From Deltaproteobacteria bacterium (GTDB lineage: Bacteria > Myxococcota_A > UBA9042 > DTJE01): a stretch of 64,000 bases of DNA. The position numbers and the translations under genes were made by a program. Numbering within the stretch: the stretch's first letter is position 1; the number at the start of each line of letters is the position of its first letter. The notes under the pieces are model-generated. The model saw only the letters and a program-made list of their open reading frames with translations, made no database searches and was not told the origin of the DNA. Where the stretch lies: the NCBI GenBank assembly GCA_029547805.1, contig JAKPOP010000001.1:62001-126000 (forward strand). Direction: 5' to 3'. Of this stretch, positions 1-64,000 are shown in pieces.

Positions 1-535
1 GGAAGGCGCGGTTCTCCTGCTCCAGGCCGTCATTGAGGATCCGCTGGATGCGTTCCTGGTGGGGCTTCGCGTGGAAGGCCTTCGGCACCTCGGCCTGGAG
101 GTCGCTCACGAAGGTCTCCATCATCGATCGCAGCCGGGTTCCCATCCCCGGCGGCAGCGACAGCGCCTGGGGCGACTCCGGGTGACGGAAGGCGTGGACC
201 AGGCACCAGTCCGGGGGGACCGGATTCGGCAGCGCCACCTCCCGGAGGAGCCGCTTCAGGATGCTGGACTTGCCGGTTCCCGAGGCCCCCGCGATGTAGA
301 CGTGGAAATTCCGTTTCTGGATGCGCAGGCCCACCTGGAGGGCCTTCAGCGCACGCTCCTGCTCGATCACCTCCTCGAGGGGGTCCAGGGAGTCGGTGGT
401 CTCGAACCGGAGACTCTGTTGGGGCACCCGGTGATTCATCTGCTGGAGGGTCAGGCGGCATCGCCGTTCGAGGTCCGTGCCCCTGTCCGATGAGGCGGGC
501 TTCCGGGTTCTTCGTGCTGGCGGCCGTTCGGGCAT
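1..535 (-). CDS. Lon-type ATP-dependent protease, N-terminal part (cut by window edge)
   Basis: The first 178 codons of a protein that runs off the left edge. Residues about 35-110 match the AAA_32-type Lon (LonB-like) family: a TTDSLDPLEEVIEQERALKAL stretch, then a Walker A loop GASGTGKSS, then the family's PPDWCLVHAF motif and an LSLPPGMG motif. Such proteins are cytosolic AAA+ serine proteases of clan S16; the protease domain would lie outside the window. The start ATG at 535 is the first in frame, preceded by a G-rich stretch. The family call is strong because several conserved blocks occur in order; the proteolytic Ser-Lys dyad cannot be checked here. Confidence 0.85.
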   Translation of the reverse strand, partial: MPERPPARRTRKPASSDRGTDLERRCRLTLQQMNHRVPQQSLRFETTDSLDPLEEVIEQERALKALQVGLRIQKRNFHVYIAGASGTGKSSILKRLLREVALPNPVPPDWCLVHAFRHPESPQALSLPPGMGTRLRSMMETFVSDLQAEVPKAFHAKPHQERIQRILNDGLEQENRAF

Positions 536-632
536 GGTGGTCCCCCGCTCCGGGTGGGCCGAAGATAGCACAGGCCAGGGGGATGCAAGCAGGTGCCGGT
601 CCCCCGGGTGTCGGGGCCACGACGGGAGGTCG

Positions 633-1271
633 TCACTCGGTCACGGGAGGCCCCATCATGCGGTCGGCCATCTCCACGACGTGACGGCGCACCGACGAGA
701 GGTGGTCCAGCACCGTCACGAAGGCCGAGGACGACCGGGGCACGCAGATCCCCAGGATCAGGCGTTCCAGGTGCCCGTCGGCGATCTCGTCGGTCCGGGC
801 ATCGAGCTGCCGGGCCGTCTCCAGGAGGTGGCGATGCATGGCCGGGTTCCAGGTCCGTACCAGGTCCCGGAGGGCCCGGAGCACCTCCAGGGTCCCGTCG
901 GCCAGCATCGCGAACTCCTGCCGGGCCCGGTCCGTGAACGAAAGCCCCTCCTCCCGCACGAGCCGCACGACGTCCACCAGCGCGTCCATGTGGTCCGCCA
1001 GGCGCTCCAGGTGCCCCGGGAGCGTCAGCAGGGACCTGGTGGCGAGGTCCGACCCCCGGAGGGCGGCATGCTCCTCCAGGATCCGGGCCGTCAGGTCTCG
1101 GGCCCGCTGCCGCAGGTCGCGACCCAGGGCCTCGGCGTGCAGGAGGTCCTGTTCGTCCAGGCGGCGGAATCCCCGGCGGGCCGTCTCGGCCTGTTCCAGC
1201 GCCTGGGTGCATGCCTGGTGGATGGCCGCTTCGAGGGACTGGGTGAGTCCCGCCGGTCGCCGGGTCTCCAT
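633..1271 (-). CDS. PhoU-like helical protein
   Basis: A 212-residue, almost entirely helical protein with the heptad-rich layout of PhoU: two three-helix repeats, with acidic stretches (LERLADHMDALVDVV near the middle, LDARTDEIADGHLERLILG later) resembling the metal-contacting helices. PhoU-domain proteins usually tune phosphate transport or PhoR signalling, or sit with Na/phosphate cotransporters. No pst, phoR or nptA gene is nearby, so its partner is unknown. The start at 1271 has a very good Shine-Dalgarno (AGGAGG, five bases upstream). It lies 42 bases after the helicase gene on the same strand and could be co-transcribed with it. Moderate confidence: resemblance of fold pattern rather than a diagnostic motif. 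Confidence 0.6.
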   Translation of the reverse strand: METRRPAGLTQSLEAAIHQACTQALEQAETARRGFRRLDEQDLLHAEALGRDLRQRARDLTARILEEHAALRGSDLATRSLLTLPGHLERLADHMDALVDVVRLVREEGLSFTDRARQEFAMLADGTLEVLRALRDLVRTWNPAMHRHLLETARQLDARTDEIADGHLERLILGICVPRSSSAFVTVLDHLSSVRRHVVEMADRMMGPPVTE

Positions 1272-1313
1272 GTCTCCCTCCTGTCGCCGTCGTCTTGAGG
1301 ATACCGCGATCGC

Positions 1314-2942
1314 TCAGTCGCCGGAAGCCGTCCGACGGGGGGCCGGAAAACCGGCCTGCAGGCGGTCCGGGAGCCAGCGGCTGAAGGGATGCCGGGAGGT
1401 GCGCCGGTGGAAGGACCCATCCTCGGCGTCGGGGCCCGAGGGGACCACCCGGACCAGGTCCCCGCTCCGGGAGGCCACCTGCCAGGACCGGCCTCCCAGG
1501 GAGATCCGCCCCTCGGCGACCATGTCGGCGGGCACCTGGCCCAGGGGGCGCCCGGTGGCCGCATCGGCCACCTGGACCAGACGGTCATCCCCGAGGTTGC
1601 TGTGGACCCGGCCCCGCTCCCCCAGGTCCATCAGGCGGGTCGAGGCCTGGACCTGTTCCACTCCCCGGGCCACCACCCACTCCAGTCGGATCAGGTGGTC
1701 CAGGATCTCCTCCAGGTCTTCCCGGGGGCCCATGCCCTGCAGGATGTCGAGCAGTTCCCGGCGGCCCACCCCCTGGCGGCGTCCGTAGAGGATCGAGAAG
1801 ACCTGCTGCACGGCCACCGCCGGCGCCAGGTGGCTCTCGCTCTCGGGCTCCGGTGGCGGCCGTCCCAGGTCCCGGTTCAGGTCCGAGAACCGCTGGCGGT
1901 CCTCGTCGCTCTCGACGATGCCGATGGCCCGCAGGCCCTGGCGCCGGCGGCACCCGCGTCCCACCCGCTGGATGAACGAGGCCGCCGACTCGGGGGCCCC
2001 CACCAGCACCACCGCGTCCACATTGCCGACGTCCACGCCCCATTCCAGGGTGGAGGTGGCCACCATGAGGCAGGCGTCGTAGCGTCGGAACGCCCGCTCG
2101 GCCTCCTCCCGGGCCTTCCGGGAGAGGCTCGCGTGGTGCACCAGCACCCGCTCCGGGGGCCAGGGCCCCCGCCGGGCCAGGGCCCGGGCCACTTCCTCGG
2201 TCCGTCGCCGGGAGTTGCAGAACCACAGGGCCTTGGACAGGCCCTCCTGGCGCAGCAACCGCACCGCCTCTTCCAGGTCCTGGGCGATCCGGAAGTCCAG
2301 GGGACGGGCCTCCCCCGCCTCCAGCACCGGCACCGGGTGGCCGAAGAGCCAACCTCCCAGGGCCTCGGGGTCCCCCACCGTGGCCGAGAGGGCGACCCGC
2401 TGCACGGGCCCCCGACAATGCCACCGCGCGATCCTCCGGATCAGGATCCGCGCCTGTTCTCCCCGGCAGGTCCGGTGGAGCAGGTGGACCTCGTCCAGCA
2501 CCAGGGCGGCCAGCCCGGCGAAACGGTCGGGATAGCGGCAGAGGATCGAGTCCAGGGACTCGGGGGTCGTGACCAGCAGGTCGGTCTCCCGGCCGGCCAG
2601 GTCCGCCGGGCGATCTCCGGTTCGCAGGGCCACCCGGATGCCCAGGGTGCCGCAGGGCTCCCGCAGGCGCATCTCGATGTCGTTGGCCAGGGCCCGGGTG
2701 GGCACCACGTAGAGGAACCGGGGACCGGGGGTACGGGCGCTCCGGATCAGGCGCTGGCACAGGGGGGCGACGACCGCCTCGGTCTTTCCCGAGGCCGCCG
2801 GGGCCACCACCAGGGCATCTCCGCCGGCGGCCAGGGCCGGGATCGCGACGCGCTGGATGGGGGTGGGCCGGGCGAACCGCCCCAGGAAGGCCTCCCAGGT
2901 GTCCGGGATCACCTGCTGCAGGCCCCGGGCCTCCTCGGTCAC
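1314..2942 (-). CDS. DEAD/DEAH-box helicase, Lhr-like, last gene of the ATPase-helicase operon
   Basis: A 542-residue superfamily 2 helicase. Motifs in order: Q-motif-like PTPIQ (27-30), Walker A APAASGKT (47-54), TPES (127-129 region), a DEVH box (150-153), SAT (186-188), and a motif VI QRVGRGCRR (325-333). The WGVDVGNVD segment near 301-309 and the C-terminal extension of about 200 residues are like the Lhr / BrxHI type, although shorter than full Lhr. The GTG start at 2942 overlaps the stop of the upstream ATPase gene as GTGA, so the two are translationally coupled. Predicted to move on DNA or RNA using ATP. Partner ATPases of the BREX type upstream suggest a nucleic-acid surveillance or defence role; this is inference. 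Confidence 0.85.
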   Translation of the reverse strand: MTEEARGLQQVIPDTWEAFLGRFARPTPIQRVAIPALAAGGDALVVAPAASGKTEAVVAPLCQRLIRSARTPGPRFLYVVPTRALANDIEMRLREPCGTLGIRVALRTGDRPADLAGRETDLLVTTPESLDSILCRYPDRFAGLAALVLDEVHLLHRTCRGEQARILIRRIARWHCRGPVQRVALSATVGDPEALGGWLFGHPVPVLEAGEARPLDFRIAQDLEEAVRLLRQEGLSKALWFCNSRRRTEEVARALARRGPWPPERVLVHHASLSRKAREEAERAFRRYDACLMVATSTLEWGVDVGNVDAVVLVGAPESAASFIQRVGRGCRRRQGLRAIGIVESDEDRQRFSDLNRDLGRPPPEPESESHLAPAVAVQQVFSILYGRRQGVGRRELLDILQGMGPREDLEEILDHLIRLEWVVARGVEQVQASTRLMDLGERGRVHSNLGDDRLVQVADAATGRPLGQVPADMVAEGRISLGGRSWQVASRSGDLVRVVPSGPDAEDGSFHRRTSRHPFSRWLPDRLQAGFPAPRRTASGD

Positions 2943-4441
2943 CCCACGGCCTCCATCACCATGGCCTCCACGTCCTCCTGGGGATAGAACCGCAGGAAGT
3001 CCAGCACCTCCACCACCGCCTTCAGGAAGGTCCGGACCGTGGAGATCCGATCCGTCGTCGCCAGGGTCCGGAAGACCCGCTGGGCCACCGGCCGGGGCAG
3101 CGAGGCCTCGTGGACCTGCCGGTAGGCCTCGAGGATGCGATCGAAGAGCACCTCCAGTTCCGACATGCTCAGGACGTCCAGGGAGATCCGGGGGATCGTC
3201 TCCCGGGCCCGCTGGAACTCCTCCTGCAGGGAACCGGGTGTCAACGCGAAGACCACCTTGAGCCGGGCCGGGATTCCCGCCGTGTAGGGCACCGGGTTGT
3301 GACCGCTGTAGATCAGCCGGGTGCGCCGCCCCATCGTGAGCCCGTTCCGGTCCCGTTCCTCTTCCAGCAGGTCCGGGTCGTCATTGGCCGCCAGCACGAG
3401 CCCCCGAAAGAAGTTGACCCCCCGGAGGGCCTGGTAGTGGTAGAGGACGTTCTGGGCCACCTCCGCCTCGTCCAGCAGCACCAGGAGACCCCGGAACTGG
3501 AGCAGTTCCGCGAAGCCCATCGCCAGCGCCGTCAGCAGGTTCACGTAGAGGTTCGCGCAGGTGCTGTAGCCGTGCAAGGTGGGGCCTCGGGAGGTCCCTG
3601 TCTCCCGCCCCTCGATCCAGTCCCAGTCCTCGGGACGGGCCTGGCCCGCGGCAACCCGGTCCAGGAAGGGCCCCAGGACCCAGTGGTCCCCCAGCAGGGC
3701 CTTCCTCCCCGGGGCCCGGGCCATCTCCTCGATCAGCGTCCGGAGGTCCATCCGGACCCCGTTCCGAGACGCCTGGAACCGGGAGGCCATCTGGCGCCAG
3801 ACCTTCTTGGGGAAGGCTGCCGAGGCCTCCGAGGGGTCGAAGCCCGCCAGGGTCACCACGTACCCCTCTCGCTGGGCCTGGTGGGCCATCCAGGCCAGCA
3901 GGTGGCTCTTCCCGGCGCCATACTGACCCTCGACGAGCAGGGCCCCTTCGGTCTCGTTGGCGAGGAAGCGGTCCATCGCCCGGATCTCCTCCTCCCGCCC
4001 GACGGTCCAGTGCTCCACCTGGGCCGTGGGGACGATCCCCAGGCGGAAGGACTCCAGGGCCGACGCCAGGAAGGTCGGGGCCCCCTCTCGTGGGGGTCGG
4101 ACCTGTGGAGTGGGTCTCTGTGCCCGCCGTGCCGGTCGGGCCCTGGACCGCGCCTCCGGGGGCCGAGACGTCGGTCCTCGTCGGGGGCCTTCTTCGGGTT
4201 CGATTCCCAGCAGGCGCAGGATGGCATCCAGCGTGGCCCCGCGATGGGAGGGGGGCGGCGGCGGGGGCTCCCCAAGGAGCCGCAAGCCGGTCCCTTCGGC
4301 CTGGAGCCTCCGACCGGGGACCCAGATCTGTGCCGTCGAGAAGGAGACCAGGACCTCGTGGCCCCCCAGGCCCACGCCGATCACGGTGCCCCGACCATGG
4401 ACCGGGTGGCGCACGTGATCCCCTTTCCGAAACGGTTTCAC
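2939..4441 (-). CDS. BREX-type P-loop ATPase (DUF2791/BrxC-BrxD-like) with N-terminal beta domain
   Basis: About 500 residues. Residues 5-50 (GDHVRHPVHGRGTVIGV) look like a small SH3/CarD-type beta barrel, a fold also found appended to helicases and RNA-polymerase-binding proteins. A Pro/Arg-rich linker (55-120) follows, then a P-loop ATPase with Walker A GQYGAGKS (172-179) and Walker B LLVLLDEAE (319-327). The glycine-rich loop and the LLDEAE box are those of the BREX DUF2791 family. The GTG at 4441 gives a GTGA overlap with the gene before, matching the other two junctions in the operon; an ATG at 4453 is also possible. It is the second of two paralogous ATPases here, and differs from the first by the extra N-terminal domain. 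Confidence 0.75.
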   Translation of the reverse strand: MKPFRKGDHVRHPVHGRGTVIGVGLGGHEVLVSFSTAQIWVPGRRLQAEGTGLRLLGEPPPPPPSHRGATLDAILRLLGIEPEEGPRRGPTSRPPEARSRARPARRAQRPTPQVRPPREGAPTFLASALESFRLGIVPTAQVEHWTVGREEEIRAMDRFLANETEGALLVEGQYGAGKSHLLAWMAHQAQREGYVVTLAGFDPSEASAAFPKKVWRQMASRFQASRNGVRMDLRTLIEEMARAPGRKALLGDHWVLGPFLDRVAAGQARPEDWDWIEGRETGTSRGPTLHGYSTCANLYVNLLTALAMGFAELLQFRGLLVLLDEAEVAQNVLYHYQALRGVNFFRGLVLAANDDPDLLEEERDRNGLTMGRRTRLIYSGHNPVPYTAGIPARLKVVFALTPGSLQEEFQRARETIPRISLDVLSMSELEVLFDRILEAYRQVHEASLPRPVAQRVFRTLATTDRISTVRTFLKAVVEVLDFLRFYPQEDVEAMVMEAVG

Positions 4442-5772
4442 AGGTCCTCCCATGGGTCCTCGTCCAGTTCGATCGCCTGGGTCTTCCCGATTCCCGGACC
4501 CAGGGCGGGCGGCTCCCGGTGCGGCAGGACCAGCGACTCGGCGAGGGCCTGGTCCGGTTCCAGCGCCGGGTCCGCCCGCAGGTGGTGCAGCCCCTTCACG
4601 ACCGCCTGCACGAAGAGGCGCTTGTACCCGATGTCGCCGAAGGCCAGTTGGGAGGCCTCCTGGGCCAGCAGGTCCACGAGTCGATCCGCCGGTTCCCGGG
4701 GCAACTGGCAGGAATAGGCCCGCTGATAGACCCGGATCATCTTGTTGCCGATCTCGCGGAGCAGCGTCTCGGGGGCCTGGGTCATCCGCTCCAGCCGCAG
4801 GGTCACCCCGGTGGGATTCGTGAAGTCGAAGACGCTCTGGATGCGCTGGCGCAGGGCCTCGTAGGCCGGGCTGCGCCCCTCGACCAGGAACTGCTCGGTG
4901 GGGACCGCGTAGAAGATCATCACGCTGGCGAAGGCCGAGGTCCCGCACTGGTCCACCAGTTCGCGGAGATTTGCGAGCATCATCTCCTTCTGCTTCGACG
5001 TCATCGCGCCGGCCTGCTCCGCCTCGTCGAAGAGGATCACCAGACCCCGGAACCGCAGGTGGCGCAGCAGGGTCACGAGGCTTCGGAGCGTCGCGAAGGC
5101 CTGTCCCCGCTCGATGGGCTGGAGGATCCCCGCCGCCCCGTGGCGCACCCGGTCATAGCCGTCCAGCGTCAGGTACTGGACCATCTGGTCGAAGGTGTCC
5201 AGGTCGTCCCGGGAGAGGGCCTCCAGGGCCCCCCGGACCGCCCGTCCGAAGTTGGGATTCTCGAGCCCTCGGGTCACGTCTGCGATCACCGCCTGCAACC
5301 GCTGGTCCAGGCCCCCCTCCTGGGCCTCCTCGGCCGCGAGGGCCTCCACCAGCGTCGCATGGACATGCCGCAGAAAGGGGCCGATCCCCCGCTCGCCCCC
5401 CTGGAGCAGCTCGTCCGGGGACAGGGGCCGCATGAGGTGGGTCACGACCGCCCGATAGATCTTCTCCAGCCGGTAGAAGGGCGACGAGTCCTGGGAGAGG
5501 GCGCAGTAGGACACCAGGAAGTCGTGCTTCCAGGCCAGTTCCCGGATGCTGTAGAGGAAGTGGGTCTTGCCGCCGCCGTAGGCCCCGACCACCACCTTGA
5601 AGGAGGCCCCGCCGTCCCGGAGGAAGGTCCGGAAGTAGTCCTCCTCCAGCACCCGCAGCGTGTCGTCCAGCCCGGCGGAGAAGAACTGGAAGCCCCACTC
5701 GGGCGGCGTGCCGGTGCTGCCCACGACCTCGATGATGTGCCGGGCCTGGCGGGACGTGAGGGTGTCGATCAT
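4438..5772 (-). CDS. BREX-type P-loop ATPase (BrxD-like)
   Basis: A 444-residue ATPase with Walker A GAYGGGKT (63-70) and Walker B LVILFDEAEQ (244-253). The opening IIEVVGSTGTPPEWG, the GGGKTHFLY loop and the long helical C-terminus are those of BrxD and related BREX system ATP-binding proteins. BrxD partners the BrxHI helicase in BREX type 2, and a related ATPase-helicase pair occurs in Shango. Here it stands with a second ATPase and an Lhr-like helicase, without a PglX methylase or PglZ phosphatase in the window. The ATG at 5772 overlaps the preceding stop as ATGA. Expected to be cytosolic and possibly oligomeric. Its biological job is not established by sequence. Confidence 0.8.
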   Translation of the reverse strand: MIDTLTSRQARHIIEVVGSTGTPPEWGFQFFSAGLDDTLRVLEEDYFRTFLRDGGASFKVVVGAYGGGKTHFLYSIRELAWKHDFLVSYCALSQDSSPFYRLEKIYRAVVTHLMRPLSPDELLQGGERGIGPFLRHVHATLVEALAAEEAQEGGLDQRLQAVIADVTRGLENPNFGRAVRGALEALSRDDLDTFDQMVQYLTLDGYDRVRHGAAGILQPIERGQAFATLRSLVTLLRHLRFRGLVILFDEAEQAGAMTSKQKEMMLANLRELVDQCGTSAFASVMIFYAVPTEQFLVEGRSPAYEALRQRIQSVFDFTNPTGVTLRLERMTQAPETLLREIGNKMIRVYQRAYSCQLPREPADRLVDLLAQEASQLAFGDIGYKRLFVQAVVKGLHHLRADPALEPDQALAESLVLPHREPPALGPGIGKTQAIELDEDPWEDL

Positions 5773-6623
5773 CGTGCCTCCTCCCGGACCTTCAGGAAGG
5801 CGATCGTGGCGCAGTGGGCCCCATCGCCGGTCCGGCCCCGGGGAATCCAGAGGTGGTCCTCGGGGCGGCGCGTCTGGGCCATCGTGGCCGTGTCCAGGCG
5901 CATCTCCAGGTCCCCGAATCGCCGGTGTCGCAGGCGCCCCAGCAGGGCCCCGAACTGCAGTCGCCCGAAGGGCCGGTAGTGTTCCCGGACCGGGTCGGCG
6001 ACAAAGGCGGTGGCCTGGCGCGCGAAGGCCATCTCGACCATCACGGAGGCCAGGGGGACCCGCTCCCCCTCCGGCAGGCGTCGGCGCAGGCAGGCCATCC
6101 GGTAGGCCTCGTGGACCTCCCGGAGGGCCGCCTCCTCATCCAGCGACGTGCCGAAGAGGGCCTCGTCGGCGGCCTTCACGGTCTGCACGATCGCCTCGGG
6201 ATCGAGGGGGCACTCCCCGACCTTCTCCTGCCGGGGCCCCAGCCAGACCACGGCCTGGGGCTTGCGCCCCTGGACGAACTCCACCGTGAAGGCCGAGACC
6301 CGGAGCAGCGGCAACTGTCCCTGGACCGGGAGCCCGGCGTCCTGGAGCGCCACCGCGACGCGGCCCGCCAGCAGTGCCCGTTCCCGTTCCAGATTGCCGG
6401 TCGCCTGGTCCAGCAGGGCCTGCACGCGGTCCCGGGCCTCCTGGACCGAGGCGTCCACCGCCGGGACCTTCTGGAGGGCCTTCAGGGCCGACAGGCAGGC
6501 CTCCTGCAGATCAAAGAAGGACCCCTTGCCGGACCTCCCGAGGTCCTGGACCCTGCCCATGGCCCGGGTGGCTGCACCCAGGGCCGTCGCGGCCTTCTTC
6601 AGTCCCCCGATCACCTCTTCCAT
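5769..6623 (-). CDS. unknown protein, first gene of the ATPase-helicase operon
   Basis: A 284-residue protein I do not recognise. Residues 1-110 are strongly helical (heptads around LSALKALQKVPAVDASVQEARDRVQALLDQATGNLE read as coiled coil). Residues 115-150 look like beta strands (GRVAVALQDAGLP, LLRVSAFTVEFV, PQAVVWLG), and the C-terminal third is a mixed domain rich in Arg. No TerB, methylase, nuclease or phosphatase motif is visible, so it does not fill the expected slot of known BREX or Shango partners. Its stop overlaps the next start by ATGA, so it is translated in step with the ATPases. A GGGAGAGG Shine-Dalgarno precedes the ATG at 6623. It may be the sensor or structural subunit; this is speculation. 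Confidence 0.7.
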   Translation of the reverse strand: MEEVIGGLKKAATALGAATRAMGRVQDLGRSGKGSFFDLQEACLSALKALQKVPAVDASVQEARDRVQALLDQATGNLERERALLAGRVAVALQDAGLPVQGQLPLLRVSAFTVEFVQGRKPQAVVWLGPRQEKVGECPLDPEAIVQTVKAADEALFGTSLDEEAALREVHEAYRMACLRRRLPEGERVPLASVMVEMAFARQATAFVADPVREHYRPFGRLQFGALLGRLRHRRFGDLEMRLDTATMAQTRRPEDHLWIPRGRTGDGAHCATIAFLKVREEAR

Positions 6624-6666
6624 CAGCGCCTCTCCCTTCCGGTCCTCCCGGGACCATCGATGATAC

Positions 6667-7683
6667 TCACGTCCCGGACGCGGGCCCGGTCCAGGACTCC
6701 AGCGCCGACCGCCATCGGGTCCCGAAGACGCGGTCCAGCGTCTCTTCCAGGTCCCGGGGCACCGGGGCGGTCACGGTCCGGAGGCTTCCGTCGGCCGGGT
6801 GCCGGAACTGCAGCGACCAGGCATGGAGCGCCTGGCGTTCCATTCGTCGCAGGGCCTCCACCTCCTCCTCGGGGCGGCTCCCGGGTCGGGGCCATCCCCG
6901 GCCATAGACCCGGTCCCCGACCACCGGATGCCCCGCCTCGGCCAGATGCACCCGGATCTGATGGGTTCGGCCGGTCTTCGGATGGGCCATCACGAGCGCG
7001 CACAGACCTCCCCGGATCACGGTCCGCACCTCGGTGACCGCCTCCCGCCCCTCCCGGACCCGCCCCGTGAACTGCTTCCGGTCCCCGGGGCGCCGGCCGA
7101 AGGCGCTCCGGATCACCTGGTGGTCCGGCGTGGCGGCCCCCAGGACCAGGGCCAGGTAGGTCTTCCGGATGGTCCGGTCCTGGAACTGGCGGCTCAGGGC
7201 CAGATGGGCCCGGTCCGTCTTCGCCAGCAGCAACACCCCCGAGGTGTCCTTGTCCAGCCGGTGGACCAGCCCCGGGCGGTCCTCTCCCCCCAGCGTCGAA
7301 AAGGACCGTCCCGAGGCAAGCAGCCGGTTCACCAGCGTGCCGCTCCGGTGCCCGGCCCCCGGGTGCACCACCACCCCGGGACGTTTCGCCAGCGCCAGCA
7401 CCTCCTCGTCCTCGTAGAGGATGTCCAGGTCCCCGGCCTGGGGTTCCAGCGGGGGACGATCCGGTTCCGGCGGCACCTCCACCTCGATCGTCGCTCCGGC
7501 CGGGACCCGGAAGCCCCGGGGCCGTCTTCGACCGTCTACCAGCACCCGCTGCTGCTCGATCAGGCGCTGGGCAGCGGAGCGGCTCAGGAAGGGGAGTCGG
7601 GCGGCAATCAGCACGTCCAGTCGCTCCCCGGCCTGGGTGGCCTCCACCTCGATCCGGTGGACCGACGGCGATTCGGGGGTCAT
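6667..7683 (-). CDS. rluD: RluD-type 23S rRNA pseudouridine synthase
   Basis: 338 residues. An S4-like RNA-binding domain occupies about 15-70 and the RluA-family catalytic core follows, with the signature HRLDKDTSG (141-149) whose Asp144 is the nucleophile, and the later GRTHQIRVH motif. RluD isomerises uridines in helix 69 of 23S rRNA; other RluA-family members have different targets, so the exact site is not certain. The longer frame starts at 7725, but that ATG sits on the predicted transcription start. The ATG at 7683 has a GGAGG nine bases upstream and was chosen. Only 43 bases separate its stop from the next gene, so it may lead the ATPase-helicase operon. Confidence 0.85.
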   Translation of the reverse strand: MTPESPSVHRIEVEATQAGERLDVLIAARLPFLSRSAAQRLIEQQRVLVDGRRRPRGFRVPAGATIEVEVPPEPDRPPLEPQAGDLDILYEDEEVLALAKRPGVVVHPGAGHRSGTLVNRLLASGRSFSTLGGEDRPGLVHRLDKDTSGVLLLAKTDRAHLALSRQFQDRTIRKTYLALVLGAATPDHQVIRSAFGRRPGDRKQFTGRVREGREAVTEVRTVIRGGLCALVMAHPKTGRTHQIRVHLAEAGHPVVGDRVYGRGWPRPGSRPEEEVEALRRMERQALHAWSLQFRHPADGSLRTVTAPVPRDLEETLDRVFGTRWRSALESWTGPASGT

Positions 7684-7733
7684 GGCGCGGGGCCTCCGAT
7701 TGCGTCCATGGCGGCTTTTCGCCATGATTTGCC

Positions 7734-7762
7734 AGGATAGACACCGCCTTTTCCGGGGTCAA
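7734..7762 (-). promoter_or_regulatory. sigma-70-type promoter for rluD (and perhaps the ATPase-helicase operon)
   Basis: Reading leftward: TTGACC (7762-7757), a 17-base spacer, TATCCT (7739-7734). Predicted transcription start near 7727, giving a leader of about 44 bases to the rluD ATG at 7683. No other clear promoter lies between rluD and the operon behind it. Confidence 0.5.
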
Positions 7763-7768
7763 GGCGCG

Positions 7769-10700
7769 ATGCGGGTCTCCAGGCTGGCAGGATGGGTGGG
7801 AGTGCTGGGGGTGGTCCTGGGGGGGGCGGCCTGCGGGGGAGGTGGCCAGACGACGCTTCCCGACTCCTGCACCCGGGCTTCCGATTGCCCTCTGGGACTC
7901 TGCCTTGAGGGGCGATGCGCCGACCCCGCCCTGGACCCGGACCACGACGGCCTCGCGAGCGGCACGGAGGTCCTGCTGGGCCTGGACCCCCTGGACCCGG
8001 ACACCGACGGGGACGGTCTGGACGACGGCGCCGAGGTGGGTCCGGACCCGGCCCATCCCGCCGACACCGACGGGGACGGCGTGCCCGACGCCCTGGAGAG
8101 CCGCTTCCGGGACCGGGATGGAGACTGCCTCCCGGACCAGGCGGACCCCCGGGACGAGGTCCCCGACGCGACCCCGGCGGAGGTGGCTCGGGCTGTGTGC
8201 TCCCGGGAGGGCGTCTGCGGCCAGGCGTCGGACCGGGTCGTCGCCTCCTGCCTGGAAGGGGTCGCCCGGTGCGACTATGGGGCTGTGCCGGGCTTCGTCG
8301 CCCCGACATGCCCCGGGGGCGCCCTGGACTGCCCCGAGACCCGTTGCGACGGGCTCGACAACGACTGCGACGGGGAGACCGACGAGGGCGTGCTCTGGCA
8401 GGGAATTCCGCTGGGACGACCCTGCGCCGCGCCGGGAGTCTGCGGGGCCGGCGTCGTGGAGTGCACCCGGGACGGGGAGGGGGCCTGGTGCTCCAGCGGG
8501 CCCGGGGGCAGCGGGGACCGGTCGGGCCCCGAGGTCTGCGATGGGCTCGACAACGACTGCGACGGGGAGACCGACGAGGACCTGCATCTCCAGGAGGTCC
8601 CCCTGGGCGGGGCCTGCATGGCGCCTGGGGCCTGCGGCGAGGGCGTCGTCGAGTGCGCGCCCGACGGGACGCTGCGGTGCTCCAGCGGACCCGGGGGCAG
8701 CGGGGACCGGTCGGGTCCCGAGGTCTGCAACGGGGCCGACGACGACTGCGACGGGGAGACCGACGAGGACCTGGAGGACCAGGATGCGGCGGGCATCTGC
8801 CCCCGGAAGGGGATCTGCGCGACCTGGAGCACCAGGGTTCGTGGAGTCTGCCGGGGCGGGCAGGTGGTCTGCGACTACTCGGAGGTGCCGGGCCATGTCC
8901 CCGGGGCCGAGGCGGCCTGCGATGGCCTGGACGAGGACTGCGACGGCCTGGTGGACGAAAACTTCGGCCTTTCGGATCCGGTGTCGCAGTGGCGCATCGT
9001 GGGCCAGTCCTGCGGTACCGGGGCCTGCGTCGGGGGTCAGGTGGTCTGCGGCGGGATGTCGGGACCGGTGTGCTCCACGGCTGACCGGAAGACCCCGGAT
9101 GTCTGCAACGGTTTCGACGACGATTGCGACGGCTTTGTGGACCAGGGCCTGGCGAAGGAGTGGACCACGACCTGGCAGCCCTTGGGCCCGGGGGCGCCGT
9201 TGCCCCGGCTGGGCCCGACGGTGGCCCTGTTGGAGACGGGCGACGGGTCCGGGGTGATCTACCTCCACGGGGGGAAGGGGCAGGTGGACTCGGCGGGGAC
9301 CGTCGGGCAATGGCTCCGGGACACCTGGCGCCTGGACCTGGGGACCCTGGTCCCGGAGCGCCTGGCCGACGGTCCCCGGGTGACTGGGGGCGCGATGGCC
9401 GCCGACCCCGGCTCCCGGCGCCTGTGGCTTGCGGGACGCGACGCCCTGGGGATCGGGCTCTGGAGTCGCGAGGCCGACGGGTCGGAATGGGTCCGGGAGG
9501 GCTCCCTGACGCTGGCCGGGGATCTGGTGGCCCTGGCCGTGGACCCCGACGACGGGAGCCTCCGGGTCCTTGCCAGGGACCCCGGGGCCGCGGACCTCAC
9601 GTGCTGGCGCATCGATCCGGACTCCGGGGAGGTCCGGGACCCCAGGTCCCTGGGTCCAGGCACCGCCACGGACGCCCTGGCGACCGCCGACCCGGGCCGG
9701 AGGCGCTTCCTGGTGGCCCTCCCGGCCGACGGCGGGATGGACCTCTGGTCCCTGCCCTGGGAAGGCCCCCCCCGGAGGATCGCGTCCGGGGTGGCTCTCT
9801 CCCCCGCCGGGGGCCTGGCCCCGCTTCCTGAGGGGTGCCTGCTGACCCTGGACCGGGATGGCCGGGCCCTCCGGTTCTGCCCCTCCGGAACCGGCGGCAT
9901 GGCGGCCCCGGTGGACCTGCCCCGGCCACCGGTCGATGCCCTGGCCTTCCCGACCCTGGTCCCGGTTTCCGACGGGGTGCTGGTGCTCTTCGGTCGCCTG
10001 GGGGACGGCAGCGGTCTCCGGGAGGTCCTGGCCTTCCGCCAGGGGGCCTGGACCCGCCTGCCCCTGGCGCCGACCCCGGGGCCTCGGTGGGACGGCCGAC
10101 TGGTGGTCTGGTCCCGGGACCGGGCCGCCTTCCTCGTAGGCGGATGGACCTGGGACCTCGGGGGACCCGAGCCGGTCCAGGACCTCTGGCGCTGGTCCCT
10201 GGACGACGGCACTTTCGCCCTGGTTCCCCTGGCAGGTGGTCGCCTGGAGGCCCGGGAGGCAGCGGTGGCCCTGGATTCCGACCGGGGGATCCTCTACCTG
10301 CACGGCGGGGCCTCATCGACCGGCACCGCGGGCCAGACGGACCGGTTCCTCCGGCTCTCCCTGGCAGACGGGGTGGTCCAGGACCTGGGGCCCGGGCCCG
10401 GGGCCCGGCGGGGTCACGGGATGGTCTGGACAGGAGAGGGCCTGTTCCTGTCCGGTGGTCTTCGGGACGACCGGCCCCTCCCGGACGCCTGGACCTGGCG
10501 TCCCGGGACCGGCTGGACCCAACTGCGGAAGGACCTGGCCCCTCGAGCGGGCCACGTGGTGTTGTGGGACCCGCCCTTCTCCCGGGTGCTCCTGGTCGGA
10601 GGCGACTCCCTGGGCAGCGTCGAGGCGGTGGACCCCGCGACGGGCCGCGGCGAGGTGATCCTCCAGGATGGACGGCTGGCCTCCCGGCTGGCCCTCTGGG

Positions 10701-10966
10701 CCTTTGACCCCGACTCCCGCAGCCTCTGGTTCCTGGCGGACAAGAGCGGTGCCGTGCTGGTCCTTGCCCTGGACCCGAAACCTGCCATCCGGGAGCAGGC
10801 CCCGGAGGCCCTTCCACCCACCGCCCAGGGACTGCTGACCTTCGACCCCATCTCCCGGGCCTTGCTGCTCCTGGGTGGACTGCCTCCGGGGGGGCTGGCA
10901 GGCCAGGATCCCCCCACATCGGCCACCTTCCGGCTGCCCCAGGCGTGTCCGGTGCGGTCCCGCTAG
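7769..10966 (+). CDS. surface lipoprotein with MopE-type calcium motifs and kelch-like repeats
   Basis: 1,065 residues. A hydrophobic signal ends in GGAAC (Cys22), suggesting a lipoprotein. Residues about 60-120 hold thrombospondin type 3-like Asp repeats (DTDGDGLDDG, DTDGDGVPD). Then five MopE-type units (C-x-G-x-D-x-D-CDG-x-x-D-E/Q) at about 8347, 8538, 8727, 8919 and 9103. The C-terminal 600 residues are beta-rich with recurring YLHGG and W-rich blades, as in kelch or galactose-oxidase propellers. MopE-type motifs occur in many secreted proteins of myxobacteria and are presumed to bind metal. The function is likely cell-surface adhesion or binding; no catalytic residues are evident. The start was set by the signal peptide; the longer frame upstream is a shadow of rluD. 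Confidence 0.8.
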   Translation: MRVSRLAGWVGVLGVVLGGAACGGGGQTTLPDSCTRASDCPLGLCLEGRCADPALDPDHDGLASGTEVLLGLDPLDPDTDGDGLDDGAEVGPDPAHPADTDGDGVPDALESRFRDRDGDCLPDQADPRDEVPDATPAEVARAVCSREGVCGQASDRVVASCLEGVARCDYGAVPGFVAPTCPGGALDCPETRCDGLDNDCDGETDEGVLWQGIPLGRPCAAPGVCGAGVVECTRDGEGAWCSSGPGGSGDRSGPEVCDGLDNDCDGETDEDLHLQEVPLGGACMAPGACGEGVVECAPDGTLRCSSGPGGSGDRSGPEVCNGADDDCDGETDEDLEDQDAAGICPRKGICATWSTRVRGVCRGGQVVCDYSEVPGHVPGAEAACDGLDEDCDGLVDENFGLSDPVSQWRIVGQSCGTGACVGGQVVCGGMSGPVCSTADRKTPDVCNGFDDDCDGFVDQGLAKEWTTTWQPLGPGAPLPRLGPTVALLETGDGSGVIYLHGGKGQVDSAGTVGQWLRDTWRLDLGTLVPERLADGPRVTGGAMAADPGSRRLWLAGRDALGIGLWSREADGSEWVREGSLTLAGDLVALAVDPDDGSLRVLARDPGAADLTCWRIDPDSGEVRDPRSLGPGTATDALATADPGRRRFLVALPADGGMDLWSLPWEGPPRRIASGVALSPAGGLAPLPEGCLLTLDRDGRALRFCPSGTGGMAAPVDLPRPPVDALAFPTLVPVSDGVLVLFGRLGDGSGLREVLAFRQGAWTRLPLAPTPGPRWDGRLVVWSRDRAAFLVGGWTWDLGGPEPVQDLWRWSLDDGTFALVPLAGGRLEAREAAVALDSDRGILYLHGGASSTGTAGQTDRFLRLSLADGVVQDLGPGPGARRGHGMVWTGEGLFLSGGLRDDRPLPDAWTWRPGTGWTQLRKDLAPRAGHVVLWDPPFSRVLLVGGDSLGSVEAVDPATGRGEVILQDGRLASRLALWAFDPDSRSLWFLADKSGAVLVLALDPKPAIREQAPEALPPTAQGLLTFDPISRALLLLGGLPPGGLAGQDPPTSATFRLPQACPVRSR
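8347..8770 (+). repeat. DNA-level repeat of about 190 bp encoding MopE units
   Basis: The block from the first GLDNDCDGETDE unit to the next is repeated with high nucleotide identity (for example the segment near 8496-8540 recurs near 8683-8727, and the segment near 8350-8390 recurs near 8540-8580). This suggests recent intragenic duplication rather than old divergence. Confidence 0.7.
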
Positions 10967-11078
10967 TCCTTCCTCGGGTCGCCTGCGGACCCCTTGGAAT
11001 GGAAGATGCTGCGGTGGTCGATCACTTTCGTCGGTCCTCCGTCCATCCCCCTGTCTCTGGCCAATGACAGGAGGAGCC

Positions 11079-12002
11079 ATGAGTCCCCGATCGATGTGGT
11101 TGCTGGTGGCGCTGTGCGTTCCCTGGAGTGCCCGGGCCGTGCCCGCCGACGACGGCGGGTCCCCTCCCTACGAGGTGCAGGTGCTGGTGGACGGCCAGCC
11201 GTTGCCCGAGTACCGGCATCAGGGCGAGTGGTTCGTCGAGGGGCGCAAGGACGCCCGGTACGCCATCCGCCTGATCAACCGGACTTCCCGGCGGGTCGAG
11301 GTGGTGGTGACCGTGGACGGCCTGGACGTGCTGGACGGGCGGCCCGGGGACTACCGGACCAGACGGGGCTACGTGCTGGGCCCGTGGCAGACCTACGACC
11401 TGGAGGGCTTCCGGATCGACATGGGGCGGGTGGCGGCCTTCCGATTCTCCTCGGTGGCCCGGTCCTATGCCGCCCGGACCGGCGATGCCCGGAACGTGGG
11501 CGTGATCGGGGTCGCCTTCTTCCCGGAACGGCGGCCGATGCCGATGCCCCGGCGCCCCATCGAGGTGCCTCGGGGCGGTCTGGAGGAGCGGGAGGCGGCC
11601 GGGACCCCGACTGCCGACGGCTACGGCCGGGGGGGCGCCGGGATCCAGGAGGAACCGGCCCCGGAGGCCCTCGGGTCCCGGGACGTCGATGCCCCGGCGG
11701 CGGCGCCCTCGGCCGCCCGCAAGTCTGCCGAGAGGACTCGCCAGGAGGCCCGGCCCGGCCTGGGGACCGAGTTCGGTGAGGCCCGGGCCTCGGCGGTGGT
11801 GGAGACGCGCTTCGTCCGGCAGGACTCTCACAATCCTCACCGGGTGGTCGTGATTCGCTACAACGACCGGGAGGGCCTCCGGGCGATGGGCGTGCCGGTG
11901 GACGAGGCCTGCGACTCCTGGCTGCGGCGCACCGCGGACCCCTTCCCGGCCACCCGGCCCCCGCGGCCCTTCGCCCGTCCCCCGGCCGGCTGGCGACCCT
12001 AG
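11079..12002 (+). CDS. conserved secreted protein of unknown function
   Basis: 307 residues with a signal peptide (MSPRSMWLLVALCVPWSARA). Residues about 30-160 form one beta-rich domain containing YEVQVLVDG, RYAIRLINRTSRRVEVVVTVDGLDVLDG and RNVGVIGVAFF, a pattern I have seen in deltaproteobacterial secreted proteins of unknown function. A Pro/Ala/Arg-rich low-complexity region (165-240) follows, then a short folded tail with QDSHNPHRVVVIRYNDREGL. Predicted to be periplasmic or secreted. An AGGAGG Shine-Dalgarno sits four bases before the ATG. It lies between two lipoprotein genes in the same direction but with gaps of about 110 and 80 bases, so co-transcription is uncertain. Confidence 0.75.
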   Translation: MSPRSMWLLVALCVPWSARAVPADDGGSPPYEVQVLVDGQPLPEYRHQGEWFVEGRKDARYAIRLINRTSRRVEVVVTVDGLDVLDGRPGDYRTRRGYVLGPWQTYDLEGFRIDMGRVAAFRFSSVARSYAARTGDARNVGVIGVAFFPERRPMPMPRRPIEVPRGGLEEREAAGTPTADGYGRGGAGIQEEPAPEALGSRDVDAPAAAPSAARKSAERTRQEARPGLGTEFGEARASAVVETRFVRQDSHNPHRVVVIRYNDREGLRAMGVPVDEACDSWLRRTADPFPATRPPRPFARPPAGWRP

Positions 12003-12084
12003 GCACGCCATCGCCTCCCGCCCTCCCGTTTCGGTCTTTCCTTTCCCGCGCAGTGACCGACAATGCCCCTGGGAGGTGACGTTC

Positions 12085-13671
12085 ATGAACCGTGCATGGC
12101 TGGTGCTGGGGTGCCTGGTCGCCGGGGCCTGTGCCGGCGGTGGGGCCGGGGGGACGGACGGCGGCGGCGATCGGGGTCCCGACGACGTCGCAGGGGACCT
12201 GGGACCGGGGGATCTGGAAGTCCGGGAGATGCCGGCCGATGCCGGTGACGGTGGACTGGAGGCCGGCGATGCCCCGTCCGAGGATGCCGGCGATGTCCCC
12301 TCCGGTGAGGTCCAGGGTCTGTGGGAGCGCCTGGACCCCGTGGGACCCCCGCTGGCGACCCTGCTGGGCGTCGCCTCCCACGTGGACACCGAGGCGGCGC
12401 CGGACCCGCTCCGGGACTTCGAGTTCGCCCAGTACCAGGCCTCGGGCCTGTCGCGGGTCCGCCGGGGCCTCCGGTGGAGCCGGGTCGAGCCGTCCCAGGA
12501 CGACTGGCACTTCGACGAGGTCCAGGGCGTCGTGGACGCCTCGGTGGCGTCGGGGGTGCGCCTGACGGCCCTGCTGGCCTACGGGAACCCCTGGGCCCAG
12601 GAGGACCCGGAGTTGTACGGCACCGTTCGGGTCGAGGCATACGCCCACTACGCCGGCGAGATGGCGGCCCGCTATTGCCGGGAGGTCACCGACTACGAGG
12701 TCTGGAACGAGCCGAACATCACCCGGTTCTGGCACCTGCCACCGGACCCGGCCCGGTATGCGGACCTGTTGATCCAGGCCTCCCGGGCCATCCGGGAGCA
12801 GTGCCCCTCGGCCCGGGTCTTCTTCGGGGGCCTGGCGTCCTACGACGATGTGGACCTGTTCGATACATGGGGGTTCCTGCGCCGGGCCCTTGAGGCCCGG
12901 CCCGAGGTCTGTGACGCCATCGACGGCGTGGCGCTGCACCCCTATACCTGGTTCCAGCAGGACCCACCTGAGCACGACGAGTGGGTCTCCGACGGCGTCG
13001 AGAAGCGGGGACAGGAGGCCCAGGTGGCCCTGGCCCGGCGCATGCTGGCCGAGGCCGGCTGTGCCCCGAAGGCCATCTCCTTCACCGAGGTCGGCTGGCC
13101 CACCTATGACCTCACGGCGGCGGAGGTGGCCCGCTTTGCGGTCCGGAGCGCCCTGCTGGCGGCCCTGGACGGCATCGACGGCTGGTTCTGGTACACCTTC
13201 TGGGACGACGCCCCTGACGCCTCGGGCATCCGGCCCCACGAAAACTTCTTCGGCCTCTGGGAGTGGCCCGGGGAGGGCGGCCTGGTGCGTCGGCCCAAGC
13301 CGGCCTGGGAGGCCCTGTCGGTGCTGCTGGATCGCCTGGGGGACCTGGGGCTGGTTCGGGACCTGGGGCCGGATCTGGGGCTCCCGCCGGACGTTCACGT
13401 GCTGGTCTTCGCCGATGGCCGGGGCCGGGTGGCCCTGGCGATGTGGGATGGCCGGGAGATGCCCGACGTGACGTCGGAAGGGACCGCCGAGGGAGGCCCC
13501 GACACGGCCTACGACGTGTCGCTGGACCTGCCGGCCGGGGCCACCGACATGCACTTCTTCGGCCCTGATGGCGTCGAGGGGGCGTTGCCGGTCTGCGGCC
13601 TCACCCTGCTCCCGCGCCTGACCCCATCGGTGCAGTACTTCGAGTTCCGGCTCCCCGACGCCCCGCCGTAG
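12085..13671 (+). CDS. lipoprotein glycoside hydrolase, clan GH-A (GH39/GH5-like)
   Basis: 528 residues. A short hydrophobic leader with Cys16 suggests a lipoprotein, followed by an Asp/Gly-rich linker to about residue 75 and then a TIM-barrel glycosidase. Both catalytic acids are visible: Glu209 in EVWNEPN as the acid/base and Glu335 in SFTEVGWP as the nucleophile, the spacing and motifs of clan GH-A. Other supports are RRGLRWSRVEP and GVALHPYTW. The substrate is not predictable; beta-xylosidase-like or endo-glycanase activities are known for relatives. A GTG nine bases upstream overlaps the Shine-Dalgarno GGGAGG, so the ATG at 12085 is preferred. Confidence 0.8.
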   Translation: MNRAWLVLGCLVAGACAGGGAGGTDGGGDRGPDDVAGDLGPGDLEVREMPADAGDGGLEAGDAPSEDAGDVPSGEVQGLWERLDPVGPPLATLLGVASHVDTEAAPDPLRDFEFAQYQASGLSRVRRGLRWSRVEPSQDDWHFDEVQGVVDASVASGVRLTALLAYGNPWAQEDPELYGTVRVEAYAHYAGEMAARYCREVTDYEVWNEPNITRFWHLPPDPARYADLLIQASRAIREQCPSARVFFGGLASYDDVDLFDTWGFLRRALEARPEVCDAIDGVALHPYTWFQQDPPEHDEWVSDGVEKRGQEAQVALARRMLAEAGCAPKAISFTEVGWPTYDLTAAEVARFAVRSALLAALDGIDGWFWYTFWDDAPDASGIRPHENFFGLWEWPGEGGLVRRPKPAWEALSVLLDRLGDLGLVRDLGPDLGLPPDVHVLVFADGRGRVALAMWDGREMPDVTSEGTAEGGPDTAYDVSLDLPAGATDMHFFGPDGVEGALPVCGLTLLPRLTPSVQYFEFRLPDAPP

Positions 13672-13747
13672 AGGGAACGATCTCCACGCCTCGAACCCGG
13701 GGGAGGGAGTCGCCGCAGGGGGCCTCCCGGCAGCGCCGGCCGGGGTG

Positions 13748-14167
13748 TCAGGCCGGCTGGACCGGGACCAGGTCGGCCTTCCAGATCCACAGGTTGGCGA
13801 AGTGGGGCTTCGCCTCTTCCCGCAGTCGGAACCAGGCCTTGGGGATCCGGTGGGGCTTCAGGTCAAAGTCCAGATAGTCCTGGTCTTGCAGAGCGGCCTC
13901 GACCTCCCTGAAGGAGGGGCATTCCCGGAAGGGTTCCGGGAAGAAGGCGAGGCAGGCGTCCAGCAGGGCGTCAGGATGGTTTGGCCCTTCGGGGATGAGG
14001 ACGCGCAGTCGGCCGATGGGGCCAAGGGACGGGGCCACGTATTGGGGTTCGAGCCACTGGCGATTGCCGTCGCCGACCAGCACCAGCAAGGCGATGGAAT
14101 TGACCCCGTCGGCCCCCATGAAGCCTCCGGGCGAGCCAATCACGAACATGCTCGAGAAACCTGCCAT
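13748..14167 (-). CDS. small protein of unknown function
   Basis: 139 residues, unrecognised. It has ordinary protein composition, with a hydrophobic strand-rich start (MAGFSSMFVIGSPGGFMGADGVNSIALLVLVG) and a Trp/Lys-rich end (AKPHFANLWIWKADLVPV). No signal peptide or membrane helix is clear. An AGGAGGAGAGG Shine-Dalgarno precedes the ATG at 14167, which is why this short frame rather than the overlapping 599-residue frame is taken. It is the only minus-strand gene between two plus-strand lipoprotein genes. Confidence 0.65.
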   Translation of the reverse strand: MAGFSSMFVIGSPGGFMGADGVNSIALLVLVGDGNRQWLEPQYVAPSLGPIGRLRVLIPEGPNHPDALLDACLAFFPEPFRECPSFREVEAALQDQDYLDFDLKPHRIPKAWFRLREEAKPHFANLWIWKADLVPVQPA

Positions 14168-14386
14168 GTCCTCTCCTCCTGCAGAAGGCCGCTCCGATTC
14201 CCTGGAGGTCCGATGGGCGCCCGCGGGGCCGAGGCCTTGCCTCCGGAGGTCCCCGATGCCGTCGGACCATCGTCGGAAGCCTACTACCCGGGTGGGACAG
14301 GCGTTGACTCCAGGAGGCGACGGCCTACAATACCGCCCCGCGAAAACAGGCCGGTCGAGGGGACTCCTCGCCACGGGAGGTGGCCG

Positions 14387-15778
14387 ATGCAGGCACGGGT
14401 CGCGATGGCGCTGATGTGGTGCGGAGTGGCGCTGGTCAGGTGCGACGGCGGGTCGGATTCGAACCCGGCCCGGCCGGTGGGGGGCGGTTTCCTGGGGTCC
14501 TGGAAGGCCGACGACCCGGCGCCCGTGGGGGAACCGTCCTCTCCCGGGGACCCCGAGGGATCCGGGACCACCGAGGATCCCGGGAGCACCGAGGAGCCGA
14601 CCGTTGCCTCCAACTGGCCGAGCCTGTTCGTCCGGGGGACCTTCAACGACTGGGGCCTGACGCCGATGGCCCTGGAGGGCGACCACCAGTGGGTCGTCGA
14701 AGTGGCCTCCGGCGAGGGGGATCCGCGCTTCCTGTTCGACGTCTTCGGTGACTGGCGCGTGCGCTTCGGGGACGACGACGGCGATCTGGTGGCCGACCGG
14801 GACGGCCGGGAGATCCCGCTGGAACCGGCGGAGCGGCTGCGCATCCACTTCGATGATCGGGAACACGTCTACTGGGTCGAGGTGCGGACCTTCGAGGCCG
14901 ATGTCACGGTCTGCCCGCCCCGGGGCATCGATCCGTCGGTGCTGTCGGGCCGGCAGGTGCGCCTCTCGTCGGCTGGCGAGGACCTGGGGCCGTTCCTGGT
15001 CTACCACGACGCCGAGCAGGGGCGCGCCTTCGCGCCAGTGTCGGGGCTCCGGGCCGGGCGGGCCTACACGCTGACCTTCGATGCGATGGTGGGAAAGGTC
15101 CGGCTGCGGGGGGAGGTGTCCTTCACGGTGGACCCGGCCGGCGAGGACCCGGCGCCGCTGACCCTGGAACTGTCGGAGGCCTCGCTGGACGACCGGGGGG
15201 CCGTGGAGGTCCTGACTCTGGCGGACCGGTGGGAGGACGGGGCCCTGGCCTCGAGCCCCTTCGCCGACGTGACGGTCTTCCTGGGCGACTGGCATGCCGG
15301 TCGTCAACTGGGCGTCACGGGGCCCGACGGCCGGGTGACGGTGATGGTCCCGGAGGGAAGGCAGGTCCTGGGCGTGATGAAGATGACCTCCAGTCACTCC
15401 CTGGTCTCGGGCGCCGTGGAGGTGGACGTGACGGCCGGCGCGGTGGTCTCGGTGGACATCCATCTGGCCCCGACGACCGTGCTGGTCCGGGCCCACTGCG
15501 ACGCCGGGTTTGGCAATGCCCTCTACCTCACCGGGGCCAGCGACCATCTGGGACGATGGCGCACGGCCGTGAAGATGCAGTGGGACCCCGGCGCCGGGAC
15601 ATGGACCTTCCTGCGCAATCTGCCCCTGGGGCTGCCGTTCAAGGTGGTGCTGGCTCCCTGGGTGGACCAGGACACGATTCCCACCGAGGGCGTCCGCTGG
15701 GAGCAGGGCCCTGACCGGGTGGTGACGCCGCCCAGCGGCTACGTCATCTCCGAGATCGACATCTGGCCGACGTTCTGA
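14387..15778 (+). CDS. secreted protein with glycogen/starch-binding-like domains
   Basis: 463 residues with a hydrophobic leader and Cys19 (a poor lipobox, LVRC). After a Pro/Ser/Glu linker, residues about 75-165 contain LFVRGTFNDWG and FDVFGDWRVRFGDDDGD, resembling the CBM48/isoamylase N-terminal fold. The middle is Ig-like or beta-rich. The last 95 residues (FGNALYLTGASDHLGRW, LPFKVVL) match the CBM20 starch-binding layout, with its Trp and G-x-LG-x-W features. It has no catalytic domain of its own, so a role in binding alpha-glucan or glycan at the cell surface is inferred. GGGAGG lies six bases before the ATG. Confidence 0.7.
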   Translation: MQARVAMALMWCGVALVRCDGGSDSNPARPVGGGFLGSWKADDPAPVGEPSSPGDPEGSGTTEDPGSTEEPTVASNWPSLFVRGTFNDWGLTPMALEGDHQWVVEVASGEGDPRFLFDVFGDWRVRFGDDDGDLVADRDGREIPLEPAERLRIHFDDREHVYWVEVRTFEADVTVCPPRGIDPSVLSGRQVRLSSAGEDLGPFLVYHDAEQGRAFAPVSGLRAGRAYTLTFDAMVGKVRLRGEVSFTVDPAGEDPAPLTLELSEASLDDRGAVEVLTLADRWEDGALASSPFADVTVFLGDWHAGRQLGVTGPDGRVTVMVPEGRQVLGVMKMTSSHSLVSGAVEVDVTAGAVVSVDIHLAPTTVLVRAHCDAGFGNALYLTGASDHLGRWRTAVKMQWDPGAGTWTFLRNLPLGLPFKVVLAPWVDQDTIPTEGVRWEQGPDRVVTPPSGYVISEIDIWPTF

Positions 15779-15788
15779 CCTGGCCCTA

Positions 15789-15813
15789 TCGCCGGTCCCT
15801 TCGGGAGGGGCGA
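15789..15813. terminator. possible hairpin between convergent genes
   Basis: An imperfect stem TCGCC...GGCGA with an inner CCC-TTC-GGG hairpin, between the ends of the plus-strand gene at 15778 and the minus-strand gene at 15899. There is no T-run, so a terminator role is only suggested by position. Confidence 0.25.
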
Positions 15814-15898
15814 TGAAGGGCGCCGGGGGCCTCTGGGGCCTGCCGCTCCGGGGTTGCGTTCCCTTGTCGGACTGTCCGGGAGGCCCCTGCCGTGGCGG

Positions 15899-17308
15899 TC
15901 ACGGGACCCGGGTGATCAGCACCGCGTGGTACACGGACCGGTCCTCGGTGCCCGGGAAGTAGCCGTCGGGCTGCCAGAAGGCCGTGGACCCGCCGCCGTC
16001 GAGATTCAGGGCGTCCTGGCAGCCGAGTCCCAGCAGGTAGTCTGCCAGGGCCTTCAACGGGAATCCCCGGGCCTTCACGGTGTCGTGCTGGGCCGTCACC
16101 AGCAGCACGCTGCCGTCGGCGGTGACGCAGGCGGCCGTCCGGGGCAGCGGGGCGTCGGGCCCGATCCCAGAAGACTCGAAATTCTCGGAGACCACGTGGG
16201 CCTCGGCCACGTTCCGTCCATCCTCCAACAGCCTCGGTCCACCGCAGGCGACATCGGAGTCGTGGGGGAACAGGCCCGGTCCCCAGGCGCCATCGTTCCA
16301 GGATCGGCCCATCGACAGGACCACCCGGGCGGTGCGCCGCTCCTGGTCCCAGGCCAGGCACGCCCGGGGGCCCTTCACGTTGCCGCTGGGGCTCTCGTAC
16401 CCCGTACTGCCCCTGGCGTAGGAAACGGGACCGCTGCCGGCGGCGAAATAGCCGCCATTGATCGCGGCGACGACCCCCGGGACCCCCGAGGAGGTGGCGA
16501 ACCACCGGACCGTGTGGGGGGAGGCGCTGCCGGTGACGACCAGGCGATGGGACGGGTCCGCCGTCGGGAACCGGGCGACATGGACGGTGAAGGGGTTTCC
16601 GGCGGCATCGGTCCGGGTCTCGGCGGTCCAGGCGAAGGCCGGCTGGACGGTCAAGCGCCGGGTGATGGTGCCGCTGCAGCCGTCGTCGCCGGCCACCGTC
16701 ACCTCGATCCGGCGGTCGATGCCGGGGTTGTGGAAGGTGTAGTCATATTGAAAGGGCCCCGTGACTCCCCGGAGGGTCCCGAAGAGGTAGCGGCCGTCGG
16801 CGGTGAAGGTGACGGTGGCATTGCGGCAGCCGGTGGAGCCGGCGAACCGGACGGGGGACTCGACCACGGTCCGGGCGCCGTCCTCCGGGGACCACAGGAC
16901 CAGGGGCGGTGCCGGCGGCCCGGGGTCCTCGGCGGCATCGGGGGCGCTGTCCAGGGCCTCGTCGGGGATCGACTCCGGGACCGGGTCCGGAACCGTGTCG
17001 GGGATCGTGTCCGCCGGGGCTTCCAGGGGCGTGTCCGCGATCGGGTTCGGGGGGAGGTCTCCCACCGACTCCGGCAGGATGCCCCCCGCCTCCTCGGTGG
17101 CGGCGTCGGCCAGGACCTCTGGAAACGGGCCAGGCCCGGTATCGGCCAGGGGGCCGGAGCCCGGGTCGGTTTCCGGACCGAGGTCCAGCCCGGAGGGGGC
17201 GTCCAGGGCCCGGGTCTCCCAGGGGACGAGGTCTCGGGAGGCCCCCCCGCCGTGGCCCCCCTGGCAGCCCCAGGCCAGCATCGCGACAATCCACACGACC
17301 CGCCCCAT
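15899..17308 (-). CDS. lipoprotein with phosphodiester glycosidase (NAGPA) domain
   Basis: 469 residues. A signal ends near Cys15, followed by about 100 residues of Pro/Asp/Glu-rich linker, an Ig-like region (VRFAGSTGCRNATVTFTAD), then the NAGPA fold with VVAAINGGYF and the hallmark NLDGGGSTAFW near the C-terminus. The family includes the mammalian uncovering enzyme (GlcNAc-1-phosphodiester glycosidase) and many bacterial exported proteins whose substrates are exopolysaccharide or teichoic-acid phosphodiesters. The active-site DGGGS is intact. It is convergent with the starch-binding-like gene. Surface-anchored glycan processing is the likely role; the actual substrate is unknown. Confidence 0.8.
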   Translation of the reverse strand: MGRVVWIVAMLAWGCQGGHGGGASRDLVPWETRALDAPSGLDLGPETDPGSGPLADTGPGPFPEVLADAATEEAGGILPESVGDLPPNPIADTPLEAPADTIPDTVPDPVPESIPDEALDSAPDAAEDPGPPAPPLVLWSPEDGARTVVESPVRFAGSTGCRNATVTFTADGRYLFGTLRGVTGPFQYDYTFHNPGIDRRIEVTVAGDDGCSGTITRRLTVQPAFAWTAETRTDAAGNPFTVHVARFPTADPSHRLVVTGSASPHTVRWFATSSGVPGVVAAINGGYFAAGSGPVSYARGSTGYESPSGNVKGPRACLAWDQERRTARVVLSMGRSWNDGAWGPGLFPHDSDVACGGPRLLEDGRNVAEAHVVSENFESSGIGPDAPLPRTAACVTADGSVLLVTAQHDTVKARGFPLKALADYLLGLGCQDALNLDGGGSTAFWQPDGYFPGTEDRSVYHAVLITRVP

Positions 17309-17405
17309 GGGTTCCCCGCAGACCTCACCGGGAGATGATACCCGGTCCGGGTCCCCCAGGCGCCCCGTCCATCGGGGACCGGCGCACCATTCATGACCGG
17401 GGCCT

Positions 17406-18524
17406 TCAGGAGCCCTCGGGCAGGAGCACCAGGAAGCAGGCGCCGCCGCCCGGCGCCTGGGAGACCTCGATCAGGCCGTCATGGGCCTCGACGATCCGAG
17501 CCGAGAGGGAGAGACCGAGACCTGCGCCGTCGGGCCGCGTGGTGAACAGGGGATCGAAGATGCGGTCCCGCAGGTCCTCCGGGACGCCAGGCCCCGTGTC
17601 CGTGACCTCGATGCCGGCGAATCGCCGTGGCCCTCGGAGGACCCTCCGAAGGGCGACCCGGGCCGTGCCGCCATCGGGCATGGCCTGGATCGCGTTCAAC
17701 AGCAGGTTCATGAGGACCTGGGCCATCAGGGAAGGGTCACAGGGAATCGGCGGGAGCGATCCGGGGACCCGTTCCAGGCGGACGTGCTGGCGTCGAGCCT
17801 GGGGTTCCAGCAGGGCGATGACGTCGTCCACCACCCGGGCGAGGTCCGAGTCCCGGTGGGTGACCTCGTGGGGCCGGGCAAACGCCAGAAAGCGGTCCAG
17901 GATGGCGGCCAGGCGATCGATCTCCCGGAGGTGCAGGTCCAGCATGCGGCGCCTCGGGGAATCGGGGGCGATCTCGTCACCCAGGATCTGGGCGGTCCCT
18001 TTCAGCGACGCCAGGGGATTGCGGATCTCGTGGGCCAGGCCCGCGGTCATCTGCCCCAGCGCAGAGAGCCGTCCCGCCCTGACCAGCTCCTGCTGCATCA
18101 ACGACCGATCCTCCAGGGTCGCCTCGAGGGACTGGACCAGGGTCTCGGCCCGCCGGCGCTCCCGGCGCTCCCGGTCCGCCAGAAGGCCCGTCACCACGCC
18201 CACGACGTGGTAGAGCAGGATCTCCAGGACCTTTTCGATGCCGTGGGCGGGGTCCATGACCAGGAAGGTCGTGAAGGCGTGTGGGAGATAGACCAGCGAC
18301 ACGACCACCGCCGCCGCGACCGCCCCGCGCATGCCGAACAGGAAGGCGGCCAGGATGATCGGGATGTAGTAGAGGCGCCGGAAGATGTCGTGCAGGTAGT
18401 GGAGTTCGTGGCCGGTCAGGTAGTGGGCCGCGGTCACGGCGGCAATGGGACCCCAGACGGCCAGGGCCGCCCAGGGGGACCACAGGCGCGACCACGGTTC
18501 CGGGGGGGCCGGCGGACGATCCAT
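17406..18524 (-). CDS. sensor histidine kinase of the copper-efflux operon
   Basis: 372 residues. Residues 15-115 contain about four membrane segments, with a conserved HYLTGHELHYLHDIFRRLYYIP block (His-rich) and little periplasmic sequence, so sensing is probably within the membrane or near its surface. Then come a short coiled coil, the HisKA H-box HEIRNPL (His165), and an HATPase domain with NLLLNAIQAM and DTGPGVP. It is of the NtrB/ZraS type, not the CusS type. Its ATG overlaps the response-regulator stop by one base (TGATG) after a GAGG, so the two are translated together. The His-rich membrane block may bind the metal ligand; this is inference from context. Confidence 0.85.
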   Translation of the reverse strand: MDRPPAPPEPWSRLWSPWAALAVWGPIAAVTAAHYLTGHELHYLHDIFRRLYYIPIILAAFLFGMRGAVAAAVVVSLVYLPHAFTTFLVMDPAHGIEKVLEILLYHVVGVVTGLLADRERRERRRAETLVQSLEATLEDRSLMQQELVRAGRLSALGQMTAGLAHEIRNPLASLKGTAQILGDEIAPDSPRRRMLDLHLREIDRLAAILDRFLAFARPHEVTHRDSDLARVVDDVIALLEPQARRQHVRLERVPGSLPPIPCDPSLMAQVLMNLLLNAIQAMPDGGTARVALRRVLRGPRRFAGIEVTDTGPGVPEDLRDRIFDPLFTTRPDGAGLGLSLSARIVEAHDGLIEVSQAPGGGACFLVLLPEGS

Positions 18525-19879
18525 CACGACCTCCTCGGTCCCGGCGGGATGCCGAACTTCTTCATCCGATAGAGCAGGACGTGGCGCGGGATGCCCAGGG
18601 CCCGGGCGGCCCGAGCCTGGTTGTGGCCGGACTCCTCGAGGGCCTTCTCGATGGCGGCCCGCTCGATGTCCCACAACGACCGGGATCCCGGACCCTCCAC
18701 CGGGGGCGGCACGGAGCCGGACACCGCCTCCCGGGCCATGGCACCGGTCACGCGTCCGTCGCGAGCGAACAGGCAGAACCGGCGGCAGGCGTTTTCCAGC
18801 TCCCGGACGTTTCCGGTCCACGGCGCGCCCTCCAGGACGGACCGGGCCTCGGGCTCCAGCACCGGGGGGGCTCCTGGACTCCATTTCTCCAGGAAATGTT
18901 CCGCGAGCAGGCCGATGTCCTCGGGGCGATCCCGCAGAGGCGGGATGCGGACCTGGACCACGTTCAGGCGGAAGAAGAGGTCCCGGCGGAACCGTCCCGC
19001 GGCCACCGCCTCCTGCAGGTCCACGTTGGTCGCAGCGACGATGCGCACATCGACCTCCCGCTCGGCGCCGAGTCCCAGGACCGGCACCTGGCCCTCCTCG
19101 AGGACACGGAGGATCTTGGGTTGCAGGTCCAGGGGCATCTCGGAGACCTCGTCCAGGAACAGCGTGCCTCGGTGGGCCTGCTCGAAGCGGCCCTTGAGGT
19201 CCCGCACGGCCCCGGAGAAGGCGCCGCGCACGTGGCCGAACAGCTCGGACTCCAGCAGGTCCCGGGGAATCGCCCCGCAGTTCACGGCCACGAAGGGACG
19301 GGCCCTGCGGGGGGATCGGGCGTGGAGGCGTCGGGCCAGGACCTCCTTGCCGGTGCCGCTCTCGCCGCACAGCAGCACGCTGGCATCGGAGGCGGCCACC
19401 CGGTCCACCCGGTCCACCACCTCGGCCATGGCCCGGGAGGCGAACAGGAGGCTCCGCTCACCCCACTGGAGGCGGTCCTCCAGGTCCGCGACCCGGCTCC
19501 GGAGGGTCACGACCTCCAGGGCCTTGCGGAGCACGGCCCGCAGGTGATCGCGGTCGAACGGCTTGGGCAGAAAGTCGTGGGCGCCGGCCCGCATGGCCTC
19601 GACGGCGGTGGGGATGTCGCCGTAGGCGGTGATGACGATGACCAGGGTCTCCGGGGCGCGGTGGCGGACCTGCCGGAGCACCTCCATGCCATCGAGGCCC
19701 GGCATGCGCAGGTCGGTCAGGACGATCTGGTGCCGCTCGGGATGGAAGGCCCCCAGCCCGGCCCGTCCGTCGGGAGCCACCGTCACGTCGTGGATGACCT
19801 CCCGGGCCTCCCAGGCGAGGACCTCCCGCATGGCCTCGTCGTCCTCGATGATCAGGATGCCTGGTTCGTCCCGGGCCAC
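18524..19879 (-). CDS. NtrC-family response regulator, sigma-54 activator
   Basis: 451 residues. Receiver domain with phospho-acceptor Asp56 (VLTDLRMPG); AAA+ domain with Walker A GESGTGKE (172-179), the sigma-54 contact loop as GAFSGA (219-224) instead of the usual GAFTGA, and LFLDE Walker B; a C-terminal Fis-type helix-turn-helix (NQARAARALGIPRHVLLYRMKKFG). The GTG start at 19879 follows GAGAGG and overlaps the end of cusA by 28 bases. It presumably activates the operon's own sigma-54 promoter at 26211-26225 when phosphorylated by the adjacent kinase. The Ser for Thr change in the loop is tolerated in some activators but often lowers activity. Confidence 0.9.
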   Translation of the reverse strand: MARDEPGILIIEDDEAMREVLAWEAREVIHDVTVAPDGRAGLGAFHPERHQIVLTDLRMPGLDGMEVLRQVRHRAPETLVIVITAYGDIPTAVEAMRAGAHDFLPKPFDRDHLRAVLRKALEVVTLRSRVADLEDRLQWGERSLLFASRAMAEVVDRVDRVAASDASVLLCGESGTGKEVLARRLHARSPRRARPFVAVNCGAIPRDLLESELFGHVRGAFSGAVRDLKGRFEQAHRGTLFLDEVSEMPLDLQPKILRVLEEGQVPVLGLGAEREVDVRIVAATNVDLQEAVAAGRFRRDLFFRLNVVQVRIPPLRDRPEDIGLLAEHFLEKWSPGAPPVLEPEARSVLEGAPWTGNVRELENACRRFCLFARDGRVTGAMAREAVSGSVPPPVEGPGSRSLWDIERAAIEKALEESGHNQARAARALGIPRHVLLYRMKKFGIPPGPRRS

Positions 19880-22800
19880 GATTCCCTCTCTCGACTCTGC
19901 ATGACCTCGCGCCGCTTCCAGACCTTGTAGATCGCAGGATACACCAGCAACTCGCCCAGGAACGAGGTGACGAGGCCCCCGATCATCGGGGCGGCGATGC
20001 GGCGCATCACGTCGGCGCCGGCGCCGGTGGACCAGAGGATCGGCAACAGGCCCATGAAACTCGCGAGGACTGTCATCATCTTGGGCCTCGCCCGTTTTAC
20101 CGCTCCCTCGACGATGGCCTCGTCCAGATCGGCCAGGGTTCCCAGGCGTCCTTCCCGTCTCGCCCGATCGTAGGCCAGGTCCAGGAACAGCAGCATGAAG
20201 ACCCCCGTCTCGGCATCGAGTCCCATCAGGGCGATCAGGCCGATCCAGGCGGCGATGGAGACGTGGTATCCCAGCAGATGGAACAGCGCGACGGCCCCGA
20301 CGGCGGAAAGGGGCACGGCCAGCAGCACCACCAGGGTCTTGAAGGCCGACCGGGTGTTTGCATACAGGAGGACGAAGATCAGGACGAGGGTGATGGGGAC
20401 CAGGACCTTCATGGTCTCCTGCACGCGATGCAGGTTCTCATACTGGCCGCTCCAGGCCAGCGTGGTCCCGGGCGGCAGCGCCACGCGGTCGGTGACGCGA
20501 CGTCGCGCCTCCTCAACATAGCCCCCGACGTCCCGCCCTGCCACGTCGACGAACACGTAGCCCGCCAGGAAGCCGTTCTCGTCGCGGATCATGGAGGGGC
20601 CCTGCACCACGCGGAGGTCGGCCACCTGGGACAGGGGGACCTGGGCGCCCGACGGCGTGGCAACGAGGACGCGTTCGAGGCGGTCGATGTCGTCGCGCAG
20701 CTCCCGAGGATAGCGGACGTTGACCGGGTACCGGGCGCGGCCCTCCACGGTGGTCGTGACGTTCGCGCCCCCGACGGCGGCCTCCAGGACCCGGTGGAGG
20801 TCTCCGACGGTGAGACCGTGGCGGGCGAGGTCCTGGCGCCGGGGCAGGATGTCCAGATAGAACCCCCGGATGGTCCGCTCGGCATAGACGCTGCGGGTTC
20901 CCGGGATGTCCCGGATCACCGCCTCGATCTCGGCGCCGACCCGCTCGATCTCCGCCAGGTCCGACCCGAGGACCTTGATACCGATCGGCGTCCGCACCCC
21001 GGTGGTCAACATGTCGATGCGCCCCTTGATGGGCATGGTCCAGGCATTGGTCACGCCCGGGAGGCGAAGGGTGCGGTCCATCTCGTCCAGGAGGTCCTCA
21101 TAGGAGATGCGATCGGGCCAGAAGGGACGGAACAGGGGCCGGAGCCACTCCGGGGCCCAGGACGAGTAGAAGCGTTCCCGGGGACGCCACTGGTCCTCAG
21201 GCTTCAGGACGATCGTGGTCTCGATCATGGAGAGGGGGGCGGGGTCGGTCGCGGTATCGGCGCGCCCGGCCTTGCCGAAGACCGTGGCGACCTCGGGGAA
21301 CGAGACCAGGACCTGGTTCTGGGCCTGGAGGAGGCGGGTGGCCTCTCCAACCGAGATTCCCGGGAGGGTGGTTGGCATGTAGAGGATCGACCCCTCGTGC
21401 AAGGGCGGCATGAACTCGGACCCGAGGCGCAACCATGCGGGAACGCTCAGGGCGACCAGGAGGGCCGCAGCGCCGATGGTGATCCACGGCCTTCGCAGGA
21501 CGAGTCGGCAGGCCGGTTCATAGATCCGGTGAATCGCCCGGCTGATGGGGTGGCGATCCTCCGAGAGATAGGTCCCCACCGCGACCCGGGTTGCGATCCA
21601 GGCGAGGAACCGGGGCCGGAACGTGAACGGGTCCGCTCGGGCGAACAGCATCCGCACTGCCGGGTCGAGGGTCACCGCAAGGATGGCCGCCAGGGCCATG
21701 GCGAGATTCTTCGACCACGCCAGTGGCCGGAACAGGCGCCCTTCCTGCTCCCCCAGCGCGAAGATGGGGAGGAATGCCGCCGCAATGACCAGCAGGGAGA
21801 AGAAGACCGAGGGACCGACCTCCTTCAGGGCCTCCAGGCGGACCTGGTGGAAGTCCTCTCGTCGTCCTCCCTGCTGCCAGGAGAAGACCCGATGATATGC
21901 GTTCTCCACCTCGACGATGGCCCCGTCCACCAGCACTCCGATGGAGATCGCAATGCCGGCCAGGGACATGATGTTGATCGTCACGCCCATCCGGGAGAGG
22001 GGGATGAACGAGAGCAGGACCGAGATCGGGATGGTCAGGATGGGGACCAGGGCCGAGGGGATGTGCCACAGGAACAGGAGGATGACCAGGGACACGACGA
22101 TCATCTCGATCACGAGTTCATGGCGAAGGGTCGCGATGGCCCGGTCGATCAGGTCGGAACGGTCATACGTGGTCACCACCTCGACCCCCTCGGGCAGCGA
22201 GGAACGAAGGTCGTCCAGGCGGGCCCGGACGCGGGCAATCACGTTGCGGGCATTCTCGCCGTGGCGCATCACCACGATGCCGCCCACACCATCTCCCTGG
22301 CCGTCCAGGTCGGACACGCCCCGGCGCATCTCCGGGCCGATGGCTACCCGGGCCACGTCTCCGAGCCGCACCGGGACCCCGTCGGGGCCGGTCTTCAGGG
22401 GGATGGCCTCGAAGTCGGTCACCGTTCGGGCATATCCCCGGCCGCGGACCATGTACTCGGTGCCGCTCCACTCGAGGACGCGGCCGGAGACCTCGGCGTT
22501 CGAGTCGCGGACGCGGCGGATGACCTCGTCGATGGACAGTCCTTGGGAGGCCAGGCGGTTCGGGTCCACCGTGATCTGGTATTGCCGGACGAAGCCTCCG
22601 ATCGAGGCCACCTCCGCAACGCCGGGCACGGCCTGGAGGGCGTAGCGGATCGTCCAGTCCTGCAGGGATCGCAGTTCCTCCGGCGAGTGTCGCCCCGATC
22701 GGTCTCGCAAGGCGTACTGGAAGACCCAACCGACTCCCGTGGCATCGGGACCGATCTCGGTGCGCACTCCCTCGGGCAGGCGGCCCTGGGTCTTCGAGAG

Positions 22801-23136
22801 GGACTCCAGCACCCGCGATCGGGCCCAGTAGAGGTCCGTGCCGTCCTCGAAGATCACGTAGACGAACGAGTAGCCGAAGTCCGAAAAGCCACGGATGGCC
22901 TTGACCTGGGGCGCACCGAGCAGGGATGTGACGATCGGGTAGGTCACCTGGTCCTCGATGATGTCCGGGGAACGATCCCAGCGGGACAGCACGATGACCT
23001 GGGTGTCCGAGAGGTCCGGGAGGGCATCGAGCCGGATCGCGCGCAGGGTGTGCACGGCCAGGGCGCACAGGACCGCAACTCCCAGCAATACCAGGACGCG
23101 GTTGCGGGCGCTGAACTCGATGATGCGCGCAATCAT
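19852..23136 (-). CDS. cusA: CusA/CzcA-type heavy-metal RND efflux pump
   Basis: 1,094 residues, the normal length for heavy-metal efflux RND pumps. It begins with the typical IIEFSARNRVLVLLGVAVL first helix, has porter domains with a GADVMRRIAAPMIGGLVTS end segment, and the transmembrane proton-relay signature GLDAETGVFMLLFLD. It exports monovalent copper or silver, or divalent metals in the Czc branch, across both membranes with CusB and CusC. Neighbours with Cys-rich metal-binding domains favour copper or silver. The ATG at 23136 overlaps the cusB stop as ATGA; its 3' end overlaps the regulator gene by 28 bases. Substrate class is inferred. Confidence 0.93.
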   Translation of the reverse strand: MIARIIEFSARNRVLVLLGVAVLCALAVHTLRAIRLDALPDLSDTQVIVLSRWDRSPDIIEDQVTYPIVTSLLGAPQVKAIRGFSDFGYSFVYVIFEDGTDLYWARSRVLESLSKTQGRLPEGVRTEIGPDATGVGWVFQYALRDRSGRHSPEELRSLQDWTIRYALQAVPGVAEVASIGGFVRQYQITVDPNRLASQGLSIDEVIRRVRDSNAEVSGRVLEWSGTEYMVRGRGYARTVTDFEAIPLKTGPDGVPVRLGDVARVAIGPEMRRGVSDLDGQGDGVGGIVVMRHGENARNVIARVRARLDDLRSSLPEGVEVVTTYDRSDLIDRAIATLRHELVIEMIVVSLVILLFLWHIPSALVPILTIPISVLLSFIPLSRMGVTINIMSLAGIAISIGVLVDGAIVEVENAYHRVFSWQQGGRREDFHQVRLEALKEVGPSVFFSLLVIAAAFLPIFALGEQEGRLFRPLAWSKNLAMALAAILAVTLDPAVRMLFARADPFTFRPRFLAWIATRVAVGTYLSEDRHPISRAIHRIYEPACRLVLRRPWITIGAAALLVALSVPAWLRLGSEFMPPLHEGSILYMPTTLPGISVGEATRLLQAQNQVLVSFPEVATVFGKAGRADTATDPAPLSMIETTIVLKPEDQWRPRERFYSSWAPEWLRPLFRPFWPDRISYEDLLDEMDRTLRLPGVTNAWTMPIKGRIDMLTTGVRTPIGIKVLGSDLAEIERVGAEIEAVIRDIPGTRSVYAERTIRGFYLDILPRRQDLARHGLTVGDLHRVLEAAVGGANVTTTVEGRARYPVNVRYPRELRDDIDRLERVLVATPSGAQVPLSQVADLRVVQGPSMIRDENGFLAGYVFVDVAGRDVGGYVEEARRRVTDRVALPPGTTLAWSGQYENLHRVQETMKVLVPITLVLIFVLLYANTRSAFKTLVVLLAVPLSAVGAVALFHLLGYHVSIAAWIGLIALMGLDAETGVFMLLFLDLAYDRARREGRLGTLADLDEAIVEGAVKRARPKMMTVLASFMGLLPILWSTGAGADVMRRIAAPMIGGLVTSFLGELLVYPAIYKVWKRREVMQSRERESWPGTNQAS

Positions 23137-24572
23137 CGGTCGTGCCCCTGGTGATCTTCCTGGAGAGGATTGGCCGATGTCTCCCGGATGGCCGACCGGA
23201 TGCGCGACTCGGAGTCCAGCAGGAAGGTCGCCGTGACGGCCACCGGTTCTCCGGCGGCGAGGCCCTCGGAGACCAGGGCCTGCCCCCCATGGCGGAGGGC
23301 CACCGTGACCGTCCGTGGTACGAAGTGGTCCTCCTTGGCGGCGACGAAGACGACCTCCCGGTCGCCGGTGTCCAGGACGGCGGTGTCCGGCACCAGGATC
23401 CCCTCGACGGACTCGAGGGCGATGTCGATGTTGGCAAGGTCTCCGGGGCGCCATCTCCCATCGGCCGGGTCGGCCTCGAGTCGGAACCGGACCGTGCGCG
23501 TCACCGGGTCCAGGGTGGGCCCGATGAAGGTCACGCGAGCCTCCAGGCGGGTCCCCGGGGCATAGGACAGAGAGGCCGTGGCCCGTTGACCCACCGACAG
23601 GCCCAGGGCCTCGTTCTCGTAGAGTTCTCCCTCGATCCACATCCGTGACAGGTCGCTGATGGTCATGACCTCGGTGTCGGGATCGATGTGCTGGCCCTCG
23701 AAGACCCCCTTGGCGGTCACGACGCCCGAGGCGGGGGCCCGGAGGGTGACGGTCCGGCGGGGCCGTCCGGTGCGGGTCACCTCCCTCACGAACGAGGACG
23801 GCACCCCGAACAACTCCAGGCGTTGCCGGGAGGCCTCGACAAGGTCCTGGACGCCCTGCCGGACCTCCGGGAGTGAGGAGTCACGCAATCGCCGTGCGGC
23901 GTCCATGGCCCGCAGGAGTTCCTCCTGGGAGGCCAGCAGTTCAGGGGAGTAGATCTCGAGGAGGGGGGCCCCCTTGCGGACCGGTTGTCCCGTCTGGTTG
24001 ACGTACAGACGCTCGATGTAGCCCGAGACCCTGGCATGGACCCGGTGGATGCGCGTCTCGTCCACGGCGACATGGCCCACGGCCCGGACGGTTCGATCCA
24101 GCCGGCCCAGGGACGCGGTCACGGTTCGGACGCCCAGGAGCCGGAGACCATCCCGGGAGGCCGTGATCTCGGCCATGCCCGGCGGCGGGCCGTCCGGAAC
24201 CTGAGGGGGGGCTTCTCCAGGCGCCTGGGCGGGATCCGCCTCCGACGCCGGCACCAGGTCCATTCCGCACTTCGGGCAGCGGCCCGGATGATCCGAGACC
24301 GTGCCGCACTCGGTCATCGGGCAGACGTATCTCCCGGGAGCCGAGGAAGGGGCAGGTGCCGGGTCCGGCGGGGACTCGGGGACCTTCGCGTCGCTGGTCG
24401 GCACGAGTCGCATCCCGCAGATGGGGCAGTCGCCCGGGCGGTCCGAGACATAGGTCGGGTGCATGGGGCAGTGGTACCGGGTCTCGGGATGAAGCGAGGC
24501 CCGGGTGCAGGCCGCGGCCACCGCGGCACACAGCAGCAAGGCCCAGGGAACGGCGACCCGGTGACCGGTCAT
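23133..24572 (-). CDS. cusB: CusB-type periplasmic adaptor with two heavy-metal-binding domains
   Basis: 479 residues, lipoprotein signal ending at Cys22. Two consecutive heavy-metal-binding (HMBD) motifs, each with a Cys-Pro-Met start and a CPxCGM end, occupy about 34-57 and 83-107. The membrane-fusion body follows, with lipoyl and beta-barrel segments (VRKGAPLLEIYSPELL, LRAPASGVVTAKGVFEGQ). HMBDs hand copper or silver to the pump. The ATG at 24572, after GAGG, overlaps the cusC stop as ATGA; the longer frame upstream lacks a signal peptide. Two tandem HMBDs is more than the single one common in the family. Confidence 0.9.
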   Translation of the reverse strand: MTGHRVAVPWALLLCAAVAAACTRASLHPETRYHCPMHPTYVSDRPGDCPICGMRLVPTSDAKVPESPPDPAPAPSSAPGRYVCPMTECGTVSDHPGRCPKCGMDLVPASEADPAQAPGEAPPQVPDGPPPGMAEITASRDGLRLLGVRTVTASLGRLDRTVRAVGHVAVDETRIHRVHARVSGYIERLYVNQTGQPVRKGAPLLEIYSPELLASQEELLRAMDAARRLRDSSLPEVRQGVQDLVEASRQRLELFGVPSSFVREVTRTGRPRRTVTLRAPASGVVTAKGVFEGQHIDPDTEVMTISDLSRMWIEGELYENEALGLSVGQRATASLSYAPGTRLEARVTFIGPTLDPVTRTVRFRLEADPADGRWRPGDLANIDIALESVEGILVPDTAVLDTGDREVVFVAAKEDHFVPRTVTVALRHGGQALVSEGLAAGEPVAVTATFLLDSESRIRSAIRETSANPLQEDHQGHDR

Positions 24573-25840
24573 TGCGGCACCTCCTCGAGGGTCCGAATCG
24601 GGGTCACGAGAGCCTGGACCGCGGCCCATGCCTCGAAGCGGTCGGCCTCGAGGCGTGCCAGGGCGGCGCGGGCCTCCAGCAGACCCCGGAAGTCCTCGAT
24701 CACGGTCGAGAAGTCGCCGGTCCCGGCCCGGTACGCCGCCAGGGCGGCCTGGAGGGCCAGTGAGACCTCCGGCTCGATGCCTTCCCGATAGACCGTGCGC
24801 AGGGCCTCTGCGCGGCGGAAGCGGGCCTGGGCGGCACGCAACTCCGATCGGACCGTCGCCTCCTGCTGGCGCAGGTCAGCCTCGGCCGATTGCATCTCCA
24901 TCAGGGCCTGCTCGATCCGGGGGACCTGTTTCTGCGAGGCCCAGACAGGAACCTCCACCCCGAACCGGACTGTCAGGACCGCCTCTGGCATCAGCGTGGA
25001 CCCGGCGCCCAGGCCCACCAGAAAGTTGGGGCGCGCCTCCATGCGGGACGCCTCCAGATGACGCCGGGCGGCCTGAAGGCGGGCCCGGCCCACGGCCACG
25101 AGACCCGACGAGGCGATCGTCGCCTCCTCCAGGTCGCCCTCGGGCAGGGAGACCTCGGGCAGGGGCGTCGTCGGCCCGAAGGGGACATCGGCGGGGTCGT
25201 CGGTCAGGGCCAGCAGGGACGCCACGAGGACCTCCCGGGCGGCCTCGATCTCGGTTTCCCGTTCCCGAAGGCGCAGCCGCTCGACCTGGACCTTGACCAG
25301 GGCCTCCTGGTCCGCCTGGCCGGCGACGTGGCGGCCGGTGGTCGTGGCGCCCACGAGGTCCAGGAGTCCCGACACTGCGTGCAGGACCTCGCGCTCCCGG
25401 TCCAGGGCGTGGATGTGGGCATAGGTCGCCCGGATTCGCGCAATGACCCGCTGCTGCCAGGCCCTGGTCTCGGCCTCGATGACCCGGGCCGAGGCCAGGG
25501 CCTCCTCGCGCCGGGCCCGCCGCTTGCCAGGAAACGGCAAGGCCTGGGTCATCGAGACCTCCGCCATGCTCCCTGGTCGCATGGGGTCCCAGGGCCGGCC
25601 CTCCTGGCGATAGCCCACCTCAACCATGGGGTCCGGAAGGGCCCCGGCGGGCTGCACGGCGCGCAGGGCCGCCAGGTATCGGGACTGGAGCGCCTGGAGG
25701 GATGGGGATCGGCTCATGGCACGGGCCACGAGGTCCTCCAGCGAGGGGGCTGGCGGGGACTCCTGTGCCCGGACCACCGACAGGGGACCCATGGTCGCCA
25801 GGAGGACCCACCATGCCTGGACTCTTCCAAGACGATTCAT
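24569..25840 (-). CDS. outer-membrane efflux protein, TolC/CusC family
   Basis: 423 residues with a signal peptide ending near VVRAQ. Two internally similar halves of long helices (ADQEALVKVQVERLRLRERETEIEAAREVL and the matching C-terminal AEALRTVYREGIEPEVSLALQAALAAYRAG) define the OEP fold that forms the outer-membrane tunnel. It is the exit duct for the CusBA pump encoded directly after it. The ATG at 25840 overlaps the stop of the YHS gene as ATGA. No separate lipobox is seen, unlike E. coli CusC. Confidence 0.88.
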   Translation of the reverse strand: MNRLGRVQAWWVLLATMGPLSVVRAQESPPAPSLEDLVARAMSRSPSLQALQSRYLAALRAVQPAGALPDPMVEVGYRQEGRPWDPMRPGSMAEVSMTQALPFPGKRRARREEALASARVIEAETRAWQQRVIARIRATYAHIHALDREREVLHAVSGLLDLVGATTTGRHVAGQADQEALVKVQVERLRLRERETEIEAAREVLVASLLALTDDPADVPFGPTTPLPEVSLPEGDLEEATIASSGLVAVGRARLQAARRHLEASRMEARPNFLVGLGAGSTLMPEAVLTVRFGVEVPVWASQKQVPRIEQALMEMQSAEADLRQQEATVRSELRAAQARFRRAEALRTVYREGIEPEVSLALQAALAAYRAGTGDFSTVIEDFRGLLEARAALARLEADRFEAWAAVQALVTPIRTLEEVPQ

Positions 25841-26154
25841 TGGTGCCCGTGTCCTTCGGAGCGGCAGTTCGTCCCGGCGCCGCAGTCTCCTCCGCCCTTT
25901 CGGCCGTCCGATCCTCCGACGTATCTCGCAGGGTCCTGGTCGAACTTCTCCTTGCACGAGGGGCAGCAGAAGTACCAGGTCCGGCCCTGGTACTCGCTCT
26001 TCGGTGCCGTGGCCGGGTCCCGAACCGGCATGCCCATCACGGGACAGACGATCTCCCCCGTCTTCTTGGTCGGGGGCTCCCGGGCCTCCCCTGTCGGCAC
26101 GACCCACAGACCGGTTGCCAGGATTGCCACGACCCACCACCCATGTCTTTTCAT
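25837..26154 (-). CDS. exported YHS-domain metal-binding protein, first gene of the efflux operon
   Basis: 105 residues. Signal peptide to about 24, then a YHS domain (35-78): CPVMGM at 37-42 and the CCPSCKEKF motif at 63-71. A Gly/Cys/His tail (CGAGTNC, GHGHQ) ends the protein. YHS domains appear in copper ATPases and in small periplasmic proteins, where the cysteines are thought to bind copper. As the leading gene of a CusCBA-regulator operon it may be a periplasmic chaperone or buffer. The ATG at 26154 has GGAG seven bases upstream. The longer frame starting at 26226 would include the sigma-54 promoter and is rejected. Confidence 0.85.
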   Translation of the reverse strand: MKRHGWWVVAILATGLWVVPTGEAREPPTKKTGEIVCPVMGMPVRDPATAPKSEYQGRTWYFCCPSCKEKFDQDPARYVGGSDGRKGGGDCGAGTNCRSEGHGHQ

Positions 26155-26210
26155 GACCTGACTCCGTTGGTGCAACGTCGTCCGGACCACCCGGACATCA
26201 CGAGACCGAC

Positions 26211-26225
26211 GCAGAGACCGTGCCA
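26211..26225 (-). promoter_or_regulatory. sigma-54 (-24/-12) promoter of the copper-efflux operon
   Basis: Reading leftward the sequence is TGGCACGGTCTCTGC: GG at 26224-26223 and GC at 26212-26211 with exactly ten bases between, one mismatch (C for T at the -12 T) against TGGCAC-N5-TTGC. Transcription would start near 26199, 45 bases before the YHS start codon. The operon encodes its own sigma-54 activator, which supports the call. Possible upstream activator sites are the palindromes GAATATTC (26303-26310) and CCCATGGG (26245-26252). Confidence 0.75.
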
Positions 26226-26332
26226 TCTGAAAAGTCTCGCGAATCCCATGGGTTGCGTTTCATTGGGGGTCTGATTGTGTAGAACACGGGCGCAGGTGTG
26301 GAGAATATTCAACAGATCCGGTCTGCCGGGGA

Positions 26333-27400
26333 CTACTTCTCGATGTCCAGGCTGGGGTGGCGGACCCGGACCGGGTCGGCGGCCAGGAACTCCCGGGCCC
26401 GTCGGATCAAGGTTGGGAGGTCCCGGGCGCTCCGGCCGATGGTGGCCAGCGTGTGGCCGAAGAGGAAGTTCTGGGCGTAATAGGGCGCCCAGGCCTTGAT
26501 CCGCCAGAGGCCCTGGTCCGGGCCGTAGTCCTCCAACACGTAGGCGCAAAACCGATCCCAGACCTCCAGGGCCGGAGGCGGGTCGAAGGGGTGCCCCCAG
26601 GCGGTGAAGACCCAGGGTTGGATCGCCGCCATCCGGCCGATCATCAGGCCGGCGACGCGCCGGAAGTGATCCGGGTGGGCCTGGAGGCTGGCGGGCCCGA
26701 CCAGGTTGCCGCTGGCGATGATCGGCAGTCGGGTCGAGGCGGCGACCACGTCGTACCACTCGTTCCGGGGCCGCCGGTTCCACCGGTCTCCGGTGAATCG
26801 GGGGTGCAGGGTGACCAGGTCCACTCCCAGGTCCTCGAAGAGGCGCAGGCGGTCAAGGAGTCGATCCTCCCAGCCGTCGGCGGCATCGCCCAGGCGGATC
26901 TTCACGCTCAACAGGCCCGGGAAGGCGGAACGCATCGCGGCGAGGACCCGGGCGAGGCGGTCCCGGTCCCCGAACAGCGTGCCGCCGGCCCCGGCGGACC
27001 GGGCGACCGGCGCCGGGCAGGCGCAGTTCAGGTCGATGCCCGCCGGTTCCAGCGGCAACAGGCGTCGCACCACGGGTGCGGCCAGTTCCGGGTCCCCGAC
27101 CAGGACCTGGTACACCACCGGACCCTCGTGGGGGCGGCGGATCACCGCAGGGGATGGGATCGCGTTCGGGGACAGCAGCCACCGGGCCGGCAGCATCTCG
27201 GTGAAGAAGCCGCCGCAGCCGCCGCAGTCCGCCACGAGGCGCCGGAAGGGGGCGTGGCTGATCCCGGCCATCGGGGCGCAGATCAGGGCCGGCGCAAAGC
27301 GGATGCCCCGGACCTCGAGGGGCGGCGGCGCTCCCTGGGGGTGCCCGTCCTCCACCGGCCCGCCGGGAGGCGTGGTCAATCCAGCGGCCTCCGTGGCCAT
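26333..27400 (-). CDS. dus: tRNA-dihydrouridine synthase
   Basis: 355 residues of the Dus flavoenzyme family, which reduces uridines in tRNA D-loops. Motifs: APMAGIS (42-48), the catalytic loop DLNCACP with Cys128, KIRLG, a LHPRF block and SGNLVG for phosphate binding. The first 30 residues are a variable Pro/Gly extension. GAG-rich Shine-Dalgarno AGGAG sits upstream of the ATG at 27400. It lies in a separate transcription unit from the copper operon, 180 bases downstream of the operon's first codon on the same strand. The subclass (DusA, B or C) cannot be told from sequence alone. Confidence 0.85.
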   Translation of the reverse strand: MATEAAGLTTPPGGPVEDGHPQGAPPPLEVRGIRFAPALICAPMAGISHAPFRRLVADCGGCGGFFTEMLPARWLLSPNAIPSPAVIRRPHEGPVVYQVLVGDPELAAPVVRRLLPLEPAGIDLNCACPAPVARSAGAGGTLFGDRDRLARVLAAMRSAFPGLLSVKIRLGDAADGWEDRLLDRLRLFEDLGVDLVTLHPRFTGDRWNRRPRNEWYDVVAASTRLPIIASGNLVGPASLQAHPDHFRRVAGLMIGRMAAIQPWVFTAWGHPFDPPPALEVWDRFCAYVLEDYGPDQGLWRIKAWAPYYAQNFLFGHTLATIGRSARDLPTLIRRAREFLAADPVRVRHPSLDIEK

Positions 27401-27585
27401 CTTGGCTCCTGCTCCTGACCCGAGGTCCGGATTCTGGTCCGGGGCGGGACGGTACCGGTCCCGGAGGCGGGGGTCAAGGGCGACAGGTTCCCGAGGGCCT
27501 CCGTTCCCCCGGCCAGGGCGTCCTGTGTCTCAGTCTTCGGCCGGTTCCTCCAGGAAGCGGACCCCGGCCTCTGGCGGGGTCGGCA

Positions 27586-28341
27586 TCAGTCCGGCAGGCA
27601 GGACCCCTTGGGCTGGGGATCGCCGCCGTCGAGGCAGGTCCAGGTGCCCCGGTCGCACATGGGTCTGGCGGTCCAGGACCCCATGCAGCACTCGAGGTCG
27701 TCGCCGGGAGGGCACCGGTCCGCCGGCAGGCAGCACATGGACCCAGGCCCCGGGGGGCAGTCGTCGGCCCGGGGGGCATGGATGCCGCCGGTCCGGTAGC
27801 AGACGCCGGGCGTGGTCACGCATAGCCCTCCCCGGGACGCGCAGGTCTCCCCCGAGGCCTGGGGGATCGGGGGGATGCAGCAGAACAGGGGCCCGTCATC
27901 GAAGAGGCACTGGGCATCGCCGGCGGGGTGCAGGGTGCCGCCCCCCTGCTGACAGGTCCGGGAATCCAGCACGCAGAGCCCGCCGGCAGACTCGCACGGG
28001 CCTGCCGGAGGTCCGGGGTCCGCCGGGAGGTCCGAGCCGCCCCCTGGGTCGGTGCCCGGGTCCTCCGGGGGCAACGAGTCGGTGGGGGGGAGATCCGATG
28101 GTGTCGGATCCGGCGACGGGTCCTCGGGGGCCAGGTCCCGGGTCCCCGGGTCGGCCCCGGTGTCGGGGAACACCGCGTCGAACCGGGCATCCGGTGGCGC
28201 GGAGGTGTCGTCCGGTGGCGCCACGTCGGTGGGCTCCGGGACATCGGCGGACCCGGTGTCCGGGGCGCCGGCATTGCCGGACCCGCAGGCCGCCAGCAGG
28301 GTCAGCCAGGCCGCCACGAAGCGGAAGGACCCTCGAGACAT
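27586..28341 (-). CDS. Cys-rich lipoprotein of unknown function
   Basis: 251 residues. A clean lipobox LLAAC (Cys19) is followed by a Pro/Asp-rich linker to about residue 115. The rest holds two copies of a Cys-patterned unit (C-x4-GGLCV...C...G...C...CC-I/L-P, about 115-155 and 168-205), then a third Cys cluster. The spacing suggests disulfide-bonded domains on the cell surface. I know no named family. GGAGG lies six bases before the ATG. It shares linker style with the lipoproteins at 7-17 kb. Confidence 0.75.
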   Translation of the reverse strand: MSRGSFRFVAAWLTLLAACGSGNAGAPDTGSADVPEPTDVAPPDDTSAPPDARFDAVFPDTGADPGTRDLAPEDPSPDPTPSDLPPTDSLPPEDPGTDPGGGSDLPADPGPPAGPCESAGGLCVLDSRTCQQGGGTLHPAGDAQCLFDDGPLFCCIPPIPQASGETCASRGGLCVTTPGVCYRTGGIHAPRADDCPPGPGSMCCLPADRCPPGDDLECCMGSWTARPMCDRGTWTCLDGGDPQPKGSCLPD

Positions 28342-28427
28342 CGCAAACCTCCGCGGGGTGATGGGGGGATTTCACCGCAGGCCGTGTTCGGGATCAAGCC
28401 GGAGGTCGGGTGGGCCGGGAGGCGGGT

Positions 28428-29006
28428 TCAGGCGGATCGCCGGGACGGTCGTCGGCGGAGGCCCTGGACGATGGTGACGCGCCACAGGCGGTCCAGTGTC
28501 TCGTCCAGGCAGCGGAGGACCTCGGGCGAGGCCGTCTGCTGGTGCGCCCGGCGCACCATCGCCGCGAGGTCCTCGTAGATCGGCCGGAACTCGTATCCCG
28601 GCAGGGAGGTCGGGCCCCTGGGCACGACCTTCCGGAAGGGCATGGCCGGCTCCCGGAGGTTGCCCTCCCCGTCGATGGCCAGGGGCGCCCCGGAGGTGTT
28701 GCCCAGGTGCAACAGCACGAATCGATTTGGCTCTCTCGGGAGGACCGGGCGGGAGACCGGGTAGCCCCAGCAGGTCGACTGAGCGGCCGTCGCCACCTGG
28801 AGATGGAACATCGAGGCGATGTGGCCGGCCAGCAGCGACAGGGGTCGAAGGATCCCCTGGTTCCGGGACCAGACGGCCCATCGCAGGTGCTGGAGGGGCT
28901 TCGGGCAGCCGGGGCAGCGGGGGTCCGGGCACTCTGGGGAGCCAGTGCCCGAGGTGGCGGGACCGGGGGCCCGGCCGCCTGGGGGGGTGGGATTCAGAGG
29001 ACTCAT
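28428..29006 (-). CDS. unknown protein, third gene of the MoxR-VWA operon
   Basis: 192 residues, unrecognised. The Pro-rich start has clustered Cys (CPDPRCPGCP, 26-35), which could bind zinc. The middle has strand-like segments (NRFVLLHLGNTSGAPL, GYEFRPIYEDLAAMVRRAH). The end is helical with many Arg. The ATG at 29006 follows GGAGG and overlaps the VWA gene stop as ATGA, so it is co-translated with the MoxR/VWA pair and is likely a functional partner. Confidence 0.7.
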   Translation of the reverse strand: MSPLNPTPPGGRAPGPATSGTGSPECPDPRCPGCPKPLQHLRWAVWSRNQGILRPLSLLAGHIASMFHLQVATAAQSTCWGYPVSRPVLPREPNRFVLLHLGNTSGAPLAIDGEGNLREPAMPFRKVVPRGPTSLPGYEFRPIYEDLAAMVRRAHQQTASPEVLRCLDETLDRLWRVTIVQGLRRRPSRRSA

Positions 29007-30595
29007 GAGGCACCTCCAAGAGGATGAACAGGGTCGGGCACGACCACGGTCCGTGCCCAATCCGGGGGCCGGGGACCCTCGGTGCCCAGCAGGCACACGA
29101 TGACGGGAGCCGAGGGCGGACGGTCGGGCCAGGGGGTCCAGCCGTCGGTGATGACCAGGATCACCGAGGGGTGATCGGAGGCCAGGGCCCCGATGGCGGG
29201 CCGGAGGTCGGTGCCCGCCCAGGTCCAGGGGATGGCCAGGTCACGGTGCCAGGGCCCCTTCCAGATCACCTGGACGTCGCAGCAGACCAGCAGGACCTCC
29301 GTGTCGGGCTGCGACACCAGTGCCCGCACCTCCCCCATCGCCCGGGTCGCCTGTTCCTGCATCGACCCCGAGACGTCCAGCACCACGCCGACCCGGCGGC
29401 GCCGCCCGCAAAGGGACGGGAACAGGAAGGGGTCCGGGGCGGCCGGGTGGACCCGCAGGTAGGCGTAGTCCTCGGGGAAGCCGCCCGGGATGGGTGGGCT
29501 CTTCAGGGGACCCCGGAGGTACCGGGCCAGGAGCCGCTGCCAGGGGAGGTGGGGGGTCTTGCGGGCCCTCAGCCGATCGGCGATGGGCCCGGTCTCGGTT
29601 CCGACGGAGGACTCACAGGCGGCCTGGGCGTCCTGGATGGCCTCCGGGGAGGCCGCCGGATCCCGGGGGTCGTCGGCGGGGCGTTCCCAGGGGGCCGGCG
29701 GCAGACCGTGCCCGCTGCCACCGGGGCGTTCCCAGGGGGCCGGCGGCAGACCGTGTCCGCTGCCACCGGGGCGTTCCCAGGATTCCGGCGGCGCACCGCG
29801 CCCCCGGCCACTCGGGCGTTGCCGGACACCGGGCTGCCCGTTGGACCCGGTGGTCGAAGGGGCCTGCCGGGATTGGGGGCCGCTCTGCGGGTCCCGATCC
29901 GATTCGGCCTGGGGATCGGGGCTGCTGCCCGACGGCGACACCGGCTGCCCTTCGTCGGAGGTCCCGTCCGGTCGTCCGTCCTCGCCAGAGGGTCGCGCGG
30001 CCCCGGCCGATCCCTGGGCTGACGTGGCGGAGTCCTGTTCCGGGGTCGGGGCCATTGGATGGCAAAGCAGGTCCGCGTATTCCTCCATCGTGAGGTTCGA
30101 GGGCAGGCCCAGGGTCTCTGGAGTGACCAGGATGCGGGACTGCACCGTGGCCTGCTGGAAGGCCTCCTCCTGTGACAGCAGGTCGTTGACCTCGAGGTCC
30201 GCGGCGAGATTCAGGTGCTGGTGGGACCAGTCGGGATGGTGTTCCCGCAGGGCCCGGACCCGCTCGGGATGCCGGAAGAGCAGGTGCAGGACCTCGTGGT
30301 ACAGCAGGCACTCGAGGTCCGTCACCGACAGGCCGGCGCAGAAGGACCGGTTCCAGTAGACCCGGGCGCCCTCGTCGATGGCCATCGTGGGGACCCGGTC
30401 GTCCTGGACCAGCCGGGCCAGGTCGATCAGGGGGGCCAGGAAGGGCCGGTCCCGACCCAGCCGGGCCTGGGCGATGGCGATCCGGTCCTCGACGGGGGTG
30501 CCCGAATCCCGCCCGGCCGATCCCTGCGTCGCGTCGGGTCGAAGGGGCGGGCTCTCCGGGCCCGGTCCAGTCTGATAATGGGTTGCCTCAGGCAC
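29003..30595 (-). CDS. VWA domain protein with metallopeptidase-like HExxH domain
   Basis: 530 residues. N-terminal putative metallopeptidase domain (PF13203 type) with HEVLH (His100, Glu101, His104). A long Ser/Gly/Pro/Gln linker with three degenerate copies of a 15-residue unit follows, then a von Willebrand A domain with MIDAS DVSGS (407-411) and later TDGW. The pairing of HExxH plus VWA (DUF2201 type) with a MoxR AAA+ partner is conserved in bacteria; roles proposed include chaperone-like metal insertion and phage-related defence, none proven. The preceding MoxR gene ends eight bases inside this gene. Confidence 0.82.
   Translation of the reverse strand: MPEATHYQTGPGPESPPLRPDATQGSAGRDSGTPVEDRIAIAQARLGRDRPFLAPLIDLARLVQDDRVPTMAIDEGARVYWNRSFCAGLSVTDLECLLYHEVLHLLFRHPERVRALREHHPDWSHQHLNLAADLEVNDLLSQEEAFQQATVQSRILVTPETLGLPSNLTMEEYADLLCHPMAPTPEQDSATSAQGSAGAARPSGEDGRPDGTSDEGQPVSPSGSSPDPQAESDRDPQSGPQSRQAPSTTGSNGQPGVRQRPSGRGRGAPPESWERPGGSGHGLPPAPWERPGGSGHGLPPAPWERPADDPRDPAASPEAIQDAQAACESSVGTETGPIADRLRARKTPHLPWQRLLARYLRGPLKSPPIPGGFPEDYAYLRVHPAAPDPFLFPSLCGRRRRVGVVLDVSGSMQEQATRAMGEVRALVSQPDTEVLLVCCDVQVIWKGPWHRDLAIPWTWAGTDLRPAIGALASDHPSVILVITDGWTPWPDRPPSAPVIVCLLGTEGPRPPDWARTVVVPDPVHPLGGAS
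29681..29815 (-). repeat. three tandem 45-bp units inside the VWA gene linker
   Basis: Units start at 29681, 29726 and 29771; the first two are nearly identical and the third is diverged. They encode the repeated GHGLPPAPWERPGGS linker, an in-frame expansion. Confidence 0.85.
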
Positions 30596-31646
30596 AGACC
30601 ACCTCCTCGACGGCCCGGCGCAACCGGGGATGCTCGATCCGCCCCAGCAGGTCCACGGTGTCGATTCCCGGGATATCGACGCCCAGCAGCCGGATGGTGG
30701 CCTGGACCACCTGGGCGAAGGCGCCCTCCTGGTCCGCCAGGCGCTGCAGGCAGTCCAGTCCCTCGAGGGCCTGACGGCCGGAACGACGGGCCCAGTCCAC
30801 CAGTTGTTCCAGGACCGCCGTGCGGACGTCGGCCTCCATCGGGAGGGGGGCTCCCTCCAGCAACTGCTGGGGACTCAGCAGGTGGCGCCCCTTGCGGAAC
30901 CGCAGGAAGTCGGCGGCCACCCGGGGACCCACGCAGCCGGCGATGAGGGCCTGGAGCCACGTGTTCGACGGCGCCGGGCGCTGGGAGAGGATCGCCACGA
31001 CCGACTCCCAGGACCTCGGGCAGGGATAGGGCTCCATGCCGGCCTCGCCGGGCGGGTTCGAGATGGCCTCCCGGTGCTGGCCCAGGAAGTCGCACACCAG
31101 CCGGACCGCATCGGCGTCGTATCCCTTGCGGGTGCACCAGTCCGGGAAGGATCGGAGCCAGTCGGCCAGGCTGAAGACCGACTCCCACGGGACCACCACC
31201 AGGCGGCTGATCATCGGGGGCTCCAGGGCGAACCCGCCGGAGGCCTGTTCCGGGGGATTCGCGGCGGCCCACACCCGGACCTCCGGGTGCAGGTGCTGGT
31301 CCCCCACCAGCCGGTCCGACAGCAGGGTCAGCGCGGCGGTCTGCTGGGAAGGGGCGGCGGTGGTCAGCTCGTCGATGAAGAGCAGCGCCGCCCGGCCGGC
31401 CGCCGCGGCGCCGTTGAGCCGGTCGGCCCACTCGGGGATGCCGATCACGGTCCGCCCCTCCCGGTGGGCCGGGAGGCCCCCGATCGTGTACGGGTCCAGC
31501 CGATAGGCCGGCAGGTGATGGAACTCCCCCTGCAGGCCCTGGATGAAGTCCCGAATCAGGGCGGTCTTGCCGACCCCCGGGGGTCCCACCATCAGGCAGG
31601 GCCGGCGGGTGGCGAACAGCATCGAGAGGCGGTCCTGGACGGCCAT
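30588..31646 (-). CDS. MoxR-family AAA+ ATPase
   Basis: 352 residues. Walker A GPPGVGKT (21-28) and Walker B LLFIDE (88-93); sensor-1 region AANP; typical MoxR layout with a C-terminal helical lid. It overlaps the VWA gene by eight bases, the usual MoxR-VWA pairing. MoxR ATPases are thought to remodel or activate partners bound by VWA proteins. A strong AGGAGG precedes the ATG at 31646 by five bases; upstream ATGs at 31694 and 31676 have weaker sites. Confidence 0.85.
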   Translation of the reverse strand: MAVQDRLSMLFATRRPCLMVGPPGVGKTALIRDFIQGLQGEFHHLPAYRLDPYTIGGLPAHREGRTVIGIPEWADRLNGAAAAGRAALLFIDELTTAAPSQQTAALTLLSDRLVGDQHLHPEVRVWAAANPPEQASGGFALEPPMISRLVVVPWESVFSLADWLRSFPDWCTRKGYDADAVRLVCDFLGQHREAISNPPGEAGMEPYPCPRSWESVVAILSQRPAPSNTWLQALIAGCVGPRVAADFLRFRKGRHLLSPQQLLEGAPLPMEADVRTAVLEQLVDWARRSGRQALEGLDCLQRLADQEGAFAQVVQATIRLLGVDIPGIDTVDLLGRIEHPRLRRAVEEVVCA

Positions 31647-31815
31647 GGGGTCCTCCTGCATGTCCTGCCTCATCATGGCACGGGGGTGGGACATGGACCG
31701 GGCACGGACCCCAGGGGAAGGTGATGACAGGCCGGTGGGATCCCTCGCGCTTCTCTCCGCCTGGCGTTGGAACGTGTGCCGCCCGGCGCCGGAACGGGTC
31801 TCGGGGGCCAGGCGG

Positions 31816-32409
31816 TCAGAAGGGGAGGTGGTTTGGGCCCCAGGCCACCTTGCCGCCGAGGTGGGCCCCCAGGAAGACCAGGGCGCAGGCCGTCGCCAGC
31901 AGGGCCAGGTAGAGAAGGCGGGCTCCGCCTTCCAGGGCCCGGCGGTTTCGCCACCGCCAGACCAGCGCCACCGCTGCGACGGCCAGCGAGGCCAGGATCA
32001 GCCGCTCGTGGGTCTCGACCAGGGCCTGGACCGCCTCGGTCTGGGAGATGCCTCCCTGGCGCAGCAGGCCGGTCAGCACCCCTGGGCCGTAGGACAGCAC
32101 CCCGGCACCCAGCGTCCACAGGCCCGCCTGTCCCAGTTCCCGGCGACCCAGGCCGAAGGCCAGCAGGTCCAGCAGCAGGGTGATGGCGATCCAGGCGATG
32201 GGGAAGTGGACCACCGCGACGTGGAAGCGGCCCACCACGTCCAGCCACCCGGGGGCCGGGGTCGGTTCCGCCGCGACGGCCTCGACCTCCTCCACCTCCT
32301 CGACGGCCTCCTCCGGGCTGTCGGCCCGGACCACGGGGGTGCCCAGCAGCGCCGCGGCCAGCACCGCGGACTGCACCAGGACCAGGGAACGCCTCGCCCA
32401 ATGACCCAT
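31816..32409 (-). CDS. DUF2231-type membrane protein
   Basis: 197 residues. Signal-like first helix (MGHWARRSLVLVQSAVLAAALLG), an acidic Glu-rich stretch (41-55), then four membrane helices beginning FHVAVVHFPIAWIAITLLLDLLA, the hallmark HFPIA segment of DUF2231. Members occur with cytochrome-like electron carriers or metal transport and may bind haem via conserved His. The ATG at 32409 follows GGGAG; the longer frame begins at 32430. Confidence 0.75.
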   Translation of the reverse strand: MGHWARRSLVLVQSAVLAAALLGTPVVRADSPEEAVEEVEEVEAVAAEPTPAPGWLDVVGRFHVAVVHFPIAWIAITLLLDLLAFGLGRRELGQAGLWTLGAGVLSYGPGVLTGLLRQGGISQTEAVQALVETHERLILASLAVAAVALVWRWRNRRALEGGARLLYLALLATACALVFLGAHLGGKVAWGPNHLPF

Positions 32410-32543
32410 GATCGATCTCCCATGAAGCATCGGAGGGATTGTCCCTTCGCTGTGGTGTCGTGTCCAGGATCAGGGGCGCCGAGAGGCGGCGGGTCTGGGT
32501 CGGAGGCGTCCGTGGGGCAGGGGTCGCGGGGGGACGCGCTCCA

Positions 32544-34613
32544 TCAATCGCGGGGCCTGACGGGGGATGGGGAGGCCATGGCGACGAGGTCCAGGCCGGC
32601 GGCCTCCAGGCGGGCCAGGAGGTCCGTGATCCCGCGGACGACCTCCACGTCCCGGGAATCCCGCAGTGGGGTTTCGGAGGCGTGGGACACCAGGAGCCGG
32701 GGAGTTCGGGCGAAGCAAGGCCCTCCGGTGGAGGCGTCCCGGATCCGCAGGTCCAGTGGATGCCCCGCCACCTCGATTCGCAGGGAGATCGTCCCGGGGG
32801 AGGCGGGACCGAGTCCTGCCAGGCGGACCTCCGAGAGGACCGGGTGCCCCTGCGTTCGAGCCAGGTCCAGCATCGCCTGGATGGCGCGGCGGGCTTTGGC
32901 CAGACGCGGATCGGGAGAGGCGGCCCGGGTGGCGATCCCCGCTGTCCGGCCCGGGAGCAGGCATCGAGCCAGGAGTTCGCGGGTCGTGGTCGGCGGGTCG
33001 GCCCCTTCCAGGACCTCGATGGCCCGGGTGGCAACGTCCATCGGATCCCCGGGGGCGAGGCCCTCGGCGGCCCGTTCCCGGATCCAGGCGACGTCGGCAT
33101 CCCCGAACAGGGGCCCTCCCGGGCCGTCAGCCTGCCATCGCACCGCCAGCACCCGGATCACGGCCCCCGCCAGCAGCGCGGTCCGGGGGTCCTGGAATCG
33201 CCAGGCCCGCATGCCGGGCCGTACGGCTCCCTCCAGGGCCGTCGAGAAGGCCAAGGCAGGGTCCTCGAAGTGGTCGATCAGCAGGCCGTCGGCGGCCGCC
33301 AGGGCGGCGATGGGGGCATCAGAGTACATCTGGAGGGCGTTGGCCAGCCAGGTGCCGTCCTCCCCCATTCCCCGGGCCCGGTGCGCCTGGAGGCCCTCCC
33401 GGATGTCCGCCGGCCGGGTCCAGGGGGTCCAGGCGATATAGCCGTACGGTCGGGACACGACCAGCGTTCCCGGGAAGCGGGACTCCAGGTCGGCCATCAG
33501 CGACAGGAAGTCGTCGATCTGCCTGCGGGAGATCCCCTTGTTGAAGCGGGCGTTCTCGACCTCCGAGAAGGACTCGAGCCCCACCCGGAACAGCCAGAGG
33601 ACATGGCCCGCCGGCCGCAGCCGCGACAGCACCCGGGGCAGGGCCTCCGCCTGGGCCAGCACGGCGTCGATCCGGGGATGGAGGTAGAACGTGGACGGTG
33701 GGAGGTCCATCGCCAGCAGGCCGGTGACCAGGGGTTCCAGGCGGTTCAGCAGGCGGACGTCCTGGAACTCGTAGTGTCCGCAGTCCCGGCCCTCGGGCAG
33801 GGCGGTCCGGCGGATCGCCGCCACCTGGTCCAGGGCCTGGCGGACCGGGTCGCCCCGGGGGTCGATGCGGGGGGGCACCTGGTACGAGCAGAAGGTGCAG
33901 CCTCCACGCCGGGAGGCCCCCGACAGGTCGATGCCTGCATAGCAGGGGTTGTCGGCCACCGGGCGGGCATGGTCGCACCGGACCCCCGCGACGACCTGGA
34001 TCAGGGGCGCCAGGGCCCGGGAACGGTCCCCGACCATGCAGGCGTCGTATCGCGGCACCACCGCATCGGCGAGCCGGGACCCGGGGGAGACGTCCCCGGG
34101 AAGCGGTCGGTCCAGCCAGCGGGCAAACCAGTCCACGCGGGTCACCCGGTCGGCCTGGTCCAGCGGGGGGCGGGCGGGGCTCTCGGGCCCCGAGGCGACC
34201 TGGTCGAAGAGGGTCGGCCAGCCGGGACCGGCTGCCGGGGCCGAAGTGAGGCAGCGGGCTCCTGGAGCGGCACGCCGGAGGGCCACCGCCAGGGAATCCC
34301 CCGGGACCTCGCTGACCAGCAGGTGCGTGGGGGCAACGGCGGCCAGCGCCGCCTCCAGGGCCTCGGTGTCCTTGTCGTCGGGAGTCACGACGTAGTGGTC
34401 CCCCTCCCCTCCGGTGACCCGGGCCTGGCAGGTCCCGCCGACACACCACCATCGGCACGATGCCCCGAGGCGGTCGGCGAGGGCGGCCAGGAAGGGGAAA
34501 TACCAGGCCTGGTCGGTCCGGAACCGGAGGTCGTACACCAGTTCCACGAGGGCCAGGCGGGGGGACGACGGGGTGGCCTGGGTGCGGGGGTGCAGTGGGT
34601 CGTCCGGCGTCAT
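32544..34613 (-). CDS. radical SAM protein, unusual cluster spacing
   Basis: 689 residues. The N-terminal 200 residues look like a Rossmann-type (possibly B12-binding-like) domain. The [4Fe-4S] motif appears to be Cys224, Cys239 and Cys242 (NPC...GGCTFCSYQ), that is C-x14-C-x2-C rather than C-x3-C-x2-C. Conserved later features are YLHPRID, FRVGLESFSEVENARFNKG (typical of radical SAM enzymes of the Elp3/MiaB/HemN fold) and a C-terminal strand-rich tail. It is divergent from the ketosynthase operon and may act on its product. No clear Shine-Dalgarno at the ATG at 34613; a start further in is possible. Confidence 0.75.
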   Translation of the reverse strand: MTPDDPLHPRTQATPSSPRLALVELVYDLRFRTDQAWYFPFLAALADRLGASCRWWCVGGTCQARVTGGEGDHYVVTPDDKDTEALEAALAAVAPTHLLVSEVPGDSLAVALRRAAPGARCLTSAPAAGPGWPTLFDQVASGPESPARPPLDQADRVTRVDWFARWLDRPLPGDVSPGSRLADAVVPRYDACMVGDRSRALAPLIQVVAGVRCDHARPVADNPCYAGIDLSGASRRGGCTFCSYQVPPRIDPRGDPVRQALDQVAAIRRTALPEGRDCGHYEFQDVRLLNRLEPLVTGLLAMDLPPSTFYLHPRIDAVLAQAEALPRVLSRLRPAGHVLWLFRVGLESFSEVENARFNKGISRRQIDDFLSLMADLESRFPGTLVVSRPYGYIAWTPWTRPADIREGLQAHRARGMGEDGTWLANALQMYSDAPIAALAAADGLLIDHFEDPALAFSTALEGAVRPGMRAWRFQDPRTALLAGAVIRVLAVRWQADGPGGPLFGDADVAWIRERAAEGLAPGDPMDVATRAIEVLEGADPPTTTRELLARCLLPGRTAGIATRAASPDPRLAKARRAIQAMLDLARTQGHPVLSEVRLAGLGPASPGTISLRIEVAGHPLDLRIRDASTGGPCFARTPRLLVSHASETPLRDSRDVEVVRGITDLLARLEAAGLDLVAMASPSPVRPRD

Positions 34614-34657
34614 CCCGTAAGGATACGGGACCAGCGCCCTCCGTCAACGCGGTCCGA

Positions 34658-34686
34658 TTGACAGGGGGAGGTCCATTTCCCAGAAT
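34658..34686 (+). promoter_or_regulatory. sigma-70-type promoter of the ketosynthase operon
   Basis: TTGACA (34658-34663), 17-base spacer, CAGAAT (34681-34686). Predicted start near 34693, about 21 bases before the ketosynthase ATG. Confidence 0.55.
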
Positions 34687-34713
34687 CGGCCAGTCTCTGC
34701 GGGATGTCGGGTC

Positions 34714-35889
34714 ATGGAGGCGCTGCCGGTCCTGGCGATGGGGCAGGCGAGTCCGCTCGGCCGCACCCCTGACGAGGTGCGGGCGGCCCTCCGGGCTGGC
34801 CGGCGCGGCCTCCGCCGGGACCTCCCCGAATGCCCCGAACTGGGGGCCCCCCTGGGAGTCGTCCCCGGGGACCTGCCACCCGTTCCGCAGGGCCTCGAGG
34901 CCTTCGACACCCGGTGCCACCGGCTGCTGGCAGTGGCCCTGGCGGCCGTGCAGCCGTCGGTGGATTTCTGGAAGGAGCGGGTGCCATCCCATCGCATTGC
35001 CGTCGTGGTGGGGACCTCGGCCTCGGGCAACCGGGACCTGGAGCGGCACCTGGCCGCCGGGACCCCGGAGGCCCCCTTCGACTACCACCGGCGCCAGTCC
35101 TTCGGGGCCGCGGCGGACTTCGTGGCGCGGCTGCTGGGGGTCCAGGGACCGGCCTTCACCGTCTCGACGGCCTGCTCGTCCGGGGCCCAGGCCTTCGTCT
35201 CCGGGGCCGGCCTGATCCGGTCGGGGCGCTGCGACGCGGTCGTGGTGGCCTCGGTCGATGCCCTGTGCCGGACCACCTGCTTCGGGTTTCGGTCCCTGGG
35301 CGTGATGGACCCGGACTTCTGCCGTCCCTTCGACGCGAACCGCCGGGGCCTCAATCTCGGCGAGGGGGCCGCGGCCTTTCTGCTGGCCCGGGAGCGTCCC
35401 TCGTCGTGGGAGGGCCCGGACCTGCGCCTGGCAGGGTTCGGGGCCTGTTCCGAGGCCCATCACATGACCGCCCCGGACCCCGAGGGGGAGGGGGCCTTCC
35501 GGGCCATGGCCGAGGCCCTGTCCCAGGCGGGGATCGGGCCCGAGGACATCGGCTACGTGAACGCCCACGGTACCGCCACCCCGGCCAACGACGGGTCCGA
35601 GTCCCGGGGCATCGTCCGGGCCCTGGGAACCCGGGTGCCCTGCTCCTCGACGAAGGGCTACACCGGACACCTGCTGGGGGCGGCCGCAGGGGTCGAGGCC
35701 TTCGTGACCCTGCTGGCGCTGGTGGACGAGGTGCTGCCCCGGAACCTGGGACTGGAGGACCTGGACCCGGAGGTGGAGGCCCTCATCCTCCGGGAGGACG
35801 AGGCGGCCCCGGGGATCCGGTTCGCCCTGTCGAACTCCTTCGCCTTCGGTGGCAACGACGTCTCCCTGGTCTTCGAGGTCCGTCGATGA
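34714..35889 (+). CDS. beta-ketoacyl synthase (KAS I/II type)
   Basis: 391 residues with an intact condensing-enzyme triad: Cys154 in STACSSGA, His285 in NAHGTATP, His319 in GYTGHLLGAAAG. It catalyses decarboxylative condensation of acyl-thioester with malonyl-ACP. It starts an operon of four fatty-acid/polyketide genes whose order and content (KS, chain-length-factor-like KS, hotdog dehydratase, ketoreductase) resemble the core of aryl polyene or resorcinol-type clusters. No ACP, malonyl transferase or ligase is seen, so it may borrow these from primary metabolism. It overlaps the next gene as ATGA. The ATG has no good Shine-Dalgarno; the leader is short. Confidence 0.85.
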   Translation: MEALPVLAMGQASPLGRTPDEVRAALRAGRRGLRRDLPECPELGAPLGVVPGDLPPVPQGLEAFDTRCHRLLAVALAAVQPSVDFWKERVPSHRIAVVVGTSASGNRDLERHLAAGTPEAPFDYHRRQSFGAAADFVARLLGVQGPAFTVSTACSSGAQAFVSGAGLIRSGRCDAVVVASVDALCRTTCFGFRSLGVMDPDFCRPFDANRRGLNLGEGAAAFLLARERPSSWEGPDLRLAGFGACSEAHHMTAPDPEGEGAFRAMAEALSQAGIGPEDIGYVNAHGTATPANDGSESRGIVRALGTRVPCSSTKGYTGHLLGAAAGVEAFVTLLALVDEVLPRNLGLEDLDPEVEALILREDEAAPGIRFALSNSFAFGGNDVSLVFEVRR

Positions 35890-36686
35890 GCGTCGCCTTC
35901 ATCCTCGCTGGGGCGGGACTGGTGGACGGGGATCGACCCGTCGGGGGCCGGCCCTGGCAGGTCCCCGAGGAGTTCATTCCCAGAAACGTCCGGCGACGCC
36001 TCTCCCGACTGATCCTCCAGGGCCTCCAGGTGACCTGGGCGGCCTCGGACCCCGGGGCCGACGTCCCGCTGGTCTTCGGCACCGCCAACGGCGAGATCGA
36101 GACGATTGCCGCGCTGCTGCCCGTCGTGCTGGGGCCGGACCCGGCGGTCTCGCCGACGCTGTTCCACAACTCGGTGCACAACGCGGCGCCGGGCTACTGG
36201 GCGATCCTGGCCCGGCGGCTCGCCGCCTCGACGACCGTCACCGCCGGCCCGGCGACCTTCGAGATGGCCCTGCTGGAGGCGGTCTGTCGGCTTCAGGGCG
36301 GGGCCCCCCAGGTCCAGGTGACCGCCGGCGACGAGGCGATTCGCACGGCCTCCTGGGCCGATCCGGGCCACTGCACCCGGGACTTCTGCGGGTCCCTGCG
36401 CCTGGCGGCGAGGCCTCCGGATGGGGTGCCCTGCCTCGGGGTGATCGAGTCCCTGGACCACGGGCCGCCGGAGGACCACGGGTTCTCGGAGGACCCGGAG
36501 GAGGTCCGGGTCATCGACCTGGACGCCCTGCCCGGCGGCGACCGCCATCCCTGCGCCTCCCTGCACCGGGTGCTGGAGTTCCTGCTGGGCCCGCCGGGTG
36601 CCCGGCGCCTGCGACTGCGGCGGGCCCTCCCGGGTGGGTCGGTGCTGGAGGCGGTGTTCCGCCGGGAGATGGGGCCCGATGACTGA
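35886..36686 (+). CDS. beta-ketoacyl synthase chain-length-factor-like protein
   Basis: 266 residues, similar to the truncated 'ketoacyl-synt_2' family found beside aryl-polyene KS enzymes. It has the family block LFHNSVHNAAPGYWAIL (residues about 95-110) but no STACSS nucleophile, so it probably forms a heterodimer with the ketosynthase and sets chain length rather than catalysing condensation. Coupled to both neighbours: ATGA overlap before it and an eight-base overlap after it. Confidence 0.75.
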   Translation: MSVAFILAGAGLVDGDRPVGGRPWQVPEEFIPRNVRRRLSRLILQGLQVTWAASDPGADVPLVFGTANGEIETIAALLPVVLGPDPAVSPTLFHNSVHNAAPGYWAILARRLAASTTVTAGPATFEMALLEAVCRLQGGAPQVQVTAGDEAIRTASWADPGHCTRDFCGSLRLAARPPDGVPCLGVIESLDHGPPEDHGFSEDPEEVRVIDLDALPGGDRHPCASLHRVLEFLLGPPGARRLRLRRALPGGSVLEAVFRREMGPDD

Positions 36687-37107
36687 CGACATCCCCCCCA
36701 TCGAGGACCTGCTGCCTCACCGGGGGCCGATGCGGCTGATCGACCGGGTGGTGGCCTGGGAGCCCGACCGGGTGGCCTGCCGGGCGGTGGTGCGGCCGGA
36801 CAACCCGTTCCTCCGGGACGGGCGGCTCGAGGCGGTGGCCCACATGGAGTTGATCGCCCAGGCCGCTGCGGCCCACATCACGCTGGCGGACCCCCTGCGC
36901 CGGCCGATCCGGGGCTACCTGGTCGCTGCCCGGGATCTGGTCCTCGCCCGGGAGGCGGAGGTCCTCCTCGGGACGACGCTGGAGGTCTTCGTGCAGGAGG
37001 TCGCCCGCCTGGGAGCCTTCGCCTCCTATGAAGGTCGCGTGACCCTGGGCGACCAGGTGATGGCTCAGGGCAACGTGAAGGTCTATCGCCGGGAGGACGA
37101 ACCATGA
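36679..37107 (+). CDS. hotdog-fold 3-hydroxyacyl-ACP dehydratase (ApeP-like)
   Basis: 142 residues. The [15 protein letters not shown] opening is that of FabA/FabZ-type and ApeP-type dehydratases; the later [13 protein letters not shown] block holds the active-site-like acid (Glu) on the hot-dog helix. It would dehydrate the 3-hydroxyacyl intermediate made by the ketoreductase downstream. GGGAG sits nine bases before the ATG; overlap of eight bases with the chain-length-factor gene. Confidence 0.8.
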
Positions 37108-37835
37108 CGTTCCGGGGACGCCGGGCCCTGGTCACCGGGGCCAGTCGGGGGATCGGCCGGGCCATCGCCCTGGACCTGGCGGCTCGGGGGATCGAGGTGC
37201 TGGTGAACTACCGGGAGCGCCGTGACGCGGCGCTGGAGGTCTGCGAGATGGCGGCCCGGTCCGGCGGCCGCGCGTTGCCCGTACCCTTCGACGTGACCCG
37301 AGGAGACCAGGTGGAGGCGGCCCTGGCGCCCTATCTGGAGGGGCCCGAGGGCATCGACTTCGTGGTCAGCAATGCCGGGGTCACCGCCGACGGCATCTTC
37401 GTGGGACTGGACGAGGAGGCCTGGCACCTCCCGATCCGGACCTCTCTGGACGGCTTCTTCCACGTGGTCCGGCCCCTGGCCCGGCAGATGGCCCGGCGGC
37501 GCTACGGCCGCATCGTCGTGATCTCGTCGGTCTCGGGGCTGGTGGGCAACGCCGGGCAGGTGAACTACTCGGCGGCCAAGGCGGGCCTGGTGGGGGCGAC
37601 GAAGGCCCTGGCCCGGGAACTGGCGGCCCGCAACGTGACGGTGAACTGCGTGGCCCCGGGGCTCATCGACACCGAGATGTCCGCCTCGGCGCCCCGGGAG
37701 GCCATGGAGCAGGCCATCCCGATGCGCCGCGCCGGTCGCCCCGAGGAGGTCGCGGCGCTGGTGACCTTCCTGTGCTCCGACCAGGCCTCCTATCTCACCG
37801 GACAGGTGATCGCGGTGGACGGCGGCCTCACCTGA
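37104..37835 (+). CDS. fabG: 3-ketoacyl-ACP reductase, FabG type
   Basis: 243-residue short-chain dehydrogenase. NADPH-binding TGASRGIG (11-18), Asn at NAG (90-92), catalytic Ser142, Tyr155 and Lys159 (YSAAK), and the FabG-like ending [11 protein letters not shown]. It reduces the beta-keto group made by the operon's ketosynthase. ATG overlaps the dehydratase stop (ATGA). It could instead serve general fatty-acid synthesis; its position in the four-gene operon favours a dedicated role. Confidence 0.9.
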
Positions 37836-37994
37836 CGTCCTCGCCCGTCCCATCAGGGATCGCCCGACCAGCCTGGTCCGCCGTCTTGTCCCAGGGGCAC
37901 CGGGCGGGTTTCCGGGGCGATCCGGGCGGAACGTCCAGGCAGATGGCAACCGGTCGTGGGGGGATGTCCAGGGCGCAGTCAGGCCCGATTCGGG

Positions 37995-39710
37995 CTACTT
38001 CTCGAGGATCAGGAACTCGACCCGGCGGTTCTTGGCCCGGGCCTCCTTGGTCTTCTCCGGGACCAGGGGCTTCGTCTCGCCGAAGCCCACCGCCTCGAGC
38101 CGCTCGGGGGCGACGCCCTTCGAGATCAGGTAGGCGCGGACCGCCTCGGCCCGGGCCTGGGAGAGTTTGAGGTTCTTGTCATCGGGCCCCACGTCGTCGG
38201 TGTGCCCGGCGACCTGCAGTCGCTTGATGAAGGGGTTGTCCTGGAGCACCTGGGCCACCGCGTCCAGGATCCCGAAGGAGACGGGCTTGATGGTCGCCTT
38301 GTTGGTGTCGAAGAAGACCATCTCCAGGATCTCGATCCGCTCGGCGGTCAGGCGCACCTTCTCGGGGGTCGGCGGCGGGCAGCCCTGGAGTTCCTTCCGC
38401 CCCGGGATATCGGGGCACTTGTCCTCGCCGTCGGCGATGCCGTCGCCGTCCTTGTCGGGGCAGCCGCCGGTGGCCTCGGGGCCCGGCTGGTCCGGGCACT
38501 TGTCCTTGAGGTCCGGGATCCCGTCGCCGTCCTTGTCCGGGCAGCCGTCGAACTTCGCCGGCCCGGGTTCCTTCGGGCAGCGGTCCTTCGAGTCCTCGAT
38601 CCCGTCGCCATCCTGGTCCGGGCACCCCTGGAACTTCTCCAGGCCCGGGACGTCGGGGCAGCGGTCATTGGCGTCCAGGATCCCGTCTCGGTCCCGGTCC
38701 GGGCAGCCCTCGGTCTCGGCGGGCCCGGGGTCCGTCGGGCACTTGTCCTTCTCGTCGCAGATCCCGTCCTTGTCCGTGTCCTTCACGCAGCCCCGGTCGA
38801 TGGCCGGCTCGTAGGAGACCCCCAGGGTCACCCGGTAGGCCGGGCTGCCGTAGCCCTTCAGGGCCCCTCCGCCGGCGGCGGCCAGCAGCGCCACGGGGCC
38901 CACCCGGCCCCGGATGCCACCCAGGAAGTCCAGCCCGGTGGAGTACTTGCTGAAGGCCTCGTTCTCGACGCCGCCCCGGAACTCCATCGTCCCGATGCCC
39001 TCCAGTTTCCCGCAGATGAAGGGCACCACGAGGCCGGCTCCCACCAGCAGTTCATCGCCGATCCAGTACCCGCCGGCGGTATCGGGCACCCGGACGTTGG
39101 GTCGGAACCGGTACCCCAGGTTCACGGCCACGTTCCAGCCCCGGTACAGGTAGTCGGCCACCAGGGTCGTCGTGCTGGTCACCAGCCGGTCCCCGTTGAA
39201 GTCCTTCGGGGTGGCCGTGGGGAAGGTCAGATCCTCGGCGAGGGCCAGGCCGAAGCCCGCCTTCCGCTGCCGCCCGAAGAACGAGACCTTCGCCCCGAAT
39301 CGCAGGTCCCCCACCGAGACCCCCTCGGCCTTCTTGAGCGCCGAGAGGGCGTTGGGCTCGTCGCCGGTCGTGTAGAGGAAGACCGGCAGGCCCAGGGCCA
39401 GGTCCAGGTAGTCGCTGAGGCCCAGGGAGACGAAGAGGTCCCCCACGAACTGGTTTGTGACGGCCTTCAGCAGCACGTTGCCCGTGGACTGGTCCACGAT
39501 GGCCAGGGGCTTGTGGTTCCAGGTCAGGAAGAGCCCTCCCCCGGCCTTCAGGTGTCCCGGCTGGTTGCTGGTCTGGATCCCCAGGATGTCCCCGGGGTGC
39601 AGCGACGGCCGGTAGAGGTCCGCATTGAAGCGGGGGTTCTCCTGGGCCTGGAGGGCTGCGGCCGGCAGCAGGCAGGCCATCGCGATCAGCAGGCGGGTCA
39701 GGCGTCTCAT
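37995..39710 (-). CDS. OmpA-family outer-membrane protein with TSP3 repeats
   Basis: 571 residues. Signal peptide (MRRLTRLLIAMACLLPAAALQA), a predicted beta-barrel-like N-terminal region to about 290, about six thrombospondin type 3-like calcium units (D-x-D-x-DGI-x-D-x-x-D-x-CP, about 305-445), then an OmpA peptidoglycan-binding domain (VFFDTNKATIKP, VAGHTDDVG, LSQARAEAVRAYL, NRRVEFLIL). It probably anchors the outer membrane to peptidoglycan and binds calcium outside or in the periplasm. AGGAGG precedes the ATG at 39710. Confidence 0.9.
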   Translation of the reverse strand: MRRLTRLLIAMACLLPAAALQAQENPRFNADLYRPSLHPGDILGIQTSNQPGHLKAGGGLFLTWNHKPLAIVDQSTGNVLLKAVTNQFVGDLFVSLGLSDYLDLALGLPVFLYTTGDEPNALSALKKAEGVSVGDLRFGAKVSFFGRQRKAGFGLALAEDLTFPTATPKDFNGDRLVTSTTTLVADYLYRGWNVAVNLGYRFRPNVRVPDTAGGYWIGDELLVGAGLVVPFICGKLEGIGTMEFRGGVENEAFSKYSTGLDFLGGIRGRVGPVALLAAAGGGALKGYGSPAYRVTLGVSYEPAIDRGCVKDTDKDGICDEKDKCPTDPGPAETEGCPDRDRDGILDANDRCPDVPGLEKFQGCPDQDGDGIEDSKDRCPKEPGPAKFDGCPDKDGDGIPDLKDKCPDQPGPEATGGCPDKDGDGIADGEDKCPDIPGRKELQGCPPPTPEKVRLTAERIEILEMVFFDTNKATIKPVSFGILDAVAQVLQDNPFIKRLQVAGHTDDVGPDDKNLKLSQARAEAVRAYLISKGVAPERLEAVGFGETKPLVPEKTKEARAKNRRVEFLILEK

Positions 39711-39768
39711 GGGGTCCTCCTCCGTCTCAAGAGATTCACGGTCCGGTTCCCTGATTTCCGCAGGCCAG

Positions 39769-39774
39769 TATAAT
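39769..39774 (+). promoter_or_regulatory. perfect -10 box TATAAT in the divergent ompA/hydrolase gap
   Basis: TATAAT at 39769-39774 pointing to the hydrolase gene at 39824. No good -35 is visible. The opposite strand of the same spot reads TATACT, so the site could serve either direction. Confidence 0.35.
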
Positions 39775-39823
39775 CCGATTCCCGGGGAAAGGGGATCACG
39801 GCCCCGCTGTCCGAGGAGTCGTC

Positions 39824-40567
39824 ATGGAAAAGGGAACCCTGCTGTTCCTCCACGCCTATCCCCTGGATGGGCACCTCTGGGACCCCCAGGTGGAGTCCCT
39901 GGCGCCGGGGTTCCGGGCCCTGGCGCCCTCCCTGCCAGGCTTTGGGGGAAGGCCACCGGGACCCGACACGCTGGACGGCTGGGTCGACGAGGTCCTGGCG
40001 ATGCTGGACCGGGAGGGAGTCGGATCCTTCATTCCCGTCGGGCTGTCGATGGGGGGCTACCTGGCCTTCCGGATCGTGGAGAGGGTTCCCTGGCGCATCG
40101 CGGGCCTGGTGCTGTGCAACACGAGGGCCTCCCCCGATGCCCCCGAGGTGCGGGAACGGCGCCTGGACCTGGTCCGGAAGGCCCGGGAGGAAGGGATCGG
40201 CTGGCTGGCGGACCAGTCCGTTCCGCTGCTGCTGTCGGAGGAGACCCGGAAGATGCGCCCCACGGTGGAGTCCTACGTCCGGGAGGCCACTGGACGGGCG
40301 GACCCCGAAGGGGTGGATCGGGCGCTCCTGGCGATGCGGGATCGCCCCGACTCCCGCCCGCTGTTGCCGACGATCCAGGTCCCGGTGCTCTGCATTGCCG
40401 GTGCGGCGGATGCCTTGACCCCCCCGTCGGAGATGCAGGAGATGGCCACCCAGATTCCTCGGGCCACCCTGGTGACGCTGGCCGGGGCAGGCCACCTGTC
40501 GAACCGGGAGGCCACCGAGGCCTTCAACCAGGCCCTCCGGGAATACCTGGCGGCCCTGCCCGGCTGA
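39824..40567 (+). CDS. alpha/beta hydrolase
   Basis: 247 residues with the alpha/beta hydrolase layout: HAYPLDGHLWD oxyanion region, nucleophile elbow GLSMGG (Ser75), acid near AGAADALTP, and catalytic His in AGAGHLSNRE near residue 227. Similar enzymes are esterases, thioesterases or ring-cleavage hydrolases; the substrate is unknown. It is monocistronic between the divergent ompA gene and a convergent operon. A GAGG lies upstream of the ATG. Confidence 0.8.
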   Translation: MEKGTLLFLHAYPLDGHLWDPQVESLAPGFRALAPSLPGFGGRPPGPDTLDGWVDEVLAMLDREGVGSFIPVGLSMGGYLAFRIVERVPWRIAGLVLCNTRASPDAPEVRERRLDLVRKAREEGIGWLADQSVPLLLSEETRKMRPTVESYVREATGRADPEGVDRALLAMRDRPDSRPLLPTIQVPVLCIAGAADALTPPSEMQEMATQIPRATLVTLAGAGHLSNREATEAFNQALREYLAALPG

Positions 40568-40610
40568 TCGGCTTGAGGTTCCACGACGAGGACGTCCGGG
40601 GTCGGGCTGG

Positions 40611-40892
40611 TCAGCGGGACGGGTCCGTTCCCAGTGCGGCGGCCAGATGCCGGTCGCAGAGGGCCGTGGGGTCCCCCTCCTCCTGTCGTCGCGCCGCGCA
40701 GTCGGGACAGGACGCTGCCTGGAGGGCCACCTCCGCCTGTCGGGCGTCCTCCAGGGCGCCCCGGGGGCCCGCCAGGGGGTCCGGGTCCGGCACCCGCCGG
40801 GCCGGGTCCCATCCCGGGAGCGCCCGAAGGCGGCGGACCCCCTGCTGGACCAGCCGCTTGCGGGCCCGGCGGCTCGGGGGAATCGGGTCCAT
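40611..40892 (-). CDS. small Cys-containing protein
   Basis: 93 residues, very basic (Arg-rich at the N-terminus). Near the end is CPDCAARRQEEGDPTALCDRH, a C-x2-C...C-x-x-H arrangement that could bind zinc. No family recognised. GGAG lies six bases before the ATG at 40892, and the gene starts 11 bases after the dehydrogenase stop, so it is likely its co-transcribed partner. Confidence 0.6.
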   Translation of the reverse strand: MDPIPPSRRARKRLVQQGVRRLRALPGWDPARRVPDPDPLAGPRGALEDARQAEVALQAASCPDCAARRQEEGDPTALCDRHLAAALGTDPSR

Positions 40893-40903
40893 CGGGGCTC
40901 CGT

Positions 40904-42016
40904 TCAGTCGTCCCAGGGGAAGCGCCAGTGGTGCAGCCCCAGCCGGTCCCGGAGGGCGTCGCAGTCCTTTCGGAGGGGCTCGTTGATCGGAACGCCCCGG
41001 TCCTTGCGCTCGAGCCAGGCCTCCCACTCCTTCTCCCCGGCGGTGTAGATCCGCGTCTGTCCCGGGGCCTTCCGGGACTGGCGCAACTCCCGGAGGATCT
41101 CGCCGGTGATGCGCTTGAAGACCGCCAGCGGCACGAAGTGCTCGATGTCGATCGCCAGGAAGAAATGCCCCAGGTGGTAGGGGACCTTGCGCCCGTCCTC
41201 GTACCCCAGCAGGCCCTTCAGGAAACGGCCCTCCTGGAGCGCTGCCGAGAGGATCTCCACCGCCGTGGCGTAGCCGTAGCCCTTGTAGCCGCCGGTCTCC
41301 TCGCCGATGCCGCCCAGGGGAACCAGCGCCGCGGTCCCGGCCACCAGTTCCTTCAGCGTGGCGTGGGGGTCCGTCCGGGTCTGGCCGTCCTCCCCGATGA
41401 CCCATCCCGGGGGCATCGGCTTGTCCAGGCGGGCATAGACCTCGATCTTGCCCCGCTGGGTGATGCTCGTGGCGCAGTCGATCAGGAAGGGGAAGGGCTC
41501 GTCGGAGGGGGCCCCGATGGTCAGGGGGTTCGTCCCCAGCATGTTCTCGACGCCGAAGGTCGGGGCGATGGAAGGCCGGGCATTGGTCCCCGTGATGCCG
41601 ATCTGGCCGGCCTCGATGGCCATCAGGGAGTAGTACCCCGCGATGCCGTAGTGGGTGGAGTTGCGGGCCACCACCATGCCGAGCCCATTGCGCCGGGCCT
41701 TGTCGATGGCCATCTCCATGCACCGGCGGGCGATCACGTGACCCATCCCGTCATGGCCGTCCACCACGGCGGTCGTCTCGGTCTCCTTGACGACCTCGAA
41801 CTGGGTGACCGGGTGCTGGATGCCCTCCAGGATGCGGTCGATGTAGATCGGCTTGAGCCTGCCGACCCCGTGGGAGTCGATGCCCCGCTTGTCGGAGGTG
41901 ATCAGCACGTCGGCGCAGATGGCCGCATCTTCCGGCGGCACCCCGACCGCCTCGAAGACCTCCCGCATGAACCGTTCCATCTGGTCGAAGGGGATGTGCC
42001 AGCACTGGGACTCCAT
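40904..42016 (-). CDS. malate/L-lactate dehydrogenase family protein (Ldh_2)
   Basis: 370 residues of the NAD(P)-dependent Ldh_2 (YlbC/MdhB-like) family, not related to classical MDH. Motifs: DSHG (47-50), RNSTHYGIAGYY with the catalytic His, TNARPSIAP and PLTIGAPS. Reactions known for the family include malate, lactate, sulfolactate and ureidoglycolate oxidation; which applies is unknown. The ATG at 42016 follows GGAGGA; ATGs at 42028 and further up have weaker sites. Confidence 0.82.
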   Translation of the reverse strand: MESQCWHIPFDQMERFMREVFEAVGVPPEDAAICADVLITSDKRGIDSHGVGRLKPIYIDRILEGIQHPVTQFEVVKETETTAVVDGHDGMGHVIARRCMEMAIDKARRNGLGMVVARNSTHYGIAGYYSLMAIEAGQIGITGTNARPSIAPTFGVENMLGTNPLTIGAPSDEPFPFLIDCATSITQRGKIEVYARLDKPMPPGWVIGEDGQTRTDPHATLKELVAGTAALVPLGGIGEETGGYKGYGYATAVEILSAALQEGRFLKGLLGYEDGRKVPYHLGHFFLAIDIEHFVPLAVFKRITGEILRELRQSRKAPGQTRIYTAGEKEWEAWLERKDRGVPINEPLRKDCDALRDRLGLHHWRFPWDD

Positions 42017-42129
42017 GGATTCCTCCATCCCGAAGGCCGGGTGCATGGTCCCACGGGCGGGCCCTCCCGGCCACCGCAAAAGAGGAAGAAACCGGTCGGA
42101 TGCCGGGGATCGGCGGGCCCGGGCGGGGG

Positions 42130-42621
42130 TCAACCCCGGGCGATCCAGTTCCGGAGGAAGGCGACCTGGCGGGCGACCTCCTCCTCGGTCTTCTCCAGGG
42201 CGATCTTCTCGGCCTTGCCGCCCACCAGGGGGATCTTCACCTCGACCTGGGTCGTGAAGGTGACCCGGGTCTGGGAGGGCCCCTGGGCCTGGAACTCCAC
42301 GGACCCCGACAGCAGGAAGGCGTCGGCCATCATGTGGGGCGTGACCTTCCAGGTCATGAGGCCCTTGTCCCGGTCCAGCACGTGATCGTCCACATAGGAG
42401 TCCACGTCGGACTTCCGGAGAAAGGCGGGCACCCGGGAGGGCTCGCTGGCGCGGCACTTGCGCCGCAGCCGGTTGCCGGGCATCTCCTCCCGCTCCAGCA
42501 CCTCGACGGTCAGGGCCCCGCTGTTCTTCAGCTTCTGGATGTAGAAGTCGTCATCGGCATAGATCTCCAGGACCCGGGCCAGCGGGGCGTCCACCACGTG
42601 GGAATAGGTGACCTTCTGCAT
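42130..42621 (-). CDS. DUF2505-type START/SRPBCC-like protein
   Basis: 163 residues with the shape of a ligand-binding SRPBCC helix-grip fold: VTYSHVVDAPLARVLEIYADDDFY at the start, LMTWKVTPHMM in the middle and a long C-terminal helix (GGKAEKIALEKTEEEVARQVAFLRNWI), as in DUF2505 proteins. Function is unknown; such proteins bind lipids or hydrophobic cofactors. GAGGAG is close (three bases) to the ATG at 42621. Confidence 0.7.
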   Translation of the reverse strand: MQKVTYSHVVDAPLARVLEIYADDDFYIQKLKNSGALTVEVLEREEMPGNRLRRKCRASEPSRVPAFLRKSDVDSYVDDHVLDRDKGLMTWKVTPHMMADAFLLSGSVEFQAQGPSQTRVTFTTQVEVKIPLVGGKAEKIALEKTEEEVARQVAFLRNWIARG

Positions 42622-42734
42622 GGGCTCCTCGGCCAGAAAGACGGGGGCATTCTGCCACCGGGGCGCCGCCGAGACAATGGGCCTGCGGGGGGCGGAGTCC
42701 GGTCGTCGCGGGCGACCCGTCGTGTCCGGGGCCC

Positions 42735-43745
42735 CTAGATGCGGGCGACGCCCAGAAAGACCGCGTGGAGGCTCACCACCAGCCCCAGGAAGACGCTCCG
42801 GGCCCGGGCCGGGTCCAGAGGACCCAGACGATAGCCGATCACCTGCCGGCGGCAGGGGCGGATGCAGTCGCCGCAGAGGGTGCAGGTGGGACCGGCCCTC
42901 CGGGCCTCGATGTCCTGCCGGGTCAGGGCCCCGAAGCGGCAGGCGGTCCCGCAGGCCAGGCAGCCGTCGCAGCCCTCGGCAATGCGGATCCGGAACAGCG
43001 AGACCAGCCGACCCAGGCGGGTGGCGATCCAGCCGATGGGGCAGAAGAGCGTGCAGTGGGCGAGATACCCCTGGCGGCGGGAGACCAGGGCCATCACCCC
43101 GATGCCCACGACCCCGAAGGCGACGGCCACCAGGGACGCCACGGTCCCCGGGACCTCGGCCTGGCGCATTCCGAGGGCGGCCCCGACGACCAGCACGAGC
43201 ATCGTCGGCTGGGCCCACCATCGCCAGGTCGGCAGGGGAGCGGGGCGCTTGCGGGCCATGGCCGCCAGGTTGTCCCATCCCCCGAAGTAGCACAGGTGGC
43301 TGCACCAGGCCGGGCCCACGAGGACCAGCGTCGAGGCGAACAGGATCGGCATGAAGAACCGCTCGCCCCGGAACAGGGGTCCCCCGACGATCACCGCCGG
43401 GACCGGGACGTGGAGGCGCCCGGTCATGAGCAGGGCGTCGAGGCCCAGGATCCCCAGCACGAACTGCCCGAAGAAGACCGCCGAGAACAGCACCCAGACC
43501 CGTCGCCGCCAGGTCCCCGACCTCCGGGGGTCCTCCAGGCGGTCCCGGATCACCGCGGCATAGAGGGCCAGCAGCGCCGCCTCGACCCACCCGGCTCCCG
43601 GCAGGAACCGCTCCGCCAGCAGCATGGGCCGGGGGACCTGGACCTGGATCACGGCCAGCAGGGCGAAGGTCAGCATCCCCGTGGCCAGGACCGGGAGGCG
43701 TGGGCGGCGGATGGCTGCCGGGAGGTCCATGGCGGGTCTTCTCAT
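42735..43745 (-). CDS. membrane ferredoxin, NapH/NosR-like
   Basis: 336 residues. About five membrane helices, a CSHLCYFGG pattern near residue 148, a HCTLFCPIGW motif near 230, and two 4Fe-4S clusters near the C-terminus (CDGCLACGTAC and CTLCGDCIRPC). This is the layout of NapH/NosR/CcoG-type electron-transfer proteins, which bring quinol electrons to periplasmic reductases. Its position after the nitric oxide reductase and a cupin suggests electron supply to NO metabolism. Start at 43745 is favoured; an ATG at 43730 is possible. Confidence 0.8.
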   Translation of the reverse strand: MRRPAMDLPAAIRRPRLPVLATGMLTFALLAVIQVQVPRPMLLAERFLPGAGWVEAALLALYAAVIRDRLEDPRRSGTWRRRVWVLFSAVFFGQFVLGILGLDALLMTGRLHVPVPAVIVGGPLFRGERFFMPILFASTLVLVGPAWCSHLCYFGGWDNLAAMARKRPAPLPTWRWWAQPTMLVLVVGAALGMRQAEVPGTVASLVAVAFGVVGIGVMALVSRRQGYLAHCTLFCPIGWIATRLGRLVSLFRIRIAEGCDGCLACGTACRFGALTRQDIEARRAGPTCTLCGDCIRPCRRQVIGYRLGPLDPARARSVFLGLVVSLHAVFLGVARI

Positions 43746-43785
43746 GGCGGAGGCCCCTTGGGGACCGGGCCCCGCCGGTTACGGG

Positions 43786-44130
43786 TCAGCCCCGGATCAT
43801 GGTCAGCAGCATCTTGAAACGCCCCCGGGCCGTCAAGCCGTGGGGGACGTTCGCAGGCATCCGGACGGTCTCTCCCTCGGAGGCCGGGACGGTCTGGCCG
43901 CCGATCACCAGGTCCACGGCCCCTTCCAGCACCGTGACATAGGCGTCGAAGGGGGCCGAGTGCTCCGAGAGGCCCTGACCGTCGTCGAAGGCGAAGAGGG
44001 TCAGGGTCCCGGCGGGGCTCTTGGCCAGCGTCCGGCTCACGACGGACCCCAGGGAGTAGTCCACCAGATCCCGCAGTCGCACGGCCTGGGCCGGTGCCAT
44101 CTCGCCAGCATGCGGCGTTCCTTCTGCCAT
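43786..44130 (-). CDS. cupin-domain protein
   Basis: 114 residues forming one small cupin barrel: GQGLSEHSAPFDAYVTVLEGAVDLVIGG and MPANVPHGL, with the His/Glu pattern of the conserved cupin metal site. It starts two bases after the nitric oxide reductase stop with GGAGG upstream. Small cupins near nitric oxide reductase genes are common and may sense or buffer NO or iron; proof is absent. Confidence 0.8.
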   Translation of the reverse strand: MAEGTPHAGEMAPAQAVRLRDLVDYSLGSVVSRTLAKSPAGTLTLFAFDDGQGLSEHSAPFDAYVTVLEGAVDLVIGGQTVPASEGETVRMPANVPHGLTARGRFKMLLTMIRG

Positions 44131-44132
44131 GG

Positions 44133-46385
44133 TCAGACCTCCTTGCCGCCGGATCGACGCAGGCGGACGTCCAGGATGATGCCTCGGATCACAAAGGCGC
44201 AGAGCGCCCCCACTCCGACGAAGAATACCAGGTCCGGCAGCACCCGGAGCCAGGTCACGGTCCGGATGAACTCCGACTGGGTCACGGCAGGGCTTCGGGC
44301 CCACCAGGTCCCGTGGCGGATCGCCTCCACGAACTGGTAGAAGCCCGCCGGGGCGAGGCTCAGGGCGATCATGCCCGCCAGGCCCAGGTTCAGGCCCCAG
44401 AAGGCCACCTTCAGCAGCCGGTCGCTCCAGGCCGCCGGGTGGAGGATGTGCCGCAGGGAGAAGAGCATCAGGGCGATGGCCAGGAAGCCGTACACCCCGA
44501 AGAGGGCCCCGTGGGAGTGGATCGGCGTCGTGTTCAGGCCCTGGGCGTAGTAGAGCACGATGGGCGGGTTGATCAGGAAGCCGAACACCCCGGCCCCGAC
44601 CAGATTCCAGAAGGCCACGGCGACGAAGAAGAGGAGGGGCCACCGGAAGGGGGTCGCGTGGCCGCCGCTGTGGGCCAGCCGCAGGGTGCCGACCACCTCG
44701 AAGCCCAGCAGGGCCAGGGGGATGATCTCCAGGGCCGAGAAGGTCGCCCCGAGGGCCGTGATGAACAGCGGGGTCCCGGCGAAGTAGAGGTGGTGGAAGG
44801 TCCCGATGATCCCGGCCCCCAGGTAGAGCAGGATGCTGGCATAGACCGCCTGGAGGGCCGTCTTCTCCCGGACCGCGCCCAGGCGGCTCAGCACGAAGGC
44901 CAGCACCACCGTGGCAAAGACCTCGAAGAAGTTCTCCACCCAGAGGTGGACGACCCACCAGCGCCAGTAGTCCGCGACGCTCATGTGGGTGCCGGGGGTG
45001 TAGAAGAGCCCCGCGGAGTAGAACAGCGGGATCGAGACCGCCGAGTAGAGCAGCAGGTGCGTGAGGCCTCCCCGGTCCTCCTCCTGCGCCAGGACCGGCC
45101 GGATCGCCCGGTACACCAGCAGGAGCCAGAGGATCATGCCGCCCAGCAGGGCCACCTGCCAGACCCGCCCCAGTTCGATGTACTCGTAGCCCTGGTTGCC
45201 GAACCAGAAGGCGTCTCCGCCGATCCGGCCCATGATGGAGGCCCAGGTGCCCCCGAGAGACCCGACCACCACCAGCACCAGCGCCCCCAGCAGGATCCAG
45301 GTCCAGCGGGCCTGTCCCGAGGGCTCCCGCCCGGAGACGAAGGGGCCGATGAAGAGGCCGGTGGCCAGCCAGGACGTGGCGATCCAGAAGACCGACAGCT
45401 GGACGTGCCAGGTCCGGGCCACCGGGTAGGGCAGGACCTGCCGCATGTCGAGGCCGAAGAGGGCGTTGCCCTCGACGGCGTAGTGGCCCGTGGTGGATCC
45501 GAGGATCGCCTGGACCGCGAAGAGGGCCACCACCGCCAGGAAGTAGAAGCGGGTCGCCTGCTGGCTGCCGGTCGGGACCGGAGGCGCCAGGGGCCGGATC
45601 TCGGGCCGATCCTCTCCCGAGAGCCGGGCCAGATACCACCAGATGGCGAAGGCGACCCCGGCGATCAGCAGCACGACGCTGACGATGGACCAGACCAGGG
45701 CGCCGGGCAGCGGCGTGTTGCCCACCAGGGGGTCATAGGGCCAGTTGGCGGTGTAGGTGTAGGTCTCGCCGGGACGGACCGTCATCGCGGCCCAGGCCGT
45801 CCAGGTGAAGAAGGCCGTCAGCAGGCGACCCTCGTCGTCCGACTGGACGACGCCGGGGTGGACCCCGGCCTCCGGGTCTCCCTGCTGGAAGAGGCGCGTG
45901 TAGTGGGCGGCCAGGATCGGCCAGGCGGCGGCCTGGGCCGGCGAGAGGGTCAGGGCATCGGTGGTCGCGTCGTAGCGGTTCTGCCGGAGTTCCTGGGCGA
46001 CCAGGGCCTCGATGCGGGCCCTCTCGGGCGCCGGGAGGGCCTCCAGGTCCTGCTGGGTGAAGGGGGTGGACCCGTCGACCGGCCGGCCGGCGGCGATTCC
46101 GGCCGCCACGATCCCGATCCGGTGGACCGCGTCGGCGGACCAGTCGGGGGCCAGGTAGGCCCCGTGGCCCCAGATGGACCCCATGTGTTGCCCGCCGCGG
46201 CTCAGGTAGAGTTTCTGCCCTCGGATGATGTCCTCGCCGGTGAACAGCACCTGTCCGTCCGGGGCGAGGACCCGGCCGGGGATCGGCGGCTTGTACTGCT
46301 GGATCCGGACCCCGCCGAAGATCAGCACCGAGAAGGACGCGACCACCACGAAGAGGAGCACGGCCCGTGTTCGATGATTGCCCAT
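44133..46385 (-). CDS. norB: quinol-dependent nitric oxide reductase (qNor, NorZ type)
   Basis: 750 residues, the length of single-subunit qNor. An N-terminal periplasmic domain is fused to the 12-helix haem-copper-oxidase-like core. Visible ligand motifs are WHVQLSVFWIATSWL, VHLWVENFFEVF (non-haem iron His and the nearby Glu), GTFHHLYF (further iron His pair) and HSHGALFGVYG. It reduces two NO to N2O using quinol. It uses no separate NorC. The ATG at 46385 follows GGAGG. Upstream lie a sigma-54 promoter and a palindromic region. Confidence 0.93.
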   Translation of the reverse strand: MGNHRTRAVLLFVVVASFSVLIFGGVRIQQYKPPIPGRVLAPDGQVLFTGEDIIRGQKLYLSRGGQHMGSIWGHGAYLAPDWSADAVHRIGIVAAGIAAGRPVDGSTPFTQQDLEALPAPERARIEALVAQELRQNRYDATTDALTLSPAQAAAWPILAAHYTRLFQQGDPEAGVHPGVVQSDDEGRLLTAFFTWTAWAAMTVRPGETYTYTANWPYDPLVGNTPLPGALVWSIVSVVLLIAGVAFAIWWYLARLSGEDRPEIRPLAPPVPTGSQQATRFYFLAVVALFAVQAILGSTTGHYAVEGNALFGLDMRQVLPYPVARTWHVQLSVFWIATSWLATGLFIGPFVSGREPSGQARWTWILLGALVLVVVGSLGGTWASIMGRIGGDAFWFGNQGYEYIELGRVWQVALLGGMILWLLLVYRAIRPVLAQEEDRGGLTHLLLYSAVSIPLFYSAGLFYTPGTHMSVADYWRWWVVHLWVENFFEVFATVVLAFVLSRLGAVREKTALQAVYASILLYLGAGIIGTFHHLYFAGTPLFITALGATFSALEIIPLALLGFEVVGTLRLAHSGGHATPFRWPLLFFVAVAFWNLVGAGVFGFLINPPIVLYYAQGLNTTPIHSHGALFGVYGFLAIALMLFSLRHILHPAAWSDRLLKVAFWGLNLGLAGMIALSLAPAGFYQFVEAIRHGTWWARSPAVTQSEFIRTVTWLRVLPDLVFFVGVGALCAFVIRGIILDVRLRRSGGKEV

Positions 46386-46427
46386 GATGCCTCCGGGACC
46401 TCCAGCAAGAGACGGTCGGCAGGCCGT

Positions 46428-46442
46428 GCAGGGGCTGTGCCA
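46428..46442 (-). promoter_or_regulatory. sigma-54 (-24/-12) promoter of the nitric oxide reductase operon
   Basis: Reading leftward the sequence is TGGCACAGCCCCTGC: GG and GC separated by exactly ten bases, one mismatch from TGGCAC-N5-TTGC. Start of transcription near 46416, 31 bases before the norB ATG. The regulator NorR of other bacteria acts at sigma-54 promoters, and a NorR-like gene lies at 47138. Confidence 0.75.
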
Positions 46443-46494
46443 CAACGCGCCATCTCATGATTTCCTGTGGTTATGTGTCGTCGGCCCGGCGACT

Positions 46495-46549
46495 AACCAT
46501 TTTTGGTCAGTCTTGTCAACGTATATACGTTGTCTGACCTTTTATGGTT
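46495..46549. promoter_or_regulatory. palindromic region, candidate activator site for norB
   Basis: Contains a perfect 16-base palindrome, CAACGTATATACGTTG (46517-46532). Around it are AACCAT (46495-46500) and ATGGTT (46544-46549), and GGTCAG (46505-46510) and CTGACC (46534-46539), which pair as inverted repeats about a centre at 46522. It is 55 to 105 bases upstream of the -24 element, where a NorR-type activator would bind. No known NorR consensus (GT-N7-AC) is exactly matched. Confidence 0.5.
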
Positions 46550-46892
46550 CAGGATCGGGTCTCTGGGGTCGGGAGGGGCGGGCCAGGGGCTGGATCAGCC
46601 AGATGGCGACCAGGGCCAGCAGGGCCACGGCGCCCAGGATGCAGGCCATCCGCACCCAGGGGCGGCCCTCGGCGATGCGCATCCGGGCCATCAGGACCGC
46701 GGTCCAGGTCCAGATGCCGGCGGCGGCGGCCAGGAAGGCCTGGACCGCCCGGACGGCCCAGGGCCGCCGGACCCAGAGCAGCGCCGGGAACAGCAGCGAG
46801 AGGACCATCCACGGGAGGTCTCCCGACCGGAGGAAGTGGGCCGCCAGCAGCAGGGCGGAGACGATTGCCGGGACCTTGCGCATCGCGGACAT
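46542..46892 (-). CDS. small membrane protein
   Basis: 116 residues with about four hydrophobic helices (IVSALLLAAHF, MVLSLLFPALLWV, AVQAFLAAAAGIWTWTAVLMA, ILGAVALLALVAIWLIQ). No named family recognised. GGGAGG is a good Shine-Dalgarno at 46892. It lies just upstream of norB in the same direction, and its stop codon is inside the palindromic region, so the region also overlaps its 3' end. Confidence 0.6.
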   Translation of the reverse strand: MSAMRKVPAIVSALLLAAHFLRSGDLPWMVLSLLFPALLWVRRPWAVRAVQAFLAAAAGIWTWTAVLMARMRIAEGRPWVRMACILGAVALLALVAIWLIQPLARPSRPQRPDPEP

Positions 46893-47047
46893 CGGGGACC
46901 TCCCGGTCGGGACATCGGGCCTCGGGGACCCGGAAGGCCCGCAGAGACAGGCTACGACGGGTCCGGCGATCCCTCAAGCCGGACCCATCACGGGGGCCGT
47001 GAGACCAGGCCGCCGGCTGGTGTGGGCGTCCCCTGGAGGGCCGCCGG

Positions 47048-47076
47048 TTGACGGGCCTCGGGACCCGGGCTATGGA
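47048..47076 (+). promoter_or_regulatory. possible promoter of the NorR-like gene
   Basis: TTGACG (47048-47053), 17 bases, TATGGA (47071-47076). The -10 is poor. It would start transcription near 47083, which supports the start codon at 47138. Confidence 0.35.
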
Positions 47077-47137
47077 ACCCCCCATGCACGACCACGGGCA
47101 CCGCTACTGTCCCGGCCATGCGAACCGGGAAGGACTG

Positions 47138-48655
47138 ATGGACGAGGCCATCGGGGCCATTCTCTCGTCGGTGGACCTGCAGGTCGTGCTCCAGCGGACG
47201 GCCCGCCTGATGCGGCGCTTCTTCGGCCTGACGCGGCTGACCATCCACCGCTGGACGCCGGAGGATCCGGACCACGCCGAGGTGCTGCTGGTGGACGACC
47301 CCCGGGTCCAGGTCCCGGAGGTGGGCACCCGGGTCGCCCTGGACCTCTCGGCCTGCGGCCCGGCCATCCGGGAGAAGCGGACCCATGTCCTGGAGCCCCT
47401 GGACCCGGACCACCCCCGGTTCCGGGAGGAACGCCCCCTGGCCCTGGAGGGGTACGGCGCGCTGGTCAGCATCCCCCTGGTCTTCGAGGACCAGGTGATC
47501 GGGACGCTGGACGTGGCCCACGTCCGGGACCACGGCCTGCTGCAGTGCTGCCTCCAGAGCGCCGAGCGGATCGCCGGCCTGCTGGCCATCGCGATGCACA
47601 ACAGCCGGATGGTCGAGGAGGTCCGGCGCCTGAACCGGCTGCTGGAGGGGGAGAACGCCCGCCTGAAGGCCCGGATTCAGGAGGAGGCGCGGCATGCCCT
47701 CTACGTGGCCGAGAGCCCCCGGATGCGGCAGGTCCTGGAGCAGGTCCGCCGGGTGGCGCCCTCCCGGGCCACGGTGCTGATCCGGGGCGAGACGGGGACC
47801 GGCAAGGAGGGCCTGGCCCGGATGGTCCACGCTTACAGCCCCCGGGCCCGGGGCCCCTTCGTCACGGTGAACCTGGGGGCCATTCCCGAGTCCCTGATCG
47901 AGTCGGAGTTGTTCGGCCACGAGCGGGGGGCCTTCACAGGCGCCTCCCGTCGCCATCCGGGGCGGTTCGTCGAGGCCGACGGGGGCACGATCTTCCTGGA
48001 CGAGATCGGCGATGCCCCGATGTCGGTCCAGGTGAAACTGCTCCGGGCCCTCCAGGAGCGGCAGGTGCAGTCCCTCGGGGGCCAGGGGACGACTCCGGTG
48101 GATGTCCGGGTGGTGGCGGCGACGAACCGCCCCCTGGAGACCCTGGTGGAGGTGGGGGCCTTCCGGGCCGACCTCTTCTACCGGCTCCACATCGTGCCGA
48201 TCTACGTGCCCCCTCTGCGGGAACGCCCCGAGGACATTCGCCCCCTGGTGCAGGCCTTCCTGGAACGGCACGCCTCGGCGATGAACCGCCGGCCGCCCCG
48301 GGTCCCCGATGCGGTCTGGCAGGCGCTGGAGGCCCACACCTGGCCCGGCAACGTCCGGGAACTGGAGAACCTGATCGAGCGGGCCCTGATCCTGCACCCG
48401 GGGCCCGAACTGGTCCTCCCGGGACCGCTGGCCCCGGGCCTGGGAGAAGCGGCGCCGGCGGGGGCGGCCGTCGCCTCTCCGGCGTCCCTGGGGACCTGGG
48501 AGGAGGAGGCCCGGCGGGTCCTGACCCGGGCCCTGGAGGCCTGTGGCGGGCGGATCCATGGCCCCCGGGGCGCGGCGGCGATGCTGGGCCTGAAACCCAC
48601 GACCCTCCAGGGGAAACTCAGGCGCTACGGGATCCCGCGGCCCCGCCGGAACTGA
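47138..48655 (+). CDS. NorR/FhlA-like sigma-54 activator
   Basis: 505 residues. GAF domain (1-160), AAA+ domain with Walker A GETGTGKE (217-224) and the sigma-54 contact loop GAFTGA (264-269), VNLGAIPESLIESELFG, and a C-terminal helix-turn-helix (GPRGAAAMLGLKPTTLQGKLRRYG). No receiver domain, so it senses through GAF as in NorR (nitric oxide) or FhlA (formate). It is 0.7 kb from the norB sigma-54 promoter, facing away. The frame extends upstream to 47048 with starts at 47072 and 47084, but the ATG at 47138 has AAGGA three bases off and lies after the likely promoter. Confidence 0.82.
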   Translation: MDEAIGAILSSVDLQVVLQRTARLMRRFFGLTRLTIHRWTPEDPDHAEVLLVDDPRVQVPEVGTRVALDLSACGPAIREKRTHVLEPLDPDHPRFREERPLALEGYGALVSIPLVFEDQVIGTLDVAHVRDHGLLQCCLQSAERIAGLLAIAMHNSRMVEEVRRLNRLLEGENARLKARIQEEARHALYVAESPRMRQVLEQVRRVAPSRATVLIRGETGTGKEGLARMVHAYSPRARGPFVTVNLGAIPESLIESELFGHERGAFTGASRRHPGRFVEADGGTIFLDEIGDAPMSVQVKLLRALQERQVQSLGGQGTTPVDVRVVAATNRPLETLVEVGAFRADLFYRLHIVPIYVPPLRERPEDIRPLVQAFLERHASAMNRRPPRVPDAVWQALEAHTWPGNVRELENLIERALILHPGPELVLPGPLAPGLGEAAPAGAAVASPASLGTWEEEARRVLTRALEACGGRIHGPRGAAAMLGLKPTTLQGKLRRYGIPRPRRN

Positions 48656-48693
48656 GGCCTCGATCCTGGCGGAGGGGGGGGACGGGGAGGGGG

Positions 48694-49200
48694 TCAGCGA
48701 TGGCGGCGGTCCCGTCGGCCGGGGCCGTCCCGGCGGCGGTCTTCCCGGTGGTCCCACCGGTCGTCCCGGTCGTATCGCCGCGGCCTGTGGTCGGGCACCC
48801 ACCGGGCCGGCGGTCGGATGTCCCGGTGATGCCGCTCCCAGCGGGCCCAGGGGTACCAGGCCCCTCGGTGACCGCGGAATCCGGGCCTCTGGGAGTGGAT
48901 GATCACGGGTCGAGGCACCCACATCGGCTCCACCAGCACCCAGGGCCCGTTCCAGTCCAGGGCCCGGTACCAGCCGACCCGGGGGTCCAGGGTCCAGTAG
49001 CAGCCGTCGGCCCAGAAGACCTCCAGGCCTCCCTGCCGGACAAGGAAGACCCCGTCGGGGAGCAGGTAGCCCCCGGCGGGGACGAAGGCCGGAGCGAAGG
49101 GCCGCGGGGGCCGGGGATGGGCGTCAGCGGTGAAGGGGGCGACCATGAGGGCCGCGACGACCAGGGTCCACCAGGGGAAGCGCTTGAAGGGTCTGTCCAT
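48694..49200 (-). CDS. secreted basic protein, unknown function
   Basis: 168 residues. Signal peptide (KRFPWWTLVVAALMVAPFTADA), then a compact aromatic-rich domain (FVPAGGYLLPDGVFLV, CYWTLDPRVGWYRALDWNGPW), and a long Arg/Asp-rich low-complexity tail of alternating charge from about residue 130. Resembles YXWGxx periplasmic proteins of unknown role. GGGAGG lies eight bases before the ATG at 49200, with another ATG six bases upstream. Confidence 0.7.
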   Translation of the reverse strand: MDRPFKRFPWWTLVVAALMVAPFTADAHPRPPRPFAPAFVPAGGYLLPDGVFLVRQGGLEVFWADGCYWTLDPRVGWYRALDWNGPWVLVEPMWVPRPVIIHSQRPGFRGHRGAWYPWARWERHHRDIRPPARWVPDHRPRRYDRDDRWDHREDRRRDGPGRRDRRHR

Positions 49201-49300
49201 GGGCATGTCCTCCCGCCCCGTCGGGGCCGTGCAGAAGTCACCGGTTCGACGGGAGGCCTCCGGAGATATTTCGGCGGCGGGACCTGGAACCTCCAGGACC

Positions 49301-49329
49301 TTGACCCCCCAGCGGGAAACCTGTAGATT
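49301..49329 (+). promoter_or_regulatory. sigma-70-type promoter of the membrane transferase gene
   Basis: TTGACC (49301-49306), 17 bases, TAGATT (49324-49329). Start near 49336, 24 bases before the TTG start codon. Confidence 0.55.
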
Positions 49330-49358
49330 TCGCGCGTTTTCCGTCGCCGGAGGCCCTG

Positions 49359-51767
49359 TTGGCGAGGACATCGAACGAGGATTCCTGGAACGGACCGGCG
49401 CTGCTGGCGGACGACCCGGCCAGACTGCCGCCGGCCTCTGATCGGCCCCACGAGGGGTGGGTCCGGGCCGGGGTGCTGCTGGGGGCCCTGGCGGTGCTGG
49501 TCACCTTTGCGGGGTCCTTCGGCCTGTGGGACTGCTGGGAGACCCACTACGGCGAGGTCGCCCGGTACATGCACGAGATGGGGGACCTTCTGTCGCCCTG
49601 GTGGGGGTACAAGGACCAGATCGGGACCGAGGCGAAGACCGGCGAGTGGTTCTTCAGCAAGCCGATCCTGATCATGTACGGGGAGATCCTGTTCTTCAAG
49701 CTGATCGGGGTGGGGGAGTGGGCCGTGCGGCTCCCGTGGGCCCTGCTGGGGAGCCTGGGGGTCTTCTTCACCTATGTGACGTTCTCGCGGATCTTCGGCC
49801 GGCGGACGGGCCTGATCGCCGCCGGGATGCTGCTGACGACGCCGCTGTACTTCTTCCTGTCCCGGCAGGCGGTCACGGACATGCCCTTCGTCGGGACGAT
49901 GACGATCGGGCTGCTCTTCTTCCTCAACGCGTACCTGGGGCCGCGGTTCCAGGCCTCGAACCGGGCCTTCCTGGGGTGGCTGCTGCTGGCGGTGGGGTGG
50001 TTCCTGCTGCTGGCGGTGCCGCAGTTCATCATCATCGGGCTGGACCTGGAGCCCGAGGGGGCCTACGAGCGCTTCGGACCTGTGATGCGGGCCTGGATCC
50101 TGGTGCAGAAGACCGGCTGGGTCCACACGGCCCTCTACTTTGTGGCGACGGGGGTGCTGCTGGCCCTGATCGGGGTGCCGCTGTACCGGGAGTGGAAGGC
50201 GGGGACGCTCTTCACGGAGGCGTCGAAGGACCGGTGGCTGCGCCGGGCGGCGCTGTGGACGGCCTACGTGTTCCTGGGCCTGGCGACGCTGGGCAAGGGG
50301 CTGCTGGGATTCATGCTGCCGGGGGCCCTGCTGGCCCTCTACCTGCTGCTCACGGGGGAGTGGAAGGCCCTGAAGCGGATGGAGATCCTCCGGGGCGTGC
50401 TGATGCTCTGCCTGGTCATGCTCCCCTGGTACCTGGGGATGTTCGCGAAGCACGGCAACGCCTTCTACACGCGGTTTCTGGTTCACGACCACTTCAACCG
50501 CCTGGGGGCCGGGGTCCACCAGATCGACACGGGGACCTTCGAGCACTTCATCAAGTGGGGGGCCATCGCGGCCTTCCCCTGGGTCGGCATGCTGCCGCTG
50601 GTGCTGCGGGACCTGACCCGGCTGCGGCTGCGGGACGGGTCCCCCCGGTCCCGGATGCGGCTGTTCCTGCTGATCTGGTCCTTCTTCTCCTACGTGCTGT
50701 TCACGCTGTCGGCGACGAAGTTCCACCACTACATCTTCCCGGCGGTCCCGCCCTTCGTATTGCTGGCGGCCCTGTCGGTGGAGGAGGTGCTGGGGGACCG
50801 GGGCTGGTCGTCGCGGCTGGCGCTGGTGGCCGGGGCGGCGCTGGTGGTGGCGGTGGGCTACACGATCGCGACGGAGCCGCAGTCGTTCCGCAACATGTTC
50901 ACGTACAAGTACGACCGGCCCTGGCCGGACCACCCGCCGACGGACGAGACGGCCCCGGTGGCGGCGGGGTCCCAGAAGACCTGGGCGGACTCGACGTTCT
51001 ACCGGAAGACGAACCCGGTGATCCGGTCGCTGCTGCAGGTGGAGGCGCTGCAGTACGACCGGTTCGTGCCGGTGGTGGTGGGGCTGGCGACGGTGCTGAT
51101 GATCGCGATGGCGTTCGGGAATGACCGGCTGCGGCGGTGGTTCCTGCGGGGGCTCTGGGGGGTGGGGCTGGCGCTGTTGCTGTGGTGCCTGAACTGGTAC
51201 ATGCCGATGCTGTCGCCGTCCTGGTCGGTGAAGTACCTGTTCGACGACTACTTCGACCGCTGCGATCCGGCGCCCCAGGAGGAGTGGGTCCGGGAGGCCT
51301 ACACGCCGATCCTGACCCGGCTGGGGCTGGGCTTCATCCCGGAGGCGCTGGGGTCCCATGGGAAGCGGGTCTGCAGGGAGGACGTGATCGCGTGGTTGAT
51401 CACGTGGCGGGGGGAGACCTACTACACGCAGAGCGAGATCAAGCCGCTCATGAAGGCGACGCAACTGGCGCCCTATCTGGAGACTCTCTACCCGGGGGGA
51501 CCGATCTACGCGATGACGCAGGCGGGACGTGGGTCGGGGCTGGAGTCGGCCCTGAACCGGGAGACGGAGACGCTGAAGAAGAAGGGCGTGGGGAAGTTGA
51601 TGGGCATCCGCCGCTGGAAGGTGGAGATGCTCCACGAGGAGTCGGCCTACTTCAGCCTGGTGGTGGCGAAGCCGGTGCTGGAGGAGGAGGGGGCCGACGA
51701 GGGGTCCGCGGCTGCTCCGGCGGCGGACCAGGACGAGACGCCCGACGTGCCGCCGGCAGGGATGTGA
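49359..51767 (+). CDS. ArnT/PMT-family (GT39-like) membrane glycosyltransferase
   Basis: 802 residues. Roughly a dozen membrane helices after an N-terminal cytoplasmic segment. The first loop carries WDCWETHYGEVARYMHEMGD, the family's catalytic Asp/Glu region. The C-terminal part includes further helices and a soluble domain of about 180 residues, with an acidic end. Such enzymes transfer a sugar from a polyprenyl-phosphate donor to lipid A, protein or other acceptors in the periplasm. It uses a TTG start (49359) with GGAGG five bases upstream. The acceptor is unknown. Confidence 0.82.
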   Translation: MARTSNEDSWNGPALLADDPARLPPASDRPHEGWVRAGVLLGALAVLVTFAGSFGLWDCWETHYGEVARYMHEMGDLLSPWWGYKDQIGTEAKTGEWFFSKPILIMYGEILFFKLIGVGEWAVRLPWALLGSLGVFFTYVTFSRIFGRRTGLIAAGMLLTTPLYFFLSRQAVTDMPFVGTMTIGLLFFLNAYLGPRFQASNRAFLGWLLLAVGWFLLLAVPQFIIIGLDLEPEGAYERFGPVMRAWILVQKTGWVHTALYFVATGVLLALIGVPLYREWKAGTLFTEASKDRWLRRAALWTAYVFLGLATLGKGLLGFMLPGALLALYLLLTGEWKALKRMEILRGVLMLCLVMLPWYLGMFAKHGNAFYTRFLVHDHFNRLGAGVHQIDTGTFEHFIKWGAIAAFPWVGMLPLVLRDLTRLRLRDGSPRSRMRLFLLIWSFFSYVLFTLSATKFHHYIFPAVPPFVLLAALSVEEVLGDRGWSSRLALVAGAALVVAVGYTIATEPQSFRNMFTYKYDRPWPDHPPTDETAPVAAGSQKTWADSTFYRKTNPVIRSLLQVEALQYDRFVPVVVGLATVLMIAMAFGNDRLRRWFLRGLWGVGLALLLWCLNWYMPMLSPSWSVKYLFDDYFDRCDPAPQEEWVREAYTPILTRLGLGFIPEALGSHGKRVCREDVIAWLITWRGETYYTQSEIKPLMKATQLAPYLETLYPGGPIYAMTQAGRGSGLESALNRETETLKKKGVGKLMGIRRWKVEMLHEESAYFSLVVAKPVLEEEGADEGSAAAPAADQDETPDVPPAGM

Positions 51768-51824
51768 TCGGGGCTCCCGGCAGGGACCCGGGGCCGGGGA
51801 ACATGGTGAGGCCGCGGGGCGCGG

Positions 51825-52262
51825 TCAGCGGACATCCAGCAGTTCGACTTCGAAGACCAGCGTGGCATTGGGCGGGATGACGCCGCCCGCCCCCCGGGCG
51901 CCGTAGCCCAGGTTCGGGGGGATGGTCAGTTTGCGCTTGCCGCCGACCCGCATCGTGGCGAGGCCCTCGTCCCAGCCCTTGATGACCTGGCCCTGGCCCA
52001 GGACGAACTGGAAGGGCTGGTTGCGGTCCAGGGAGGAGTCGAACTTTCGCCCGTCGGTGAGCCAGCCGGTGTAGTGGACGACAACGGTCTGACCGGGGGC
52101 GGGCTGGGCGCCGGTGCCGACGACGAGGTCCTGGTACTGGAGTCCGGAGGGGGTGGTCTGCACGGCGTTCTCCTGGGGTTTCGAGGGGATGGTCTCGGGG
52201 GCGGCGCCCTTGCATCCGGCGAGGATCAGGGCGGCGGCGACCCAGAACGGTGCGATCCGCAT
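51825..52262 (-). CDS. FKBP-type peptidyl-prolyl isomerase lipoprotein
   Basis: 145 residues. Lipobox ILAGC (Cys17), then an FKBP domain with [44 protein letters not shown] and a [22 protein letters not shown] end, with all binding-pocket residues in place. It folds exported proteins at the outer or inner membrane. Start at 52262 (ATG, GGAG upstream); a GTG six bases further up would be less well placed. Confidence 0.9.
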
Positions 52263-52386
52263 GGGCACGCTCCGTGGAAGTCCCCGGTAGGCTGCCCTGG
52301 GTGGGATCGCAAGTCAAGGTGTGGGGGCGATGGATCGGGGCGCTGGGTGGCGGGGGGCCCGGGGGCCGGTCCTCCGGACACAACGT

Positions 52387-52413
52387 CGCCCCGGGGGCGC
52401 TGCCCCCGGGGCG
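52387..52413. repeat. GC-rich perfect inverted repeat, 12-bp stem
   Basis: CGCCCCGGGGGC (52387-52398), loop GCT, GCCCCCGGGGCG (52402-52413). Very stable if transcribed; no T-run follows, so it is not a classical terminator. Confidence 0.7.
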
Positions 52414-52538
52414 CGTCTGCGACCTCGGCGCGCGCGAGGGCATGGATGGCCCCCGCAAGGTCGCGCGCGCCTGCGGAGCGTCCTCCGGGCCCGGCCCCCG
52501 GTCCCCCCGAGGGAGGTGGTCGCTTGCAAGGGCCGGCC

Positions 52539-52577
52539 ATGCCCCCTGTCTATCGGGCGTGCCACTGGCACGTCCTC
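52539..52577 (-). repeat. hairpin repeat element, copy 1
   Basis: On the minus strand: GAGGACGTGCC-AGT-GGCACGCCCGATAG, then a G-rich tail GGGGGCAT. The same pattern recurs at 53018 and 53234. Confidence 0.7.
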
Positions 52578-52726
52578 TCGTGCTCGCTCCCTCCGGTCGC
52601 TGCGCGCGAAGACGGGGCCTCGCCTGAAACGACTCGTGGCACTGATACCTCGTCCCTACGGGAACCTCGTCCGTGGTCATGGGGTCTTCGCCAATCGCAA
52701 AAGGTTCCGGACCCTCGCCCGACCAC

Positions 52727-52749
52727 GCGACGGTCCACCGGACCGTCGC
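52727..52749. repeat. perfect inverted repeat, 10-bp stem
   Basis: GCGACGGTCC (52727-52736), loop ACC, GGACCGTCGC (52740-52749). Confidence 0.65.
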
Positions 52750-53017
52750 TTCCGGTCCTTGTCTCGCGCTGCTCGACTCCGACCGGGGTCGGGGCCCCAC
52801 CCAAGCCCACACCAAGGGTCTCCGTCGAGGTTGCGAGCGACTTTGGGATCGCCAAAGCCGTTCCCAAAGACCCCCGGGGGTGACCCCCGTCCGACTGCGA
52901 CGGCGATCCCGGACCCACCGCCTCGACGATATCGCTTTACCTGGGCTCAACTCCTCCGGCTGGTGCTGGACAGGGGCCATATCTCCAAAAATCCCGAGCG
53001 AAGCGACGGGATGAGGG

Positions 53018-53056
53018 GAGGACGTGACCAACGTCACGTCCGATAGATGGGGGATG
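53018..53056 (+). repeat. hairpin repeat element, copy 2
   Basis: GAGGACGTGAC-CAAC-GTCACGTCCGATAG followed by ATGGGGGAT. A nine-base perfect stem (53020-53041). A further ATCCCG/CGGGAT hairpin (52991-53012) precedes it. It sits just outside the left end of the IS3-like element. Confidence 0.75.
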
Positions 53057-53103
53057 CGTTGAAATGCCCGTGACCTGCACCCGGTTTCCTTGGACACAAT
53101 CTT

Positions 53104-53117
53104 GGGGTCATGACCCC
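53104..53117. repeat. 14-base perfect palindrome at the OrfA start
   Basis: GGGGTCATGACCCC, which contains the first ATG of the OrfA frame (53110). Could be an operator or structure limiting transposase translation. Confidence 0.5.
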
Positions 53118-53640
53118 GAGGGAGGAGGTTCAAGGAGATGAGAAAGATGACGAGGGACGAGGGGATGGAGGACCAGGGCAATCAGCCGGGGGAAACGGAG
53201 GGGGGGCCCTGGCTCCCTGCACGGAGTGCAGGGGAGGACGTGCCGGTGGCACGTCCGATAGCCGGGGGCGTCGCCCGATTGGAGTTGCCCCCGGCGGCGC
53301 GGCCGCGAGGAACGGGGCGGTCGGACCACTGGAGTCAGGGCAGCGATGGACGGCGACTCGGAAGCGGGAGGTCGTGATTCGGATGCTTCGGGGCGAGTCG
53401 ATCGAGGCGCTATCGCGGGAGCTGTCGGTCGAGAGCGACCGGCTCCAGGAGTGGTACGACCGGGCAATGGCGAGCCTGGAGACGGGACTGAAGGAACGGG
53501 GTGGCGGGGACCCGCTGGAGCTGCAACTCAAACGTGCGCAGGCGATTGTGGGGGAGTTGACGATGATGAACGAGCTGTACCAGGAACGACTCCGGCGGGT
53601 CGAACAACGCCCTTTCGACCCGAGGAGGTCGCGACGATGA
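53110..53640 (+). pseudogene. IS3-family OrfA (helix-turn-helix subunit), probably disrupted
   Basis: The C-terminal 100 residues are convincing: RKREVVIRMLRGESIEALSRELSV (a helix-turn-helix) followed by a leucine-zipper-like stretch ending ELTMMNELYQERL. The first 75 residues are Gly/Arg-rich and carry hairpin repeat copy 3 in the DNA, and the better-looking N-terminus (MRKMTRDEGMEDQGNQPGE, starting at 53138 after a good GGAGG) lies in another frame that stops at 53377. An inserted repeat that shifted the frame would explain this. OrfA normally binds the IS ends and joins OrfB by frameshifting. Confidence 0.55.
53234..53271 (+). repeat. hairpin repeat element, copy 3 (inside the IS)
   Basis: GAGGACGTGCC-GGT-GGCACGTCCGATAG followed by CCGGGGGCGT. 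A nine-base perfect stem (53236-53256). A separate CCCTGCAC/GTGCAGGG hairpin (53214-53232) precedes it, so the element may be a double hairpin. Confidence 0.75.
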
Positions 53641-54534
53641 CAGTCGCGACCTCGCCCGCGGTGAAGCGCCGGTACGGCGTGGAACGGGTCTGCGCGGCCT
53701 TCGATGTGCCGTGGTCTACCTTTTACGCCTGGCGGGGAAATGAGACCCAGGAGCAGCCACCGACGCCTGCGGGGAAGCGTGGTCCGAAGCCCAGGTTGAC
53801 CGACGCGGAGCTGCTGGTCGCGATCCGCGAGGACCTGGCGTCGTCGCCGTTCGAGGGGGAGGGTCATCGCAAGGTCTGGACGCGACTGCGCGTGCTGAGC
53901 GAGATCCGCGTCGCTCGCAAGCGGGTCCTGCGCGTCATGCGCGAGAACCACCTGCTGTCGCCGCACCGCGTGCGCCAGGGTGCGGCGAAGCAGCACGACG
54001 GGCACATCCTGACCGACGCGCCGAACGTGATGTGGGGCACGGACGGGACGCGCGTCTTCACGGTCGACGACGGTTGGGTCTTGGTCTTCGCGGTCGTCGA
54101 GCACTGGAACGCCGAATGCCTGGGCTGGCAGGTCTGCAAGGTGGGCGACCGCTTCAACGCGCTCCAGCCCGTCGGCATGGCCGTCCAGGAGGTCTTCGGG
54201 GCCGTCTGCCGCGACATCGCTCGCGGCATCGCGTTGCGGATGAACTACGGCACCCAGTACCTGTCCGACCACTTCCTGAACCCGATCCGCTTCTGGGGCC
54301 TCGCCGCGTCCTTCGCCTTCATCGAGGAGCCGAGAGACCAATGGCGTCGCGGAGCGATTCAACCGGACCCTCAAGGAGCAGGCCATCCACGGTCGCGTCT
54401 TCCAGAATATCGAGGAGGTGCGCCAGGCAGTGCGCGCCTTCGTGGAGGTCTACAACGAGCACTGGCGCGTCGAGAAACTCGGCTTCAGAAGTCCCGCCCA
54501 GATGCGCCGGGACTGGTTCCAGGAGGTCGCATGA
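53637..54534 (+). pseudogene. IS3-family OrfB transposase (rve-type DDE), frameshifted
   Basis: The frame opens with an HTH_21-like region, then the integrase core. The first catalytic Asp is present (WGTDGT). The second, normally in a D-x-G-T-Q-Y motif, is Asn (MNYGTQY). Near 54333 an extra base in the EEP motif shifts the frame; in the next frame it resumes as ETNGVAERFNRTLKEQAIHG and runs to 54534 with the catalytic Glu. Both changes suggest a dead copy. Confidence 0.8.
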
Positions 54535-54639
54535 TGGCATCCGTCCGCACCCGGACCTCCCCAACGGAAAGGGCGACGACGCCATCATGGACTCGCCGGC
54601 GTCGTCAGGTACCGTGTCCAGGGAACCGGGTGCGGTACA

Positions 54640-54940
54640 CGCCATTGGAGACCGGCTGCAGGCAGGGCTGGCCGACGGCGGGGACCTCGTGCTCGCAGTT
54701 CGGGCCGACGGCTCGGGTCTCCATGGCTTCCCCCTCGTCGACACAGGGTAGCGCATCGGCCGGAGCGCCGGGAAACTGCCGGAGGGGGCAGATCGTGGCT
54801 GGTCGCGGATCTGCCGGTTCGCATTTGCTGTTCGGGTTGGCCCTTGTCGGGCTTGGAGATGCGGCTCGGAGACCTTTCGGCAGGTGGCCACCAGGCACCG
54901 GCGGATGAGGTTTTCACGGCCGACGGTCGGTGCCGCAGCC
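54640..54940. other. gap between the IS and the RHS gene
   Basis: About 300 bases directly downstream of the RHS gene stop. Short minus-strand frames (for example 54605-54898, 97 codons) lack a Shine-Dalgarno, recognisable domain or normal composition. I see no supported immunity gene here. Confidence 0.4.
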
Positions 54941-57900
54941 CTACCAGGCGACGTCAGCGTGGCCGTAGTTGACACCGGCAGTCAGTTCTTCGCCGACCTC
55001 CGCACCGACGGAGACGTTGATTGCAAAACCGCTCCAGCCGATCTGGCCGGTCACCGGGTCGTAGGACACCGAGAGGGTGACCCCCAGTCGACCGAGCAGC
55101 CCGCCGCTGGCAGTCAGCCCGACCGAGTCACCGCCAAAGTCCTCGACATGACCGAAGGGGGAGAAGGTGAACGAGCCGGCAGCGGAGATCCCCGCACCCT
55201 CGCCCACCAGTCCGCTCCACGAATCGGCGGTATAGCCGTAGATGCCGCTGCAGCCTGGGCGGCTGGATGTGCCGATCAACACGCCGGATTCGACCGAGGT
55301 GCTGCCGCCCATGCCGCCCACGACCGAAGAGCCGGTCTGTCCGCCGACGGAGACGTAGATCAGGCCGAAGGGATCCACCGCCGTGAGCGGATCGTTGCCG
55401 GCGTAGCGATAGAGGTTGGGTTCCGCGGGCCGGGGGCCGAGGGGATCGGGATCGATGAAGCGGCCCGTACCGGGATCATAGAAGCGGGCGCGCAGGTCGA
55501 CCAGCCCGAGCCGCGGCTCCACCGGCCGACCGGTCCAGCCGAAGGGTTCCACCGGTTCTCCCTCGCTGGCCAGCAGGTTGCCGAAGGCGTCCCAGGCCGC
55601 CCGCCCACGGACCGCGCCATCCGGTCCGGTGACCAGCCGGATCGAGCCAATCAGGTCGGCGTGCAGGCTGCGGGGACCGTCGTTCCCCAGCACGAGCAGC
55701 GGCCGGTCCGTACCGGGTCCGTGCACGAAGCGACGTTGCACCTCGTTGTTCGCGCCAAGTTCGGCCACCAGGTTGAAGCCGTCGTAGAGATAGCGTACGG
55801 TGGTCGCACCGTCACGGCGGGCCACCCGCCGGCCGAGCAGATCATAGACGTAGTTGACGGGTTCGGCCGTTGGGCTCGTGAGCGCAACCAGTCGCCCCTG
55901 CGCGTCGTGCTCCAGGCTGATCCATCCGTCGGTGGTCTGGCGGGCGATGGCCCGGCCAGCCGCGTCCCGCTGCCAGTTGCCCTCGTCGTCAGCCAGCAAG
56001 CGATTGGCGTCCGAATACCGGTAGGTCGTCGAGCGGTGCGAGCCAATGCGGTTTCCGGCCGCGTCATAGGCGTACCACTCGACGGGCAGCTGTGAGCCCT
56101 CGGGCGGAGTGACGCCAGTCAGCACGCCGGCTGCATCGTGTGTGAAGCGATGTTCACCCAGATCGTCGCTTCGGCTGACCAGCAGGTCCCCGTCATCCCA
56201 GCCGTATTCGAGGGCGAGCAGGCTCGCACCGACCGAGTTCTCGTGGCGGATCGTCAGCGGCCGACCAGCCGGATCATAGGTCCGGCGGTCCCAACTGCCG
56301 TCCGGGTAGTGCGTGGACGTCGACCGGCCGGCAGCGTCGTAGCCCAGCTCGATCCGCAGCCCGTCGACGACGATCGCCGTCATCCGCCCGTGCAGGTCAC
56401 GTTCCCAGTTCACCACTCCCGCCGAGCCCCTCCGGGCGAGTGGACGATCCGCAAGGTCCCAGCTGTACTCGACGCGGTCGTCCAGCCCGACTGCCGGCTC
56501 GACTGTGCGCAGGGAGGCCAGTCGCCCGGCCACGTCATATGAATACTCGATGCGTCGATCGTCCTGGACGATTTGAGCGATTCGTCCGTCCGCACCGTAG
56601 GCGTAGCGGGTCTCCGTCCCATCGCTGGTCCGCCGGGCGACCCGCCGCCCGTTGTCGTCGATGTCGTAGACAGTGACCTGGCGGTCCGCTGTGACCACTT
56701 GGATGAGCCGTCCCTCCTCGTCACGCTGCAGGCTCACCCGCGCTCCGTCGGGATCCACGCGGCCCACCCGACGGTGCAGCGCGTCGTACTCGAAGGTCGT
56801 CCGCCCGTTCCCCGGGTCGACGATCGCCACGATCACCGACTCGGGTACGCTGGATGTTGGATCGTCAGTGCCGCCCGCGGGCTGCCATTCCAGACGGGTG
56901 GAACGCCCGAGGGGGTCCTCCAGCGCGATCAAGCGGTTCATCGAATCGTGCAGCTGTCGCATCGTCCGGCCAGCAGGGTCGGTCAGGCTCTCGAGGTTTC
57001 CCCATTGGTCGTATGCCAGCTGCCAGCGGCGCCCGAGAGGATCGACCTGGGCGATCAGCGTACCGTTGGCATCCCGCTCGTAGTACGTCGTTGCGCCGCT
57101 TGGATCCTGGGCGGAGCGGACCAGCCCATGGGCGTCGTAAGTCCACCGCCACAGGCCGCCCGTCTCGTCCTGCACAGTCAGCGGATTTCCGTGTTCATCG
57201 TACTCGATGGTCACCTCGCCCCCCAGGGGGTCGACGGTGCGCGTCAGGAGGGACCACTCGCCGCCGTACTCGAACAGGCGCTCGGCACCGGTGGCCTCGT
57301 CGTACTGGCGGACGACATGCCCCTGGGCGTCGTAGTCGTAGCGGACCACCCTTCCCGATGGGTAGATCTCGGCGCGCAGCCTGTCGGATGCGTCCCGCAC
57401 GCTGCGCGCCTCGAGGCCGTCGGCCCACCGGAAGAGAGTCCGGGTGCCGAAGCGGTTGACCTGGGTCTCGACGCGACGCCCGCTGGCGTCGATGAAGGAC
57501 TCCTCTTGTTCGGCGCTAGGGAAGGGTTCGGCCCGGTTCTCTGCCGTGCCGCTGCCCGCGGGCAGGTCGGAGAGGGTCGCGCTACCTGCTCGTGAGGCGT
57601 AGCGGCGGACCGAGCCATCGGCGCGTATGACCTGGCGGACGTCGCCTGCGGGGCCGTACTGGTAGCCGGTCGACTGTCCGGAGGCGTCGGTCTGCTCCAC
57701 CAGTCGGTGATGTGCGTCATAGCGGAAGCTCCGGGTGGTACCGTCGGGGTTCTCGATCTCCACCAGGTTGCCCGCGGCGTCGATCGTGAACCGCGTGGTG
57801 CGTCCGGTGGGGTCATGGATCGCGTCCAGTCGCCCGGCGGTCCAGTCGAACGTCGTGGTCTGCCCGACCGGGTCGGTCAGTCCGTGCAGCCGCCGCGCGT

Positions 57901-60900
57901 CCCCCTCCCCCTGCCAGTCGTAGGTCCAGCGATTGCCCTGGCGATCGGCCCGCTCGACCTGATATCCTCTGTCGTCGAAGCGGATGGAGGTTCCGTCGGG
58001 CCAGCGCCGCAGATATCCGCCATCGGCAAGCCTGCTCAGGGTGCTCGGATCGCCCTCCGCAGCGGGCACGGTCCAGATGGGGAGGTTGGGGCCGACGGCC
58101 TGAACACGCCGTACGCGACGATACTCGGTGACCAGCAGGGAACCGCTGGGCGTGACGGTGATGGTCTCAGGAAGGGTCAGCACTCCCGCCTCGCCCGCCT
58201 CGGCGATCGGTCCTCCGGCGATCGTGGAGATCACCCCGGATCGATCGACGCGGCGCACGCGGCCGTGGTTCCGATCAGGGATGAACAGGTCCCCTTCGGT
58301 CCCCACGGCGACGTCCATCGCCCCGCTCAAGAGGGCCTCGGTGGCCAGCTTGCCGTCGCCGACCTGGTCGGCGGTCGCCTCTTGCTCCACCAGCGGATAG
58401 CCGGCCGGTTGCTCGCCGCCACCGGCCATGAGGGTGGTCGATCCATCTGCCTCGAGCCGCCAGACCTTCTGCACTGCAGCCGCGTAGACCGCTCCATCAG
58501 GCGCACAGTCGATCCCCTGCAGGGAGGGAACCGTGGCGAGCGGTGTGAGCAATCCCTCCCCATCCAGCCGCAGTACCCGACCGCCGGCGCTGATCACCAG
58601 CGTCCCGTCGGGGCAGACCGCGACGTCGCGCGGAGAGGGAAGTTCGGCCTGCCGCGCCGGCAACGGCTCGTCGCCGATCGGCCGGTCGCCGCCGCCCGCT
58701 ACCGTGAGTACCGTCCCGGACGGGTCAACCCGGCGCAGCCGTCCGTTCTCCGAGTCCGCCAGGTAGAGATTGCCGTCGGCGTCCCGGGCGAGGCCGCCGG
58801 GAAAGGCGCCGATCTCAGCCAGAGAAGCAGGGCCACCATCGCCAGAGAAGGCTCCGTATAGCGCCGAGCCGCCCTCGGGCACGCCTCTGCCCAGGAAGGT
58901 GGTGATTCGACCGGCCGGATCGACCCGCAGCACCTGCAGCAGGTCCTGGGCGACGACGTAGGTGTTGCCCTCCGCGTCGACGGCGACGCCGGAAATCTGA
59001 CCGATGGTCACCTCGTCGGCCGCCGCTCCCTCGCCCTGCCAATGGACGTTGCCGTTGGTCTTGCCGGCGATGGTCGCCAGCGCGCCGCGCAGAAGAAACG
59101 AGGTGCGATCACCGTTTCCGTCGGTCACCAGCAACTGATCGCCCCAGTCGCCAAGGTGCAGCTGCTGCAGACCGGAGAGCCCCCAGCCGGCGCCAAAGGG
59201 TGAGTCGGTGCCCCGCACCAGGGCCACCCGGCCGCGGCGGGCGACGCTGGAGACCGTTGCCTCACGGCCCGGGACTCCCGTGTCGTAGCGGGTCGCACCG
59301 CCGAAGGAGAGTTGGCCCGCATAGGTTCCCTGGTAATGGTCGCCCTGGATGATGGTGTAGGGATAGAGGCCGGTGGGCAATGGAGTGCCGTCGGCGGCCG
59401 TGCCGTCCCAGCGCCATCCGACCCGAACTCGGTCCTGCGTACCAAGGAACCAGGCTTCCGCTCGCTGTCCCGCAATCAGGAAGGCGACCTGCTGGGTCTC
59501 CGGCTGCCAGGGTGTGGTGATGCCGTAGTCGAAACCCAGCAGCACCGAGGGTGCGGCCAGATGACTGTTGTAGACCAGCTCGACTGTGCGCGGCCGATCC
59601 AGGGAGCGCCAGGAGGGCAAGGAGTGGCGCTCCTGCAACCGACCATCGGCTGCACCGATCTGGCTTGAACCGCTCCAGTTGCGGCAGGAAGGCGGCGGCG
59701 TCGTCTTGCCGACCTCGCCGCCGGTGGTCTGGCGCGTCGTGGTCGTGGGCGACTCGGTGGCGTCCACGACCTCGGTCGGCTTCCGGTCTCCGACCAGCTT
59801 CAGCATCGCGTTGGCGTCACACCAGCTGAAGTGGCGGGTCGCGAACTCCACCCAGCGCCCGTCGGACGAGATCGTTGCCATGCCAAGGTGATGCCACTGG
59901 CCGACCTCCTTGGAGTAGCGGCCCACCGGGATCCGGGTCCCTGGCGGGAAGCGCAGGCTGTTTGCGATTCGCACCGTCACGCTGCGCTCGAACTCGGCCA
60001 GCTCCGGTTCCAGCTTGACGCAGTAGGTGAAATCGCTTCGCTGCGGCAGGTCGGGGATCTCATTCGCCGCCCCGAGGTTGGTGACCCGCAGTTCGACGGG
60101 CTCGGTCGTGGCGCCTTCCGGCACCACCAGTTCGACGTCGCCCGCCGCGTTGCGGTGGGTGCCACCTTCCGGGCCGATGGTCGTCGTTGCCGGGTCCAGC
60201 TGGACGAGATGGATTGGTGAAACGTCGACATGCTCACCGCGACCGACATGACCGGTGCGGTGGGCATAGGTGCGGCCCGTCTGTTCCACGGTCAGCCGGA
60301 AGCTGCGGGGGGCATCGGGCACCGGAAAGACGAAGGTGCCGTCCGCTGCGGTGCTGACTGTACCGACCACGCCGTCGACCAGCACTGTCGCACCGGCGAC
60401 GGCCGCTCCCGCCGCGTCCAGGACGCGGCCATGCACCCAGCCCGCAGACTCACCGGGCTTCGGGGATCCGCCGATCCGCACGACGATCGCCCCATCCGCC
60501 AGGACCTCGCCGTGCCGGACGTGCAGTGAGGTCGTGCCGCAGGCCCGCGCCGTGAGCAGCCCATCCGCGGAAACCTCGGCGACTGCGGCGTTGCCGGTCT
60601 GATAGATGGTGCCCGTCGATCCTGCGGTGAGTTCCCGTTCCGAGCCGTCGGTGTAGCTGCCGATCACCCGCAGCTGGCCGGTCTCGCCGGCCTTGTCGAG
60701 GGTGAGGACGCGTGGCTCGATTCGCAATCTCACCAGCTCGGCCTCCCCGTTGAAGGCCACCTCGACGTGGGCCGTACCCACGGCCTCGCCATTCCTGGCC
60801 GTGATGGTCACCTTGCCATTGGCCAGCGGCAGGACCCGGCCGTCGGGGGAGACCCGTACGATTCGCTCGTCGCTGCTCTCCCAACTCGTGCCTTCAAGGG

Positions 60901-61228
60901 AGAGGGTGATATCTCGGACCGAACCGTCGGCGAAGGTCCCGTGGGCGGTCAGCGAGGCGGCGGCCGCCTGTGCCAGCACGAGTGTGGAGGGAATGATCTC
61001 GAGGCTCATCGGTCCTGGGTCCGTCCCCCCGTCGGCCCACGGGCCGAGGTCCACCTCGACGACGTCCGGGGTGTCGTCGTCAAACGAACTGCCGTCGGGG
61101 AGGTTCCCGTCCACCGCGGTGTCCGCTTGATCACCGCCGTCCCGACCGTGGCCTCCGTTGCTGCAACCGGGCGCAACCCACCCCATCGACGCGAGCAGCA
61201 AGAACACCGGAAGGACCCTACGTGCCAC
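54941..61228 (-). CDS. giant RHS/YD-repeat lipoprotein
   Basis: About 2,095 residues. Signal with Cys22 (VAPGC), an Asp-rich linker, two Ig-like (BIG_2) domains with alternating strands, a carboxypeptidase-regulatory-like domain (VHGRVLDAAGAAVAGATVLVDG), then an RHS spacer region, six-bladed NHL-type repeats (LARDADGNLYLADSENGRLRRVDPSG and relatives), and about 20 YD repeats (Y-D-x-x-G-R) leading to the core end GLVDLRARFYDPGTGRFIDPDPLG. The last 150 residues after PFG are a variable Gly-rich region. RHS proteins can be wrapped toxin carriers or adhesins. Base composition is visibly lower in GC than neighbouring genes. The start at 61228 (GTG, AAGG upstream) is chosen because the further upstream ATG at 61318 falls in the promoter. 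Confidence 0.85.
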   Translation of the reverse strand: MARRVLPVFLLLASMGWVAPGCSNGGHGRDGGDQADTAVDGNLPDGSSFDDDTPDVVEVDLGPWADGGTDPGPMSLEIIPSTLVLAQAAAASLTAHGTFADGSVRDITLSLEGTSWESSDERIVRVSPDGRVLPLANGKVTITARNGEAVGTAHVEVAFNGEAELVRLRIEPRVLTLDKAGETGQLRVIGSYTDGSERELTAGSTGTIYQTGNAAVAEVSADGLLTARACGTTSLHVRHGEVLADGAIVVRIGGSPKPGESAGWVHGRVLDAAGAAVAGATVLVDGVVGTVSTAADGTFVFPVPDAPRSFRLTVEQTGRTYAHRTGHVGRGEHVDVSPIHLVQLDPATTTIGPEGGTHRNAAGDVELVVPEGATTEPVELRVTNLGAANEIPDLPQRSDFTYCVKLEPELAEFERSVTVRIANSLRFPPGTRIPVGRYSKEVGQWHHLGMATISSDGRWVEFATRHFSWCDANAMLKLVGDRKPTEVVDATESPTTTTRQTTGGEVGKTTPPPSCRNWSGSSQIGAADGRLQERHSLPSWRSLDRPRTVELVYNSHLAAPSVLLGFDYGITTPWQPETQQVAFLIAGQRAEAWFLGTQDRVRVGWRWDGTAADGTPLPTGLYPYTIIQGDHYQGTYAGQLSFGGATRYDTGVPGREATVSSVARRGRVALVRGTDSPFGAGWGLSGLQQLHLGDWGDQLLVTDGNGDRTSFLLRGALATIAGKTNGNVHWQGEGAAADEVTIGQISGVAVDAEGNTYVVAQDLLQVLRVDPAGRITTFLGRGVPEGGSALYGAFSGDGGPASLAEIGAFPGGLARDADGNLYLADSENGRLRRVDPSGTVLTVAGGGDRPIGDEPLPARQAELPSPRDVAVCPDGTLVISAGGRVLRLDGEGLLTPLATVPSLQGIDCAPDGAVYAAAVQKVWRLEADGSTTLMAGGGEQPAGYPLVEQEATADQVGDGKLATEALLSGAMDVAVGTEGDLFIPDRNHGRVRRVDRSGVISTIAGGPIAEAGEAGVLTLPETITVTPSGSLLVTEYRRVRRVQAVGPNLPIWTVPAAEGDPSTLSRLADGGYLRRWPDGTSIRFDDRGYQVERADRQGNRWTYDWQGEGDARRLHGLTDPVGQTTTFDWTAGRLDAIHDPTGRTTRFTIDAAGNLVEIENPDGTTRSFRYDAHHRLVEQTDASGQSTGYQYGPAGDVRQVIRADGSVRRYASRAGSATLSDLPAGSGTAENRAEPFPSAEQEESFIDASGRRVETQVNRFGTRTLFRWADGLEARSVRDASDRLRAEIYPSGRVVRYDYDAQGHVVRQYDEATGAERLFEYGGEWSLLTRTVDPLGGEVTIEYDEHGNPLTVQDETGGLWRWTYDAHGLVRSAQDPSGATTYYERDANGTLIAQVDPLGRRWQLAYDQWGNLESLTDPAGRTMRQLHDSMNRLIALEDPLGRSTRLEWQPAGGTDDPTSSVPESVIVAIVDPGNGRTTFEYDALHRRVGRVDPDGARVSLQRDEEGRLIQVVTADRQVTVYDIDDNGRRVARRTSDGTETRYAYGADGRIAQIVQDDRRIEYSYDVAGRLASLRTVEPAVGLDDRVEYSWDLADRPLARRGSAGVVNWERDLHGRMTAIVVDGLRIELGYDAAGRSTSTHYPDGSWDRRTYDPAGRPLTIRHENSVGASLLALEYGWDDGDLLVSRSDDLGEHRFTHDAAGVLTGVTPPEGSQLPVEWYAYDAAGNRIGSHRSTTYRYSDANRLLADDEGNWQRDAAGRAIARQTTDGWISLEHDAQGRLVALTSPTAEPVNYVYDLLGRRVARRDGATTVRYLYDGFNLVAELGANNEVQRRFVHGPGTDRPLLVLGNDGPRSLHADLIGSIRLVTGPDGAVRGRAAWDAFGNLLASEGEPVEPFGWTGRPVEPRLGLVDLRARFYDPGTGRFIDPDPLGPRPAEPNLYRYAGNDPLTAVDPFGLIYVSVGGQTGSSVVGGMGGSTSVESGVLIGTSSRPGCSGIYGYTADSWSGLVGEGAGISAAGSFTFSPFGHVEDFGGDSVGLTASGGLLGRLGVTLSVSYDPVTGQIGWSGFAINVSVGAEVGEELTAGVNYGHADVAW

Positions 61229-61317
61229 GGAAGCCTTCTCCACTGGTCCGTCCGGTTCAGGCAACATGTACCGTTTGGGGCACATCGGATGGCGCTCCTG
61301 GCTACGAAATCGTTTCA

Positions 61318-61345
61318 ATTATATCCCCCTGTCAAGACAGTTCAA
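61318..61345 (-). promoter_or_regulatory. promoter of the RHS gene
   Basis: Reading leftward: TTGAAC (61345-61340), 16 bases, TATAAT (61323-61318). Start near 61311. The surrounding segment (61300-61350) is AT-rich for this genome. Confidence 0.65.
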
Positions 61346-61494
61346 GGATGGATGCACCGCACCGAGGGCTGGTCGGCCAGGGTCACCTCGGTACGCCCCC
61401 ATTTCCGGAAGGAGGCAGGTTGTCGAGGCCATGGCGGGATGGTCGTCCGCTCCGATGGACGGAGCCCCGTTCCTCCTTCAGGCGATCCGGGGCC

Positions 61495-61522
61495 TTGCAA
61501 TCTGAGCGCCCTGTGCTATGTT
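61495..61522 (+). promoter_or_regulatory. promoter of the rpsP operon
   Basis: TTGCAA (61495-61500), 16 bases, TATGTT (61517-61522). Start near 61529, 42 bases before the rpsP ATG. The rest of the 61,346-61,494 gap shows no gene. Confidence 0.5.
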
Positions 61523-61570
61523 CCGCGAGGCTTGGCATCGCCGCTCGGACGGCAAAGGAGAGCGAACCCG

Positions 61571-61825
61571 ATGGTGAAACTGAGACTGGCGCGTTTCGGG
61601 ATGAAGAAGCGGCCCTTCTACCGCATCGTCGCGATGGACTCCCAGGCGAAGCGGGATGGACGGTACCTGGAACTGCTCGGAACCTACGACCCCCGGCAGG
61701 ACCCGCCGGCGGTGACGCTGAAGGCCGACCGGGTCCGGTACTGGCTATCCGTGGGGGCCCGACCCACCGAGGCCGTGGATGGACTTCTGAAGAAGCACCT
61801 GACCGAGGAACCCGCCCAGTCCTGA
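61571..61825 (+). CDS. rpsP: ribosomal protein bS16
   Basis: 84 residues with the bS16 signature VKLRLARFGMKKRPFYRIVAMDS, YDPR and a C-terminal LSVGARPTEAV. It binds the 30S body. AGGAG is nine bases upstream. Leads the rpsP-khpA-rimM-trmD operon, a classic ribosome-linked order. Confidence 0.97.
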   Translation: MVKLRLARFGMKKRPFYRIVAMDSQAKRDGRYLELLGTYDPRQDPPAVTLKADRVRYWLSVGARPTEAVDGLLKKHLTEEPAQS

Positions 61826-61837
61826 GGGGGGTAGTCG

Positions 61838-62080
61838 ATGGCGATGGAACTCCGCGAACTGGTCCTCTTCCTGGCCAAGGCCCTGGTGGACAGCCCCGAT
61901 GAGGTGGAGGTCCACGAGGTCCAGGCGGAACAGACCACCGTGCTGGAACTCCGGGTGGCCAAGGCGGACATGGGCAAGGTCATCGGAAAGCAGGGACGGA
62001 CCGCGAAGGCCCTCCGGACCGTCGTGAACGCCGCGGCCACCAAGATGCGGAAACGGGCGGTCCTCGAGATCGTCGAGTGA
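61838..62080 (+). CDS. khpA: KH-domain RNA-binding protein KhpA
   Basis: 80 residues comprising a single KH domain, with the [15 protein letters not shown] loop that contacts RNA. In other bacteria KhpA pairs with KhpB and affects cell-wall synthesis and small RNAs. Located 12 bases after rpsP with a G-rich Shine-Dalgarno; its stop overlaps the rimM start as GTGA. Confidence 0.95.
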
Positions 62081-62595
62081 TCGGCGACGCCGTGCAACGC
62101 CGGATCGAGATCGGTCGCCTGGGATCGCCCCACGGGCTCCGGGGCGAGGTGACCCTGCATCCCCATTTCCCCGGATCGGAACTCCCGGGAATTGGCATGG
62201 TGGCCATCGTGTGCCTCCCCGGGGGCCGGGAGACCCGACTGGTCGTTCGGAGTCGCCGTCCCGTCGCGAAAGGGGTCCTGGTCGCCTTTGAAGGGGTCCC
62301 GGATCGGTCCGCCGCCGAGGCCCTCCGAGGAGGCCTCGTGCTGGTGGCCCGGGACGACCTGCCGCCCCTCGACGAGGGGGAGTTCTATTACGACGACCTT
62401 CCGGGCCTTCCGGTCCTGCTCCCAGACGGCTGCGAGGTGGGCCGGGTCCGGGGGGTCTTTCGGGGGGCCACCGACGTGCTGGAGGTGGACGTCCAGGGGG
62501 CCGAGGTGCTGGTCCCCGTCGCCGTGGGGTTCGTCCGGGAGGTGGGCCGGGACCGGGTGGTACTGGAACCGGGGGCACTGGAGGACCTGCGGTGA
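62077..62595 (+). CDS. rimM: 16S rRNA processing protein RimM
   Basis: 172 residues. RimM N-domain ([18 protein letters not shown], 12-29) and C-domain ending in [11 protein letters not shown]. It matures the 30S head. Start is GTG (overlapping khpA), and the stop overlaps trmD as GTGA. Confidence 0.95.
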
Positions 62596-63380
62596 CGACC
62601 CCGTATCCCATCACCGTGGTGACCATCTTCCCCGAGATGATCCGCCAGGCGGTCGGCTGGTCCATCACTGGACGGGCCATCGCGGCGGGGCTGCTGGAGG
62701 TCCGGACGATCCAGGTCCGGGACTTCGCCACGGATCGCCATCGGACCGTGGACGACGTTCCGTATGGCGGCGGGCCGGGGATGGTGATGAAGCCCGAGCC
62801 CCTGGCCGCGGCCATCCGGACTGCCCGGGAGGCCCAGCCCGGAGGACGGGTGGTGCTGCTGTCGGCCTCCGGAACAACCTTCTGCCAGGAGAAGGCCCGG
62901 CGCTACGCGGCAGACCCCGCAGGGGTCATCCTGGTCTGCGGGCACTACGAGGGGGTGGACGAGCGCATCGCCGAGCACTATGTGGACGAGGAGGTCAGCA
63001 TCGGGGACTACGTGCTGAGCGGGGGCGAGCCGGCGGCACTGGTGGTCCTGGATGCGGTGGCCCGTCTGGTGCCGGGGGTCCTGGGCAACGAGGGGTCCCT
63101 GGCCGAGGAGTCCCACGAGCACGGCCTGCTGGAGCATCCGCAGTACACCCGACCGCCGGACTTCGAGGGGCACCGGGTCCCGGAGGTGCTGCTGAGCGGC
63201 AACCACCAGGAGGTTGCCCGGTGGCGCCGGGAGGCGGCCCTCCAGAAGACCCGCCGGATGCGCCCCGACATTGCCTCCCGGGTGATCGAGGTCGTCGTCG
63301 ATCGACCCCGGAGGCCCTCGTCGACCCCGCTGCCCCTGGGTCGCCCCCGGCCCTCGCCGGATCGGGGGGAGGACCCGTGA
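62592..63380 (+). CDS. trmD: tRNA (guanine-N1)-methyltransferase TrmD
   Basis: 262 residues. SPOUT fold with DDVPYGGGPGMVMKPEPL (SAM/knot region), the GHYEGVDERI loop and the SIGDYVLSGGE motif. It methylates G37 of tRNA. GTG start overlapping rimM. The last 30 residues are a basic Pro/Arg-rich extension not conserved in E. coli TrmD. Confidence 0.95.
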   Translation: MTTPYPITVVTIFPEMIRQAVGWSITGRAIAAGLLEVRTIQVRDFATDRHRTVDDVPYGGGPGMVMKPEPLAAAIRTAREAQPGGRVVLLSASGTTFCQEKARRYAADPAGVILVCGHYEGVDERIAEHYVDEEVSIGDYVLSGGEPAALVVLDAVARLVPGVLGNEGSLAEESHEHGLLEHPQYTRPPDFEGHRVPEVLLSGNHQEVARWRREAALQKTRRMRPDIASRVIEVVVDRPRRPSSTPLPLGRPRPSPDRGEDP

Positions 63381-63961
63381 TGGACCTCCGGCCCGGGACT
63401 CCATTGGCGGTGGCCCTGGTACACCATCCGGTGCTGGACCGGACCGGGGCGGTGGTGACCACGGCCTTCACCTCCCTGGACCTCCACGACATCGCCCGGA
63501 TCTGCCGGACCTACGACGTCGGCCCCTACTACCTGGTCACCCCGGTGACGGCCCAGCGGGAGATGATCGAGCGCATCCTGCAGCACTGGGTCACCGGCGA
63601 GGGCTACAAGGAACGCCACCCCCGGGTTCCGGCGATGGCCCGGGTCCGGACCGCCCCGTCCCTGGATGCCGCGGTGGAGGACTTCCAGGAGGTCTGGGAC
63701 CGCCCGGTCCTGCGGGTGGTCACCAGCGCCCGGGCCGAGGGCGACCTCACGACCTTCCCGGACCTCCGGCGCCGCATCGTCGAGGAGACGGAGCGGTCCT
63801 GGATGCTGGTCCTCGGGACCGGGTGGGGGCTTGCCCCGGAGGTGATGTCCCGGGCGGAGGTTCGCCTGGAGCCCATCCGGGGCCGAGCGGGCTTCCATCA
63901 CCTGCCGGTCCGGGCGGCCCTCGCGATCATGCTTGACCGATTGCTGGGGTCCCCCGTATAA
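63380..63961 (+). CDS. SPOUT-type RNA methyltransferase (PF09936-like)
   Basis: 193 residues of the 'RNA methyltransferase, RNMT_4' family, found in deltaproteobacteria beside trmD and rplS. It shows ALVHHPVLDRTGAVVTTAFTSLDLHDIAR at the start and LVLGTGWGLAPEVM in the knot region. The RNA target is not known. ATG overlaps trmD by one base (TGATG). Confidence 0.85.
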   Translation: MDLRPGTPLAVALVHHPVLDRTGAVVTTAFTSLDLHDIARICRTYDVGPYYLVTPVTAQREMIERILQHWVTGEGYKERHPRVPAMARVRTAPSLDAAVEDFQEVWDRPVLRVVTSARAEGDLTTFPDLRRRIVEETERSWMLVLGTGWGLAPEVMSRAEVRLEPIRGRAGFHHLPVRAALAIMLDRLLGSPV

Positions 63962-63962
63962 T
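63933..63962 (+). promoter_or_regulatory. promoter overlapping the end of the SPOUT gene
   Basis: TTGACC (63933-63938), 18 bases, perfect TATAAT (63957-63962), whose last bases include the TAA stop. Start near 63969. It would drive the next gene beyond the window, presumably rplS, which usually follows. Confidence 0.6.
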
Positions 63963-64000
63963 CAGCCGCCTTTTCGGCCGCCCCTGCCGGGGCCAACACA

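Follow-up and report, generated by a model that had tools for sequence, protein, structure and literature searches.

A conserved four-gene ATPase-helicase cassette of Myxococcota, related to the motor parts of BREX and Shango yet distinct from both

The closest described counterparts of the locus analyzed here are the ATPase-helicase arms of two anti-phage systems, BREX type 2 and Shango. BREX type 2 includes a BrxD-family ATPase and the SF2 helicase BrxHI, and according to one proposal BrxD may act as the loader of BrxHI (PMC12839542). Shango is a TerB-ATPase-helicase set (SngA, SngB and SngC) for which protection has been shown experimentally (PMC10250203). The helicases BrxHI, SngC, DruE and DpdJ potentially make up a distinct clade that is defined by antiphage functions (PMC12278908). 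Here, we analyze a cassette of four genes, A to D, in a 64,000-nucleotide stretch of Myxococcota DNA (the window), and show that A-B-C-D is a real conserved unit that is related to the BREX and Shango motor parts yet distinct from both. No description of the set was found in the open-access literature searched or in PADLOC 2023, with subscription papers and later defense catalogs outside the scope of that search.

The initial annotation of the window had described a four-gene operon with a 284-residue leading protein, joined by ATGA or GTGA overlaps and lying 43 bases behind rluD, and this description held fully: the genes are co-directional and translationally coupled, and their reading frames, lengths and joints all match (Table 1). 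The A/B overlap is ATGA, the B/C and C/D overlaps are GTGA, and 43 bp separate the end of the upstream rluD from the start of A. Gene C starts at GTG, with a rival in-frame ATG 12 bases upstream; C of the sister genome likewise starts at GTG with a four-base overlap, which speaks against the upstream ATG. The GC content of the operon equals that of its surroundings (71.5% versus 71.0% for the window), and no tRNA genes were found within 16 kb around it. Within the window's family, rluD usually lies directly upstream of A where upstream DNA is available, and this same-strand linkage is confined to that family. The PhoU-like gene downstream of D was considered as a cassette part and dropped, since its sole other carrier is the sister genome (L046/L047).

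Table 1. The four cassette genes and their immediate neighbors, with positions counted from the first letter of the window
Feature	Position	Strand	Description
gene A	5769..6623	-	284 aa; orphan family, the cassette's signature protein
gene B	4438..5772	-	444 aa; first BrxD-like AAA+ ATPase, Walker A and B intact
gene C	2939..4441	-	500 aa; second BrxD-like AAA+ ATPase, N-terminal small beta-barrel and low-confidence linker
gene D	1314..2942	-	542 aa; SF2 DEAD/DEAH helicase, without the C-terminal part of BrxHI
rluD-type pseudouridine synthase	6667..7725	-	PF00849 and S4; context only, outside the cassette
PhoU-like protein	633..1271	-	weak PhoU match (E=0.02); context, 42 bp downstream of D

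Two further claims, that the operon lacks the usual BREX or Shango partners and that its arrangement is a distinct one, also held. A PF08665 search of the window's own genome found no PglZ (this model can be weak on some PglZ proteins, one of which scores 24.4 bits in L154), and that genome contains no further PF10923 proteins beyond B and C, although PglY-type DUF6079 proteins were not covered by the search. Neither a PglX methyltransferase nor a PglW kinase lies within the operon, to which that search was limited. No TerB domain was found near the operon, and two weak TerB matches on other contigs come without a further BrxD-type ATPase to pair with. Like BREX type 2, the cassette places a BrxD-family ATPase directly before a BrxHI-type SF2 helicase, in a proposed loader-helicase relation; unlike BREX type 2, it has two ATPases rather than one along with the orphan protein A, its B lies outside the BrxD clade, its D lacks the C-terminal part of BrxHI in the window's lineage, and neither PglZ in the genome nor any BREX partner in the operon accompanies it. 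With Shango it shares a compact operon that combines a leading protein, an ATPase and a helicase without an evident nuclease, but neither sequence nor fold searches identify A as a TerB protein, its length of about 280 aa compares with 579-1155 aa for the TerB proteins seen, a second ATPase is present, and SngB occupies its own clade with B and C outside it. Moreover, other genomes contain BREX-2 or Shango loci in addition to the cassette, in one case with BREX-2 at the same locus. Neither of the two outcomes that would have refuted the initial annotation occurred: the set did not prove to be a known Shango or BREX subtype, and its genes are conserved together.

Across 379 Myxococcota genomes, A homologs occur in 65, a patchy distribution. 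By our tally, A is accompanied by a strong C (E about 1e-30 or better) in 59 genomes, six have A alone and three have C alone, giving a Fisher p of about 1e-58 for co-occurrence when kinship is ignored. Three of the A-only cases are contigs ending at B (G170, G175 and G222), and the other three have A in a different, SMC/HerA-type context (G060, G214 and G257); two of the C-only cases lie at contig ends (G009 and G277), and in the third, G021, a divergent candidate A sits at the expected place. At this last locus, in family f10 (L162:5950-9413), B and C are very divergent, the place of A is taken by a 328 aa protein, and D is not clearly recognizable; the locus may be a remote form of the cassette. 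In the window's own family, C is found in all 13 genomes and A in 12, the contig of the exception ending inside B. The order A-B-C-D is kept in families f1, f2, f3, f7 and f9 and in one of three f8 genomes, all of the same class, and in many families elsewhere in the phylum. Pairwise divergences of A, B, C and D correlate with r = 0.81-0.93, compared with at most 0.22 in shuffles.

Outside the phylum, our survey covered plasmid and phage records and did not extend to chromosomes. A tblastn search with B gave no match in phages and ten distant BrxD-like records in plasmids, two of which are complete A-B-C-D cassettes. One, on plasmid pDESTI.01 of Desulfomonile tiedjei, lies near an AbiE pair and a PD-(D/E)XK gene; the other, on a conjugative plasmid of Aulosira laxa, lies directly behind a BREX-2 PglZ-domain gene, BrxD and BrxHI. 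At the latter locus the BREX-2 helicase scores 929 bits with the BrxHI model and the cassette's D scores 326 bits, indicating two separate systems side by side. The two plasmid A proteins (279 residues) are 38% identical to each other and, searched within a small test set, match the A profile at 2e-23 and 4e-17, the D matches are at about 1e-115, and no A was detectable in the remaining plasmid records. Since the genes keep their order and adjacency in different Myxococcota families as well as on two plasmids from other phyla, the association of the four genes goes far beyond chance, and we consider their co-inheritance and kept order to be established. On a Deinococcus psychrotolerans plasmid (L144) we also observed two neighboring hypothetical-ATPase-helicase sets, whose helicases both have the same protein accession.

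That B and C are two BREX-type ATPases, as originally proposed, is confirmed by PF10923 (BrxC_BrxD) scores of 147 and 68 bits, respectively, both passing the curated Pfam cut-off of 22.2. With the BrxD equivalog model they reach 136 and 37 bits, both below its cut-off of 350. Walker residues are invariant across 21 members of B and among the aligned members of C. In a tree of 132 ATPase sequences, built with a quick method and deserving moderate trust, B forms one side of a branch (support 91), apart from a BrxD group linked to PglZ (97) and an SngB group linked to TerB (100). Pfam places TerB_N/TerB_C domains on the partners of the SngB group and PglZ in two BrxD-group loci, one of them just below cut-off. 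C proteins from Myxococcota cluster by themselves (96); those of the two plasmids fall outside this cluster, on a long branch.

One ATPase had been thought to have an SH3/CarD-like domain, for which sequence comparison of the C N-terminus gave no significant support (CarD E = 0.2); an AlphaFold2 model nonetheless shows a five-strand small barrel at residues 9-50 of C (pLDDT about 78-89), followed by a low-confidence linker and then the AAA+ module. The predicted structure of C has an ORC/Cdc6-like fold, a result that we show for C only. In a Foldseek search with C, Drosophila and yeast ORC subunits rank first and BrxC fifth (best E 4e-5), with TM-scores of 0.35-0.45 against ORC subunits and a modest 0.25-0.45 across the ORC/Cdc6 comparison. 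Among named records C has just two close relatives, in a Myxococcota MAG (81% identical) and an uncultured Myxococcales MAG, and viral contigs searched with the plasmid-type C gave no match. Separately, in three genomes of one genus, a C-type ATPase of ~660 aa that is extended at its N-terminus is encoded on its own, apart from the main cassette (L159:5965-7944, with copies in G063 and G079).

The initial annotation had described D as Lhr-like, a claim that we refine: D is nearer to BrxHI and SngC than to Lhr. It contains DEAD (110 bits) and Helicase_C (63 bits) domains, and matches BrxHI at 6e-81 over model positions 23-507 of 698 and SngC less strongly at 4e-60. D shares its SF2 core with the ligase-associated DEXH helicase/Lhr group, but this match (E 2e-53, 181 bits) is far below the cut-off of 850 and ends at residue 335, covering the helicase core only. 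Since the BrxHI match stops at model position 507, the C-terminal region of BrxHI is missing from D, whose length is 523-559 aa within the window's clade and, elsewhere, mostly 654-735 aa. Helicase motifs I, II, III and VI (GKT, DExH, SAT-like and QRxGRGxRR) are invariant in 18 members.

D is absent beside C in two f8 genomes and in f41, f30 (G106) and f19 (G102). All of these genomes except G136 have a strong D ortholog elsewhere (E 1e-104 to 1e-202), and this retention of a strong unlinked D suggests a common function rather than chance neighbors. In G015, G072 and G241, A-B-C is present and D was not found; the only BrxHI-type helicases in these genomes lie in BrxD-containing loci. In a single case, an unlinked D adjoins an MrfA/Hrq1-like helicase gene, a DNA-repair-type neighbor (L170:3192-7903). 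We rejected MrfA as a repair link for D, since the MrfA zinc domain occurs in 11 of 13 family genomes regardless and the neighbor therefore discriminates nothing. Directly after D, or after C if D is absent, families f19, f41, f42 and f48 encode a protein of ~500-540 aa (L112:13796-15373, L117:571-2190, L172:5553-7139, L173-L175, L178, L179 and L124:8414-9925), with a SEC-C motif in one member and otherwise no family, which is likely a fifth cassette partner outside the window's family.

Protein A belongs to no family in Pfam, NCBIfam or PADLOC, with 60 members examined. Neither A nor its 59 relatives match a TerB model in Pfam or the SngA model in PADLOC, and matches of A to TetR_C and DrmC (E 0.04-0.05) are at chance level. 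AlphaFold2, given 60 diverse relatives, predicts the fold of A confidently (pLDDT 95.4): three long N-terminal helices are followed by a five-strand sheet and then by C-terminal helices and strands in winged-helix order; in most relatives the wing region contains an ATGGSTRxK...GQYY-type stretch. From this topology and sequence pattern, and without a structural match, we infer that the C-terminal part is winged-helix-like and that A is a likely DNA-binding adaptor, DNA binding itself not having been shown. A full-length Foldseek search of the PDB and of viral models gave no match at E<=0.001, and a profile search against PDB sequences turned up nothing beyond chance matches of the coiled-coil type.

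Three loci (L121, L133 and L138) carry A homologs without B, C or D, behind SMC/RecF-like and HerA/FtsK-like ATPases, with a Schlafen-domain protein next in one of them. These loci resemble PbeABCD/Dnd-type SMC and HerA operons, and share A with the cassette but contain other ATPases in place of B, C and D; A is a module common to another, defense-like operon. Families f3 and f14 encode a 720-790 aa protein directly upstream of A (L060:10108-12267 and L100:1908-4274), with a weak Helicase_C_3 match in one member; in f14, A and this upstream gene are separated from B-C-D, which sit on another contig.

The identified neighbors of Myxococcota cassettes are mostly housekeeping genes in stable, family-specific synteny: rluD, a LonB-like protease and an NAD kinase-like gene in f1, a tRNA synthetase and a PfkB kinase in f41, and an oligopeptidase and a PLD-domain enzyme in f19. 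When 50 sampled neighbors were scanned with PADLOC, the strong matches shown looked like housekeeping enzymes or kinases, aside from DndD/PbeC-type matches that we assign to A's SMC/HerA context. Ratios of dN/dS are 0.17-0.38 for the cassette genes and 0.16-0.24 for three neighbors; the cassette evolves like rluD and LonB save for A, the fastest of the four genes (0.38). Families f1, f8 and f41 hold together among both the B and the C proteins, and in both f3 groups with f14, which belongs to another class, indicating mostly vertical descent with some transfer. In the window's lineage, the cassette is chromosomal and inherited like a housekeeping gene, rather than behaving as an island-borne defense system.

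We propose, with modest confidence, that A-B-C-D encodes one DNA-processing machine in which an ORC/Cdc6-like ATPase pair loads a helicase, acting in genome maintenance or surveillance in the window's lineage. B and C would be ORC/Cdc6-type AAA+ ATPases, probably assembled into a mixed ring that would load or activate D on DNA, an inference that rests on no experiment or predicted complex. A would probably anchor the complex, placing its winged-helix-like C-terminal part on DNA and offering its long helical N-terminal part for protein contacts. The loader role proposed as a possibility for BrxD, extended to two ATPases plus an adaptor, offers the simplest explanation of the cassette, which encodes no recognizable nuclease, methyltransferase or other effector. 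The likeness to ORC/Cdc6 initiators and loaders lies in the fold of C and in the two paralogous ATPases as a likely mixed ring; it is limited by the modest TM-scores and by the lack of an MCM-type helicase, the partner here being an SF2 helicase.

The initial annotation left open whether the locus serves defense or housekeeping, and its role remains unsettled: for the window's lineage, we lean slightly toward genome maintenance or domesticated surveillance over active phage defense. Several observations stand against the proposed reading, namely that D's closest helicases belong to a potentially distinct antiphage clade, that both cassettes outside the phylum are on plasmids with defense genes, that the distribution in the phylum is patchy, that transfer is seen between f3 and f14, and that G015, G072 and G241 lack D. 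A's rapid evolution might be that of a target-recognition part.

The strongest rival, which we judge the lesser probability of the two, is that the cassette is a new, active system against phages or plasmids that operates in the manner of Shango or of BREX-2 with its BrxD-BrxHI arm, in which A would recognize foreign DNA or its replication, B and C would load D, and D would dismantle or block the target. In its favor are D's best matches to BrxHI and SngC, the plasmid cassettes beside BREX-2 in Aulosira and near the AbiE pair in Desulfomonile, the patchy distribution, and the demonstrated protection by Shango. Against it are the mostly housekeeping neighbors and stable synteny in Myxococcota, the few defense-like strong matches among the 50 neighbors, and the near-universal presence of the cassette in the window's family under purifying selection. 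A second rival, an RNA or ribosome machine with D as an RNA helicase in rRNA maturation, draws on the rluD gene directly upstream in most of the window's family and on the ability of SF2 helicases to act on RNA. We consider it very improbable and drop it since the same-strand rluD linkage is specific to one family, with other neighbors elsewhere; moreover, C resembles DNA-loading ORC/Cdc6 proteins and the nearest helicases belong to DNA-directed systems. Finally, a BREX type 2 or Shango subtype or remnant under another name, suggested by the shared PF10923 membership of B and C and the nearness of D to BrxHI and SngC, is virtually ruled out by the absence of PglZ and further PF10923 proteins from the genome, the score of B far below the BrxD cut-off, the separate clades, and the genomes that have the cassette in addition to a BREX-2 or Shango locus, one of them with BREX-2 right beside it.

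Returning to the loader reading, the plasmid cassettes beside BREX-2 or Abi genes leave it possible that the same machine also serves defense, or derives from it. A bolder version, which we offer only as a possibility, is that the cassette represents an old, separate helicase-loading machine, made of a two-subunit ORC/Cdc6-like ATPase and a new-fold adaptor and devoted to maintenance in Myxococcota, and that the motor pairs of BREX-2 and Shango were recruited from it or arose in parallel.

The motor pairs BrxD-BrxHI of BREX-2 and SngB-SngC of Shango are conserved, and their mechanism is not known. A standalone chromosomal relative that lacks modification or nuclease genes isolates this motor, and makes the loader hypothesis directly testable. 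If the cassette's role is defense, it would be a new system, and the defense library searched (PADLOC) lacks its signature protein; if its role is genome maintenance, it would tie the helicases of bacterial defense to a housekeeping machine.
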